DNA from: Pholiota molesta
Taxonomy: Eukaryota > Basidiomycota > Agaricomycetes > Agaricales > Strophariaceae
NCBI GenBank assembly: GCA_014925825.1
Contig: JACGCK010000145.1
Span: forward strand, 1 to 64,000
Direction: 5' to 3'
Length of the DNA stretch: 64,000 bases
Part shown: in pieces, positions 1-64,000 of the stretch
Position numbering within the stretch: the stretch's first letter is position 1
Layout: the number at the start of each line of letters is the position of its first letter
Translations under genes and position numbers: made by a program
Notes under the pieces: model-generated
Databases searched by the model: none
Told to the model about the DNA's origin: nothing
Seen by the model: the letters and a program-made list of their open reading frames with translations, nothing else

Positions 1-361
1 CAGAGCAGCCACACGAGCCATTAGCAGCTCCTTAGAATTCTTTCTTTTTTCTTCGCTCTCCATTTTTCTGTTTCACTCAGCTGTTATTATGTCCTCGGCG
101 CTTATGCTAACGCGTAGGCAGTGGGGATTTATTTACTTCACTCCTTCATTTTATTTCAAATACTTTTCGGCGCCTATGCTAACGCGTATGCACCAAGTTT
201 GCACTATTGTTATTAAACCTTATTTACCAAACTGGACTGTGGATGCTAACGCGTCACCGATAGTCGTTCTTTCATTATTGAATTTACATAACTAGTTTTT
301 AACTTTTGTTCTTTTTCTTTCTTCTTTGGTTTTCAGATTGCGAACGCAATCTCAAAGGGGG
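1..361 (+). mobile_element. 3' internal tail of an LTR retrotransposon (partial)
   Basis: This non-coding stretch ends in a polypurine run (about 353-361, AAAGGGGG) directly before an LTR-like start, as expected upstream of a 3' LTR. A motif GCTAACGCGT recurs three times, near 108, 178 and 246. No reverse transcriptase or integrase is visible because the window begins inside the element. Assignment rests on the polypurine tract plus the LTR-like features that follow. Confidence 0.5.
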
Positions 362-545
362 TGTGTAACGGGTACATACGACATCGTACTTACGTAATGC
401 GCGAGGCCCATATATAAGGCTCGCGCAACCACCCTCACTCTTTAGTCTTTATTCTATCACTTCGTAGAACTACCAATATATTGGTTGGCTGGTTCTATTC
501 GAGTGACCTAAGGACTACCTACTACGGAACGGAAAGCGTTTCACC
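362..545 (+). repeat. LTR-like sequence with TATA box
   Basis: It begins TGTGTAACGGGTACATACG after the polypurine tract and contains a TATA box (CATATATAAGG, about 408-419). A pyrimidine-rich likely transcription start follows (about 430-460). This is the usual layout of a fungal LTR (U3-R). The 3' boundary is uncertain because no clean inverted CA end or target duplication could be found. Confidence 0.5.
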
Positions 546-2021
546 TATGCCGCCGTCCATAACTTACACGACCCCGCAGCTCGACCTTCTCTGACGTCGC
601 CAGCCCAGTTGAGTCGTGCCCATGCCTACCAAAGCCATGTAATTAGCACACCTTCATCCAATTGTGCCAGCGGGACGGCGGAGCATTGTCCAGCTGCGCA
701 TCGCCATTCGTTAGAGTACGCCTACATTTCACCTTAACAGTGTGTCCTTCCCTGATATTCCTCTCCACTCGTCCCGCTCAGTCCATCAACAGCCTAACTG
801 GCTCAGCAGTGTTCCATCGCCCTCGCTCCTCTACAATAAAAATGACCTCCACCTCCGTGCATGGGCCCGTTCCAACCCATCAAACATCCCGATACCACCG
901 GCGCCCACTCCATGCCACGTTCTGGCATCGTGATGGGCGTCCTTAGCCCCAGCACAAACTTGTCGTCACCAACGCGCAACCGTTGATCGACATCTCCTTC
1001 AGCCCTGCCTGATTTGACCGATCCAAGGCTGTCTTATTACTCGACTCATGGGGCCATCCGACGGAACCGCTGTGGTATCTCTCTGGGGTCGTCAAATGGT
1101 TTAGGATCCGAGTACGTATATGCGCTTTCGATGTTAAAGTGGAGTCCTGATTATCGTCGTAGCTCTGACTCCTAAGGCGCTGTTGTGTCGTGCACTTTCC
1201 CCGACCTGAGCACTCGTCCGAGCTTCAAGGTATGTTTCCCTTTAGTTGTAGATCTGACCGACCTGTATATCCGTATGTTCATCTTCTGTTCGCAGCTTCT
1301 TTGGTTTGAAGCGCGTGCGGTATTGTTCGAAAGCCCGGGCTCCTGTATGACGAGAGCGAGCAACTCGTTCTGTATGTGCCGCTTGCCGTTAGTGTTCAAT
1401 CACTCTCCCCTCGTCCACTCTTTGCTATGATTTTTCCATAGCAAGTACATAGCTTTGACCAAGTCGCCGAGAATGAAGGCTGTCAGGCGACGCCGACTAT
1501 GAAAGACTCATCGGATGGTTGATGCACGCAGGCCTGATGTCAGTAATGTGCTGGCCCGCATTGCACGGAACGATCGGCGAACGATATAGGGAAGCTCGCT
1601 GTGCATGACGAAACCAGAAAATATCGAGCCACTCATTGGCCACTCACGATATACCCCTTACGGGCTGTAAGCTTGAGCTTCAAGTCTGGTACCTATATAC
1701 CATACTCTTTAATAGATTTAGAACTGGTGAACGGTGTGCTACTTAATGCGACAAGCCAACAACAAGCGATGTATGGAAGCCGAGCCAATTTTGACGGCCG
1801 AGGCCGAGACCTCACAAGCGTGCGGATTTGGTGATAGTGATAGTGATAGTGATAGTGATAGATTATACACAGCACTGGCCCCTCCTGGGCCGCTGTGTCC
1901 CGAAGGTTATCCTGATACATGCCAGCTACGTATCTTTGGTGTGGGAAGTTTTGCCAATGCGAACATGTCAATTTTCTCGACGAGTGATGTCAATGACTTC
2001 GACGCATCTGCTCCTTCCAGA
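546..2021. other. Decayed family-B repeat and spacer upstream of F-box copy A
   Basis: There is no supported gene here. About 660-1430 is related to the GC-rich family-B repeats elsewhere. For example, 1250-1375 matches 17900-18010 in inverted orientation (shared AGATCTGA..TGCATATC/TGTATATC..TTCGC..TTTCTTTGGT pattern). The rest shows no recognisable structure apart from the short microsatellite at 1831. Confidence 0.4.
1831..1861 (+). repeat. (GTGATA)5 microsatellite
   Basis: Five perfect hexamer copies lie about 160 bp upstream of the F-box copy A start codon. No function is inferred. Confidence 0.9.
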
Positions 2022-3870
2022 ATGGCGAGCAACTTCGGCGATATGTCACAAGAGCTGTATATTGAGATCCTTGCCAACCTCGATGCAGTTTCGCTCATCC
2101 GCTGCGCGATGGTAAGGCAATGCGTCCCATTGGCCTTAGGATGAAACTAAATCTGCAGGATACCAATAGACATCGAAATCTGTCTACGACGCCCTCAAAA
2201 GCTCCTCCTTATTAGTCTATACTATTCAGTTGCACTTGGATGGCCTCAAAGACAGTGGAACGTCAACCACCTACCCAGATCTGATCGAATCCCTTGTACG
2301 GAGACGTCAGGCCTGGTTGTCGCCAGAGATGACAGAGCCTCTTATTCACCATACGCTACATGATTGTGGAGCATGCGAGCTTGCTGGAGGTGCATTCACT
2401 AATAGCAACACGACCGCGGAGTGCCTCGAAGTTATATGGGCTCCGATTTCCAACGGTGACCAAGGGCGTACGCTCCAAAGACCCTCGATTGGGATCTCAG
2501 TTCGGGACTTGACCATAGACCCGACCCAGGATTTGATAATCTTATTAGAGGACAACGGAGTGTGAGTTCCAGTGTATCACTGTTGTACAAACTTAAATTT
2601 CAATGCCTTCGTAGGGTATCGTCAATGACTAACACTCGTATCTATCCCATCCACATTCGTACCATATCTACGAACGCAATACATCCACTAGCGCAGCAAA
2701 GCCCCTTGCAATTGTTTACTGCCCTTCCGGATTCAGACGATATACAGGGTACCGCTATTGACACCGCCACTCTACAAATCGCACACAATACCGTGGCGCT
2801 TTATTATCGCAGTGCTTCACAAAAGCCGCGAGCACTGATATTCGACTGGACTACATCGGAACTTATATTGGTACGCCAAACTTTACGCCGATTTTGATCT
2901 ATTTCATAAATTACATAGGATAGTATTATTTCTTTCGGGCCCATTCTGAGGTTTTTGAAATATGACTTCGGTCTCCTCGATTCCACATATTGCTTTGCAA
3001 CTTGTACGATCCCACGCAGCCGCTCCCCCAGCGATTCACCTCGCTACGCTGCACCTTCCACCAATCTCCCGTGGCAATTTTGTCCGCGGGATTTCCTGCC
3101 ACGCCGGGCCCATCGAAGCCAATCCACTCCAGCATGCATCATTTACGATACAAAACGATAACGACCGCTTACACGTGTTTAAAGTTGTACATGACCACTA
3201 TTACGCGCGCCAGAATGGCGTGCCCACCAGTCTTTTCTACTTATTCCTGCACCAGCGTGTACTTGCAAAGTATGCGCACCGCGCGCTCACGCTTGGAAAG
3301 CCCCTGGATGTATTGTGGGAGGAATGGGGCCCACCGAACGCGATGCTTACCCGTCCCCATACGGACTACGACCCGAACTTCATAAGGTTCTTATTCTCTG
3401 CTCCTTTGCGCAATGACTATCTTCACATCCCTTCATCGCAGATTCGTTCATGGACAACGCTGCGTTTTTCCAGGAGGTATCATCGGCGATGATAGTCCTA
3501 CGTCAGGTCCAGATTCCCACTATGTGGAAATACTTGATTTTTCTTTCGCAGCCGTGCTGTCCGCTAAGGGCATGCTGCCCATGCTTCCCCCGACTCCAAA
3601 CGGCAAGTCTGGGACCTTGGTGCCATCGAGCATCATTCGCACAAAGGATTTCCCATTCTTTCTTAATGACGTGGAGACGCACCTTCCGTGCGTAATCACG
3701 ACGCTGGCGCTCAAGCAGCCATACGACGCCTACATGATTCATGCTCACGGTATCATTGGTGTAAATGTACGTTCACTCGCCTGATCTGTTTGCGCTTCAG
3801 TCGTTGACTTTCCTCTTTGTAGATCAATCGTGATGAGGATAATCTTCTCTTACATATGTACACCATCTAG
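2022..3870 (+). pseudogene. F-box/propeller-like protein copy A, 38-bp deletion
   Basis: Six exons are recognised by comparison with the intact copies: 2022-2111, 2170-2561, 2615-2870, 2919-3386, 3442-3766 and 3823-3870. Exon 1 codes the F-box (MSQELYIEILANLDAVSLIR). Later exons carry the family signatures DWTTSELIL, GLLDSTY, HLATLHLPP, EEWGPPN and DVETHLPCV, and the tail ends LLLHMYTI. Against copy C, exon 4 lacks 38 bp just after the DSTY codons. This removes the ITC..FGSIRLYKL strand and shifts the frame; adding 38 bp makes the coding length divisible by three. The remaining frames are open, so the lesion looks young. The closest relative in the window is copy C. F-box proteins normally link substrates to SCF ubiquitin ligases; a product from this copy would be truncated near residue 260. 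Confidence 0.8.
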
Positions 3871-4121
3871 TGGCTAGAAATTTGTTGGTTATTCATGTAT
3901 CAAATTTCAATTTATGGATATTCGTTGCGACTCGCTATCTGCGAATGCGGAGGTAACCGCAAACTTGTTTCTCGAGCATACATTGTTGTTTCTATTCTAT
4001 TTTCAACCGTCTTTTTGACGTCCAGATGCATTCAAAAAATAACGTTGGGGGAAAATAGTGAACGAAATTTGCCATAAGAGTCAAGCATATTAATTTACAT
4101 ATGCGAATGGATGCAAATGAC

Positions 4122-5544
4122 TTATGTCGCAGCCGCATCTTCGCCTTCCCAGACCAAGAAATAATCTGGCCATGCCCCCGTCGGTGCGGACATCTCAACC
4201 TGATCCAGCACTTTGAACCCGAGACTCGTGTACCATTTCGCCTACCGACATAATCCATCCATGAGCTCCTCATCGCGCACGATTCATAAAAACGAAGAAC
4301 ACACACGCACGTTTTTCTCATTCTGCGTCGCTAGTGCCGCGATCTTGCCCTCTTTGGCAGCCTGCATTTTGGGGTGGGTTAGTCCGTGGGTAAGGAACGA
4401 TGTCAATGAGATGGTGGCGGACGCACCCTTTGGCACACGGCCGTGACCATGGTGCTTCCGTAGCCCTTCCGTTGGTGGATGGGGTCTGTTGCGATGAGGT
4501 TCGCAAACCAGCCGTCGACGTACTGGAGATGTCTTCACATCAGGAACAAGTGAATACCTCAGTAGATGGCTATTAGAATAGGTAGGACCTGTAGAAGACA
4601 TACCTTTCAGTACATCCCATAGTCCTACCACATCTTTCCACCTCTCCAGTAGACCCACATAGATATCCACGCGTTTCTCATCACTCAGTAGATCGAACCG
4701 AAATGACGGTAATCTACTGAGCTCTACGGAGAAATTATGTATATCTACTGAGATCTACTGAGATTGAGCAGGTGTCTACTGGGTCTATCAGAAAGGGGAC
4801 ATGTCTATGAGCCTACCAGCTCTACTGGGTCTACTGAGTCTTACATAGTCAAGTCACTTGTTCCTGATGCAGTTTGAGCATATATAGTATATAGTATACG
4901 GAGAAATTTACCTTGAGTCCTAGAAGAGCGTCGACTTTATCCTCGTGGTTGGACTGGTACTGATAGGAACGACGTATGAGGCTCCTGTACCGGTAGATGT
5001 ACTTTCCCGAATGAAAGACATACCACGACTTCCCACCATTCCCGCGCCTGCGGGGTAAGCGCACTGTAGAAATCCATCCAGCCTTCCTTCATCTGAGACT
5101 CACTATACCCAAGTGAGTACGATATCGACACCGGAGGCAGGAGGGACACACTCGTTGTTACTCACGTGGTAAGCGCTTTCTGTCCGGGTCCAAACCACAT
5201 TCCAACGGAGAGAATATCAGAGTCTGATCCATCCGCGTCGCTCACGACGTAGATGGAGCCTCCGACTGCCGTTGCGCGCGTCATGGCGCGGAAGAAGGGT
5301 TCTCTGAGGGTTTCGTTGCCCCCCGTCATAGAATCCACCGCCGGATCTACACCAATAATCAGTGACAACTCATGAGTCCACGTGTATTGGATAAACGATT
5401 ACCGCCATGCATGGCACGGAGTAGGACGCCGACTGCGGCGTTTATTTGGAGGTCTAGTGGATTGTGTTGTGGTTATTAGTATGGGAACGGCATGAGAATC
5501 GTCATACCTGTAGGGTGTTCGAGGACGCGTACGGTGGGAGCCAT
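4122..5544 (-). CDS. GNAT-family N-acetyltransferase (intact copy)
   Basis: Eight exons on the minus strand: 5544-5508, 5453-5403, 5346-5166, 5102-5024, 4959-4912, 4522-4427, 4361-4311 and 4241-4122. They join into 663 nt, or 220 residues, with no stop. Start MAPTVRVLEHPT is shared with the inverted copy. The acetyl-CoA-binding signature is visible as HQRKGYGSTMVTAV (Q/RxxGxG/A motif A). The late LGFKVLDQVEMPA-like strand and the end DYFLVWEG are typical of the C-terminal half of GNAT proteins. Substrate is unknown; small-molecule or protein N-acetylation in the cytosol is the family expectation. One intron, between the GLK and YVDGW codons, is enlarged by a MITE. The broken paralogue at 20660-21729 shows what the ancestral intron looked like. 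Confidence 0.8.
4538..4869. mobile_element. 332-bp MITE with 16-bp perfect terminal inverted repeats
   Basis: It begins CATCAGGAACAAGTGA and ends with the exact reverse complement TCACTTGTTCCTGATG. It lies inside an intron of the GNAT gene. The inverted GNAT copy lacks it: there GTCTTCA runs straight on into the intron. The interior is a degenerate minisatellite of CTACTGAGT / CTACTGGGT words. A target duplication longer than CA is not visible, so the superfamily is undetermined. Confidence 0.75.
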
Positions 5545-8489
5545 AGTTGTATTCGAATGCTGATGTACAAGGAAGGGGGTGCGCTATAATGTAACCATCG
5601 CTTTATATCTCTTTGTTTGATTCTGATGCTAAATTGGTTCGACATAGGAATACTGAGCTATAAGTCAGTGGATAAGGGACGACGTCGCGAAGTTGATCTC
5701 CGGGCGCTCGAGAAGCTATGGTGATTGCAGAATTGGAAATTTACATGTGCTCGTTCACGCAGCGAGAAAAAGAAAGACCGTCTGCGTGAGAGAGATAGAG
5801 ACGTATGCAGCCCATGCTGGTCCAGCGTGCACAAATTAATTATCTTTAGAACTTCAAGTGGGCGCTCCGCCATATCTGTGTGTTTTATGGCGCGCCCACC
5901 CATCCAAACATGAGCACATTTTTTGTGCAGCAGACCTCCACGCCTGTCATCCCCGGGGGTACTTAACCGCGAGCGCTCCCGGGTAGTTCGGAGGCGTGCG
6001 CTGAGCAGCGGACGTTTTCTTGAAGACTGTGCGCTGTGTCGACGCCAGTCTCTACTGATTACTGGAATGCAGTTGATAGTGAGATGTGGGCGAGAAGGGA
6101 GGCGTACCGCGCACCGGCTGGTCTGAGAGACTGAGCTTAAATGGATCGAAGATCTGAGGAATTATAGAGAGCAATGGTTAGGTCGCGCGACGATGCATGG
6201 GAAGGTGGCAAGAGAAGGGACGAATCTTGGAAAAATTGGAATCATTGGATGCGGATGCCTCGGGCCGGATTCAGAGTCCGCACGCGTCGTTCGAATCTTC
6301 GACGCTAATTCTCTTCAAACTCCAACACCCACAGCGCACACCCCGTTCTGCAATCCAGGGGAACGATACTGTAGTGTCAGCTCAAGAGATCTGTAGTGGG
6401 GGCCACCATACCATGTTGGAAAAAGTAAACTATCTAACCTTTTTTTACCGACCACGACTACGACTAACATACCTCCCAGCTCAGCTGAGTTGACGTCTTC
6501 TGGTATCGCCATCCCCCTGAAGTTGCGTCCACACCTACCGATGTCATTTGCGCTGGCATGCCTTCACCTTGTCCGAGCTCAAGCGCTCATCGCTCATCCA
6601 TCGAATGCAATGTGCGGCATGCCTACGTGGCCTTATCCTGCGCAATGCGTACAGTCACTACGCCTGTAGCTCACCTCCATAGTGCGTTCTACCCGAACAC
6701 TCTTGTATTTTCTCCCGCTCACTTCATCCATAGCATACCGTGATTGACATGGTAGTACCCTGCTCCTCTATGATTGGGTGCTCTCTGCACGCGTACACGC
6801 GGTCTGCCACACCTCCCTCCTCGAACAAGCAGCGCAATCCCATCGGCGCCACTCCAGGCCCTACAGGGTCTACTGCGCCCCATCCATCGCTATAGACGAC
6901 CGACTTATTCCCTCGCACGTACCTGACTGCTACAATCCGAACCCCATCGACGTCTCCTTCCGCCTGGTCTGATACAATCAACATCGTCTCGCTCGCCCTG
7001 CGGTGATACATCATACTCACTTTCAGCTCCATGGAGGTTCGGAGGCGCAAGATTTGAACGAGTGGCCGATGCAGCGCGGCGGCGGAATCTGGTGATGGGA
7101 CGGTGGTGATGAAGAGGCGACTTGTGAGGAACGTGAATCACACGAAGAGCAATACGGATCTTGTTGTGGACTGGTCATGAATCGCGTCTCTGCCTCATTG
7201 GCTGCAAACCGACTGATCTCTCAAGCCACCAACAAAGCAAGCAGGTGAGCCATCTAATCCTATCCCACCGTCAACAACTAACACACACACCCCAAGCTCG
7301 ATGCCTTCGCGGACATCGCCAGCCCACTCAAGTCGTGCGCATACCGACCGAAGGTGACCTGTCAGCCACCACCTACGCAGTGCGTCCTTCCATGAAGGTT
7401 CTGTTCATTCATTTCTCCTGCTCACTCCGTCCACAGCCAAGCCCGATCACTGTGGCACCGCCCCCGCTCCTATACAACGGAGCGTCTCCGCCACCCCCTT
7501 CGCGTGTACGCGTTGTCTGCTCCATCGAGCATCGCACCGCCATCTGCACCCTCCAGTATCTCACACATTCTAGCCGTGGCGACAGGTGCGCTTATCTCCT
7601 CGCACAAACCTGACTTCGCCAACGCCCGAGCTCGTCGATAGCCTCTTCGGCCATGACTGGTCGATCCAATCCAAGATCGTCTCCCTCGACACGTGGGGCT
7701 CTCTCCTGTCCAGTATCTTGCTGCGTTTGCAGGTCCGCGAGCTGGACGATGCGGCGCGGCGGGGGACGGGATGGGACGGGCGGCGAAGATGGGCCGGCGG
7801 GTGAAGAATGCAGGCAGGTGGATGAGAGCCTTACAGATCGGATTGTCGACGTGCTGCGCGGAAGGCGGTGGTCGAACCGGTGTAGCGTCTCCGTGATATT
7901 GCTGCATGGTGTAGGATGTGAGTATGTGCGTTGTTGATGTCACGATGGCGTGCTGATAATACCCGTAGCTCAGATACGCCGTCGCGTCGTGCACCGGTAG
8001 AGGATATCCGCTCTACAGGGCACGGTTATCTGCGCTTGTCCCGTACCTGACGCATGCAAGCCATCGAGGAATGGATTCACGAATGGATTCGCCAAGCCAA
8101 GTGTAATCAAACGGTGTGTGTTGCGGGGGATATGATTTTATTTTCGGTATTTATGTGCGTTATCAGGCGGTGTTCGCGTCGTGGTCGATTTTAGGAAGGA
8201 GGGTGCGGAGTGGCCGACGTTACAGGGGATTCATTCGGTTTCATATATTTTCACGCTACAAAGCAGTAGCTGTGTAGCGATATTTCAAGGACAAGTTGAC
8301 GACAATATGGTACATACTCATGAGCTTAAGTTTTAAAGTTTGCTATTCTGGCATCAGGGCCCAGCACGAGAAGCGTGTGTGTGGGAATGATACATATCAA
8401 TCTTACAATGAAAAACACGATTGTCCTTGTGAGATCTGCGTCCACAGTCTACAAGCCTGGACCATCCACTTCATCGAATCACTTCCGAA
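5545..8489. other. Gene-poor stretch: duplication flank, family-C core, family-B relics
   Basis: 5640-6120 is the GNAT upstream flank shared with 19650-20560. About 6240-6310 holds a family-C core (GGGCCGGATTCAGAGTCCGC). About 6480-8060 is GC-rich family-B material. It includes two exon-like relics in plus orientation, near 7090-7135 (GATGGGACGGTGGTGATGAA) and 7745-7830, which would code DGTVVMK-R-like peptides. No complete reading frame with introns could be built. 8060-8489 shows nothing recognisable. Confidence 0.45.
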
Positions 8490-10472
8490 ATGGCGAACGA
8501 TTTCTGCGATTTACCGCAAGAGCTACATATTCAGATCCTTTCCAACCTCGATGCTGTTTCGCTCATCCGATGTGCGACGGTGAGATAATTATGTACATCG
8601 CTATGATCTCTGGAAGCGGCTAAAACTACAGGATCGCACAGACGTGTACATCCATCTACGAAACCCTCAAAGATTCCTCTTTGTTGGCGTATACTATTCA
8701 GTTGCACCTGGATGGTCTCAAAGATGGCGGAACATCACTTAGCCACACAGAACGCATCGAATCCCTCATGCGCCGACGTCGGGCGTGGCTGGCACTCGAG
8801 ACGAAAGGGCCTCTTACTGTGCGGACGCAGCCTGATTGTGATGTATTCGAGCTCGCCGGAGGCGCTTTCGCTACTGCGAGCGGCGCGACGGATCACTTTG
8901 AAATTGTATGGTTACCTACCGCGAGCGATGCCACTAAACGCACGATTCGAAGACCCCTGAATCGAAGACCCCTAGATGAAAATCTCTTAGAAGGGCAGTT
9001 CACGACAGATCCGACACAGGATTTGATCGTGTTTTTAGAGGACGACGGGACGTGAGTACCTGTGTGTTATCTTGTAGTTCAACAATCTTGAGGTTAACCA
9101 TTCGTAGCCCACCATCAATGACCGACACGCGTATCATCCACATTCACATTCGTGCTATATCTACCAATGCTATCCATCCGCTGGCGCAGCAAAGCCCCTT
9201 GCAGTTTACGGTTGTTCCGGAATATGACGATGCAAATACTTACACCATTGCCGTTCTACAAATGGCGTACAGCGTCGTTGCCGTTCATTTCCACTATGCT
9301 GGAGGGAAGGCGCGAGCGTTAGTATGGGACTGGACTACATCGGATCTGATACTGGTGCGTCCAAATTTTATGCTACTTTCTAATATATCTCACATTATTC
9401 ATATAGGATACCTTTACATCCTTTGATCACTGTCTCCGTTCTTTTGCCTATGACTTCGGCCTTCTCGATTCCACTTATTTCTTTATTGTGACGGGGGACA
9501 ACTCCGGAGCAATCCAGCTATACAAGCTTGTACGATCCCACGCGGCGGCTACCCAGGCAGTCCACCTCGCTACACTCCATCTTCCACCCACCTCCCCTGG
9601 CGCCACCATCCGCGGAATCGTCAGCCATGCTGGCCCCATTGAGGCGAACCCCCTCCCGCATACACCGTTCACGGTACACGACGATCACCGCCTACACATG
9701 TTCACCGTGCAGTACATACACCCGATGTATCGAGTTCATTATGTGAACGTGTTCTTGCACCAGCGCTTGCTCCTAAAGTACGCTCTCCATACGCGTACGG
9801 CCCAGGAGCATGCGCCGCTGGATATTGCCTGGGCGGAATGGGGCCCGCCGAACACGCGAGTGGCCCGTATTTTCCCTCCGCATTATGGGCCGCACTGGCG
9901 ACGGTGGGTTGGGTCGCACTGGCGCAGGTGGATATACCCACTTTTTGGATGTTGAGGATATTCGCAGTGCTCACGTTCCGTATTTCGCGTGCAGATGTGT
10001 CTCCGGCCAACGTGCCGTTTTGACGGACTACACGACAGAGCCCCCCCACGCCGTCGAGCTCTTTGATTTCTCCCTGGCAGCGGTGCTGTCCGCCAAGGGC
10101 ATTCTGGATGCCCCTTCAACGGCGGCTGCAAAAGAGCACACTGGGCGCTTGTTGCTGTCCAGTACGATCCGCGCGGAGGAGGACGTGCCGCTCTTTCTTG
10201 ACGACGTCGAGACGCATCTTCCATGCGTGCGATCAACGCTGGACCTCAAGGAGAATTGCATAGCCTACATGCTCTATGCGGATGGAATTATCGGTGTAAA
10301 TGTACGTCCACCACTTTTTCTGCTTGAGAATATCATATGCGAATAGGCTGCGAGCTGCGTATTTGGTATTTTCTTTGGCTTTACCTCTCGATTTTTGTGC
10401 TTGCATCGTTGACTTTCTTCGTTGTAGGACGATCACGAGGCAAGGTTCATCTTAACTATTCATCCTGTCTAG
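8490..10472 (+). CDS. F-box/propeller-like protein copy B (intact)
   Basis: Six exons: 8490-8579, 8642-9051, 9108-9354, 9407-9927, 9995-10301 and 10428-10472. They total 1620 nt, or 539 residues, with consistent phases and canonical GT-AG introns. Residues 1-30 are the F-box core (LPQELHIQILSNLDAVSLIR). The remainder is beta-rich with WD-like tokens: VWDWTTSDLIL, FGLLDSTYFFIV, AIQLYKLVRSH, HLATLHLPP, AEWGPPNTR, FDFSLAAVLSAKG, FLDDVETHLPCV and YADGIIGVN. The start is the ATG that aligns with MANDF in the other copies. By family analogy it would be a substrate adaptor of an SCF ubiquitin ligase; the substrate is unknown. Copy B has a short extra duplication in exon 2 (RRPLNRRPLDEN). Confidence 0.85.
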
Positions 10473-11070
10473 CCTTCAATAGTTTGTTGGTGTCGGTGAT
10501 CCCGTTCAGTAATGTTATATTCATACTTTCACTGCGCGCTTTTTGATGCTCTACATCAATGATCGAGGCGATCTGTGTAGAAAGGACTTGTCGAAATATT
10601 CATACTTAGTACTAGAGAGTTGCTAGAGAGTCACAAGGCTCACCGGAGGCTGTGCTTGATAAGTATCGCCTCTGAAACGGTCGAGACTCTTTTGATCATC
10701 AGGCGTTGACAACTTGTCTTCTGCGTTGAATTGAATTTACTTGCTCCACCAACGCGCCGCAAATCGGCCTTTCACACGATGTGAATTTCATATAAAAGGC
10801 TCTCCGTCATGGACTGATTGCCTCAGATCGTTTGGAACGATTCCCACTGTAACATTCACCTTTGGCTGCTGGTGAGTAATCAACCAACTGGTACAATTTA
10901 CTATGCTGACGATACTCTCTCGTATCAAAGGTCGGCCTTGGTTAGAGGATTTCTGGAAAATCGTTCTCCTCCATCAACGTTGAATTACCTAGACCTATTA
11001 GTGAGAACAATTCCCATTGTACTTGGCCGCCAATAAACATGCAATACATAGACGACCCCTTCGATCCACC
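10473..11070. other. Intergenic spacer and 5' leader of the secreted-protein gene
   Basis: No coding feature is seen. A TATA-like box lies at 10791-10797. The sequence between it and 11071 is the probable promoter and leader of the downstream gene. Confidence 0.5.
10791..10797 (+). promoter_or_regulatory. TATA-like box
   Basis: TATAAAA lies in the context TTTCATATAAAAGGCTC, about 275 bp upstream of the ATG at 11071. This implies a long leader, or a leader intron, if it is used. Confidence 0.4.
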
Positions 11071-11628
11071 ATGTTCATCCCCAAATTCCTCGTCGTTCTC
11101 CTCGCCCTTCTTCTAGGATCCGTCATCGCCGCCCCAGCCTACTACGAGCGGTCTGACGAGGTCGAGCTCGAGGCGCGCCAACGCGGCCTCAGCCGGTTCC
11201 GACAGGCCGCCCAATCCGTAGCGATCAACCGCCAAGTGAAGCAGAAGCTCCGCCCCAAAGCCGGCGAGGCCGTCTTCTGGAGCGGCTCGACCCCTGACGC
11301 GCACGGCAAGCCCGTATCGGCACGCGTGCACGCCGAGCAATTCGCCAAAACGCACCCAGGTACATCGACGGTGAACCACGCGCTCGCGAAGCACGGCATC
11401 AGCATCCCGGACAAGCCGCAGAACAGGTACAGCGACAAGATGTGGGGCGTGGCCTCGAAGGTGTGGGCGGAGCGCGCGCATGGGGACACGCATGTCGTTC
11501 TCGGTGGACATGTGCGGCCGGGCAGTGTCTATAATACCATCGAAAAGCCCACCCTCATGAACAACCACCGAGTCACAAAGGTCACCGAGCACAATGTGGC
11601 CACCGGGAAAAGCACTGTCATCAAGTAA
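11071..11628 (+). CDS. Small secreted protein, possible ADP-ribosyl-cyclase-like fold
   Basis: An uninterrupted 185-residue frame. The start at 11071 is preferred over the upstream in-frame ATG because it has a good context (TCCACCATG) and opens a clear signal peptide (about residues 1-21, hydrophobic LLALLLGSVIA followed by AAP). A basic pro-like segment follows, then a conserved-looking domain from about residue 65. The pattern in that domain (AVFWSG near its start, TVNHAL, W..ASK.WA, GD.HVVLGG..RPGSVY, then a conserved E before P) resembles the ADP-ribosyl cyclase/CD38 fold. There the W, S and E residues form the nucleotide site. This is a pattern judgement without a search. There are no cysteines in the mature part, unlike animal CD38. 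Alternatives are another small secreted enzyme or an effector of unknown fold. GC content is high compared with the flanks. Confidence 0.6.
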   Translation: MFIPKFLVVLLALLLGSVIAAPAYYERSDEVELEARQRGLSRFRQAAQSVAINRQVKQKLRPKAGEAVFWSGSTPDAHGKPVSARVHAEQFAKTHPGTSTVNHALAKHGISIPDKPQNRYSDKMWGVASKVWAERAHGDTHVVLGGHVRPGSVYNTIEKPTLMNNHRVTKVTEHNVATGKSTVIK

Positions 11629-14600
11629 GTTTTTCAAATCAAATCATCTCGACGTCGCTGATATGGATATTCACTTGTAAGAGGTGGTCATCGTTAGCGA
11701 TCTTATTCTCGTCGAGTATGTAGAGGAACTACTGTGGGTGGTAAATCCATTAACATAGACGAGAACTCGAGAACCTGTTACCAGCCCCGCAAATCTGCGT
11801 AGACTCCGCTTCACGTGCACGCGAACAGTCTGATATGGTGAAATATTGTTGATTAACTTCTCAAGTAATGAAACACAAAGAAGAATGAACACGTACAACA
11901 TTCCTGGCCGAACTCCAATCCGCTGATATTAAAACCAGCCGAACCGTACAGTCTAAGATCTGCGCAGCTAAGAGCACTGACCCCGCCAGAAACGTCGAAG
12001 CGCTCAAGAAGAGCGCGCGGATTGCTCCAACCGCATCTCTGCGACTGAGAAAATAATCAGCATTTCAGAAACATCAAGTAGAAGCGCTCAAGGAGAGTGC
12101 GCGGATTGCTGCTGACTGTGACCGAGAAAATGATCAGCCTTTCGTTTCGCGGAAGACAAATGAAAAGACACTTACTCGAGCATCCTCCAATGCCCATTCA
12201 CCGAATTTGCTCTCGAAATTTGCGCCAACACCGTTGTGGAATACACTGAAAAAGTTGGGGCTACTGCAGTTGAGAGTGGCAGAGAATGCCGTCGCCTCCG
12301 CAAGGCATGCTACATAAGCTGTCGTCAACTCGTGTCGCGGTGCCTTGGATATTAAAGTCGCAGTCTAAGATTAGGAAAATAATTAGTTCATTATCTTTTC
12401 TGGCATAGGACGAATAACAAAAATCAGATCGCGTCTGAACAGAAAGAGGACGAAAACACAATTGCAAGAGGGAAACATATACAGCATTCGTCAGTGTACC
12501 AGGACGAGCGATCAGCTCAGGGAGATACCACCAGTCCCGCCGCTGCCGTGCGCGTCAACACCTCCACGACCATCCGCATCGCTTCTGTTCAAGCCGCATC
12601 CTTCGCCGACCGTCTTTTCATCACCACCCCATCAATCATCGGGCCCCTGCCGCACCGTATCGTCGCATCATCCAGCTCGCGCACTTCCCAACGCGCTGTA
12701 GTTACCGCGATGCTCGCCCGTACACACAAGCCATCCGCACTCTCCTTGGCCACGACACTGGGCATAAGATGACCAGATGGGCCGAGGGAGACAATCTTGA
12801 TTCTTGGATCGGGCGGACCAGGCGGCGCGGCTGCGTGAGATGGGTTGAAGACGTGCCAACGGAAATGCCTTCAGTAGGCATAGGCATCAGTCGAGCGGGC
12901 GATGTCGGAGCAGATGTCGTGCTGGAGAAGTTTGTCAGTCGCAGATGGTGGCATAGGGTTTGACGCGGACGGCTTACCTGGGAATACGCAATCTGGTTCT
13001 CCACTACATGGCGCTTGTAGCTTGAGGACTCCAGTGTTCGATATTCAGCTGTTGAATTCAGAGGTTCAGATCATCAGAATTGCTTGCGTTTTGGTGGGTA
13101 GGGAGATCGGTTTGCAGGCACATGGAGGTGTGATTCATGTACAGGCGTCCACGAGAGATGTGATTGCGTGGTATCATGGAGAGCGTGAAGGGCATAAGCA
13201 GAGCGACGGCTAGCGACGGAGGCTCGCAGTTCAAACGGACTCTGAATCCGGCCCGAGACCTCCGTTCAACTTCTTTGTCGTCTGATTCTTCGCTTCCACC
13301 AACTTCCACCATCCTAATTCTCGTCCGTCCACCGTACCCGCCTAGTCTACAGTACCACATGCGCTCCACCTCTACTCACGAGCTGCTGAGCTTTGGCTGA
13401 ACTGAACCAGAGCGACATCGACGGCTGCTCGCGCTGCGTAATCATTTCTTCCTCCATACGAACTTGATCACGCCACGGTCGAGACTTGGCATGCGGTTCC
13501 TCGTCTGCGCACGCCCCATACCGAAGTCCAAACTGAACAGCTCCGTCTCTGTTAGTGGGGGTCTAGATCTATCGCTCTGCTGCCAATCTCCAAGATAGCG
13601 ATATACTCATGGACTTTGTGCGCCTCTGTTTAATGGCAAGTCTGCACAGAAGCCCGATGTAAAGGACAGGGAGTGCATGTGAGTCACCTCGTTTCGTCTT
13701 TGACGGCGTTCCTCCCATTCTTCACTAGTCGGGGGGGCGTGCGTCTGAGGCTGGTATCAACCGTCAGATCGTTCTCGCAGTAGAAGGTCGACCACCGTCT
13801 CAGGACTTACATCTGACTGAGTGTCCGCTGCGGATATTCATTCTCGGTGACCTTGTCGGTGCTATGCACTTTGCTAGCTCCACTGGCAGATAAGTCTGCC
13901 AAAAGAAACATGATGTGTCGGCCCCCCTCTTGTCGAAGCGCGACGACTGTATCGATCCTGCTATGTCGTATTTGATACTTTACTATTCAGACATGGAATG
14001 TATATGCTTTATGCATCGTCCGAAGCACGCGTCCAGGACATACAGACAGTCTCATTCAGAATACTCAAAGGTATCTTACACTCCATCTAAGGGTAGCGTG
14101 CCGTATGGGCCCCAGTATCCCGTCTGTCAGCGCCCCACGCGCCCCACCTCCACGCGCGCGGCTGCTCGCGGTATTTAACGATTTCTTTGACGCAGTATTC
14201 TCGATGTGGAATACTATCGAGTATTTCATACGCGGTACATGGTCCGATCATGCCCATGTTCCAGAGTACAAACTCCCACAATCCACCCGGTTTATGACGA
14301 CGCAAGATCTTTTCTCTATCTTGAAGATTGGCAGCTAAGCATTGAGACGAACCTCCACTAATGAAGCTCAAATTTGTTCACCTCCGACCTTCCGAACAGT
14401 GCAAAGGATGCAAGACGCCCTACAGAAGAGAGAGTCGGTGGGTTCGCGATCGTATTGGTACATGAATCGACCGGTGCTCATTCTCAAAGAGCCCTATGCA
14501 GGAGCCCGACGTAAAGGACAGGCAGTGTATGTGAGCCACTCAATATTTTCTCTGTCGTCTTTTATGGCCTTCCTCCCATTCTTCGTTACTCGGGCCCATG

Positions 14601-14937
14601 CGCAAGGCGCGCTTCGGAGGCCGGTATCATGCAACCGTTAGATGATTCTCGTAATAGGAGGCCGACCACAATACCAAGACTTACAGCGTTTGGTCTACTG
14701 CGCACCGTTGTACGGTGGCGATTGGTTGAATACAGTGATACTCACGTAAGATAATATATTTCAAGTAGATTTCGACGAGAGAACCGGATATTTGGACGTG
14801 AAGGAGGATAGCTGAAACAGAATAGAAATAAATATGTATGCTCAAAAGAAACAAGTTTGGGGAAACCTCCGCGTTCTCAGGTCGCCGTCACAGACATAAA
14901 TAAATTGATAGTTGAATAACCAACAAATTGCTAGCCG
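11629..14937. other. Repeat-derived stretch with families B, C and D
   Basis: 11986-12130 is a diverged tandem pair of about 78 bp (AGCGCTCAAGAAGAGCGCGC and AGCGCTCAAGGAGAGTGCGC). 12134-12467 on the minus strand has a coding-like peptide (CLAEATAFSATLNCSS) that I cannot identify. 12480-13060 is family B. 13160-13480 is family C, with its core near 13240. 13640-13810 and 14490-14690 are a direct repeat pair (family D; GTAAAGGACAG..CTTCCTCCCATTCTTC). No supported gene is present. Confidence 0.5.
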
Positions 14938-16819
14938 CTAGATGGTGTACATATGTAAGAGAAACCCATGATCGATTTCATTTATCTACGAAGAGGAAAG
15001 TCAATGATTGAAGTACAAACAAATCGAGCGAGAACGTACATTCACACCGATAACACCGTCAGCATGAATCATGTAGGCGTCATACGGCTGCTTGAGATCC
15101 AGCGTCGTTATTACGCACGGAAGGTGCGTCTCCACATCAGCACGGAAGAATGGGACATCGTTCTCGCGAATGATACTTGACGGCACCAGCGTCCCAGGCT
15201 TTCCCTTTGGAGTCGGGAAAGGCATGGACAGCATGCCCTTAGCGGTCTGCACGGCTGCAAAGGAAAAATCAAGGATTTCCACGTAGCGGGACCCTGGAGC
15301 CCACATAGGACCTTCGTTGCCAATGATACCTCCCGGATAAACGCAACGTTGGCCATGAACATGTCTGCGAACGAAGGGATAAGATCTAAATAGAGTCGTT
15401 GCGCAAAGAAGCAAATACGAACCTTATGTAGTTTGGCTCGTAAGATTCCATACGGGGACGGGTAAACATCGTGTTCGGCGGGCCCCATTCACCCCATGGT
15501 ACATCCAGGGGCTTCTGGCGCTCGAGCGCGAGGCGCGCATACTTCACAAGTACGCGCTGGTGCAGGAACAGGTACAAAGGAAGGGAAAGAACGCGTGCAT
15601 CACGGTTCTCATATATCACTGTAAATTGATGTAAGCGGTCATCATCGTTATGTATCACAAACGGAGCGTGTGGGAGCGGACCCGCTTCGATGGGCCCGGC
15701 GTAGCTGGAGATTCTGTGGATCATAGTGCCACGGGTGGTGGGTGGAAGGTGCAGCGTAGCGAGGTGAGTTGCGGGGGAAGCGCCGGCTGCGTGGGATCGT
15801 CCAAACTTGTAGAGCCGAATCGATCCGAACTTGGATGGACAACTAGCAAAGCCGTATGTGGAATCGAGGAGACCGAAGTCATATCTCAAAAACTTTAGAT
15901 TGAAGGGATCGAAAGAAATGGCACTATCCTGCGTGATTTTAAATTTACGAAACAGATTAAAAGCAGCATAAAATCTGGCGTACCAATCTAAGTTCTGATG
16001 TAGTCCAGTTCCATATCAGTACTCGCCGCTCGTCCCGGACGCTGAGAGAATAAAGCCCCAGGGTATTGTGTACGATTTGTAAAGTGGTGGTGATGAGAGT
16101 GGCTCCCTCTGTATCATGTGGGAGGGCAGTAAATTCCAAGGGGCTTTGCTGCGCTAGCGGATGGATCGCGTTCGTAGATATGGTACGAATATGGATGAGA
16201 ATGATACGAGTGTTGGTCACCGGCGATACCCTACGAAGGCGTTGAAACTTGGGTTTGCACAACAGTGATACGCGGACACTCACATTCCATTGTCCTCCAG
16301 TAAAATCATCAAATCCTGCGTCGGGTCCATGGTCAAGTTCGAAACTGAAAACCCAACCGAGGGTCTTTGGAGCGTACGTCCTTGGTCACCATTGGAAGTT
16401 GGAGCCCATATAACTTTGAGGGACTCCGTGGTCGTGTCGCTGTTAGCGAATGCACCTCCTACAAGCTCGTATGCTCTACAAGAAGGTAGCGTATGGTGAA
16501 TAAGAGGCTTTGTCCTCTCTGGTGACAACCATGCCTGGCGTCGCTGTAGAAGTGACTCAATGAGATCTGGGTACATTGTTGACGTTCCACTGTCTTTGAG
16601 GCCATCCAAGTGCAACTGCATAGTATACACTAACAAGGAGGAGCTTTTGAAGGCGTCATAGACAGATTTCGACGTCTGTGGTGACAGATTTAGCCTCTAT
16701 CCGGTGACCACATGGATGGATCGCCTCACCATCGCACAGCGGATGAGCGAAACCGCGTCAAGGTTGGAGAGTATCTCAATGTACATCTCTTGTGGCAAAC
16801 CATCGAAATCGTGCGCCAT
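14938..16819 (-). CDS. F-box/propeller-like protein copy C (intact)
   Basis: Six minus-strand exons: 16819-16730, 16675-16284, 16230-15984, 15928-15423, 15364-15040 and 14985-14938. They sum to 1608 nt, or 535 residues, with no internal stop. The F-box is LPQEMYIEILSNLDAVSLIR. Family signatures follow in order: WNWTTSELRL, FGLLDSTYGFAS, FGSIRLYKFGRSH, THLATLHLPP, GEWGPPNT, FSFAAVQTAKG, FFRADVETHLPCV and HADGVIGVN. The last exon ends LLHMYTI, as in copy A. The gene and its 3' flank (to about 14830) are the closest relatives of copy A. A role as SCF substrate adaptor is inferred from the F-box only. Confidence 0.85.
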
Positions 16820-17166
16820 TGTGGAAGGAGAAGGTGCGTTGAAGCGATGGATGTTGCTCCAGGGAGGATCGAGATGTTTGCGTTGACAAACTCACACACG
16901 CTTTCAAACAATTTTCAAGTTTCGGGCTCGGTGGCCTGGCCTGAAAATTGGCTTGGCTTTCATATACACTTATGTCCCCATGTCGGTTCTCATGTGATTC
17001 TTTCAGAATGTGATCAATAGCAAACTGCGATTCAGCGAATATTCGTTTTCGGCTTAGCGACTTCATTGATGGTAACCACTATCTAGAACTATTTGACTGC
17101 GTAAATATAAAGTACGAACATAACTGGATGGATCCTGGGTGCCAGGCTCCAGCCTGTGCCAGCGAC

Positions 17167-17465
17167 CTAGATAGGATAAATGTTTCCGACAAAACTATCA
17201 TCTAGAGTCCAGAGCGAGGAAATAGATTCCCAGGGAGAAAGCTCAGGACGTACATTTACGCCGATGATTCCATCCGCATAGATCATGTAGCATGCGCATT
17301 GCGTAACTCTGCGCGAGGTGTAGCATCGATATCATGCATGGACGTTGCGTCTCGATATCGGCAAGAAAGAGGGGGACGTCCTCGGGGCGGATCGTAAGTA
17401 CTGGGCGGCAACAATTCGCCAAGGTGACCTCTTGGCGACGAGGATGGGGCACCCAGACTGCCTTG
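17167..17465 (-). pseudogene. F-box family 3' stub (copy E)
   Basis: Only the end of exon 5 (PEDVPLFLADIETQRPCMIS) and the last exon (ending GNIYPI) remain. The fragment stops abruptly near 17465, where it joins family-B sequence. It is most like copy D. Confidence 0.8.
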
Positions 17466-19209
17466 GCCCGCATGCGTCACCAGCCGGCGCTTCAGCGCCA
17501 CCGTCCCATCCCGTCCCCCGCCGCGCGCCGCATCGTCCCGCTCGCGAATCGCCAAACGTGCCTGGGTCGCTGCAATGGCCCAGACGCTGGACAAGAGATG
17601 GCCCCACGGGTCCGTGACGGCCTTGGCTCGGTTCAACCAGGCAGGGCTCAAGTGGATTCCGACGAGGTTGGGCGTCCGCGGCGAAGTTGGGTCCGTGTGA
17701 GCGGCTCAGCGCGCCCATTGGAACGAAGAGACCACGAGAGGTTAGTTCGTATATTCGGCGCGGAGAGGGCGTCGAGCTGGGGGTTGTGTTAGCTGTAGAT
17801 GGTGGGATATAATCCAATGGCTTACATGCGCCTACATAATCTGCTGCCTAGTATCGTACCTGGAGTACTTGAACAGGTCCGTACATATATCCATTGTGAA
17901 AGCGGAGAGCGAGTCCCTTGCTCTCGTCGTCGTGCAGAAGCGCGGGATGTCTGATTACACGACACGCATGTCAGACCAAAGAAACCGCGAACGGAAGATG
18001 ACATACAGATATGCAAGCTCAGATCTACAAATGACGGGAGACCTTGGAATCTGGACGAGTGCTCCGCGCTCAGATCAGGGCGCGTGTCGACGTGACAGCG
18101 CTCAGGAGTCAGATCTATGATCATGTTCAGTACGCCATCGTAGCAACAAGAGCACATACTCTATATGTACTCACATCCTGAGCCGTTCAACAACCCCAGG
18201 GGGACATAGCAGCGGTTCCGCCGCAGCCGTCTTCATAAACACCTCAATGCCCGGATCCTGTGTTTCAAGTGCATCCTTCGCCAACCGCCTCCTCTTAACC
18301 ACCACGTCAACGATCATCGCATCCCCAGCGGCGCCGCATCGTCATCTTCCAGGTCGCGCAACTTCCAACGCTCCCTGGGCACTGCGATGCTCGGCCGTAC
18401 GTCCAGGCCCTTTGCATCCTCGACGGCCAAGGCACTGAGCAGAGCGTGGCGATCGATTAGCTAGACGGACGCGCGGTTGAAGGAGATGTCGATGGGCAGT
18501 CGGGTGTTAGTGAAGCCGGTTTATGCGAGGGCGAGGAGCGGCGCCATTGTGACGAGCGCGATAGATAAATGGCACTGTGAGGCTTGATGCATTAAGGGAG
18601 CAGACAACAATCCATGCACGAAAGTGGGGGCTATTGACACGCAGCGAGTGCGATGCCAGAGAACGTGTTACGCTGCGGACTGAGTGAGCAGGAAACGTGG
18701 ACAGAAACATTATGGAAGAACGCACGCACTGCTTTGGTCAGCGGCAGAGGCGCATTGAAGTACATACTGAGGTGTAACGGCAGGCGATGCGCTGAACAGG
18801 GCTGGGTACACGCATTTGGTGGATAAGCGTAATGAAGTTGAAGACGTGGCAACGGCAATGGCCACAGTAGGTATGGGCCCACTCGAGTTGGGTGGCGATG
18901 GACTTGGAGAAGGCGTCGTGCTGGAGAATTGGATTAGCTGTAGACGGTGAGTTAGGTTTAGAGAGCTTACCTGCGCCTACGTGGTCTGGTTCCCCAATAC
19001 ATAGCGCTTGTAGCTTGATAACTTCAGGAATCGATACTTAACGTTGCGACTGTTGATCAAAGTTCAGATCGACTGCATCTTTGGTGGCATGGGAGATCGG
19101 CTTGTAGGCACATGAGGAAGAGTACGAGTCAATTACAAGCTCCCTTGAGAGATGCTATTCCGTAGTATTATGGATTGCAACCCCGAGGTGTGAAGACAAC
19201 AGCAGAGCG
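17465..19209. repeat. Family-B repeat (decayed, minus orientation)
   Basis: It contains the family hallmark on the minus strand near 17480-17520 (DGTVALKRRLVTHAG) and again near 18265-18310, each next to a RARLAIRE/RDDAARG-like stretch. Frames are broken. No function is known; the same motif recurs at many sites in the window. Confidence 0.5.
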
Positions 19210-21935
19210 ACAGCGAGGTTCGCAGTTCGAACATTGCGCACGGACTCCGAATCCGGCCCGGGACCTCCGTTTCGGCTTTGTCGTCCAATTCTTCGCTTCC
19301 ACCTTGCTTCCACCCAGCTTCCACCACAGCGACTTCCAACTTCCTGATTCTCATTCTTCCATCATGGGTCTCTATAACTCTACGTGCCTTACCCCTACTC
19401 GCGAGCTGCTGAACCTTGGCTGCACTAGATCACAGCGACATCGACGTCTGGTGGGGCGAGCTACAGGCGTAGCGACAGCGCACGGTGCGCAGGATAAGGC
19501 CGCGGAGGCGCAGAGGCATTTCGTGGGTGAGCGCTTGAGCACAGAGACGGTGAAGGCGCGCCAGCTGGTGCGCCGCCATTCTCGCCCACATCTCACTCGC
19601 AGCTGCGGTCCACCAGTGGAGGTTGGCGTCGACACAGCGCGCAGTCTTCAAGGACGCTGCTCCGCGCACGCCTCAAACCTGCCCGGGAGCGCTCGCGATT
19701 ATGGATCCCCAGGTGACGGGCGTGGAGGTCCGTGGATGGTACTCGGGCACCATTCGCCTCCGTGCCATACCTCTGTCTATACACACGCATGGACGGACAC
19801 TTGGCGTGAAGCGTACATCGTCAGGCCTACCGTGCACGTCTTGATCCTCTTCTGTCTCGGCGTTATGCGCCGCTTCTCTGCCTCGTTCCCCTTCCCCGAC
19901 CATTCTCTCACTGGCATGTTTGCCCTACCGCGCATAATGATTCTCGGACGCTGAAATTTGCAAAAGGAGACCAATTCTGCGACCTACCTCTGCCTTGGTG
20001 TTGGCTGGGGACAGTCGTCCTCAGCAACGTCGTCGGAGCTGTGCCCTGCGCTAGCTCTGGCCTCCAGGCGAAGGTATTATCAGTGTTGTATGCGAATTGG
20101 CCTTCTCTTGTCAGAACGCGTTCATTGTGTCGTTCGGTGTCCACATTCTGATCGTTGAGATGATATCACCCTACAATTGGCTCATCCGTTTTTTACCAGC
20201 TATCAAGTTGTGGATGCTTTCCAAATGGACATTCGCTGGTCCGGGGCTGCATTCATCTTTTTTTATGATTACACGACGTGGGGCTGCCGGTCCATAAATT
20301 TGCTCATGTGTGGATGGGTGGGCGCGTCGTAAAATACACAGATATGGCGGAACGCCCCCTTCGAGGTCTAAAGATACGCGTTCTGCACACACTGGATCGG
20401 CATTATGTCGCACACGCCTCTATCCTCTCTCACCCAGACGGTGAACGCGCACATGCAAACTTCCGATTCCGCCATAATCGTTGCTTCGCGAGCGCCGGGA
20501 GATCAACTTCGCGACATCGTCCCTTATCCACTGACTTATAGATAGGTGTTAGCGGACAAGATTGTTTTGGCATCGGGATCGAACAAAAGGTCATAAAGCG
20601 ATGGTCGCATACATATAGAGCTCCCCCTTGTTCTCCAACATCAGCATTCGAACCCAACCATGGCACCCACCGTACGCGTCCTAGAACACCCCACAGGTAC
20701 GACCATCCCAGTGCCGTTCCCGTACCAATAACCACAATGCCCCACATCACTAGAGCCCCAAATCGACGCCGCCGTCGGCGTCCTCCTCCGCGCCATGCAC
20801 GGCGGTAAGTACTCGTTCATCCAATACACGTGGATTCATGGACTGTCACTGATTATTAGAGTAGATTCGATGACGGGGGGCAACGACACCCTCAGAGCAC
20901 CCTTCTTCCGCGCCATGACGCGCGCAGCGGCAGTCGGGGGTGCGATCTACGTCGTGAGCGACGCGGATGGATCAGCCCCTGATATATTGTCTGTTGGGAT
21001 GTGGTTCGGACCCGGACAGAAAGCGCTTACGACGTGAGTAACTTGACGGGTGTGTCCCTCCTGCTTCAAGTTCCTGTGTCGATGTCGTACTCACTTGGGG
21101 GTGTAGTGAGTTCCAGATGAAGGAAGGCTGGATGGAGTTCTACGGTGCGCTGACCCCGCGGAATGGTGGGAAGTCGTGGTATGTCTCTCACTTGGAAAGT
21201 ACATCTACCGGTACATGAGCCCTCATATGTGGTCCATATCAGTACCAATCCAACCACGAGGATAAAGTCGACGCACTTCTAGGACCAAAGGTAAATTTCT
21301 CCGTCTACTATATACTACATACGTTACAACTGAAGACATCTCCAGTACGTCGACGGCTGGTTCGCGAACCTCATCGCAACAGAGCAAAGGCTACGGAACC
21401 GCCATGGTCACAGCCGTGTGCCACAGGGTCCGTCCGCCACCCTCTCATTGTTCCTTCAAGTTACCCATAGACTAACCCACCCAAAATGCAGGCTGGGAAG
21501 GAGGGCAAGATCGCAGCACTAGCGACGCAGAATGAGAAAAATGTGTGTGTGTTCTTCGTTATTGTGAATCGTGCGCGATGGGGAGCTCATGGATGGATTA
21601 TGTCGGAAGGCGAAATGGTACACGAGCCTCGGGTTTAAAGTGTTGGGTCAGGTTGAGATGCCCGCGCCGACGGGGGCATGGCCCGATTATTTCTTGGTCT
21701 GGGAAGGGCAAGATGCGGCTGCGGCATAACAAATTAATATGCACAAATCTTGTGGCAAATTTCATCTACTATTTTCCCCCAACATTATCGTTCTAACTCA
21801 TCTGAACGTTAAGGGAGATGGTTGATAATAAATTAGAAACACCAATGTACGCTCGAGAAACAAGTTTGCGGTTACCTCCGCATTCGCAGGTAGCGAGCCG
21901 CGACGAACATAAATAAATTGAAATTTCATACTATC
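19210..21935. repeat. Inverted segmental duplication, right arm
   Basis: It matches 3890-6400 in inverted orientation: family-C core at about 19240-19275, GNAT upstream flank 19650-20560, GNAT copy 20660-21729 and 3' flank to about 21935. The arm ends abruptly after AATTGAAATTTCATA. Confidence 0.75.
20660..21729 (+). pseudogene. GNAT acetyltransferase, broken inverted copy
   Basis: It starts MAPTVRVLEHPT, like the intact copy at 4122-5544. Exons 1-3 (20660-20696, 20754-20804, 20865-21033) are open, with a clean 12-bp loss in exon 3. Exon 4 (from 21107) has a 7-bp deletion before the EWWEVV codons, and exon 6 has a 14-bp deletion. The second loss removes part of the acetyl-CoA motif (HQRK). 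The sequence between the two lies in the wrong frame. The last exon is still open and ends with TAA at 21727-21729. Most likely non-functional. Confidence 0.8.
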
Positions 21936-22811
21936 ATCATGAATTACCTTTGACTGTGTGCTGGTTGAGAATATTCATTCTCGGCTAACCTGCCGGAGCT
22001 ATGCACTTTGCTAGCTCTGGTGGCAAACAAGGCCGTTTTGAAGTTGCATGTGTCGACCCCTCTTGTCAAATGGCGATGACTGGCTTCGCTTCAACTTCGC
22101 TTCCACCTCGCTTCCACCACGACGACTTCCAACTTCCTGATTCTTGTCCTCATGCCTGTCTGGCTTCATTCTCAGCGTCGTCGGAGCTGTGCCCTTCGCT
22201 GGCTCTGGTGGGCAGACAATGGTGCCCATCGGATATCTGAGTTGACTTTCTCTTGTCACACCTTGTCCGTTGCGTTGTTTGGGTTCAATATTCTGATCAT
22301 TCAGATGACGTTCAGGCATTTCATCTGTTATCTGCAGATTATGCGCCGGATATTGTACTGAAGGCGTTTGTGTACAGAATCATTCGGAATCATTCGACCA
22401 TATCCAGACGTTGTATAAATACAATATAAGTTACCCTACAATTGGCTAATTGATCCGCCCAAAGGGACTTTGCTGTTGCCAGACCAAATGTATAAGTATT
22501 TCATTTCATACAGCTTTGCCCGTGCTCGACTTCCAAATTTCCGATGTTCGTAAATAAAGTCGCTTGCGCCTCAAATAGAAATCCTGTAAGGTTGCAATTT
22601 TGATTAAAAAAATATGATTGGAGGATTATTTGATGTAAGATTCTACTGTTATATATGAAAGTACGAATATAACAGGGATCAAAGGTACCAACAAACTATT
22701 CGAGGCTCGATGGTATAAAGACACTACCTAGGCTATGCGGTTGTGCAAATATGAAAGTACGGGTATAACCTCACAGATCAGGAATCATTGATACCAACGA
22801 AGTATTCGAGG
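21936..22811. other. Family-D relics and a short duplicated 3' flank
   Basis: 21960-22040 and 22150-22310 match family-D words (GTCGGAGCTGTGCCCTTCGC). 22656-22715 and 22751-22818 are a diverged direct repeat (ATGAAAGTACG..TATAAC.. ..ATTCGAGGCT.GATGG). The second copy is the 3' end of F-box copy D. No gene is supported. Confidence 0.5.
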
Positions 22812-24189
22812 CTAGATGGGATAAATGTTGAAGGCAAAGCTACCAAATGTACCGGGCTACAAAAAAGAAAGTCAATGATGGATGTCCAGAAATCACGGAC
22901 GTAAGGTCGAGGAAACACGCCCAATTCCGGGTAAAGAAAGCGCGGGACGTACATTTACACCAATGATTCCATCCGCATAGATCATAGAGCTTGAGTAACT
23001 CTGCGTGAGGGGTATCGTTGACATCACACATGGAAGATGTGTCTCAACGTCGTCAAGAAAGAGCGGGACGTCCTCGGTGCGGATCGCACTGGACGACAAC
23101 AATTTTCCACATTGACCTCCTGGCGACGAGGACGGGGTATCCAGAATGCCTCGGGCAGCCAGCACCGCCGCCAGGGAGAAATCAAAGACTCTGACCATGC
23201 TGGATAACTCTGCGTTGCGGCGCGTGCCAATCTTGTGCTTGATGAAAACAGCACGCTGACCATACTTATATGTATCTGCGCACACATATGATTAATGTGA
23301 AATATATTGCAAAGTAGCGTAGAGTAGGGCGCACCAATATCAGATCCGATGTAGTCCAGTCCCATACCATTGCTCGCGTCTTTAAGGCCGCAACATTGCG
23401 GAAGTGAATGGCAACGACATCGTGTGCAATTTGTAGGACAGTGTGGTGGATAGTATTTGATTTGTGACGTGGCGGAACAACCGTCAACTGCAAGGGGCTT
23501 TGATGCGCCCGTGGATGGATGGTATTGGTAGATATAGTCCGAATTTGGATGCGGATGATAAGAGTGGCGGTCATTAATGGTGGGCTATGGATGGTTAAGC
23601 CCAAGGTTGTTAAACCATAAGATAATATACAGGCCCACAGGAAGTCAAGTACTCACGTTCCATCGTCCTCTAAGAAAATTATCAAATCCTGTCTCGGGTC
23701 CATCGTAAACTTCACAACTGAGATTCCGATCGAGGGTGTTCGAAGTGTGCGTCCAGTATCATTGCGGGCTGTCGGTAGCCATGAGATTTCGAAGTGGTCC
23801 CTGCTCATGTGAGCGAAAGCGCCTCCGGCGAGCTCGTATACACAAGCAGGTTGCGTCTGACGTGCAACAGGCCCTGTCACCTCGGGTGCCAGCCACGCCT
23901 GACGCCGCCTTCCGAGGGATTCGATGAGGACTGAGAGACTGAGCGATGTTCCGGCGTCTTTGAGGCCATTCAAGTACAGCTGAACTGTATACGCTAACAA
24001 CGAGGAACTCTTGAACGCCTCGTACATGGCTGTGCATGTTTGTGTGGAATTCCTGCAGGTTCAGTCTCTTCCCCAGATATCAAGGCGACGCGGGCTTACC
24101 ATCGCACAGCGGATGAGTGAAACGGCATCGAGGTTGGTAAGGATCTCAATTTGTAGCTCTTGCGGCAAAGCACAGACTTGGTTCGCCAT
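22812..24189 (-). pseudogene. F-box family copy D, exon 4 deleted
   Basis: Exon 1 24189-24100 (LPQELQIEILTNLDAVSLIR), exon 2 about 24038-23657, exon 3 23584-23334, exon 5 23275-22953, exon 6 22856-22812 (ends NIYPI). Exon 4 (about 510 bp) is missing. The start of intron 3 (as far as the CATAT of its end) runs directly into the last 10 bp of intron 4 (GTGTGCGCAG). This gives one normal-looking fused intron. Because exon 4 is not a multiple of three, the join shifts the frame. The exon 2 acceptor is also altered (CAA where others have CAG or TAG). Confidence 0.8.
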
Positions 24190-25987
24190 TTTGTAGGAGG
24201 AGAACCTGGACAATCGATCCGACTATCGCGTAGGCAGATAAATGGTGCTCGGTCCGGCCTCGCCTTCGATGACATATCAATTATTTCATTAATTTGGGGG
24301 CTTTAGGAACAACACCATCCACCCCATTACCGCTCGACATCTCTACATAGACAAGAAGTTAGGAGGTCAAGGAACCGAGCAACGAAATGGGAATAGAGGA
24401 AATGCGGGATAACAACAGAGCGAAAAGTGTACACTAACATCACGCCCAGGTCTCTCTGTTCGACGCCGAAAGGGAGCGTCCGACTCTGAGCTCCTAGAGA
24501 CCACCCTGCTTTCATCGCACATGCGCCATGATGAACGCGGGGTCTCCGACCGCACAATGCATACATCGTCTCCGTGCTATGACGATAATCAGCATGCAAT
24601 GCAATGGTAGCAGCAACAGCGCATGTACTTCGCCCCCAAACCACAGCATTCAGGGAGACATCACACCGGTCCTCGCGCCGCCGCGCGCGTTCGCCACCCT
24701 GATCCGCATGGCTCTGTTCCAAACTTCCACCGGCATTCGTTACCGGGCGACGTGACACCCTTGAATCGATCCGACGAGGCAGGGCTGCAGGGGATATCGA
24801 CGAGGTCGGGTGTGGGCGACGTCGGGTTTCCGCGAGGGCTAAGCGCGCCCATTTCAGCAAATAAACACCGTAGATACTATAGGTGGTGCTGACGCGCGGA
24901 CGGCGTTCCGAGGTTTCATGCAGCAGACGAGGAGTCCACACCCGGAGGCGGTGAGGAGTGACAGCAACGGCAGGTAACGCGCTCCCCAGGGCCGCGCAGG
25001 CGCATTTGGGTGGTGGTCGAGCTCCGCGGGGTCGAAGATGTGCCAATGTCGATGGATGTGGTAGGTATAGGCCTGACTCGAGTGCGTGGGCGATGCCAGA
25101 GAAGGCGTCGATTTGGGGATGGTGTTCATTGTGGACACACCTGCAACTGGGGACAGGGGTAAAACAGACACGCCACGCAACAGCGTCTCTCAGCTACGAG
25201 GACAATCAGCACGCAATCTTGGAGCTCACATCCCCACCAGCTCAGAAATACCAGAGAGATAGATACCGTATTGACGTCAGGCAGACAGAGCGTGATCGCT
25301 ACTTTTGGACCCGTAGTAGGCGCCGATGGCGCAGCACGGGATGATGGGGCGGACAACGCAAGCACGGGGTCGGGCGCCCCATTGCAGCGTCACAGCGCAT
25401 ACGATGCCACATCCATCCGGTTCGGCTGCGGAGGGGAGCGCGCAGAGAAGATGGGCAGCAACGTCACAGGAGGAACGTACTGGTGAGGTGGGCGGGAGAG
25501 GCACACTGACGTGCCGCAGCGCGCGATGTGCTGAACAGGGCCGAGTAGGCAAGTTTGGATCCCCAGCCGCGCCACGTCGTCCGGAACGCGGCGCTGCGAA
25601 TGCGCAGTAGTCGCTGCGATACTCGGCCGCACGTTCAGGCCCTCCGCCCACTTTTGCCATGACACGAAGCGTCAGTCGACCCCACAGGCGAGCACAATGA
25701 TCTGCTCGGAGGATCGTGGCTCGGGTGGACGAGATGCAGTCATGCTCGACCTCACGCGCACGTCTAGTCCTTCCGCATATTCCCTGGCAAAGACGATCCT
25801 GGAGGGGTCGGCCTAGGTGGCATTGAACGGGACGTCGAAGGGAGGTGCGATAGTCATGTAGTCTGCTTGGGCGAGGGGCCGCGCCGCATGCCCATGGCGA
25901 TGTACAAGGTGTGGCGGTGGCCGTAGGATTCAGGAGGCATACATATCCATCGAATGCGCTCCTCTGGATTGCAGGCGATGACACGTC
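24190..25987. repeat. GC-rich family-B stretch
   Basis: 24190-24330 is the F-box D upstream region. 24400-25960 shares words with other family-B copies, such as ACAATCAGCACGCAATCT against 39250 and 61140, and CACGCAACAGCGTCTCT against 39220 and 44440. Several open frames over 200 codons occur here on both strands. They lack introns and similarity and are attributed to high GC. Confidence 0.4.
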
Positions 25988-26619
25988 GGGGGTACCAATC
26001 TTTGGAGGCCCTCTAAAGATTGGTCCCAAAGATAGACCTATAGGTTATATATGGAATTAACTCTGAAATAAATTTATATTTTATCTGCGGAGAGTATGTG
26101 TAGAACGTCCCATATGTTATCTACAGAATAACCTGTACATTCTATCTTTAGAGAATTCAGAATATATTCTGCAAAGACAGTTCACAGATTGGTCTAAATT
26201 CTATCTGCAGGACTTTCTGTACAGACCTTCCATATCTAATCTGTGGGGACCTCCTATAGAGAATTGTGCAGATAACCTGCAGGCCAACCTGTGGAAAAAC
26301 TCAGATAATCTACAGAGTCTTTCCACAGGTTGGCCTGCAGGTTATCTGCACAATTCTCTATAGGAGGCCCCCACAGATTAGATATGGAAGGTCTCTGCAG
26401 AAAGTCCCGCAGATATAATTTAGACTAATCTGTGAGTCGTGTTTGCAGAAAATATTCTGAATTTTCTACAGATGGGGTGCACACATTATTTCGAAGATAA
26501 CATGTGGGACGTTCTACAAATACACTCCGCAGATAAATATAAATTGATTCCATAGCTAATCCCATATAGGTCAAACTTTGGGACCAATCTTTAGAGGGCC
26601 TCCAAAGGTTGGCACCCCC
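25988..26619. mobile_element. 632-bp foldback (hairpin) element
   Basis: Almost the whole element is one inverted repeat centred at about 26303. The ends are GGGGGTACCAATCTTTGGAG and the reverse complement of GTTGGCACCCCC, with only about 20 unpaired bases in the middle (around 26295-26315). The inversion reaches about seven bases further out (ACACGTC / GACGTGT), so the target site itself may be palindromic. No target duplication or coding capacity is seen. Confidence 0.8.
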
Positions 26620-26804
26620 GACGTGTGAGCGTGAAGACAGTGTGAAATGTGGCAGTAAAACGAAGTCACGGTGAGAACATTGCGCACGGACTCTGAATCC
26701 GGCCCGAGCCCCGCCCGAGACATCCTTGGCTAGTGTTCCCACTCATCGACATCGCTTCCACCAACACCAACCCCACAACCAAGGCGCCTTCCGACTCCCT
26801 GACT
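26620..26804. repeat. Family-C core and tail
   Basis: It contains ATTGCGCACGGACTCTGAAT followed by the conserved CTTCCACCAACACCAA.. CTTCCGACTCCCTGACTCTTGTC tail. This is the pre-insertion host sequence of the element that starts at 26811. Confidence 0.6.
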
Positions 26805-26810
26805 CTTGTC

Positions 26811-28463
26811 TACGGTAGTCGAGAGCTACGAGGTTCGATTTCGCGTTTGAGCTACGTGGTTCGGCTGATCGCGAACCGGGCGGACAATATTTCCTGTCCC
26901 TATCCTCGATCCACGGTCAGACAATGCTAGAAATTCCTTAACCTCCTTGACTTTTACTGGGCTTAGGTGAGGGGAAAAGCTCAATTTTAGATGTAAAACA
27001 TAAGTATTTTATTATCGGTGTATCCAATTAAATTCATCTATATATGTATACCAGTCACCAACCACTATTTCTCCTGGCAGGAGGTAATGCTGATACATAT
27101 CCAGGAACCCTTGCTTTCTTCCAACGCAGAGCTAGAAGGATGTTGAGTGACAGTGCACGTACGACTGCTACTAAGTACTAAGTACTTGGCATCCACCGTT
27201 AGCGACGCGCGTGCGCAAGAATGCCATCTCCTCCAGCGAGATCTTCAAGCGTTCCGTGAACAGTGGGAATGGAGTGAGAATACATGGGGCTATGTCATTT
27301 AGAGAACAGTTAAATCCGTTCAACGTTGATGCCGTCGGACTCGGAGCTAGAAGCTAAACAATAGCAAGCTCGATCACGTGAATGCGAGCCGCCCACAGTC
27401 GCGTCGCACCTTGCAATTTCCCCGCCTTCCTCCCTCTCCCTCCTGCCCTCGGGCCTCCCCGCGGCCATCGCCTCTAGCTCCTAACTCTGGAAATGCGCCC
27501 CACTTGAAAGAACGAATGAAACGAACGCGCAAATGACGGATGCAACAGGAATGTCGCATACTTAAGGGAGTCCCTCCCCATTGGATTGTCAATATCAACG
27601 GCTGATTACCTGACAGGACCAGTAGAGATTCGCTCGTCGGTGTCAACTCGGCGGGAATTTCTCTCCCTTTAAGTCCTGGTCTCACCACCATCGCCCAGCG
27701 ATGCATCGCTGGAAGAGACTGCTCCTCACTGCGCGCGCGGCATTGGACTCCGAAAAACGGCTGTACGAGCCCTGATACCGCGGTGAGGTGCCAAGCAACG
27801 GCGGCAAAAGTCGCGGGGGATCGCAAACTACTGGCTTGTAGTGCAGAAAGAACCACGAGTCCACCGCTGCGCCCCCGCGGCTCGCCTTCTTCGATGCACG
27901 AGCATCACCGCCTCGCACTCGCTCATCAAGACGCTCACGAAGTCCTCGCAGTTGACGCACTCGCGGAACGTGTCGAGGGTCCGAGCCCGCGCTGAAGCAA
28001 GCGGCGGCGACCAAGTCGAACTCGGGCCTGCTGTCCGTCGACCCATTCTCGGGGGCTGCAGGGCGAGCTGAAGAGCACCGGGACGTGTTTGACGCGCAAA
28101 GGCTTTGAGCCAGGTAAGTGTGTGCCTAATGGAATTCTTGTCATTGGCGTCTTGAGGATGCGAACTGTTAATTATACATGTACAAGCAGCATCACCTCCT
28201 GCAAGGAGAAACTCTGCATAATTATCGACTACTACATGTATGATTAGATTTGGCTTGATAAACTGATAATAAAATATGTTTTACATCTAAAATTGAGCTG
28301 TTTTCTTCAACTAAGCCCAGTAAAAGTTCAGGAGGTTGAGCAATTTCTTGCATTGTCACCGTGAATCAGGATAGGGACAGGAAATATTGTCCGCCCGGTT
28401 CGCGATCAGCCGAACCACGTAGCTCAAACGCGAAATCGAACCTCGTAGCTCTCGACTACCGTA
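26811..28463. mobile_element. 1653-bp DNA element with about 200-bp terminal inverted repeats
   Basis: The left end TACGGTAGTCGAGAGCTACG is repeated inverted at 28463. The match continues for about 200 bp (26811-27025 against 28463-28250), including the tract TTTTACTGGGCTTAG and TCAATTTTAGATGTAAAACA. It is flanked by the direct repeat CTTGTC (26805-26810 and 28464-28469). Inside each terminus GAGCTACGNGGTTCG occurs twice. The interior (27030-28250) is GC-rich, has no transposase, and may hold a captured host fragment: the minus strand at about 27830-28010 reads RTLDTFRECVNCEDFVSVLM. Non-autonomous; superfamily undetermined. Confidence 0.8.
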
Positions 28464-28469
28464 CTTGTC

Positions 28470-30029
28470 CATCTATGACATCTATCTAAGTACCAGAACT
28501 CCACTTCCCGCTCGTGAACTGCCGAATTTCGCTTGAACTAGGTCAATGCTTGCTCGGCCACTCATTCATCAGCCACCATCGCTCCGACCCTTAATCTTCG
28601 GTCCATGAAATGACCAAGGCATGCGGTATCTCGTACGCTATCCGTGCAAGCCCTCCGTCCTGAGCTCAACCAGCGTTCTATCTCATCTCTACGGCTACCA
28701 GCTGGCAGCGGATGATCAAATCGAGCCAACCTGCAAGTCACAGCCTAGAGATTGTTCATCTTCGGGAACTACGTGTGCCAGCGGGTCAGCTGAGGCTTTC
28801 CAGGATCGAGGGCCCTTCTGGGTGAGAGCTTCGGTACTCTGTCGACTGTTGCACAGCACCGCGTCAACCAGCGCTAACTGTGTCAAAGGGTACCGTATGA
28901 GCGCCAAACTCAATCGATGGGCGTATATCGTGAGTGAATCGATTTCTTTTCGAGAACTTCCCCACTTTCCCGTGCCACCGCCTCGCTGGCATCTTGCCTG
29001 CACCCACCATCCGATAGTTCTCTCGAAAGGAGGTCGGTTCCACACTCTACCTTTACCCGGGTGTTGGCTGCGAACATTCGTTCCCAGCGACTCGTCGGAG
29101 CCATGCACTGCGCTGGCTCCGATGGACGGACAAAGTCATGGATGAACCCATATGAAATCGATCTTTTTTTATCAGAAGGCGTCTGTGGGGGTTGTGCTGC
29201 TTTGGTATTGGACGCGACTTCATTATTTGGGTAATAAAATGGCATCTCCTCAGTTTTCGTCGAAGCGTTGGATATATATCATACTGAACAGAGTGTTTAG
29301 ATACATGCCCCAAGTATGATAGACTGAAGGATTTTCCGTGTTTTCGATCCAATGAAGCTCGTGGTTCTATCCCTACGCCAGTATACTCGAATGCTGATCC
29401 AAGATTCTATCTTAGAAACCAGTACGCCAACCCCTAATATGCAGACGAAGTATACGAAAGTAGCAGGGAACATCGAGTCTCGTTACTTCGAATTTCATCA
29501 AATATCCCAAGCCAACGCGTTTGCGGAAAACTGATTGAAGTACGGCTTCCCTGGTCTCTTCCCGTCAGTTAGCATTCTTTTTGGTACCAAGAAAATATCT
29601 GCAGGGTGTTTTCCCCTCGAACGATGGTATGTTGTGGGGGCGACGCCATATGCTCATCGTTGGCGTTGTTGACGTTGGTGCCGACGTTTGGCGAGGGGCG
29701 AGATGTCTCTCTTCTGAATCATCATTAATCCCTACGCGATCTTTCATGGCCGTCTCACGTCCAGTTCGACGTGATCTTCGCGCTGGGCACGGTCGTCATG
29801 TCGTCGAAGATGGGTGAATAGGTGGGATGGATCGGAATTGGGGTTTGAGATTGGGGTGCCCAATGTACTTGCGCATACGTTTAATGAAGTGAGATGCAGT
29901 AGACACATAACTTGTGTTTTATATTTACGACGGCAGTACGAATTATTTTCTACCTTTTGATTAATAGTCTAAATAACATAAACGGGTATACTTCTTGTGA
30001 ATGTCTTAATTTTTCTTTTGTTTCGTCAT
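28470..30029. other. Spacer with family-C/D relics, no supported gene
   Basis: 28500-28580 and 29050-29130 resemble family C and D words (TTGGCTGCGAACATTCGTTC.. CACTGCGCTGGCTC). The 174-codon frame at 28621-29145 has no recognisable motif and crosses these relics, so it is not called. Confidence 0.4.
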
Positions 30030-30205
30030 AGTGGCTGGATTGGGTATATATGTAGGAGACTACCCTTGAGAGTCAATGACTGACAGATTGAGGCATATTC
30101 ACGAAGGAAATGTCAAGTCAAAGAAGCTGAGATGTGAATGTACATATCCACCGACTATTCCATCTGCGTAAATCATATAGGTTGGATAGATAAGGGAAAA
30201 CGACA
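30030..30205 (-). pseudogene. Duplicated 3' end of F-box gene F
   Basis: It repeats, in the same orientation and with some divergence, the exon 5 end, intron and last exon of the gene at 30513 onward (GGAGACTACC.. TCAATGACTGACAGATTGA.. ATTCCATCTGCGTAAATCATATAGGTTGGAT). Partial tandem duplication. Confidence 0.75.
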
Positions 30206-30512
30206 TCCGATAACGAGCTACTGAACTTTGGCTAAACTAGATTAGAGCAACATCGACGTGTGCTCGGGCTACCTAATCGTTCCTTCGTGACTGATATCGA
30301 ATATTCGAAGTGATACATACCCGTGTACGCAAAAGAGAACTATCTGTCAATTCGAACTGATGAAAATCTGACGTAACTGATGTTCCACCTAGGAACCTCA
30401 TCTACACCAAAGAGCGCGAACATAGATCTGACAATAAATGCACCGGGGAAACATATCGGCGCACATGAATGGGTGTCGTGAATGGCTTATCTTTTTTGTT
30501 TCGTCATACTGG

Positions 30513-32121
30513 CTAGATGGCGTATATATCTAGGAGACTACTACCCCCATCGAATGGTTCTGTCTACGGAAAAGAGAGTCAATAACAAACAGATTGAAGC
30601 CCATTCACAAAAAAACTGCGAGTAAAAGGAGCTGTGGACGTACATGTATACCAACTATTCCATCCGCATAGATCATATAGGCTGGATAGATCACCTTGAA
30701 CTCGAGCGTCGACATCACACATGGAAGATAGGTTTCCACGTCTTCAAGAAAGAAAGGGACGGTCTCTGCACAGATCACACTTGGCGGCAACAATGTCCCA
30801 GGTTTTCCTGTTGGAAATGAGGAAGGCATCTCTAGCGCACTCTTGGCGGACAACACAGCCGCGAGGGAGAAGTCAAAGATGTAGGGTGCGGAGCGGGGCG
30901 GCCATACCATCTGACCGTCTTCGCCGATGTTTTTCCCAGCAAAAACTACACGTTGGCCGTGAACGTACCTGCGCGTAGAGAACGTGAGGTGTGAGCATCG
31001 TGATTTATCATTTCTCTTTGCAAGGATGAAGAACACCGACCTTCTTAAGCCCCTACCGTACTGCGAAGAGGACGATTCGATCAGCCTCGTATTCGGGGGA
31101 CCCCAATCCGCCCACGGGATATCCAGGGGCGAGTGCATGGTGAGCGCTTGGCGCGCGTAGTTTAACAGCAGGTGCTGGTGTAGAAACAAGTTTACAAAGC
31201 GGTTTCCAAACCAGTTTTCTAGAAGATTCGCCGGGTCGTATTCCATTCTAAACATAAGTACGCGCTCGTCGTCATTTACCATGAATGGTAGGTGCGGGGC
31301 CGGATTAGCTTCAATGGGGCCAGCCACATTGTTCACCATGCGGAGTTTAGTGGGAGAGGCGGTGGGTGGGAAATGCAGTGTCGCGAGGTGAGTGGGGTCG
31401 GTCGTACTATCGGTCGTACTACCTTTGGGGAACTGTGCGAGCCTGTACAGCCGAATCGATCCGCAATCGGACGGACAAGTGATGAAGAAGTACGTGGGGT
31501 CAAGAAGCCCGAAGCTGTACCTCGAAGTTGGGAGAGAACGATCGAAAGAGGTAGCACTATCCTATGTAAATCGTTAATACGTTAACAGCGCCATAAATCT
31601 CGGCATACCAATAGTAGATCAGATGTTGTCCAATCCCATATTAGAACTCGCGTCCCCATTGGTGCATGTGTAAAATAAACTGCTAAGATGTTGTATGCGA
31701 TTTGGAAATTGGCTCTGTCGGAGCGGGTCCAGTAGTATGTATCGGATGTATCATTATAGACGGTGAACTGCAAGGGGCTTTGCCTTGCGCGTGGATGGAC
31801 AGTGTTCGTGGATAAGGAGTGAACGTGCACGCAGATGATCTGAGTGTCGACGGCCGATGGCAAGCTACGACAGATCAGGAATCGAGGGTACGGGAAAGAT
31901 GCAAGGGCTCACATTCTATCCTCCAGGAATACTAGCAGGTCCTGTGTCGGATCCATCGTCAACTCTTGAACAGTGATACCCGCCATCGGTAATTGGAGCC
32001 TACGATCCTCTGTGCTTCCGGCGGTAGGTAGCCATATAACTTCAAGGTGGTCTTTGTCTTTACTCATGGTAGCGAAAGCACCCCCGGCAAACTCCTCTGC
32101 GCGACCGCGCTGCGTTTTTCG
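30513..32121 (-). pseudogene. F-box gene F/I, 3' part (split by a transposon)
   Basis: The end of exon 2 (32121-31913), exon 3 (31864-31609), exon 4 (31561-31041), exon 5 (30968-30644) and exon 6 (30563-30513, ending LLDIYAI) are all open. Signatures include IWDWTTSDLLL, FGLLDPTYFFIT, GSIRLYRL, HLATLHFPP, ADWGPPNTR, FDFSLAAVLSAKS and FLEDVETYLPCV. The piece begins inside exon 2 at the 8-bp target duplication GTTTTTCG of the 6.16-kb element. The missing 5' part is at 38280-38609. Counting the duplication once, exons 1-6 sum to 1629 nt with an uninterrupted frame. The insertion is therefore the only visible lesion. Confidence 0.9.
32114..32121. repeat. 8-bp target site duplication, left
   Basis: GTTTTTCG, repeated at 38280-38287. 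One copy is needed to align the F-box exon 2 with copy H without a gap. Confidence 0.9.
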
Positions 32122-32152
32122 CGGATATCATTCATATGTAAACACCATATAA

Positions 32153-32236
32153 CACCCTGTACATTCGTGCCAAATACACCCTGTACATGCAGCTCATGTG
32201 CACACGGTACATCTCTGCCAAGTGCACCCAGGACAT
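32153..32236 (+). repeat. Left subterminal motif array, 4 x 12 bp every 24 bp
   Basis: CACCCTGTACAT at 32153 and 32177, CACACGGTACAT at 32201, CACCCAGGACAT at 32225. The starts are exactly 24 bp apart. They are probable transposase-binding sites. Confidence 0.9.
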
Positions 32237-32464
32237 TCACCGCCACCTCCCATACAGATATTGCAGGGGTTGGCTCAGCTTCTCTTTCTTTACTATATAA
32301 TATTGTGTACGGATATCTATGTTGCTGAAAGTGATTATTATGACTAGAATACACTTATAAATGTTTAAACTGGGTAGATATAGTCCCAGATGAGCTGTGC
32401 ATGCCCAACTACTGGGTAGATGACCCCCGACACAGGCGGCAGTGGCTATGCGGCCGCGCAAGGG

Positions 32465-33595
32465 ATTCAGATCCAGTGGAATTACACTGGATTGGGTCGC
32501 GCGGGACTGAATATGCGGCCGCGCAAGGGATCCAGTGCAATTCTACTGGATGAACCCTGCGCGATGGATCCAGTGGAATTTCACTGGATGGGCCCCACGC
32601 AAGGGATCCAGTGGAATACCACTGGATGAGCCCCGTGCGAGGAATGCAGTGGTAATCTACTGGATGAGCACCCGCGAGGGAGTTCGGCCGCGCGCGAGGG
32701 AATACCACTGGATGGGTCCCCGCGCGGTACATCCCCTCGCGCGCGGCACGAGCCCCAAGGGGCTCATCCAGTGGTATTCCACTGGATCCGTCGCGCGCGG
32801 CGCATCCAGTACGCGTGGCGCATCCAGTACGCGCGGCGCATCCAGTAGAATACCACTGGATCCCTCGTGCGGGGCTCATCCAGTGAAATTCCACTGGATC
32901 TGTCGCGCGGGGCCCATCCAGTAGAATACCACTGGATCCCTCGCGCGGGGCTCATCCAGTGAAATTCCACTGGATCCATCGCGCATGTGTGAAGAATACC
33001 AAATACAGTGAAATCTCACCGGATGTGTGCCACATGAGCAATCCAGTGGATTTTCACTGGATTGGCGCCGCACGAGCAATCTAGTGGATTTTCACTGAAT
33101 TGGTGCCATACGAGCAATCCAGTGGAAATCCACCGGAACAATGCTGCACGCGCAATTCCAGTGAATATTCACTGGAATAGCACCCCATATACCTAGGGCA
33201 ATGCGGCGCATGCGCTCAGTGTAGCGTGTACGCGTGCGTGCAGCAATGCGGTACGCGTGCTGGTGGGCGGTTATTTGCAGCGCGTGCGCTCGCATTGCAT
33301 GTGAATTAAATGACTCACATAGCGCCGTGCAAGCAATCCAGTGGATATGCACTGGAATGGCGCCGCGCGAGCGATCCAGTGAGTATCCACTGGATTGCTC
33401 ACGCGGCACCGATCCAGTGAATTTGCACTGGATGTGTACAGAACACCAAATTCAGTGAAATTTCACCGGATGTGTGCCGCGCGGGCGATCCAGTGAATTT
33501 ACACTGGATGTGCGCCACGCGAGCAATCCAGTGCATTTACACTGGATATGCGCGGGACACTGAATCCAGTGAAATAACACTGGATTTTCCGCCGG
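32465..33595. repeat. Array of short palindromes, left
   Basis: About 25 units, each a 20-24-bp palindrome of the form ATCCAGTG-N(6-8)-CACTGGAT, are separated by GC-rich spacers of about 14-20 bp (GCGCGCGGC-like). A non-palindromic gap lies at about 33190-33320. Long open frames across it (HWMSPARGIQWYSTG-like) are only translations of the repeat. Confidence 0.9.
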
Positions 33596-34795
33596 CGCTG
33601 TTATTTCCACTTGGCATCAACATGATATCCCACCGCGGGATATTGCCCAAATAGGGTGCACCGCGGGCGCTCCCCGACTGATGCGCACATGCGCATCCGT
33701 CCTCCTGCCTGTTGGCACAGAGAATGGGCTCCAGCTCAGCCCAATTACCTTCGTTCCTTTCGCATTTTTGCACATAGATAGGCATATTATATAGGAGTAT
33801 TAATGTATAGATATTTAACGAATACATATCAGGTTATCTATCAAAAGAGGTGTTTTTTATGGCAGGGGAGGGGGAGTAGAGGAAGGTATTTGCCTTAAAC
33901 ACATGGGGACTCTTATATAAAGGTACATATAGTATCTATGCTATTATAAGTGATAATGTACTGAGCTATAGCTCTCCAGGAATTAATAGAAGTGACCCAT
34001 GGGGAGATCTAGAGGGAGGGTGTCATAGGGTATGAAAGTGACATGTTCCAATGCTCTTATTATCAATTCAATTACTTTACATGGTGTATTATACCTATGT
34101 AGCTTAATATATGCAGCCAGAGGTGCCATAGATACAGTTAATCCACTCCTATTGACTTATCTACCTATGGATACATTGGCCTATATCTCAGCACCAGACA
34201 GAGATATCTTTCTAATGTCTTTGGATTAAGGCTCTCCCTGGCTCCACCTATCTATTAATATCGATAAAATATACCTAAAATGGTTGGAACATATAGACAA
34301 AGGCCCCCAATGAGGCCTAATATCCTGATACATATACATAGCCATATATAGCATGTATAGATTTATTTCTGTGGATATAACAATGTAGAAAAATACTATA
34401 TAGCACCTACATTAATTCAACCGAGCAATACTAGTATTTCTCTGCTTGAAAAGGGTCATGAGGAGGTGAAACATGCCAAGGATGTATAAAATGCGTATTC
34501 AGCCTATAGAACTACCAATAAGTGCTCCACAATTCTGTAACGCTAAGACGTGATAGCCCTAATAAATACCTACAAAACGAGCTACTTTAGAGGACGATTG
34601 AATGTGTTAGTGGAAACATAGAAGCTATTAAGTTGTGTGTTTGCGACCAGAGTTTGCGACCCATTTAGTATGCGACCGTGTGTGACCACAAAAAACGTAA
34701 AATGTCTGTAAATTTACAACTATATATTCTAAAATTCTGAAATTTCTGCGCTGGGTAGCTCTAATAGATATCTACAAAACGAGATATGCCGGAAG
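33520..34795. repeat. Giant palindrome, left arm
   Basis: About 1276 bp whose reverse complement is at 34960-36235, symmetric about 34877.5. I saw one mismatch (34599 against 35156) in the parts I compared directly. Both arms encode identical 96- and 65-residue open frames, so identity is very high. Confidence 0.9.
34032..34229 (+). other. 65-residue open frame in the palindrome arm (mirror at 35526-35723)
   Basis: This frame is unidentified and present in each arm by symmetry. It has a hydrophobic first half and no recognised motif. A second shared frame (96 residues) lies at 33537-33827 (-) and 35928-36218 (+). Neither is called a gene: both lack support beyond duplication. Confidence 0.25.
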
Positions 34796-34959
34796 AAGAT
34801 CGAGTCAGAGGTTCAGATGATATGAAGAAAATATTTTGATGAACATCATTTGAACATGATCCAAACATAGTTTAATAATTGTATCACGAGTAGTCGTGAT
34901 GTATTTCGATGTTCTGAACAATGTTTCCAGCATATATTTCTATTCGCTGCTCCGATTAC
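34796..34959. other. Palindrome loop
   Basis: The unpaired centre, about 164 bp, AT-rich. It contains its own small hairpin ATCACGAGTAGTCGTGAT (34883-34900). Confidence 0.85.
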
Positions 34960-36235
34960 CTTCCGGCATATCTCGTTTTGTAGATATCTATTAGAGCTAC
35001 CCAGCGCAGAAATTTCAGAATTTTAGAATATATAGTTGTAAATTTACAGACATTTTACGTTTTTTGTGGTCACACACGGTCGCATACTAAATGGGTCGCA
35101 AACTCTGGTCGCAAACACACAACTTAATAGCTTCTATGTTTCCACTAACACATTCGATCGTCCTCTAAAGTAGCTCGTTTTGTAGGTATTTATTAGGGCT
35201 ATCACGTCTTAGCGTTACAGAATTGTGGAGCACTTATTGGTAGTTCTATAGGCTGAATACGCATTTTATACATCCTTGGCATGTTTCACCTCCTCATGAC
35301 CCTTTTCAAGCAGAGAAATACTAGTATTGCTCGGTTGAATTAATGTAGGTGCTATATAGTATTTTTCTACATTGTTATATCCACAGAAATAAATCTATAC
35401 ATGCTATATATGGCTATGTATATGTATCAGGATATTAGGCCTCATTGGGGGCCTTTGTCTATATGTTCCAACCATTTTAGGTATATTTTATCGATATTAA
35501 TAGATAGGTGGAGCCAGGGAGAGCCTTAATCCAAAGACATTAGAAAGATATCTCTGTCTGGTGCTGAGATATAGGCCAATGTATCCATAGGTAGATAAGT
35601 CAATAGGAGTGGATTAACTGTATCTATGGCACCTCTGGCTGCATATATTAAGCTACATAGGTATAATACACCATGTAAAGTAATTGAATTGATAATAAGA
35701 GCATTGGAACATGTCACTTTCATACCCTATGACACCCTCCCTCTAGATCTCCCCATGGGTCACTTCTATTAATTCCTGGAGAGCTATAGCTCAGTACATT
35801 ATCACTTATAATAGCATAGATACTATATGTACCTTTATATAAGAGTCCCCATGTGTTTAAGGCAAATACCTTCCTCTACTCCCCCTCCCCTGCCATAAAA
35901 AACACCTCTTTTGATAGATAACCTGATATGTATTCGTTAAATATCTATACATTAATACTCCTATATAATATGCCTATCTATGTGCAAAAATGCGAAAGGA
36001 ACGAAGGTAATTGGGCTGAGCTGGAGCCCATTCTCTGTGCCAACAGGCAGGAGGACGGATGCGCATGTGCGCATCAGTCGGGGAGCGCCCGCGGTGCACC
36101 CTATTTGGGCAATATCCCGCGGTGGGATATCATGTTGATGCCAAGTGGAAATAACAGCGCCGGCGGAAAATCCAGTGTTATTTCACTGGATTCAGTGTCC
36201 CGCGCATATCCAGTGTAAATGCACTGGATTGCTCG
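34960..36235. repeat. Giant palindrome, right arm
   Basis: Reverse complement of 33520-34795. Outside 36235 the two sides remain related but differ in the number of short-palindrome units. Confidence 0.9.
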
Positions 36236-37560
36236 TGCAGCGCACATCCAGTGTAAATTCACTGGATTGCTCGCGCAGCGCACATCCAGTGTAAATTCAC
36301 TGGATTGCTCGCGTGGCGCACATCCAGTGTAAATTCACTGGATTGCTCGCGCGGCGCACATCCAGTGTAAATTCACTGGATTGCTCGCGTGGCGCACATC
36401 CAGTGTAAATTCACTGGATTGCTCGCGCGGCGCACATCCAGTGTAGATTCACTGGATCGCCCGCGCGGCACACATCCGGTGAAATTTCACTGGATTGCTC
36501 GCGCGGCGCACATCCAGTGTAAATTCACTGGATTGCTCGCGCGGCGCACATCCAGTGTAGATTCACTGGATTGCCCGCGCGGCACACATCCAGTGAAATT
36601 TCACTGGATCGCTCACGCGGCGCCGTGCAAGTTATTTGATAATTCATATGGCACATGACCGCACACGCTGCATAGTCCCCGCCAGCGCACGCACTGCACT
36701 GTCACACGCGCGTGTACGCGCCGTATTGCCCTACGTCCGCGTACACGCTGCAACCCAGCGGATGTTCACTGCAATGGCACTCGCGCTGGCGTGGGACAAT
36801 GCGGCGCGTGCCCTCGCGTGGGGTCGTGCAGCACGTACGCGTGTGCGAGAATGCGGCGCATGCGCTTGCGTGACAAAGGAACCCAATAAGTGGAATGCAG
36901 GTGCGCAAGCGATCTAGTGGATATTCATTAGATCAGTGCCGCGCAAGCAATCCAGTGAATACTCACTGGAATGACTCAGCACAAGCGATCCAGTGGATAT
37001 TCACTGGATCGGTGCCGCGTGAGCAATCCAGTGAATGTTCACTGGATTGGTGCTGCGCGAGCAATCCAGTGAATGTTCACCGGATCAACGCCGCGCAACC
37101 TAGCCTGTGGACATATATCTTCCTGGACCGCTCGCGCGGTACTATGCCAGTTATTTTATGCATATGTCATGCGAGCGGATGCGCCGTATTGTCGGACGCC
37201 AGCGCACACGCCGCGTTGCCCCACGCACGCGGGCGCCATTCCAGTGGATATCCACAGGATCGCTCGCACGGCACCGATCCAGTGAATATCCACTGGATCG
37301 CTCGCGCGGCACAGATCCAGTGAATATACACTGGATTGCTCACGGGGCACCATTCCAGTGGATTTCCACTGGATTCTTCGCGCCAGTGCATGCCACTGCA
37401 CGCGCCGCATTGTCTCACGCACGCGGGCGTCATTCCAGTGGACATTCACTGGATCGCTCTCGCGGCATAGATCCAGTGAATATACACTGCATTGCTCGCG
37501 CGGCACCATTACAGTGGATTTCCACTGGATTCTTCACGCGGCTGTGTTTCAGTGGATTTT
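36165..37560. repeat. Array of short palindromes, right, with a 38-bp minisatellite
   Basis: 36190-36612 is a regular tandem array with a 38-bp period of about eleven units (CATCCAGTGTAAATTCACTG plus a GCTCGCGCGGCGCA spacer). 36660-36900 is non-repetitive. 36905-37560 holds further, more diverged palindromes. The nearest units match the left array, so the minisatellite looks like a local expansion of one side. Confidence 0.9.
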
Positions 37561-37754
37561 GCATAGATAGCAAATAGCATGGGCTCCGGAAGCTCGCCAT
37601 ATGGGAGAATAACTGACTGTAACATAATTTACTAATATACTTGACATATGTATGTACCTAACTGTATATTCAATTGCAAGCCGGCGCCGCTCAGAATGTC
37701 CCTATGTGATGTCTAATAACTCCTTATCAACCTAACCTTGGACTGGAATATTAT

Positions 37755-38129
37755 AGGACCCCTGAAAATGCACCAAAATGTCTGATCCGAGCTATTTTGA
37801 GGCATTCTGAGCAAAGATGGCATGCTGGTGGATGACTTTGGTATGAAATCGTGTTGCACCCAGCGGAGAAGATGGGCAGATACATCGAAAGAAGCCGTAG
37901 GCGCAATGTTGGAGAAAAATACCCAGAAATGCGCTCTCCAAGGGCCAATCTATGGTCCGGATAAAAATTGCATTTTTGGGAATGTTTGGATAGAAATTGA
38001 CCTTTTTCGCAAGAATTTTTTTTCGAAAAAGGTTCCCAATCATCCAAACGATGCACAGATAAACTCGAGAATCGTGTGAATTTTTTCACCACCAAGGATC
38101 AGACACTTTGGTGAACTTTCAGGGGTCCT
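37755..38129. mobile_element. 375-bp MITE with 8-bp target duplication
   Basis: The terminal inverted repeats are about 34 bp, starting AGGACCCCTGAAA and ending TTTCAGGGGTCCT, with four mismatches. The flanking 8-bp direct repeat is AATATTAT (37747-37754 and 38130-38137). This fits a hAT-type MITE, nested in the 6.16-kb element. Confidence 0.9.
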
Positions 38130-38164
38130 AATATTATTGCAGGCGTGGTGAGCTTCACGTGACT

Positions 38165-38248
38165 ATGTTCCTGGCGCTGTTGTGTGAGATGTACCGGGCG
38201 AGTCTTGGGGAAATGTACAGGGTGAGCTTGGGTGGTATGTCCCGTGCG
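38165..38248 (-). repeat. Right subterminal motif array, 4 x 12 bp every 24 bp
   Basis: ATGTTCCTGGCG at 38165, ATGTACCGGGCG at 38189, ATGTACAGGGTG at 38213 and ATGTCCCGTGCG at 38237 are the reverse complements of the left motif. Spacing is exactly 24 bp and the last motif ends 31 bp from the element end, mirroring the left side. Confidence 0.9.
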
Positions 38249-38279
38249 TTATAACATTATTTATGTTGCACTATACCCC

Positions 38280-38287
38280 GTTTTTCG
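38280..38287. repeat. 8-bp target site duplication, right
   Basis: GTTTTTCG, matching 32114-32121. Confidence 0.9.
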
Positions 38288-38609
38288 GGCAAACGGTTCT
38301 TTCCCGTCGAGCGACCGCCATGCCTGACGTCGCTGCACAATGGTGTCAGTCAGATCCGGGTGGCTGGTTGGTATTCCACCGTCTTTGAGGCCGTCCAGGT
38401 GCAACTGAACAGTATAAACTAGTAGATAGGAGCTCTGGAAGGTTTCGTAGATGGAATTACATGTCTGTGAGGTCCGTTGGTCTTAGCTTCATCCCAGATT
38501 TGAAGCAACAAGATCTCACCATCGCGCAGCGGGTGAGCGAAACAGCATCGAGGTTGGAAAGGATCTCAATTTGCAGCTCCTGTGGTAAACCACAGAAATC
38601 GTTGGCCAT
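38280..38609 (-). pseudogene. F-box gene F/I, 5' part (split by a transposon)
   Basis: Exon 1 38609-38520 codes the F-box (LPQELQIEILSNLDAVSLTR). The first half of exon 2 runs from 38464 to the target duplication (SIYETFQSSYLLVYTVQLHL, then WRSTGKEPFARKT-like). The reading frame continues exactly into 32113 when one copy of the duplication is removed. The promoter side therefore still carries the start of the gene, and transcription would run into the element. Confidence 0.9.
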
Positions 38610-39169
38610 TTTGGAAGAGAATCGATCAGAGCGCGGACGTCGCTCCCAGAGAGGTGTTCACGTTGACACTAAGCACGGCGGACATTCAACTGTCAAGTCG
38701 GGCCGACGCTTGCGTTGTTAGGTTATGCAGATATTTCCAGCAACTATGCGTTTCTGAGCTCACAATAAAAGCTGTCAGGCAATTTTGTTTCTGCTCGACG
38801 CTCGTACGCACTTTCTTCCGTTCATATCAGGGCGCCTTGTGCAAAAATTTGCGCCCTACACCTTTCAGTTTCTTAGGACAATTACTCAGTGCATATTTGG
38901 CCCCGATTTCTTGCACGTCCTACACGGGGTTCATGGCAATATATTCTACAACTAGTCCCCATATTCGGGATTCCCATTCCTTGAATGACAAGTGATTATT
39001 CAGTAAATTCCACGTCCTCCTGTCAATATTGTGAACGCTCAGTAAGATTTCAACCATGCTAGATCCGACACACGACGATATTCATGGGCTTTCGTATTAA
39101 CTAAGTAGGGGGTCACTATCCCAACTACATCGTACGCGTATTCGATCAAAGAGAACAATAGATATATTA
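38610..39169. other. Spacer, nothing recognised
   Basis: This is the presumed promoter region of the split F-box gene. No further coding or repeat signal was seen. Confidence 0.4.
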
Positions 39170-41640
39170 CACGATTACAACGCCACCTGGAAAAACAAAC
39201 GCCTCGACAGCGCACGACGCGCCACGCAACAGCGTCTCTGAGCTACGACGATGATCAGCACGTAATCTGATTCTTAGCATTAATCAACAGCGCACGAAGT
39301 CACATGCCCACCCGCTCAGAAGCGCCAGGGAGATAGACACCACACCGATTCCACCGACGCCTGGCGCGTAAGCACCTCGCCACCCTCATCTGCATGGCAC
39401 CGTCCCACCCGCCTTCTTCACCAGCCGGCGCTTCATCACCACTGTCCCATCCCGTCCGCCGCGCGCCGCATCTTCCAGCGCGCGGATCTCCAAACGTGCC
39501 TGGGTCCCAGCACCGGCCAAGGCGCTGGACGCGATAGCCCCACAGGTCGGGTGTGCCGATTTTGGAGCAGGTTGGGCTGACGGTTGGGTGTTGGCGAGGG
39601 TGGGTGTCGGCGAAGTCAGGTCCGCGAGAGAGGGCGAAGCGGGCGCATCGACAGACAGAGCGCGAGCGCTACTTTCGGATCCGTAGTGGCCGTCGACGGC
39701 GCTGCGCGGGCTTGGTGGAGCAGCCAACGCACGCACACACGCACGGACGGAAGCGGTTGGGCACCCCATTGCAGGCGTCGCAGCGCGAGCGATGCCACAG
39801 CGGTCCCATCCGGCTACGTAGGGGAGTGCGCAGGAAAGCTGGGCAGCAACATCACGGGAGGAACACACTGTTGATGAGCACTGATGAGCGGGAAAGGCGC
39901 ACTGACAGGCCGCGGCGGCGGTGCGCCGGACAGGTGCATCTTGGATCCCCAACCGCGTCGCGTCGCACCGTCCAGCTCGCGGAGCCACGAACCCGCGTTG
40001 GGCACTGCGCTACTCAGTCGCACGTCCAAAACCTCTGCAGTCCTTGACCACGACGCGGAGCACCAGACGACCGCACGGGGCGTGCGCAATGATGGGCTCG
40101 GAGAATCGTGGCTCGGGCGGCCGAGGTGCGGTTGGACAGGATGTCAACGGTGGGATCGGATGTGCGCGGCGTCAGGTTCGTGTGGGGGCGATGGACGAGG
40201 GTGGCGGCGCAATGATGGGCTCGGAGAATCGTGGCTCGGGCGGCCGAGGTGCGGTTGGACAGGATGTCAACGGTGGGATCGGATGTGCGCGGCGTCAGGT
40301 TCGTGTGGGGGCGATGGACGAGGGTGGCGATGACTAGGAAACGGGCGCGTGGTATTTGCAGAGTGGGAACTGTAGCACAAAGCGTGGACAAGCGAGCAAG
40401 AAACGCGTATCCATCGCGGACGCGCTCGGTTCGGCGCGCGTGAACACAAGACACAGAGACACGCGCGCAAGGTCAAGGCGGGGGTGAATGGACTGCAAAC
40501 GCACATACGTAGATAGTAAGTACAAACCTTCTTCATCCCGCGACGGTGTTTCCGACCTATGAGACGGATTAGGATGCAATCCACGACAGGGGCATAGACT
40601 TACATCACAAACCGCTCCGAGTGCGTCCACCACAGAATCGGCACCGCTCTCCATCTCATCTGCATCCTTCATCAGCCAGCTCTTCATCACTACCGTCCCA
40701 GTAATCACCAGATCAACCTCCCGCGCCGCATTGTCCAACTCGCTCATCTGCAAACGCGCCTTGGTCAGGCTAGAGTGGGGACGAAAGACATCGTGATAGC
40801 AAACGATGAGGCCGCACGCGGAAGAGCTGCAGAGAAGCAGAGATCATGTCTGGATGTAGGTGCGACTCATGGTGGAGGTGACGTCGGAGAAGGCATCTTG
40901 CTGGGAGGCATATTAGTTATGGACAGTGATGTGGTTAGAGGGCTTACCTTGGCCGGTCAGAGCTGCAGACGATGCGCTGGGCAGGGACGTGCAAGGGCAT
41001 GCAGAGGGTTGAAAGCAAGCCAATAACAGTGGCTTTCGGTCGATGTGTGTGCGACTGGAGGAGGTAGCGATGCTTAGCGATGTCAGAGAAGGCATCGAGC
41101 TGAGGGGGGTTGTTAGTTGTAGACGGTGACGTGGTTGGATGGCATACCTGTGCTTGCATGGTCGGTCCAGACACTCCCTAACTCCAAGGACACTCCTCTG
41201 GAAAGGCAACGAACAGAACCGTTGAGGTATACGCAGGGTGATTTGCGGCAAGAGAGCTTGGATCAAGCTTGAACGCAACTGGGACACGCAAGGGACGCGA
41301 TTCGAACATTGCGCACGGACTCCGAATCCGGCCCGAGATATCCGCTCTTCGTCGTCCAATTCTCCTCGCTTGTCGCTTCCACCAACACCAACAGCAGAAC
41401 CAAGATGGCTTCCGTCATTGCATTTCACGTCCCTTGTCCTTCACTTTATCTGCTCAGGCATAGTCCTCAAAGCCCCACCGGCTATCCCCGCTCGCGCGCT
41501 GCTGAATATTGGCCGAACTAGCTCAGATCGACCTCGATGCCTGCTCGCGCTCCTCAGTCCGCGTTTCGCCCCTATCGTCGATTCTGTAATAGTTACCGCC
41601 GAGACATCTGATATACATGAGGTCTTTTCGTGCTGATATA
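39170..41640. repeat. Family-B repeat followed by a family-C unit
   Basis: The minus strand carries the family-B hallmark near 39400-39450 (GTVVMKRRLVKKAGG) and 40660-40700 (ITGTVVMKSWLMKDA). The 39360-39560 part is the uninterrupted counterpart of the site into which the 11-kb element at 44673 inserted. 41290-41640 is family C (core ATTGCGCACGGACTCCGAAT). No intact gene. Confidence 0.55.
40085..40332. repeat. 124-bp tandem duplication
   Basis: Two nearly identical copies begin GCAATGATGGGCTCGGAGAA at 40085 and 40209. Near-identity suggests a recent event. Confidence 0.9.
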
Positions 41641-42147
41641 CATCATCGTCCGCCCACGGCTCCGTCATAGGTATCGCCCCTCAGTGCTCACGAACCCCGT
41701 ACACCTCTGCGCCGCTGGAGGGCGCGTACCATTCATGCCCCTCGCTGATGACACGCACAACAGATTGGGGCGCTGGTACTAGGGCCCTGCGGCCCGAGCA
41801 CTTACTCTCTGGCAACGAGGACCGAACGCACTGCCAGCACGGGCACTATAATTCTGGAAGAGAGGAGGCCGCCTCCGCTCCCCTTCCACACAGTTCCTTC
41901 GTCGGCACTCCCCAATCAATTGTAACCCCGCGCAGACCATGGGCAGAGGTATATCCGGCGTGTGTCCTACAGCCTCCTACAGCTAGGCGGGGTATATATG
42001 CAGGACATGCCCCTCCGCGTCTTCCAACCCCTCCACCTTCTACAAAAAAAAACGCAAACCAGAGTCAGCACCAGCCCACCCCGCGGCCCGCGCGAACGCA
42101 GCTCCCCGTCACCCGCGGCCGAGCACGAGAACGAGAAACGCACGCAC
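41641..42147. other. Spacer, nothing recognised
   Basis: The last-exon position of the adjacent F-box copy G should lie here but could not be identified. Confidence 0.4.
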
Positions 42148-43913
42148 ATGCACACCGACGACCCCCTCCGCATACAGCATATACGTCAGATAGCGCTGCG
42201 CCACGGCCAGCGGCGCCACCACGCACGGGAGGCGCGTCTCCACGTCGGCGCGGAAGAATGGGCTGGTCCGGGCGCGCACCCTGCTCGGCGGCACCAGCGT
42301 CCCCGTTTCCCTCCTGCCAACGGGACGACACGGGCGCGAGGACGGCACGGGCGGGATGCGGTTGGCGCACAACACGGCCGCGTGCGAGAAATCGAAGATG
42401 TAGGCCGCGGCGCGGGGCGACCATATCCTCTGCCCGTCCTCGCTGATGTTCCGCCCCGGAAAGACCACACGCTGGCCGTGGACATACCTGCACGCTCATC
42501 ATTAATTCCATTTTTCAAGCACGCGCAAAAGAACAGAACGGACACCGACCTCTTCAAGTGCGTCGCAAACTGGTGCGACGTCGCCTCCATGAACCGCGTG
42601 TTCCGCGGGCCCCAAGCGCGCCACGCAACATCCGCAGGGCCAGGCACATGCGCCGTGCGCGGCGCGCATACGCCGACAGCACGCGCTGGTGCACGAACAG
42701 GTTGAACGCGCAGATCCCCGCCCACCCGGCGCGCGCCCCGTCGTCCCCGTACACCACCCGCACCACGTGCACGCGGTCCGCGTCGCGCACCATGAACGGC
42801 ACGCGCGGGGGCGGCCGCGCTTCGACGGCGCCCGCCGCGTGCGTCGCCGCGCGGATGTGGGTGTCGCGGCGGTCGGCGGGAGTGGAGGGTCGCGCGGTGG
42901 ACGGGGCAAGCGGGCGTTCGGGGGCCGGGACGAGGGTGTACAGCCGGATCGAGCCAGAGGCGGACGGCAGGTGAGGAAGAAGGACGTGGGGTCGAGAAGC
43001 CCGAAGCCGTACCGCGAAGTCGGGAGGGAATCGTTGAATGAGATCGCGGTATCCTGTAGTAGATCATGAATATGTTGATAGTACCACGGAGTTCGGCGTA
43101 CCAATAACAGATCCGACGTAGTCCAGTCCCATATTAAAACGCGCGTGCCCTCGGGTGCATCGCGAAAGTAGACTGCCAAGATGTTGTATGCGATTTGGAA
43201 AGTGGCTCTGTGGAAACTGTTCCAGTACTGCTCTGAACGACGGTGAACTGCAAGGGGCTTTGCCGCGCTCGCGGATGGTCAGTGTTCGTCGCCAAGGAGC
43301 GCACATGAACGCAGATGGTATCAGTATCGATGGTGGACAGCAAGCTAGGACACATCAGGAATCACGGCTATCCAAAAGACGACACCCAAGCACGCACCTC
43401 CTGTTCTCTAGGAACACCAGCAAGTCCTGCGTCGGATCCATCGTAAACTCGCGCGCAGCGACGTCGACGAAGCGGACCTGGAGCCTGCGGTCCTCCACGT
43501 CTCCGGCGCGGCAGCCACACAACTTCCAGGCGGTGTTCGACATGCTCGCCCACGCGCCCCCGACGAGCTCCGCCCTGCTCCCGTGGTACGTCTCCCGCGT
43601 CAGCGGTTCCTCCCATCGAGCGCCCGCCACGCCGCCGCCGCCGCGCGATCGCCGCGAGCAGGTCCGCGTGGCCGGTGGGCGGCCGCCCCGCTCGAGGCCG
43701 TCCAGGTGCAGCTGCACCGCACACACCAATACGGGAGTGCAGAGCACGGTGTCGCGGAGGGATCTGCATGTCTGCGGGGGGTCCGTCGGGCTTAGCTGGT
43801 TCCCCGATGTTGCAAGCAGCAAGATCGGATGCGCACCATTGCGCAGCGCGCGAGCGACACCACGTCGAGGCGGGACAGGATCTCGATTGCAGCTCCTGTG
43901 GTAGGTTGGCCAG
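42148..43913 (-). pseudogene. F-box family copy G, degenerate and GC-rich
   Basis: The five main exons are traceable: F-box 43913-about 43820, exon 2 about 43770-43400, exon 3 about 43355-43102, exon 4 about 43055-42550, exon 5 42487-42148. The start codon is replaced by CTG (LANLPQELQ). A base is missing in the F-box after LQ. Exons 2 and 3 carry further frameshifts (VCAVQLHLDGL is in one frame, LLAAIARRRRR in another). Exon 5 is open (FDFSHAAVLCANR, FFRADVETRLPCV). GC content is much higher than in the other copies, which produces several long antisense frames. The relative in the window is F/I. Confidence 0.75.
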
Positions 43914-44663
43914 TTTGGAGAAGCGATTGGAAGCGGACGGCGCTTCCAGCAGAGGGGCATTATGGTGCGCGTGTCGCTGCGCAAGAGCAAGGACTAGAGT
44001 GCTGTATTTCGCTTCCCACACGGCTCGCCTATGCCCGGGCAAACGTTTCCGACATTCGTAGGCGACGCAGCGACCAACTTGATAATTCCGTTTAGCCAAG
44101 TTGAAAAGCTGTACATTGTCTGAGTCAGGCGCCTTTGACAGCAAATCGTGGTTGGGAATTATATAGAGGACGTCATGACTGTTTGCAACATCAAAAAATA
44201 AGAATCCCATAACAAGGAGCGGGGAGGAATGAATGGATAAACGATAGCGATAGAGGAAACATACGTTCATCGTGGATGTGCAGAGTCAGATTGTTATAAT
44301 CTCATCGCGCATGAACACGGCATTCCCAACTACATGGCACGCGCGTTCGATCAAAGAAACCGTGAACGATATAGATATGCGAATATACACGATTAGGACG
44401 CCACCTGGAAAAAACAAACGCCTCGACAGTGCACCACGCGCCACGCAACAGCGTCTCTGAGCTACGGCGATATTCAGCACGTAACCGCAGCGTCAATCAA
44501 CCGCGCATGAACTCGCATAACTCACATCGCCACCCGCTCAGAAGCGCCAGCGAGGTAGCTACCACACTGGTTGTACTTACCGACGCCTGACGCGTAAACA
44601 CTTCGCCACCCTCATCTGAATGGCCCCGTTCCACCCGCCTTCTTCACCAGCCAGCACTTCATC
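43914..44663. repeat. F-box G upstream region and left half of a family-B unit
   Basis: 44270-44663 parallels 39080-39420 (CCACCTGGAAAAAACAAACG, CACGCAACAGCGTCTCTGAG). The unit stops at the 11-kb element and resumes at 55685. Confidence 0.6.
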
Positions 44664-44672
44664 GCCACTGTC
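44664..44672. repeat. Target site duplication of the 11-kb element, left
   Basis: GCCACTGTC, repeated at 55685-55693. Shared bases on each side allow up to 11 bp (CGCCACTGTCG). Confidence 0.85.
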
Positions 44673-44880
44673 GGGCATAGGAAAATTTGCGCTTTGTCTT
44701 GCGCTCGCCTGCGCTTCTTGCGCTTGACTTGCGCTTGACTTGCGCTGGGATTTTGCGACTTGCGCTGGAATTTTGCGCTGACTTGCGCTACTCTAAGCAT
44801 TTTTGCGCTTACTTGCGCGCGTTCCGAGAGCGCAAGTTGCTAATGAGTGGAAATTTTGCGCATACATGCGCTGTCCTTGT
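44673..44880. repeat. Left subterminal TTGCGC cluster
   Basis: About ten TTGCGC words within 200 bp (CTTGCGCTTGACTTGCGCT). Counterparts lie at 54030-54260 and 55560-55684. Confidence 0.85.
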
Positions 44881-45916
44881 TAACATCTAGTACGGTAGTC
44901 TACCAGATTGTAAATCATTTAATAGCCTTTTTGGCTTTACCCTTGGGACGTGGCTGAGGACGAGGACGCAAGTCAACCACCTGAGGAAGTTTTGGGAGCT
45001 CTTGATATTCAGGGCCACGCTACGATCGAACTTGAGTCATCAAAAGTCTCAGAAAGGAGTGCCAGAGTCTCAGCTTACCTCGAGCTCGTCCTCATTTCCC
45101 TCTCTATCACCAAGATCCCAGATGAAAGTACCTGCATACGGATCCCAATAGTGGTGATCACCACTGACCAGCATCCAGACCCCACTGATAGTGACCAGCA
45201 ATTCCTGCGCGAGCTGATTTTTCGAACATTTCCTCCTCCAATATTTCCAAACACTCCTTGTCCACATCAGTATCTATCAGGGCGGAAGGTGTGCCACTGA
45301 ATTGCACATCCCACGCTTTTTCGAGAAGCATATTTTGGGTAAGTCCTTTGTTCTTGGGGTCGGCTTTGACGGACTTCAATATATATAGCGTGTGTGCATG
45401 GGCAATAGGCAAGCGTCCTAACCACTTGTGTCGAAGATTCTTGTTCTTGCTGACATGTGCTTCGAACCAGTTGGAAATTTGTGCGCGCTCGGTGAGTGAC
45501 AAGCTTCTGACAAATGGTACGAGCTCTTTTTTGACATCCATCTTGCTCTTGTCCATCCATGCCTTCGCGGGGACAGTTTCCGAGTCCACAGTGTCAGGTG
45601 CCTTCAGCAGCCGTTTGAGAATGTCTACCAAGGGCGATAATGCGTCAGAGATTTGCTGCGTATAGGGGATAGTGGACGGGTCTGCCAGAATGTCCTCTGG
45701 TGTCTTGACATTCCATGAATGCAACCATTTCCCGAGCTGTTCAATAGGTTAGTTTTGTTTCAGTACGAAACATAATAATCCACTGACCCTGATTGCCCTT
45801 CTTCCACTTCTGTCACGCCAGAGGGAATCCACAATATCTCCCATCGTCACTATCGTGGTTGTGTCCGGGGTAATCCCAGGGCTGGCAAAGTTACAGCCTC
45901 TCCACCAGCGCACCTT

Positions 45917-45924
45917 CCACCGTC
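45917..45924. repeat. hAT target duplication, left
   Basis: CCACCGTC, repeated at 49590-49597. Confidence 0.9.
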
Positions 45925-48900
45925 TAGTGATACGCACGGGTAACCCCCGGGTTTCGGAGGCCAGACCCGTACCCGCACTCGCCAAACCCTCCACCCGCAT
46001 GTAAGGGTAGGGGGTTTTCACGGGTTTGGGTAGCGGGTGTGGCGGGTGTGGCGGGTCTCCAATACCGCGGGGGTTTTCTCTGCGGGTCTGTCAATATTCA
46101 ACATAGAAACCTATCTACATGCATAATTAATAATAACTACACTATCTTGGCCCAACCATCTTTGAGCTCAGGCTCAGGCTCTCCGTCTTCGAGGTCAGGC
46201 TGACTAGTTACAGATTTAACATCAGTGTCCTTAACATATCCAAGACAGCTCCACACTCCGAGACACAAGAGAGCACGAGTGGACTGCACAGAGAGCCGGT
46301 TGCGGACATGCGAGAGTACGAGACGGCCTTTGCTAAAGACGCGCTCGACGTCAACTGAAGTAGCTATAATAATAATTAGTCAGGATCAACAAAGACGGCG
46401 CAAACATACATACCAGGGATCGAAAGATAATCTAGCGCCATCCGCGAGAGCTGCGGAAAGGCGCCACGTCGCTCGTGCCACCACGCGAGGACGTCATCCA
46501 CATGTTCCGGATCCGTGCTCAGGTATCGATCAAGCTCATCGCGCAGATCCGAAGCCTTTGGAGCGGCAAGGGAAGGGAGATTGTAGAAGATATTCGTCGC
46601 TTTGTCCTGTAGATTTGTTATTAGCATAGTTTTAAACATAAATATGGAAAGCTACGCACTGGAGGGGGATTGGCATCGTCAATGTCCATATCATCCATGG
46701 TATCCTTCACGTATGAACGTTCGAACTCATCGCGCACGATCTGCTGCGCGGTATCGATCCAAACTGGGTCCCAACCAGCCCTCTTGAAGTAGTCAAGCTT
46801 ATGACGGGGGTGGAGAACTTGAACATACAAGAATCAGTATCATGAATTAGGGAAAAGGAAGCAACTTACCCATGGCGATGCGATAGATCTCTGAGTGATC
46901 AGAGAGGTTGTAGTACCGATTGAGAGTCTTCTTGCCAAGGCTGATAGCAGTCTTGATGGCCATCGAATACTTCGAGTTTAGCGCACTCTTGTTGAGCTGA
47001 AGGTCGATGTAATCCATGGCTGGGATTACACCGTCGATGTTGGGCTTTGACTGGGAGAAAAAAGATGTTGCGTCCTTGAAAACCTGTAGAGTAGCGGCGG
47101 TGATGAGATGCGATGGAAAAGAGAATTAAAAAACATACCTTGAGAACATCGCGCAGATGTTCTGCAATCGCCCACTCATTCCGTGTCAGCTTGTACTTCT
47201 CCAAGTTGAGTTCCTCATCCCCAGTGAGATTTTGCACGGCCTTCCGGTATTCGAGGGCGAAGTTGAGCATGTCGAATGTAGAATTCCAGCGAGTCGTCAC
47301 ATCCCGCGGCATCTTGCGCTCGTTGAGCTCGAGCTCGTTGAGGACATCGAACCACTTTGGCAGCAAGAGAGTGGTTGAATTCTTGACTGCGTACGCAAAC
47401 TTTCGCAGCTTGTGGCATGTCACGCGTTAGCTAGCTTAATTAACGTGTAACACGTGACTTACCTTGACCAACATGAACCTCACTGACTCCGCCTCATCAT
47501 TCCACCCCTCCCTCTCCAACTCTGTCATCAACTCGCTCTCGTCCTGCCATCCGTCGATGTTATCGTCTTCGGCATCATCCTCTCCCTCCTCCATGACACT
47601 TTGGCGAGACAATGCCTCTTCGAGATCGAGATTACCGGCGAGCGCTGCAAGTTCCTTCACGGCGTCAGTCAAAGCGTCGTCCGCGAGGTTTTTGGGTAAG
47701 TCGAAGGGCCGGATTATGCTTTTTGCAGTCAAGTTGAGTACGTGCGTAAAGCAGCGCGAACGGTTTGGGCTGCCAGGGAAGTTGGGGAGGAGATCGGCCA
47801 TGTCTCTGATCATGGTGTCATTGTTTGATGCGTTGTCGCAGACAACGCCCAAGATCTACATCGATAAGCAATCGATAAGTGTTTTTTCATTGTCAAATCA
47901 GTCACTGACACGTACCTTTTCAGCTATCCCAAAGTCTTCCAAGATCTCCACAAATGCGGCTGCGAGATTGGCGCCCGTGTGAGATTTTGCAACTTCGACG
48001 ACATCAAGCAGCATCGAAACGGCTACACCATCAACCTCGAAGTGGACGGTGACGGCGACATACGCCTTGTGGTTGGGTGACGTCCACGTGTCAGTGCCAA
48101 AGTGCAAAGCACCCTCGTGTTCCTAAGGTGAGTGATAAGTATTTGTTGTCGACAACTATGATAACATCACACCTGTAGCATCTTAGCAATTCGTTGCCGA
48201 CTTTTCGCGAACACTTGCCTGACATCACGCGCTACCATACTTGGCGAAGGTATGTACATTCCAGGCCTTCCCGTTTTCATGAGGCTCAGAAACCCGCAAT
48301 CAGCAACAGCACTAAAAGGGCGCATGCTTTCTGCGACCCATCGTACGATCTCGGCTCTACAGTGGATATGTCAGAAATGGCGGGGAAGTGATGTGAGCTG
48401 TCACTCACTTCGTTTCCGTCTTGGTATGCGGTGTATGTGAGTAAGTTACTTTCTGTTTCTTTCCGGCACGTTCGAGAGTTGCCGTTAATGATCCATCCTT
48501 TAAGTTATCCAGGTTCTTCATGAGAATTCTGCGCGTCGCGCCGATATTCTTGGTTGCATCAGCAGCTTGAATGGCGTCGTTGCCAAAACACAACTTGGCG
48601 TGCTTTCATAAGTTTCCGGTTGATTTGGCATCCCCCGTATCGAGATAACGGTTGATGAGACGTGGCTTTCTACCCTTTCCCCGGCAGGACTTCGCAAGGC
48701 ATTTGAATACATGAACACGGCGGCTATCAATATAGGCTATGGTGGGAACAGACTCAAAAAACGCATAGACAGGTGCGTTCCAATCATTCATCAGTCGGTC
48801 TAAAAAAAAATCAGTGCTTCTCTAGATCTAGATAATCTGTATCTTACCCAGTTCGGCCGTATCACTTTCCTCTGGCTTCTCAGGAGCTTCATCTGATGAT

Positions 48901-49589
48901 TCAGATTCTGATGATTCAGATTCCGAGTTGGCCTTGTGGTTTTTGGAGGCTGAGGTCTTGGGCTGGGCCTTGGGTGGCTGGTCCAGTATGGTGATTTCGT
49001 CATCATCTGAGTCTTCGTTGTCACTAGACTCGAGGACGTGGCGCGGATTCTTCGCCTTTGGACAGTTAGTAGCTTTCACCACATCTTCATCTTCTACTTC
49101 TTCAACTGATGCACACCGACTGGATCCCTTGGATGTTTTCACAGGGTTGCCAGCTTTTTTCGCGAGACGTTGCTTCTTTCGCTGATGGAATTTCTCGATT
49201 CGGACGGCCTCTGCATTGTTAGGATCCACGCGAGTAGGTTTGTGCTTACGTTTAGAGCTGTCGTCGGCCATTTATATGAGAATAGTAGACAAGGAGAATG
49301 AGATACTGTAGCTGTGTTTGAGCTATGCTGTCTGCGGTCGATACTTGCCGTGTTTGGTGTTGATACTTGGTAAATTTTTGAGGTTCCGCCGGCCTTATTC
49401 CGGCGATCTTTCGGCCATATTTTGGCCTACTACGTTGTCTATTTACAGAGGTATATACCCGTCGGTACCCGTGAAACCCGCTATAGCGGGTAGAGGGTTT
49501 TGGAGGGTTGAAAAACCTGTACCCAAACCCCCACCCTCCAAACCCCTCGTCGAAACCCGCGCGGGTCTGGAAACCCCTGCCAATCACTA
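45925..49589 (-). mobile_element. Complete hAT transposon, 3665 bp
   Basis: It has an 8-bp target duplication CCACCGTC. The terminal inverted repeats start TAGTGAT and continue with G-rich GGGT/GGGGTTTC and CGGGTTTCG blocks at both ends. Internally to both ends, further CCCGC/GCGGG words are dense (45940-46090 and 49440-49580). The element sits in the coding sequence of the 11-kb transposon. Removing it with one duplication copy restores an open frame (SPGRWKVRWW). Confidence 0.95.
46137..49271 (-). pseudogene. hAT transposase with one premature stop
   Basis: About ten exons: 49271-48848, 48799-48409, 48356-48173, 48122-47916, 47855-47463, 47408-47139, 47083-46870, 46817-46660, 46606-46414 and 46363-46137. 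The N-terminus is basic and acidic low-complexity. A BED-type zinc-finger region follows (VFKCLAKSC.. GNL*KHAKLC). Then come the RNase-H-like core (FGTDTWTSPNH, first Asp; CDNASNND, second Asp; CFTHVLNLTAKS), DVTTRWNSTFDML, and the C-terminal dimerisation motif (ATSVDVERVFSKGRLVLSHVR). A TGA at 48606-48608 lies inside the zinc finger where an Arg codon (CGA) would fit. All other exons are open. The insertion is thus young, but the copy is probably not autonomous unless the stop is bypassed. Confidence 0.85.
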
Positions 49590-49597
49590 CCACCGTC
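49590..49597. repeat. hAT target duplication, right
   Basis: CCACCGTC, matching 45917-45924. Confidence 0.9.
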
Positions 49598-52500
49598 CAG
49601 GACTATCGTTTTCACGATGAATCACACGGACTGGATACCAAAATTCACCATGTTGTACCAAGGTGCCCCTTCCGCGCAGTAGGCGCTCACTCAAAGGTCT
49701 TTTTGACATTGTATTACGTGCCTCTATCTTTCTAAATTTGAATTAATTGTAACGAAGTGTAGGATGACGATAATAAGCAACTCACATGCGACTAGAAGTT
49801 CGCCTTGAAGTGCCAGCAAACACCGGAATCGTTGGATCACAGAAGTCACAGAGGAATCTTTCGTTCGTTTTCAAGTTACTTGCTCGACCATCGCTCTGAC
49901 ATGCAATATGTGACCATTCATTACAGGTATTGCACTGAATGGCTTCTCCATTTTCCTGTTCATAAAGAAGGTTGCCATCTCCGCTCATTCCGCAACGGCA
50001 GTTGACGGAGAATTCAGAGTCAGGAAGTGAACTGGCAGGTGAGATAGGTCGTCCTGGTCCTGGATCAGCTTTCACCTTGCTTGATACGTCTTCCACAGCC
50101 AAGCTTTCTGGTGCATGCTGAGAGTCAGGAAGCAAACTTTCAGCTGAGGATACATCTTCAGCCCAGCTTTCTGATTCATGCTGCGAGTCAGAAGGTGAAC
50201 TTTCTGCTGAGACAGATAGTTTCCGTGAATCAGTTTTTGGCGGTTTGTTTCGTTTTCGGGAATCAGTTTTCGGCGGTTTGTTTGACACATATTCCACAGC
50301 CCAGCTGTCTGGTTTACTCGTCCATGCTTTACGTCTGTGTTGATCAAGCTTCGATAGGTGTTCCGCCTGAAAGACAATAGAGGGTAGCGATGTGGGGCCA
50401 GATGACGTGGGAAGTACTCTGAGGCTAAGACACTTTGTCAAATCGTTGGTACGTTTCTCGTAAAATAATTTCTGGGCTTTGAACCCTCCCCGAAGATAAT
50501 AGAATGCTTCGTAGATGGAATATCCATTTGGGATCTCGATGTTTTGCCCAGAAAGATGAGTCGCAAATGTCGTGTTTCGTTCTATAATTGGAATTCCATT
50601 GTGCGCCAGCCCATCATATGTGTAAATTGTTTTCTTGTCAATTGATGCATAACGCGCGATAAAGTGGCTTGCAGTCTTGGAAAAGAGTACAAGCCCTACG
50701 AGATCATAAACTAGTCCATTTTTTGTTGCCAGTGTTTTCGTAGCTGGATATAGAGCAGCCGGAAAGTCCCAAGAGAGTGAATTTTGCGTATCAAGTTCAA
50801 CTTCCAGAGTGAGAATGATGGGCAGTGAGATGATTATATTCTTGAGGTCCACTCGGTGTCCAGGACAAAGAGGCTGTCCATCCTTTACACGCCAACATGA
50901 TGGGGCATCAGTTGGGTCTCTATCAAGAGAGAGCAGGCTGTCGAAATAGCTTGTAACACTTCCCTTGAAGACTTGGTGTACATATGGATGAAGGACATGT
51001 TCTTGATGTCGGCATGGCTGGACGATTTCATAATGAGCCCCGCCAATCGCAACTGAACCATCACAGCTATGGAGATCGAATAACCATGTATGGAAATATT
51101 GAAGCACTGGAGATGATTGACACCAAGATGTCTCCTGCCGGAGGAGATACCACAGCCATGCCTGTCCAACAATCAGTGGTGAAATTAATAATAGCAAATT
51201 AAAGACGTACACTCAATGACTGATTGGAATCAACATTATCAATTGCTCGTTCTTGGTGCAATACCATTCGAAGATCATTTCGCTGCTTCCTAAGGGCTTG
51301 AGTAGTGTCGTCATCATTATTTTCGAGCAGGCGCCGAGAGTTAAGCGTGGTAACGAAAGCATAAAGGCCTGTAGTCTTTGGTACTGAATCGAAAAGTGAT
51401 GTGAATTCATCAAAATTCCGCATGGTGGCAAAGAACAGGAGCTCCAAAGACGTATCCAGCCAGCATGAGTTTGCATCCCATGGATAGCTGGGGGGCCCAA
51501 AAGTAATCAGGCTATTCATCACCTTGGAAGCACGGTGCTGCCCTTTTCTAGATTTCTCGGGAGGAAGAAGCTCATCTTTAGTATCCGGTGGCCGCCCATC
51601 GTTCTTCGATCGTTTCTTATCTTCGGGATGAGAAGAACGACTCTTCTTTGTCCTACCAATATTTGCGGCAGTGGCTTTCCAAGTCTCTGCTGCACCATAC
51701 CGAATAGGAATTCCTTCTAAAATACGGAATTAGTCATAATTAAATTAGACAATCATCTAACTCACTTGAGTCGGCATGGAAGAGACGCTCGTAATACACT
51801 GCTACTGCATGGAGGCTTCGCAGTCCTTCCATAAGGGAATGATCCCGACCACACGCCGCATAGAATTTCCAGTTCATCGATTCCTCGGCATTATTGGTGT
51901 CCGGAATTGAATCCCAAATGTCAATGTCCATTGTTCGTTCAGATTTGAACAACATTGAAGCATGCGACGGTCAAATCCACCACTCCATCCATGATTTGAG
52001 CTTGGGAAAATCACGAACCAGATATGAGGCTTAAATAATAAATTCGTCTGAGTTTGGCATGTCCAAAAGCCCCATTGCTCTAGCTTTGAATGCTTCAGTG
52101 TCTTCTGGATTTATGACACCACCAATACGGCTAATACGGGTGATACCAGCACGGTAATGCTCTTGACATCCTTTTAGTAACGACTCGGCTTCTTCCTGGA
52201 GCTCTTCTATGGTGCACTTGTCATCTGGTTGCATTATCCAGAATTCAATATAGGCCAGAATAAATCCAGCGCGCTCTGCTTCACTAAAATCCATCATCTG
52301 GAATATTTGAAAATTAGCATACAGAATCAATAGAGAAATAAAACATACTCCTGCAAACATTGACTTATCTAACTCGATTTTACGCGCTTCTGCTTCACGA
52401 GCAATGCTTGAAAAGACAGCAATAAAATGGTACTTGAAATGATCTTTGCTGGCACCATTTGTAAACGAGAGAACACCCGGAACCCAGCGCAACAGTGCAG

Positions 52501-54029
52501 GAGAATATGCAGAGGTTATCATGAGTAGAGAATTTCGTTCTTTCCACCATCCATGTGCCGCATCATTAACAGTCCCATTTATTGAATCGTCGAGCTTGGT
52601 ATCCTTGACAAGAACGGACCGCATAAAATTTGTTTGAACAGAAAATACGGTAACCGTTCCAAGTGTCGAGTAAATAACGAAACCGGGATATTCATCCATA
52701 AACTTCACAAATTCTTCGATAAATCTATCGCCTCCAGATTCGGCATTGCGTTTGATCTTTTGCCGTTCTTTGCTGACCCGGTCAATGTTTAAAAAGGCAT
52801 CAGAGATATCAGCCGCAGATTGGCCAGGTCCAGTAAGCCCAGGAACACCAACGATCAAGCCTAGAGGGCCAGTATTAGGGTGCGCTTTCACTAGTTCAGT
52901 AAAGCGCTCCCTTTCATGGCTAAGGAGATGGAGAACTCGACCAGGGCGATGATGAGCATGGGTTCCAGAATGGTAGAGATGAACGCCGTTAGCCCACTTG
53001 TATGTATAGATCCGGACACCGCACTTTTGTTCATGTAACTTGGCAGTGCAAACACAGGGTTGTTGGAGCTGCTTGTAAACGGCATGTGGTTCAACCTTCG
53101 GGCGGATAACAATGCTACAATTGGGATTGTCGCAAACAATCACACCGAGACAGCGCCGGGTTGTTCGTTTTCCCTGTGCCCAAGAAGAAGCACCCAAGTC
53201 TCCTCCAGGTTCAGTGCCACCAGCTCGGTTTGCCCAATGGATTTTGAGTTTGTCAGTTGCCTTATATTCTTCCCATGTCAAATCTCGATGAAATTCTCCA
53301 TCCAGCCAGCCGTCCCATTCAATTTGCGTGGTGGGGTTCGCATCTAAGACCTTCATGGAAGGGTTTGCCATATGTATTGCAGATACAGAGAGTGTTGGTG
53401 GTGTGGATGGCATTGGAACCGACTTGACAGTAGCCAAGGAAGTGCTAGGTCGCATTTGTGGGGCCACTGGAACAAAATGACCATCGGCAGTGTGTGTATA
53501 CAGTGTCTCACTGTCCGGAAGAGGCAATCCTGGTGCGCCAGCAGGAGGGGTAGGGTCTTGTTCAAGAGATTAGAATTGAAATGAGAAGCTTGGATATAAA
53601 GTACTTACACATTGGGGCAGATTCAATTCTTGTTATATTCGGCTGTTTTGCAGTTGCTACATATCCCTCAATACGTCCTGAAGGGCAGTGAATATTTGAA
53701 CCATAATCAAAATGAAGGATTTACCATGTTCATCATAAATGGGAATATAAGCCTTCATCAAAGAATCTGGCGTTTTGAGTGGAGGATTCATGAGAGCGGT
53801 CGGCGATGGGTTTTCACCCAAAGCTTCAGGCACGAAGTATTGGTAGATGTGTTTTATTAAACCCTTGAAAATTTCATTCAACATGTTTTACATGAAAGCA
53901 CAAAGGCCACTCACAAAGACCATGACAATAATTGAAGTCAAAGAGTGAGGAAGGCCATGCACTCAAAATTGATAATGTCGGTAAAATGATATGCCTTGCG
54001 GATCATATATATCTAGATACAATGCTACC

Positions 54030-54260
54030 TACTGAAAGCAGCTTGCGCTTGAGTCACACTTGCCTGCGCATAGCCTGCACTTGCCTGCGCTTGCCTGCGC
54101 TTGCCTGCACTGAGCTTGTGCGAGGCTTGCGCTTGCCTGCGCGAGCTTGCGCGGGACTTGCGCTATACTTGTGCTATGCTTGCGCTCGCCTGCGCTACAC
54201 TTGCGCGATGTTGCGCGTGACTTGCGCGTGACTTACGCTTGACTTGCGCATCTTGCGCGC
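54030..54260. repeat. Internal TTGCGC / CTTGCCTGCG repeat cluster
   Basis: More than fifteen variants of TTGCGC or TTGCCTGCGC lie within 230 bp, just upstream of the transposase start. It may be a promoter-proximal binding array, or an older element end. Confidence 0.85.
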
Positions 54261-55559
54261 GGACTGGCCTGATCGGCTCATTGAATAATGAAGTTCATAG
54301 TCTACAGATGAAACTCAATGCCATTGCCAGAGCTCGTTGACAAGTATTCATGAGGCTTGACATCAGCGCGAGAGCTCAGAGAGTCCTCGCGGTTTTCTAC
54401 CATGTTCACAGACGTGATACTGCCTTCCAGTTTGCGTCTCTATGCCGCCAAACACTGCAAGTGCAGTGTCCATTGTACAAAGAGACGGTGATGGGGTGGT
54501 AGAGCTAATGGGTAGCACAATGAAGGTGGAGGATATGGTTGAACATTAAATAATAAATGTTGAGTACTTAGAGTGCTCAGTACGTGCGGAGTTTAAAATA
54601 GGCCAGTACTACTTACAATAAAAGGTGGCCTGTAAGTCGAGGGGTCTATGGCTAAGGTACAATATGTATAAGGCTTCGCGCGGCCGGGACGAGCCCAGCA
54701 GGAGCCCACTACTTAATAGCGACTTGACGTCTGATCAGATTTTGATCTCCGATTGAAAATGATGTGGAAGACGTCCAAGTGTGAAAGACACCATTTTGAA
54801 GGAATATAGAAACAGGGAAGACGTTCGTTTTTGGCTCTGAAAATTTCTAGATGTTATATTACAAGACCTATGTATCTGACAAAATTGTAAGTTAAGCAAT
54901 TGCTTTTGTTTTTCTTTAGTTATGGTACTAGAAAGTGAACGATAATCTGAAAAGCATGCTGTGCATCACGTGATGACACGTGCCTAATACATTGGTGTTG
55001 ACCCCACAGACTCAGAGGAACTTGGAAGCGTCATGAGACTTTTGCAGACAGGAACCCTACTACTAATCGTAGTGGGAATATAGAATAGAAGATATAATTC
55101 TACTCTACATTGATATGTACTTTATCAATCTCTCTGAAAAGTGTGTGTAGCGTTCCGGAGCCCATGGTGGCTGTGCGCTTATTCAGCTGGTTCCAGAACC
55201 AGCTGAATAAGCACACACTACATATTACCTTCCTCGTTCCTTGCTCAGTATGGCCTGAATATATATTATAGCACTGGAAACCTACTAAGTTTCGAATTAT
55301 ATACTGTTCTGTCTATTCAGAGTCTCTTAGAATAACAGCCGAACGAGGATAAAGAGCCAAAGGTGTCGCGTATAGTATCCCACACAGCCCAAGCGAATGG
55401 CTGTACACCTAGGGTCTCAATGTGGCTGGCCCTGAGCTGGCCGCATTACCATAAGATGGCGCCTGCTGGTGTATTGGTTAGCCAACTTTAGGGTACATTC
55501 AAGTGTTATAAATCAATAAGTTTTATTAATCAACCAGCTAGATACGATATACAAGTAGC
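54261..55559. other. Non-coding right part of the 11-kb element
   Basis: No supported coding sequence. The only structure seen is the hairpin at 55172-55218. Confidence 0.5.
55172..55218. repeat. Strong hairpin (about 21-bp stem)
   Basis: TGTGCGCTTATTCAGCTGG, then TTCCAGAA, then CCAGCTGAATAAGCACACA. The stem is nearly perfect with almost no loop. Confidence 0.85.
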
Positions 55560-55684
55560 GCCAACTTGCGCTAACTCGCGCCCAAAATCAGCGAATTTGC
55601 GCTAACTTGCGCGCACCTTGCGCTATGGTGTAAAGCGCAAGGTAGCGCAAGAGCGCAAGGACAAGCGCAAATTTCTAGTGGCCC
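55560..55684. repeat. Right subterminal TTGCGC cluster
   Basis: TTGCGC/GCGCAA words are dense up to the element end (AAGCGCAAATTTCTAGTGG). They are the inverted counterpart of 44673-44880. Confidence 0.85.
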
Positions 55685-57428
55685 GCCACTGTCGCGTCCT
55701 TCCACCGCCGCGCCGCATTTGCCAGCGCGCGGATTCCAAACGTGCCTGGGTCACTGCAACGACCTAGACATTGGACAGGATAGCCCTACGGGTCGGCCGT
55801 GTACCAGGTAGGGCTGACGGTTGGGTGTCGGCGAGGTTGGGTATTGGCGTCCATGCGAGGGGGCAATCGTCGCGGACAGCGCAAGCGGTACTTTAGAACC
55901 GACTCTCCTAGAGCTGTAAGTAACTCCATGGTATCGCAGCACGTTCCTCTGGAAAGCTAACCCGGTGCGAACAGAACCGTGAGGTAAACACAGAGTGATT
56001 TGCGGGAAGAGTCGAAGAGAGCTTGGACGCATTGCGCACGGACTCCGAATCCGGCCCGAGATAGCCGCTCTTCATCTTCCAATCAAGTCTTCCGCGCTCG
56101 TCGTTGGCTCGTCGCTTCCACGAACAACAACAAAACCAAGGTGACTGCTGTCGTTGCATTTCACCTTCCTTATCCATTCACTTTATCTGCGTAGGTCCGC
56201 CCCCCGCTCGCGCGCACCTAAACGTTGCCTGAACTAGGTCAGATCGATGCCTGCTGGCATTCCTCAATCAGTGTTTCGCCCACAAATCGTCGATCTGTGA
56301 CACTACCAAGACATGACCTATGCATTCTACAGTCCGTTTATGCTGATATACAGGGTGTGATGTGATGCTAATCGTCCTCCCACATCGATCGTGCAGCTGC
56401 CGATCTGGAAGGACGCCTCCGCGATGTAACGTCCTCATAAACTTCGTATGCCTCTGACCCGCTGGAGACCTGGTAGATCAACTGATGGCGCTGGGATTAA
56501 AGGTACAATGAATCTGGTGGTCGTATCAAGGAACTGCGTCCCCAATGCTCTCTGTCAAAGAGTGGCGAACACACGCCAGGATGGGATCTATATGTGAGGA
56601 GCCCGATATATCTCGTTTTGTCTTCCACACCCTTCCTCCTCCGCTTCGCCGGTTATTTCTACATCATCGTCTGGTATCGATCGTCCGATGACACTCTGAA
56701 AAGGAGGGAGACCATAATACTACAACTTGTCGCTGGAGAACATTCATTCTTCGGGGACCTCTTCTGAACTACACACTTGCTTGCATAGCTCTAACGAAGG
56801 ATAAAATAGTATTGATATGCTTGATTCGGCTCCCTTCTTTTCAGATTGTGACAACTTTATGGATCCCAGGTTTGATCCCTACTGGAGTGGAGTGTATATG
56901 TCGTACGTGTGCAGAACAGAATTTGTACGCTTGGGATCGCTTGATGGATAGTTGTCGACATTGTACTAGCTATTGTTGATACAGACATACTTTATACCGA
57001 TATGGCCTGTCGCAATTTGCAAATAAAATGAGCCATGTCCTTTGATACAATTTCCTCGAGGGCGGGCTCACAAATCAATTGGCACTCCCAGCAGACTACG
57101 GCAGAGTTGAACCTGGCAAATTTATCTAGCAATTGTATACAACAGACTATTGCAATTCATTACCGGTACTCGATTAACGTATATCAAATATAAGAAACAT
57201 AGTGCAGATTTACAGACCCTTCGCTTATGGTCACCGTTGTCACCCGCGGCAATTGCCAATCTACCTTCGGTCAATATTATCTCGCAATGATATTCAGTAG
57301 CCACAGTCGGAGTATGTACATAGCTACTCAGTTAACAACGAGCTCCCCAGTAGAGATCAGCAGCATATACAAATTTACAATGTTTATCGAGCGGAGGTAC
57401 AATATTAATAAGTACAAGTCACTGTCCA
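55685..57428. repeat. Family-B unit (right half), family C and D relics, then plain spacer
   Basis: 55685-55900 continues the family-B unit left at 44663. 56025-56250 is family C (core TTGCGCACGGACTCCGAATC). 56560-56760 has family-D words. About 56800-57428 shows nothing recognisable. Confidence 0.5.
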
Positions 57429-58050
57429 CTAAGGGAGCGCATCGGCCTTCATGATGGGCGAGCTGTATGTAGCACCCGAACGAAGGTCGCGAGCAGAGGA
57501 TTGGCGCGGAGGGGGGAGGTGGATCAATCGGGTCATGCGCCTCTGGAATCCCCGATGAAACCGAGGCGTCGAGATTACAACGAGGTTGGTGAATTCGTCC
57601 GCTGGGTGTTCTGGTCTCTGGATATACTCCGTGGTGATCAGCGACGCGACGTCGTATGGTAGGGGAAACTCGACACTCGGCAACGAGAGTGAAACGAGCG
57701 GTGTCGGGCATTTTTGGGGGCCAAGGAGATGGGCGGCTCGCTTGATGCAGAGAGAAGCGGTGGACACCACCGCATGTTCGTCCAGGCGGAGTCGTCAATG
57801 TCATCAAAGATGAATGGATGGCCCGATGGGATTTGTGTAAGGGTGTGATTTGGGTAGACATCTGTACTTTTGGCGAGAACGGTTGATGAGCAAAGCCTTG
57901 GACGCAAAACATGCATTTTTATACGTAGGGTGAAACAATGTTTTTTCCCTTCTTCAATCGATAGGATAAAGCGGCATTCCAGTGGCACCTCCCAAGTTGG
58001 CGAACAATGCGATGCGGATGATAATATGATGTATCTCAGGATTATCATGA
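57429..58050 (-). pseudogene. Unidentified coding relic
   Basis: Two overlapping minus-strand frames read like protein: HPFIFDDIDDSAWTN at about 57800, and LPSVEFPLPYDVASLITTEY with VVISTPRFHRGFQRR at about 57560-57690. They are in different frames, so a frameshift or a missed intron separates them. I do not recognise a family, and no start or end can be set. Confidence 0.35.
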
Positions 58051-58345
58051 ACCGATCATCAACTCGTGTCTGGACTCGTGTCCTGCTCTCGCGGGTCTGT
58101 TCAACCTTCTGACACAGAATTCTCGCTAAAGGTGAAAAGTGTTCAATGAGATTTTGTATTTTACAATGTCACGCAGTCTCGTAGTCGACGTCGTTCAAAA
58201 ATCCTCCGAAATTCAACATATTATTCTGATAACAAGGATTTGAGCCAATCTTCGCAACGCGGATAAGGCTGGGATGTTGCTCCTATGTAGACTACGTAAA
58301 TATAATAGTACAATTATCAATAAATCACCGACGAATTATCAGTGG

Positions 58346-60246
58346 CTAGATGCGGTATATCCTCAAGCGAAGATTGTTGTCATCATGATACTTAAAAAAA
58401 GAATGTTAACGACTGAAGTCCAAGGCTCGAGTAGTAAAGTCGAGAGGAGGTCATAGATATTTAGATCGAGGTGGACGTACATCTGCACCAACAAATCCAT
58501 CTGCATAGATCATGTAGAATTCGTTGGTCTGCTTGAGGTCCAAGATCGACGTTACGCATGGAAGGTGCGTCTCCACGTCATCGAGGAAGATAGGGACGTC
58601 CTCTGTGCGGATCATACTGGATAGCAACAGTTTCCCGGGCGGCTTCCTCTTCGAAGATGACGCGGAGGAAGGCATGTCCAGCATGCCCTTGGCAAACAAT
58701 ACGGCTGCGAGAGAGAAATCTACGATTCTTACGGAGCGATATAACCCTTCTATTTCACCTTCGGGGAAAATAGCACGTTGACCATGTGTATATCTGGGCA
58801 CATAAGGGGTAGAACATGAGCACAGAGATCTAGTCAATCCTTCAAACGGATGTAAGAAATTTGACCTTTTCCAGCTCTGAAATATGTTTTGATCGGGAGT
58901 ATAAGTAAACCTCGTGTTCAGTGGGCCCCATTCAGCCCATGGAATATCCAGCGCCAAGTTGTCAGTCGTCACTTGCCGTGCGTACTTCAGAAATAGGCGC
59001 TGGTGTAGAAACAGGTTCAAAATACTATTTTCCCGGTCGTATTGATCAGCAACCTCGTGGTTGTATACCACCGTAAACAAGTGCAAGCGGTCATCGTCGT
59101 GTATCGAGAACGGTTCGCCAGGGAGCGGATTCGCTTCGACGGGGCCCGCTTCACTCTGTATTCCGCGGATATAGATGCCTGGGGCAGTAGGTGGCAAGTG
59201 GAGTGTCACGAGATGGATTGCTTGGGCAGCGGCTTCATAACAGTGGGATCGTACGAGCCTGTACAGGCGAATCGATCCGAAGTCAGATCGACATGTAATG
59301 AGGAAGTATGTAGAATCTAGAAGTCTGAAGTCATCTATTGAAGCGAGAAGAGAAGGATCAGAGGATATAGCAGTATCCTGTGTGATTGAAATGAAAATGA
59401 TTGAAACGGACATAAAGTGCGCACTCACCAATATGAGATCTGATGTGGTCCAGTCCCATATTCTTACTTGCGTCTCCCTTTTGGTATTGTGAAAAAAAAT
59501 TGCCAGGATATTGCATGCGATTTGTATAATGACGGGGTTGAGAGTGACGAGGTTTGTGTATGGGTACGGGTGGTTGGTCCATTGCAAAGGACTTTGACGT
59601 GCTTGCGGATGGATGGAATTAGTGGATATGGAGCGAATGTGGAGGGAGTGCGGGCTACGGAGGATCGAAGCTCAATATGAGAGCTATAAAATGATAAACA
59701 GCTAGTCAAGTACTCACTCATCGCCCTCCTCTACGATCACCATCAAATCCTGCGTAGGATCCATGGTAAAGTTTGCAGCTGAAATTCCGATTGAGGATCT
59801 TTGAAGTGCGTGTGCCTTAACGTTGCTGGCAGCAGGAAGCCATCGCATTTCAAGGCAGTCCTTGCTTATATCCGCATACGCACCCCCAACAAGCTCAAAC
59901 ACATCACAGTTATGTTGCGTAAGGTAAGTAAGTGGTTCTTTTGTCTTGAGTGAAAGCCACTTCTTACGTCGCCGCCTGAGGGCCGCGATGAGGTCTGGAT
60001 AGTTGAGAAATGTTCCAGCATCCTTGAGCCCATCCCGGTGCAACTCAATAGTATACGCTAACAAGGAGGAGCCTTGAAAAATGTCGTAGATGGATGTACA
60101 TGTCTGTGATTTTTTTGATTCAGCTTCTTCTCTAGATCAAAGGAACGTAGGCTCACCATGGCACAGCGGATGAGGGAAACAGCATCGAGGTTGGAAAGAA
60201 CCTCAATTTGCAGCTCTCTCGGTAAATCACAGAAGTCATTCGCCAT
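58346..60246 (-). CDS. F-box/propeller-like protein copy H (intact)
   Basis: Six exons: 60246-60157, 60103-59718, 59654-59429, 59377-58866, 58793-58481 and 58390-58346. They total 1572 nt, or 523 residues, with matching phases. The F-box is LPRELQIEVLSNLDAVSLIR. The body shows IWDWTTSDLIL, FRLLDSTYFLIT, FGSIRLYRLVRSH, HLVTLHLPP, AEWGPLNTR, VDFSLAAVLFAKG, FLDDVETHLPCV and YADGFVGAD, and the end is RIYRI. The intron 5 acceptor is TTAAG. Exon 3 is shorter than in other copies (lacks the SMTDTRI codons). Probable SCF adaptor; substrate unknown. It lies outside the main duplicated block and is the most diverged intact copy. Confidence 0.85.
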
Positions 60247-60979
60247 TTTGGATGAGAGTCGTTGGATCGGAGGATATACAGACAGTTGACGTCGATCCTA
60301 GAGAGACACTCGCAGTATATATATCACTACAGCATAAAAGACTTTAGACAGACAACATGTAACAATGAAATTTGGAAACAAAGGCTCCGTTCCCTCCCAA
60401 ATCCTGCCTATCGTTCCGTACAAATCCTCCTCGTAGACCTGCTTCTCACGGGAGAAACAAGGAGTGACGGATCTTCTCCAATGACAGATCATGTCCGATG
60501 AGGTTGTGCATATATATACACAAGACAATATTCGTTGTTGTATGTGTACACACAAGACGAAGTGTGTACACACAAGACGAAGCTCATCATTATGTATGTA
60601 CCCACAAAACGAAGTACACCAGAAACTGCCACACCACAATATACTTACATGCCACTCACTCCCGCAACTGCATTACACATCATATCGCGCATGCCTACCA
60701 TCCGAAACACCTACCTAATCCCCGCCCAATATAGCACGTCAAGAACAAAAGCTTGAACTCGATTGTCCTCGGCCCTTGGAGTCGTTATCTGTGGATGGGA
60801 CCATTGATGAATCTGATTGTGAACGAGGAACGCTGCCGAGAAACAAGGAGGGAGAAACCAAATGAGGGGAATAAGTACAAGCGCAAGAAGACAAATGCTA
60901 GCAATTAAAAAGGGGCGATAGTTTGGGGCGAGTAAGTGGGTAGGAAATAACATAACAAGATGTACTAGAAGGCAGGGGA
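60247..60979. other. Upstream spacer with a short minisatellite
   Basis: 60540-60620 carries two exact copies and one variant of a 20-bp unit (TGTGTACACACAAGACGAAG). Nothing else is recognised. Confidence 0.6.
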
Positions 60980-63900
60980 AACACCCACTGATCGCGGACG
61001 TAAAGCGTCATTCCCTCGGTCTCGTCGCACATGAACGCGTGTACTGTTAGACCGCCACTTGGAGGAACGAAGAAGAGTGATATCAGATCGAGCGGCCAGC
61101 TCAGCGCGCTTGTCTCCTGCCACCGCACACGAACGCAACAGCATCGCCGGACTATGATGATAGTCAGCGCTAGTCAGCACGGAATAGCAACATCAACAGC
61201 GGATGTACTCACCCCAAACCGCTCAGCAGCTCACCACACCGGCTCCACCGTCGTCTTTCATTACAACGCCGCAACCACAGGCAGATTAACACCCGTCTCA
61301 CTGCCGCCTTGCTGGAACACAATGACCGCCTCCATCCCCGGATCCGCATCGCTCTCTGTTCCGCCCGCGTTCTTCCGAGTCACCGGCTGGCTCATCATCG
61401 TCACCACCGTCCCATCAATCACCGCATTCCCTGCCACTTCGCACCATCCTCGCTCTCGTCGTGCATGAACGTGAACGCGCGAATTACACCTGCACAACAC
61501 ATATCAGCTCAGAAGAACCACGAACAGAAGACGGACGTACGGATACACGCGGTTGTAAGTTCAGACCCCCAATTGGACGGGAACGGACACCGTGATACCG
61601 GGTCGAGCGAACAGCCCAGCGCGCTCGTATCCTGTAAACGCACACGACGCAAGAGCGTCGCCGGACTACGACAACAATCAGCAGGGAATCGTAACATCAA
61701 CAAAGAACGTACTCACACCCACACGCCCAGAACCGCCCAGCGGTTCGTCACGGCACCACATCGCGTCTACCGCCGCCTTGCTCGTGAACGCCCCCACCCC
61801 CGGGACCCGCATCGCGCAGAGTGCCGTCCGCGTGCTTCACCAGCCAGCTGCCTCATCATCACCGCCATGCCAGCAATCACCGACTCCCTGCCTGCCACGG
61901 CGCATCGTCCAGCTCACGCGTCTTCGAACAACGCGCCTTGGGCCTTGGACCGCCGTATGTATGTCCAGGCGCTCCGCTAGCTTCATGGCCAGGATACGGC
62001 GCCCGAGACGCTCTAAGGATCGGGCGTGGCGATTCTAGACGAGGCGGACCAGGGACGGGCGACGGGGACGCGTCGATGGGGAGCTTCGGGTGGCGGGGAA
62101 GGCGGATTTGTGCGGAAGGATGAGCGTGCCTACGACGACGGCTTGAGCGCGATAGATGCTGAGGGCGCGGGCCCCGGAGTGGGTACAGGCGCTGTGTGGC
62201 TAGATGGGGCAGACAACGGGGCCGATCCACGTCTCTCTGTGTTCATTGCACATTCCCTCGCCGGTTGGCGCATCGCCGCCGCCATCCCAGCAGTCCGCAT
62301 CGCGCTCCCTTCCGTCCGCGGCCGTCACTAGCTGGCGCGTCGTCACTGCCTCCCTCCCCAGCAACCGTCAAATACTCCGCCGCTGCGCAGCATCTGCGAG
62401 GGGCTATGCGTGCCTGTGGCGACGGCTTGAGCGCGGTAGGTGCTGTAGGGCGCGGAGTGGACAACGATGGCGGTCGGATACATGTTGAAGCAGACAACGG
62501 GCGCATACAGAGGCGGCCGGGGGGCAAGGCGATGGGGGCACTCCTTTTCAAAGAAGCAAGAGCGTAAGACGGTGGCCGAGTTAGGCTGTGAATGTAGTGA
62601 GCGGGAAGACTGAATAGAAGCGTCAGCGAAGAACGTACTGTTTAGGCGAGCGGCGGGCATCTGAGCGTGCCTATGGCGACGGCTTGAGCGCAATAGACGC
62701 TAAGGGCCCGGAGTGGGTCCTGGCGTTGGGTGGCTTGATGGGATGGGGCAGACAAGGGAGCCGAGTTAGATCCTTCTTGAATGCGCATCCCTTGCTGGTT
62801 GGCGCATCGCCGCCCGCCATCCCAGGAATCGGCATCGCGCTCTCTTCCGTCCGCGGCCGTCACTGGATGGCGCATCGTCACCGCCTCCCTCCCCAGCCAC
62901 CGCTGGATACCCCGCCACCGCGCAGCATCCAGCACGCATGTCCTCATCCTCAAACGCGCCTTGGTCACCGCCATACTCAGCCGTTCGTTTAGGCCCTTCA
63001 AAATTCTCCTTGACCAAGATACTGAGCAAGAGGTGGCCGAGGTAAGAGCAGGCAGAACAGGCGGATCACTGGCTGGGCATCATCATCGCCATGCCATCAA
63101 TCACCGACTCCCCAGCCACGGCGCACCGTCCAGCTCGCGCGTCTTCACACACCGCGCCTTGGGCCGCCGCATGTCCAAGCTTTCCAACAGCTTCATCCCC
63201 AGGATACGCGAGATGCCCCACGGATTGGCGTGGCGATTCTAGACGAGGCGGACCAGGGTCGGTCGACGGGGACGCGTCGATGGGGAGGTTCGGTGGTGGG
63301 TAAGGCGGGTTTGTGTGAGGGGATGAGCGTCCATATACCGACGGCTTAAGCGCGATAGAAGCTGAGCGCTGACTTCCCGCAGTGGGTGCTGGCGTTGGGA
63401 GCGATGCTTGATGAGATGGGGCAGACAACGGGGCCGATCCACGTATCTTCGTGTTCAACACACATCCCTCGCCGGTTGGCGCATCACCGCCGCCATCCCA
63501 GCAATCCGCATCGCGCTTCCGTTCCGTCCGCGGTCGTCTCTGGCTGGCGCGTCGTCACTGCCTCCCTTCCCTGCAGCCGCCAAATACCCCACCGCCGCGC
63601 AGCATCCAGCTCGCGCATCCCTTGGTCACCCCTATACTCGGCCGTGTGTCTAGGCCCTCCGCAAGTCTCCTTGATCAAGATACTGAGCAAGAGATGGCCG
63701 GCGTAAGACCGGGCAGACCAGGCGGGGTTGGAGGGGGTGTCGCAGGGCGTTCGGCGTTGGCGAAGTCGGGAGTCGCGCCAGTGGCTAAGCGTGCCTGCGA
63801 CGACGCATAGAGCGCGGTGGATGATGTACGGCCTGGAGTGGGCACCGACGCCATTCGGAGACGCGATGGTGCAGAAAACGGGCGGCATATTGGTGGGCGC

Positions 63901-64000
63901 TGGTGGGATCGCGATGTCGGAGAAGACGTCGAGCTGAGAAAAGATTAGCGGTAGACTATGACGCGTCAAGGAAGGTTAGGCGGCTTACCTTTGCTTGCAT
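60980..64000. repeat. Array of family-B units (minus orientation), running out of the window
   Basis: At least six diverged units carry the GT/AVVMMRQ-like hallmark on the minus strand: near 61370-61430 (IDGTVVTMMSQPVTRKNAGG), 61840-61885, 62330-62360, 62860-62900, 63065-63110 and 63530-63560. Recurring partners are LLLSILIKE-like and ELDDA-like words. Frames are interrupted by stops and shifts. The window ends at TTTGCTTGCAT, as at 41145-41160, so another unit begins at the edge. Confidence 0.5.

Follow-up and report, generated by a model that had tools for sequence, protein, structure and literature searches.

The stretch of DNA analysed here (the window) is the 64,000 nucleotides at positions 1-64,000 of the forward strand of contig JACGCK010000145.1, from the Pholiota molesta assembly GCA_014925825.1. 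It contains a 6,158-bp element at positions 32122-38279, which an initial annotation had described as a palindromic transposon with phased subterminal motifs.

Anatomy and insertion site of the element

The element is bordered on both sides by an exact 8-bp target site duplication (TSD), GTTTTTCG (32114-32121 and 38280-38287), as the initial annotation had proposed. With the two flanks fused around one TSD copy as a 600-bp query, full-length matches were found on contigs C157 (91%), C89 (90%) and C86 (89%), together with weaker paralogues, one of which lies within the window itself (43303-43903, 68%). The junctions on C157, C89 and C86 have a single GTTTTGCG, where the window has GTTTTTCG on either side of the element. 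Since the insertion site belongs to a paralogous family, these three loci are unfilled paralogous sites, or possibly alleles, and they speak for an insertion rather than an ancestral sequence.

The left terminus (CGGATATC..., 32122-32236, forward strand) carries four copies of a 12-bp motif at 32153, 32177, 32201 and 32225, and the right terminus (...GCACTATACCCC, 38165-38279, reverse strand) carries four in mirror orientation at 38165, 38189, 38213 and 38237; in both, the motifs start at positions 32, 56, 80 and 104 counted from the element end, in a 24-bp phase. The left copies have 0, 0, 2 and 2 mismatches to CACCCTGTACAT and the right copies 4, 0, 2 and 4, sums of 4 and 10 that compare with a minimum of 22 over the 115,032 window positions outside the element, both strands considered. 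The phase and positions initially described for the motifs are therefore accurate, whereas these mismatch counts make the right copies more degenerate than had been implied. The two ends are not inverted copies of one another, with 21 of 40 terminal positions matching in a test for terminal inverted repeats (TIRs). The right end of the window element is made longer by a MITE-like insert with inverted ends (TAGGACCCCTGAAA) at about 37748-38138 (borders approximate, from printed sequences), which is absent from the copy on C1.

Inside these termini are two arrays of a 22-bp palindrome, ATCCAGTG-N6-CACTGGAT, spaced mostly at 38 bp, with 22 copies on the left (32471-33585) and 24 on the right (36170-37530) when up to three mismatches are allowed in the 16 fixed bases; these 46 copies compare with none in the 57.8 kb of window flanks. 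The centre of the element is a giant palindrome with its left arm at 33449-34847 (forward strand), a 60-nt spacer at 34848-34907 and its right arm at 34908-36306 (reverse strand), including an AT-rich core that extends from about 33604 to about 36151. The arms have 34 mismatches in 1,399 bp and represent 2 x 1,399 of the 6,158 bp of this gene-less element. Both kinds of repeat had been recognised beforehand, as had the lack of an encoded transposase: the longest stop-to-stop frame is 180 aa, a related 219-aa frame in the C1 copy has no Pfam match, and genome searches with KDZ and CxC4 gave no match on the window's contig.

Copies, subfamilies and gene-carrying relatives

A search with the two ends, as suggested in the initial annotation, did reveal further copies. 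In the 65.6-Mb genome the left end is present 15 times, with a partner right end and an identical 8-bp TSD in 14 cases; the right end has eight matches of A type, some of them partial, and eight of B type. The fifteenth left end, on C40, belongs to a sequence that leaves its contig before any right end. Besides GTTTTTCG of the window element (C52), the TSDs are GGGGCTCG (C1), GAGAATAC (C36), GGCATAAG (C615), TGTCCCAC (C567), GTTACTGC (C298), ACGAAGAA (C591), TCATGAAG (C58), ACATTCTC (C43), CCATTCAT (C608), TGATGGTC (C70), CTTTGACC (C27), CTGGCAGG (C96) and CAATGTCC (C124, whose right end lies on contig C111); no target preference is evident among the 14 TSD-flanked insertions. The C124-C111 join is based on the common TSD and on a nested insertion broken by the contig ends. 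Because 14 of the 15 left ends are paired within exact TSDs, and because empty sites exist, the window element is an inserted, multicopy transposon.

Subfamily A consists of the window element and the copies on C1, C36, C615 and C27, and subfamily B of seven copies, with 75-83% identity between the two across aligned blocks. The central palindrome is found in place of genes in all of the gene-less copies read (12/12). The 22-bp palindrome occurs 43-48 times per A member (n = 5), 33-35 times per B locus (n = 7), 81 times in C124 and 33 times in the fetched part of C96, with no copy in the C111 stretch. The 11.5-kb copy on C27 was considered as an autonomous element and rejected because a gag-like frame lies in its extra DNA (DUF4100 at 22.3 bits, under a cut-off of 27.9). 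A stretch of C94 that matches this extra DNA has an additional aspartyl protease match and 17 copies of the 22-bp palindrome.

Two larger elements have the termini of the window element, one on C96 (18.5 kb) and one on C124/C111, and both encode the KDZ-associated CxC4 cluster (PF18717, E 8.5e-47 in C96 and 9.5e-47 in C124). A KDZ piece was also detected in C124, the one of the two that was read through (PF18758, E 5.7e-4, 20.1 bits, below the 26.6 cut-off), and the PF18758 domain scores 20-25 bits in five of the six full-length CxC4 relatives. Alignment to canonical KDZ transposases with hhalign gave a probability of 9% and an E value of 0.0035 with motifs in register, for a KDZ side of three sequences only. 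The initial annotation had advised looking for an autonomous relative with the 12-bp motif; gene-carrying relatives with the same ends exist, and the KDZ assignment of the family is supported. We read the window element as a gene-less derivative in the CxC4-bearing branch of KDZ transposons, because of its ends, its TSDs and its encoding partners. C96 and C124 also have in common a second gene, which the initial annotation had not anticipated and which is without database relatives: of 7,998 candidates scored, none reached E <= 0.001, and a Foldseek search of the PDB likewise gave nothing at this threshold.

The phasing and symmetry of the subterminal motifs and 22-bp arrays, and their retention in gene-less and gene-carrying members, are most likely explained by a role as putative protein-binding sites. 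That both types of member have kept the 22-bp arrays suggests that these act in cis, probably by binding.

The central palindrome and its core in other elements

The core arms of the window element are 100% identical over 972 bp, and arm identity in the core is 99.9% within C27 and 99.9%, 99.6% and 98.2% within three foldback elements, F1, F333 and F411, respectively (see below). In a tree, the two arms of each of these five elements are sisters, with support ranging from 0.63 (F1) to 1.0 (F411), the window pair being identical. The window arms differ at only one of 1,276 positions within 33520-34795, while the window core differs by 1.5-2.2% from its nearest sister elements; this comparison shows that the arms are homogenised in copies where both are intact, most likely through gene conversion between the arms or hairpin-mediated copying. 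In subfamily B, left arms cluster with left arms, except for C70, whose left arm clusters with right arms. The C1, C36 and C615 copies have a left-arm deletion in common; in 396 bases of the outer part, the two arms of each copy differ at 5, 4 and 2 positions, respectively, compared with 1, 3 and 1 between each left arm and its closest left-arm counterpart, small counts in which no clear homogenisation is seen. Coding potential was considered for the core and rejected, as no period-three substitution pattern is seen in four pairwise comparisons. A 25-bp invariant run in the core is suggestive only, against runs averaging 12 and reaching 26 at most in 2,000 shuffles. Rfam gave 16 matches, all to microRNA models and all under the gathering score.

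The palindrome core is not private to the window element, an observation unforeseen in the initial annotation. Used as a query (33604-34900), it matched at 36 loci, 31 of which have facing pairs as judged by reading 94 match rows: the 12 A and B elements, eight loci at about 75% and 11 that are more diverged (some near 65%). The remaining five (C49, C28, C467, C190 and C223) are one-armed, irregular or very short. Each of the eight loci at about 75% is flanked on both sides by foldback ends. The foldbacks F411, F1 and F333, with cores 74-76% identical to that of the window, are palindromic over their whole length (2,482-2,522 bp, ends CACCTG...CAGGTG), have exact 8-bp TSDs (CTCCCCCG, CACATCAA and ATCAAATC, respectively) and contain no copy of the 22-bp palindrome. 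The ends of F1 are of a type that matches a different kind of KDZ-encoding element. One foldback end type, L053, also forms inverted pairs 8.4 kb apart on C333 and 8.2 kb apart on C152, with strong KDZ matches between them in both cases; the other, L052, is present at three foldback loci and three partial places. In this second kind of element, KDZ scores are strong and the scanned frames gave no CxC4 match, whereas the first has CxC4 and a weak KDZ score. The gene-less carriers of the core are tied to both kinds, which are probably two KDZ lineages.

C96, C124, C333 (1020-1029k) and C152 are all absent from the core matches. Derivation of the palindrome from the gene-carrying element was considered and rejected: blastn, applied to C124 and to the half of C96 that was retrieved, returned 49 bp, in C96 only. 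A profile of 11 arms matched 128 bp in the interval between the two genes of C223 (E 6.7e-18) and a further 51 bp in C96 (E 7e-5), compared to E values of 6.3 and 9.9 for reversed-sequence controls; we consider these matches a lead, rather than the origin of the palindrome.

A proposed mechanism, its alternatives and known relatives

We read the family as chimeric, foldback-like and non-autonomous, belonging to the KDZ superfamily and closest to Galileo in architecture. In the model that we consider well founded and probable, the transposase, of CxC4-KDZ type, comes from gene-carrying members, which also encode a second protein. Gene-less copies retain the cis parts (the terminal bases, the subterminal motifs in 24-bp phase and the 22-bp palindrome arrays) and would be mobilised in trans by this transposase to yield the 8-bp TSDs. 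The long palindrome occupies the place of the genes of the gene-carrying element. Its core is common to foldbacks whose ends match another KDZ-encoding kind, which is why we call the family chimeric, and would have been joined to the rest of the family; conversion between the arms, or hairpin copying, would keep intact arms nearly identical.

An 8-bp TSD and subterminal repeats are hAT features as well, and the initial annotation had accordingly named either KDZ or hAT as the mobilising system. Subterminal repeats are indeed important for the hAT-derived Kat1 (PMC4763223). Both transposase-encoding elements that share the ends carry CxC4, C124 has its low-scoring KDZ piece in addition, and 20 frames of relatives compared to Pfam gave no hAT model, so that the KDZ half of this proposal stands and a hAT element is most improbable. 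It is also very unlikely that the palindrome is an artefact of assembly. The perfect identity of the core arms over 972 bp is what such an error would produce, but 33 of the 34 arm differences lie in the outermost 71 and innermost 52 bp of the arms, 31 loci have facing pairs of the core, arm identity is 88-95% in the seven B copies, and C27 has its own version of the palindrome, 99.9% identical within itself and 97.8-97.9% identical to the window arms.

The significance of the palindrome for the element can be seen in two ways. Gene conversion between inverted repeats requires no selection, and it is a serious possibility, to which we nevertheless do not lean, that a foldback inserted in the A/B ancestor, lost its tips and was amplified with its host as a functionless passenger. 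The identity of the core to those of F411, F1 and F333, which possess 8-bp TSDs of their own, fits this scenario; however, neither foldback tips (CACCTG) nor a second TSD were found by eye at the core borders (33604 and 36151), and the window palindrome extends beyond the core into the arrays (33449-33603). We think it rather unlikely that gene-less elements belonging to two or more KDZ lineages have recruited the core as a transferable module, which is actively kept near-perfect because its hairpin matters, either as a source of dsRNA through which host silencing of KDZ elements is shaped, or as DNA, in element replication or repair; the 22-bp arrays would then be a separate cis platform for the second protein.

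Within the KDZ superfamily, TSDs are 8 bp in Zisupton and one Dileera family and 7 bp in two Kyakuja families (PMC12730594), and 8 bp in KDZ1 and 4-8 bp in KDZ2 and KDZ3 (PMC12810828). The family described here resembles these elements in its 8-bp TSD and in the KDZ-type piece and cysteine cluster of its gene-carrying relatives (PMC12730594, PMC12810828), but has CxC4 rather than CxC1, a second unmatched gene, 22-bp palindrome arrays and gene-less palindromic derivatives. Its TIRs are very poor, whereas those of Cryptococcus KDZ1-3 measure 139-241 bp (PMC12810828); two Kyakuja families are described as being without TIRs (PMC12730594).

Galileo, a member of the P superfamily in Drosophila, offers a parallel in its gene-less foldback copies built of long inverted repeats, its tandem repeats proposed as secondary transposase-binding sites, its recruitment of internal sequence as inverted duplicates, and its chimeras with an internal region from another subfamily (PMC3573991). 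It differs in its superfamily and 7-bp TSD, and the palindrome here is internal, stops short of the ends and has a core common to elements of two KDZ kinds. The palindromic core and 8-bp TSDs are likewise shared with F411, F1 and F333, although these are palindromic throughout (about 2.5 kb), with CACCTG...CAGGTG ends and without 22-bp arrays. Long inverted repeats do form a large share of the gene-less element, but its arms span 33449-36306 only, and we do not call it a foldback element because arms that reach the ends are a defining feature.

KDZ and Plavaka elements, which account for about half of all DNA elements in Marasmius oreades, have been called understudied (PMC8290104). In the literature searched, mostly titles and the openings of abstracts, we found no description of gene-less KDZ derivatives with foldback architecture. 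The family offers a probable source of transposase, unfilled sites, two subfamilies and precisely defined ends, so that its mobilisation in trans, binding to its 12-bp motif and its 22-bp palindrome, and the upkeep of a long palindrome are each open to direct testing. Long palindromes are expected to be unstable, yet a related core survives as facing pairs at 31 loci, some of them only about 65% alike.

Second gene of the gene-carrying elements and palindrome-core copies at other KDZ loci

The gene-carrying elements have in common a second gene, an open frame of 541 aa located at C124:20073-21695 (L039 73-1695) in the element that encodes CxC4 and a weakly scoring piece of KDZ. Neither a Pfam search nor a database search with this frame returned a match or relative at E <= 0.001, and its product is a candidate accessory transposition protein. 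Homologues of both the CxC4 gene and the second gene occur on contig C223, and the DNA between them matches the central part of the palindrome over 128 bp (C223:994540-994710, L059; E 6.7e-18). On contig C61, the interval 38537-44555 holds a KDZ match and, about 3.3 kb away from it, a divergent version of the core; this is possibly a third KDZ lineage bearing the core.

Insertions within the element right ends

The right end of the window element contains a MITE-like insert with inverted ends TAGGACCCCTGAAA (window 37748-38138) that the gene-less copy on C1 lacks. In the C124 element, the right end is broken up by another nested insertion, whose ends are TGGGGAGGGGCAAC; this insertion extends across the contig break (C124:1-1606, L037, and C111:75294-81886, L042) and is apparently flanked by a 7-bp duplication, CTGTGTG.

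Shared and paralogous flanking DNA

C27, which carries another sister gene-less element, has 10.6 kb in common with C94 (C27:33446-44000 and C94:68462-79037, 99.3% identity), including the same element right end and flank, reflecting either uncollapsed alleles or a duplication. A lineage-specific protein is encoded in the window, for example at 30605-31339; a Pfam search with this protein gave no match, and those of its relatives that are named come from Pholiota molesta. Many paralogues of the DNA on either side of the insertion site occur on C52, C157, C89 and C86.
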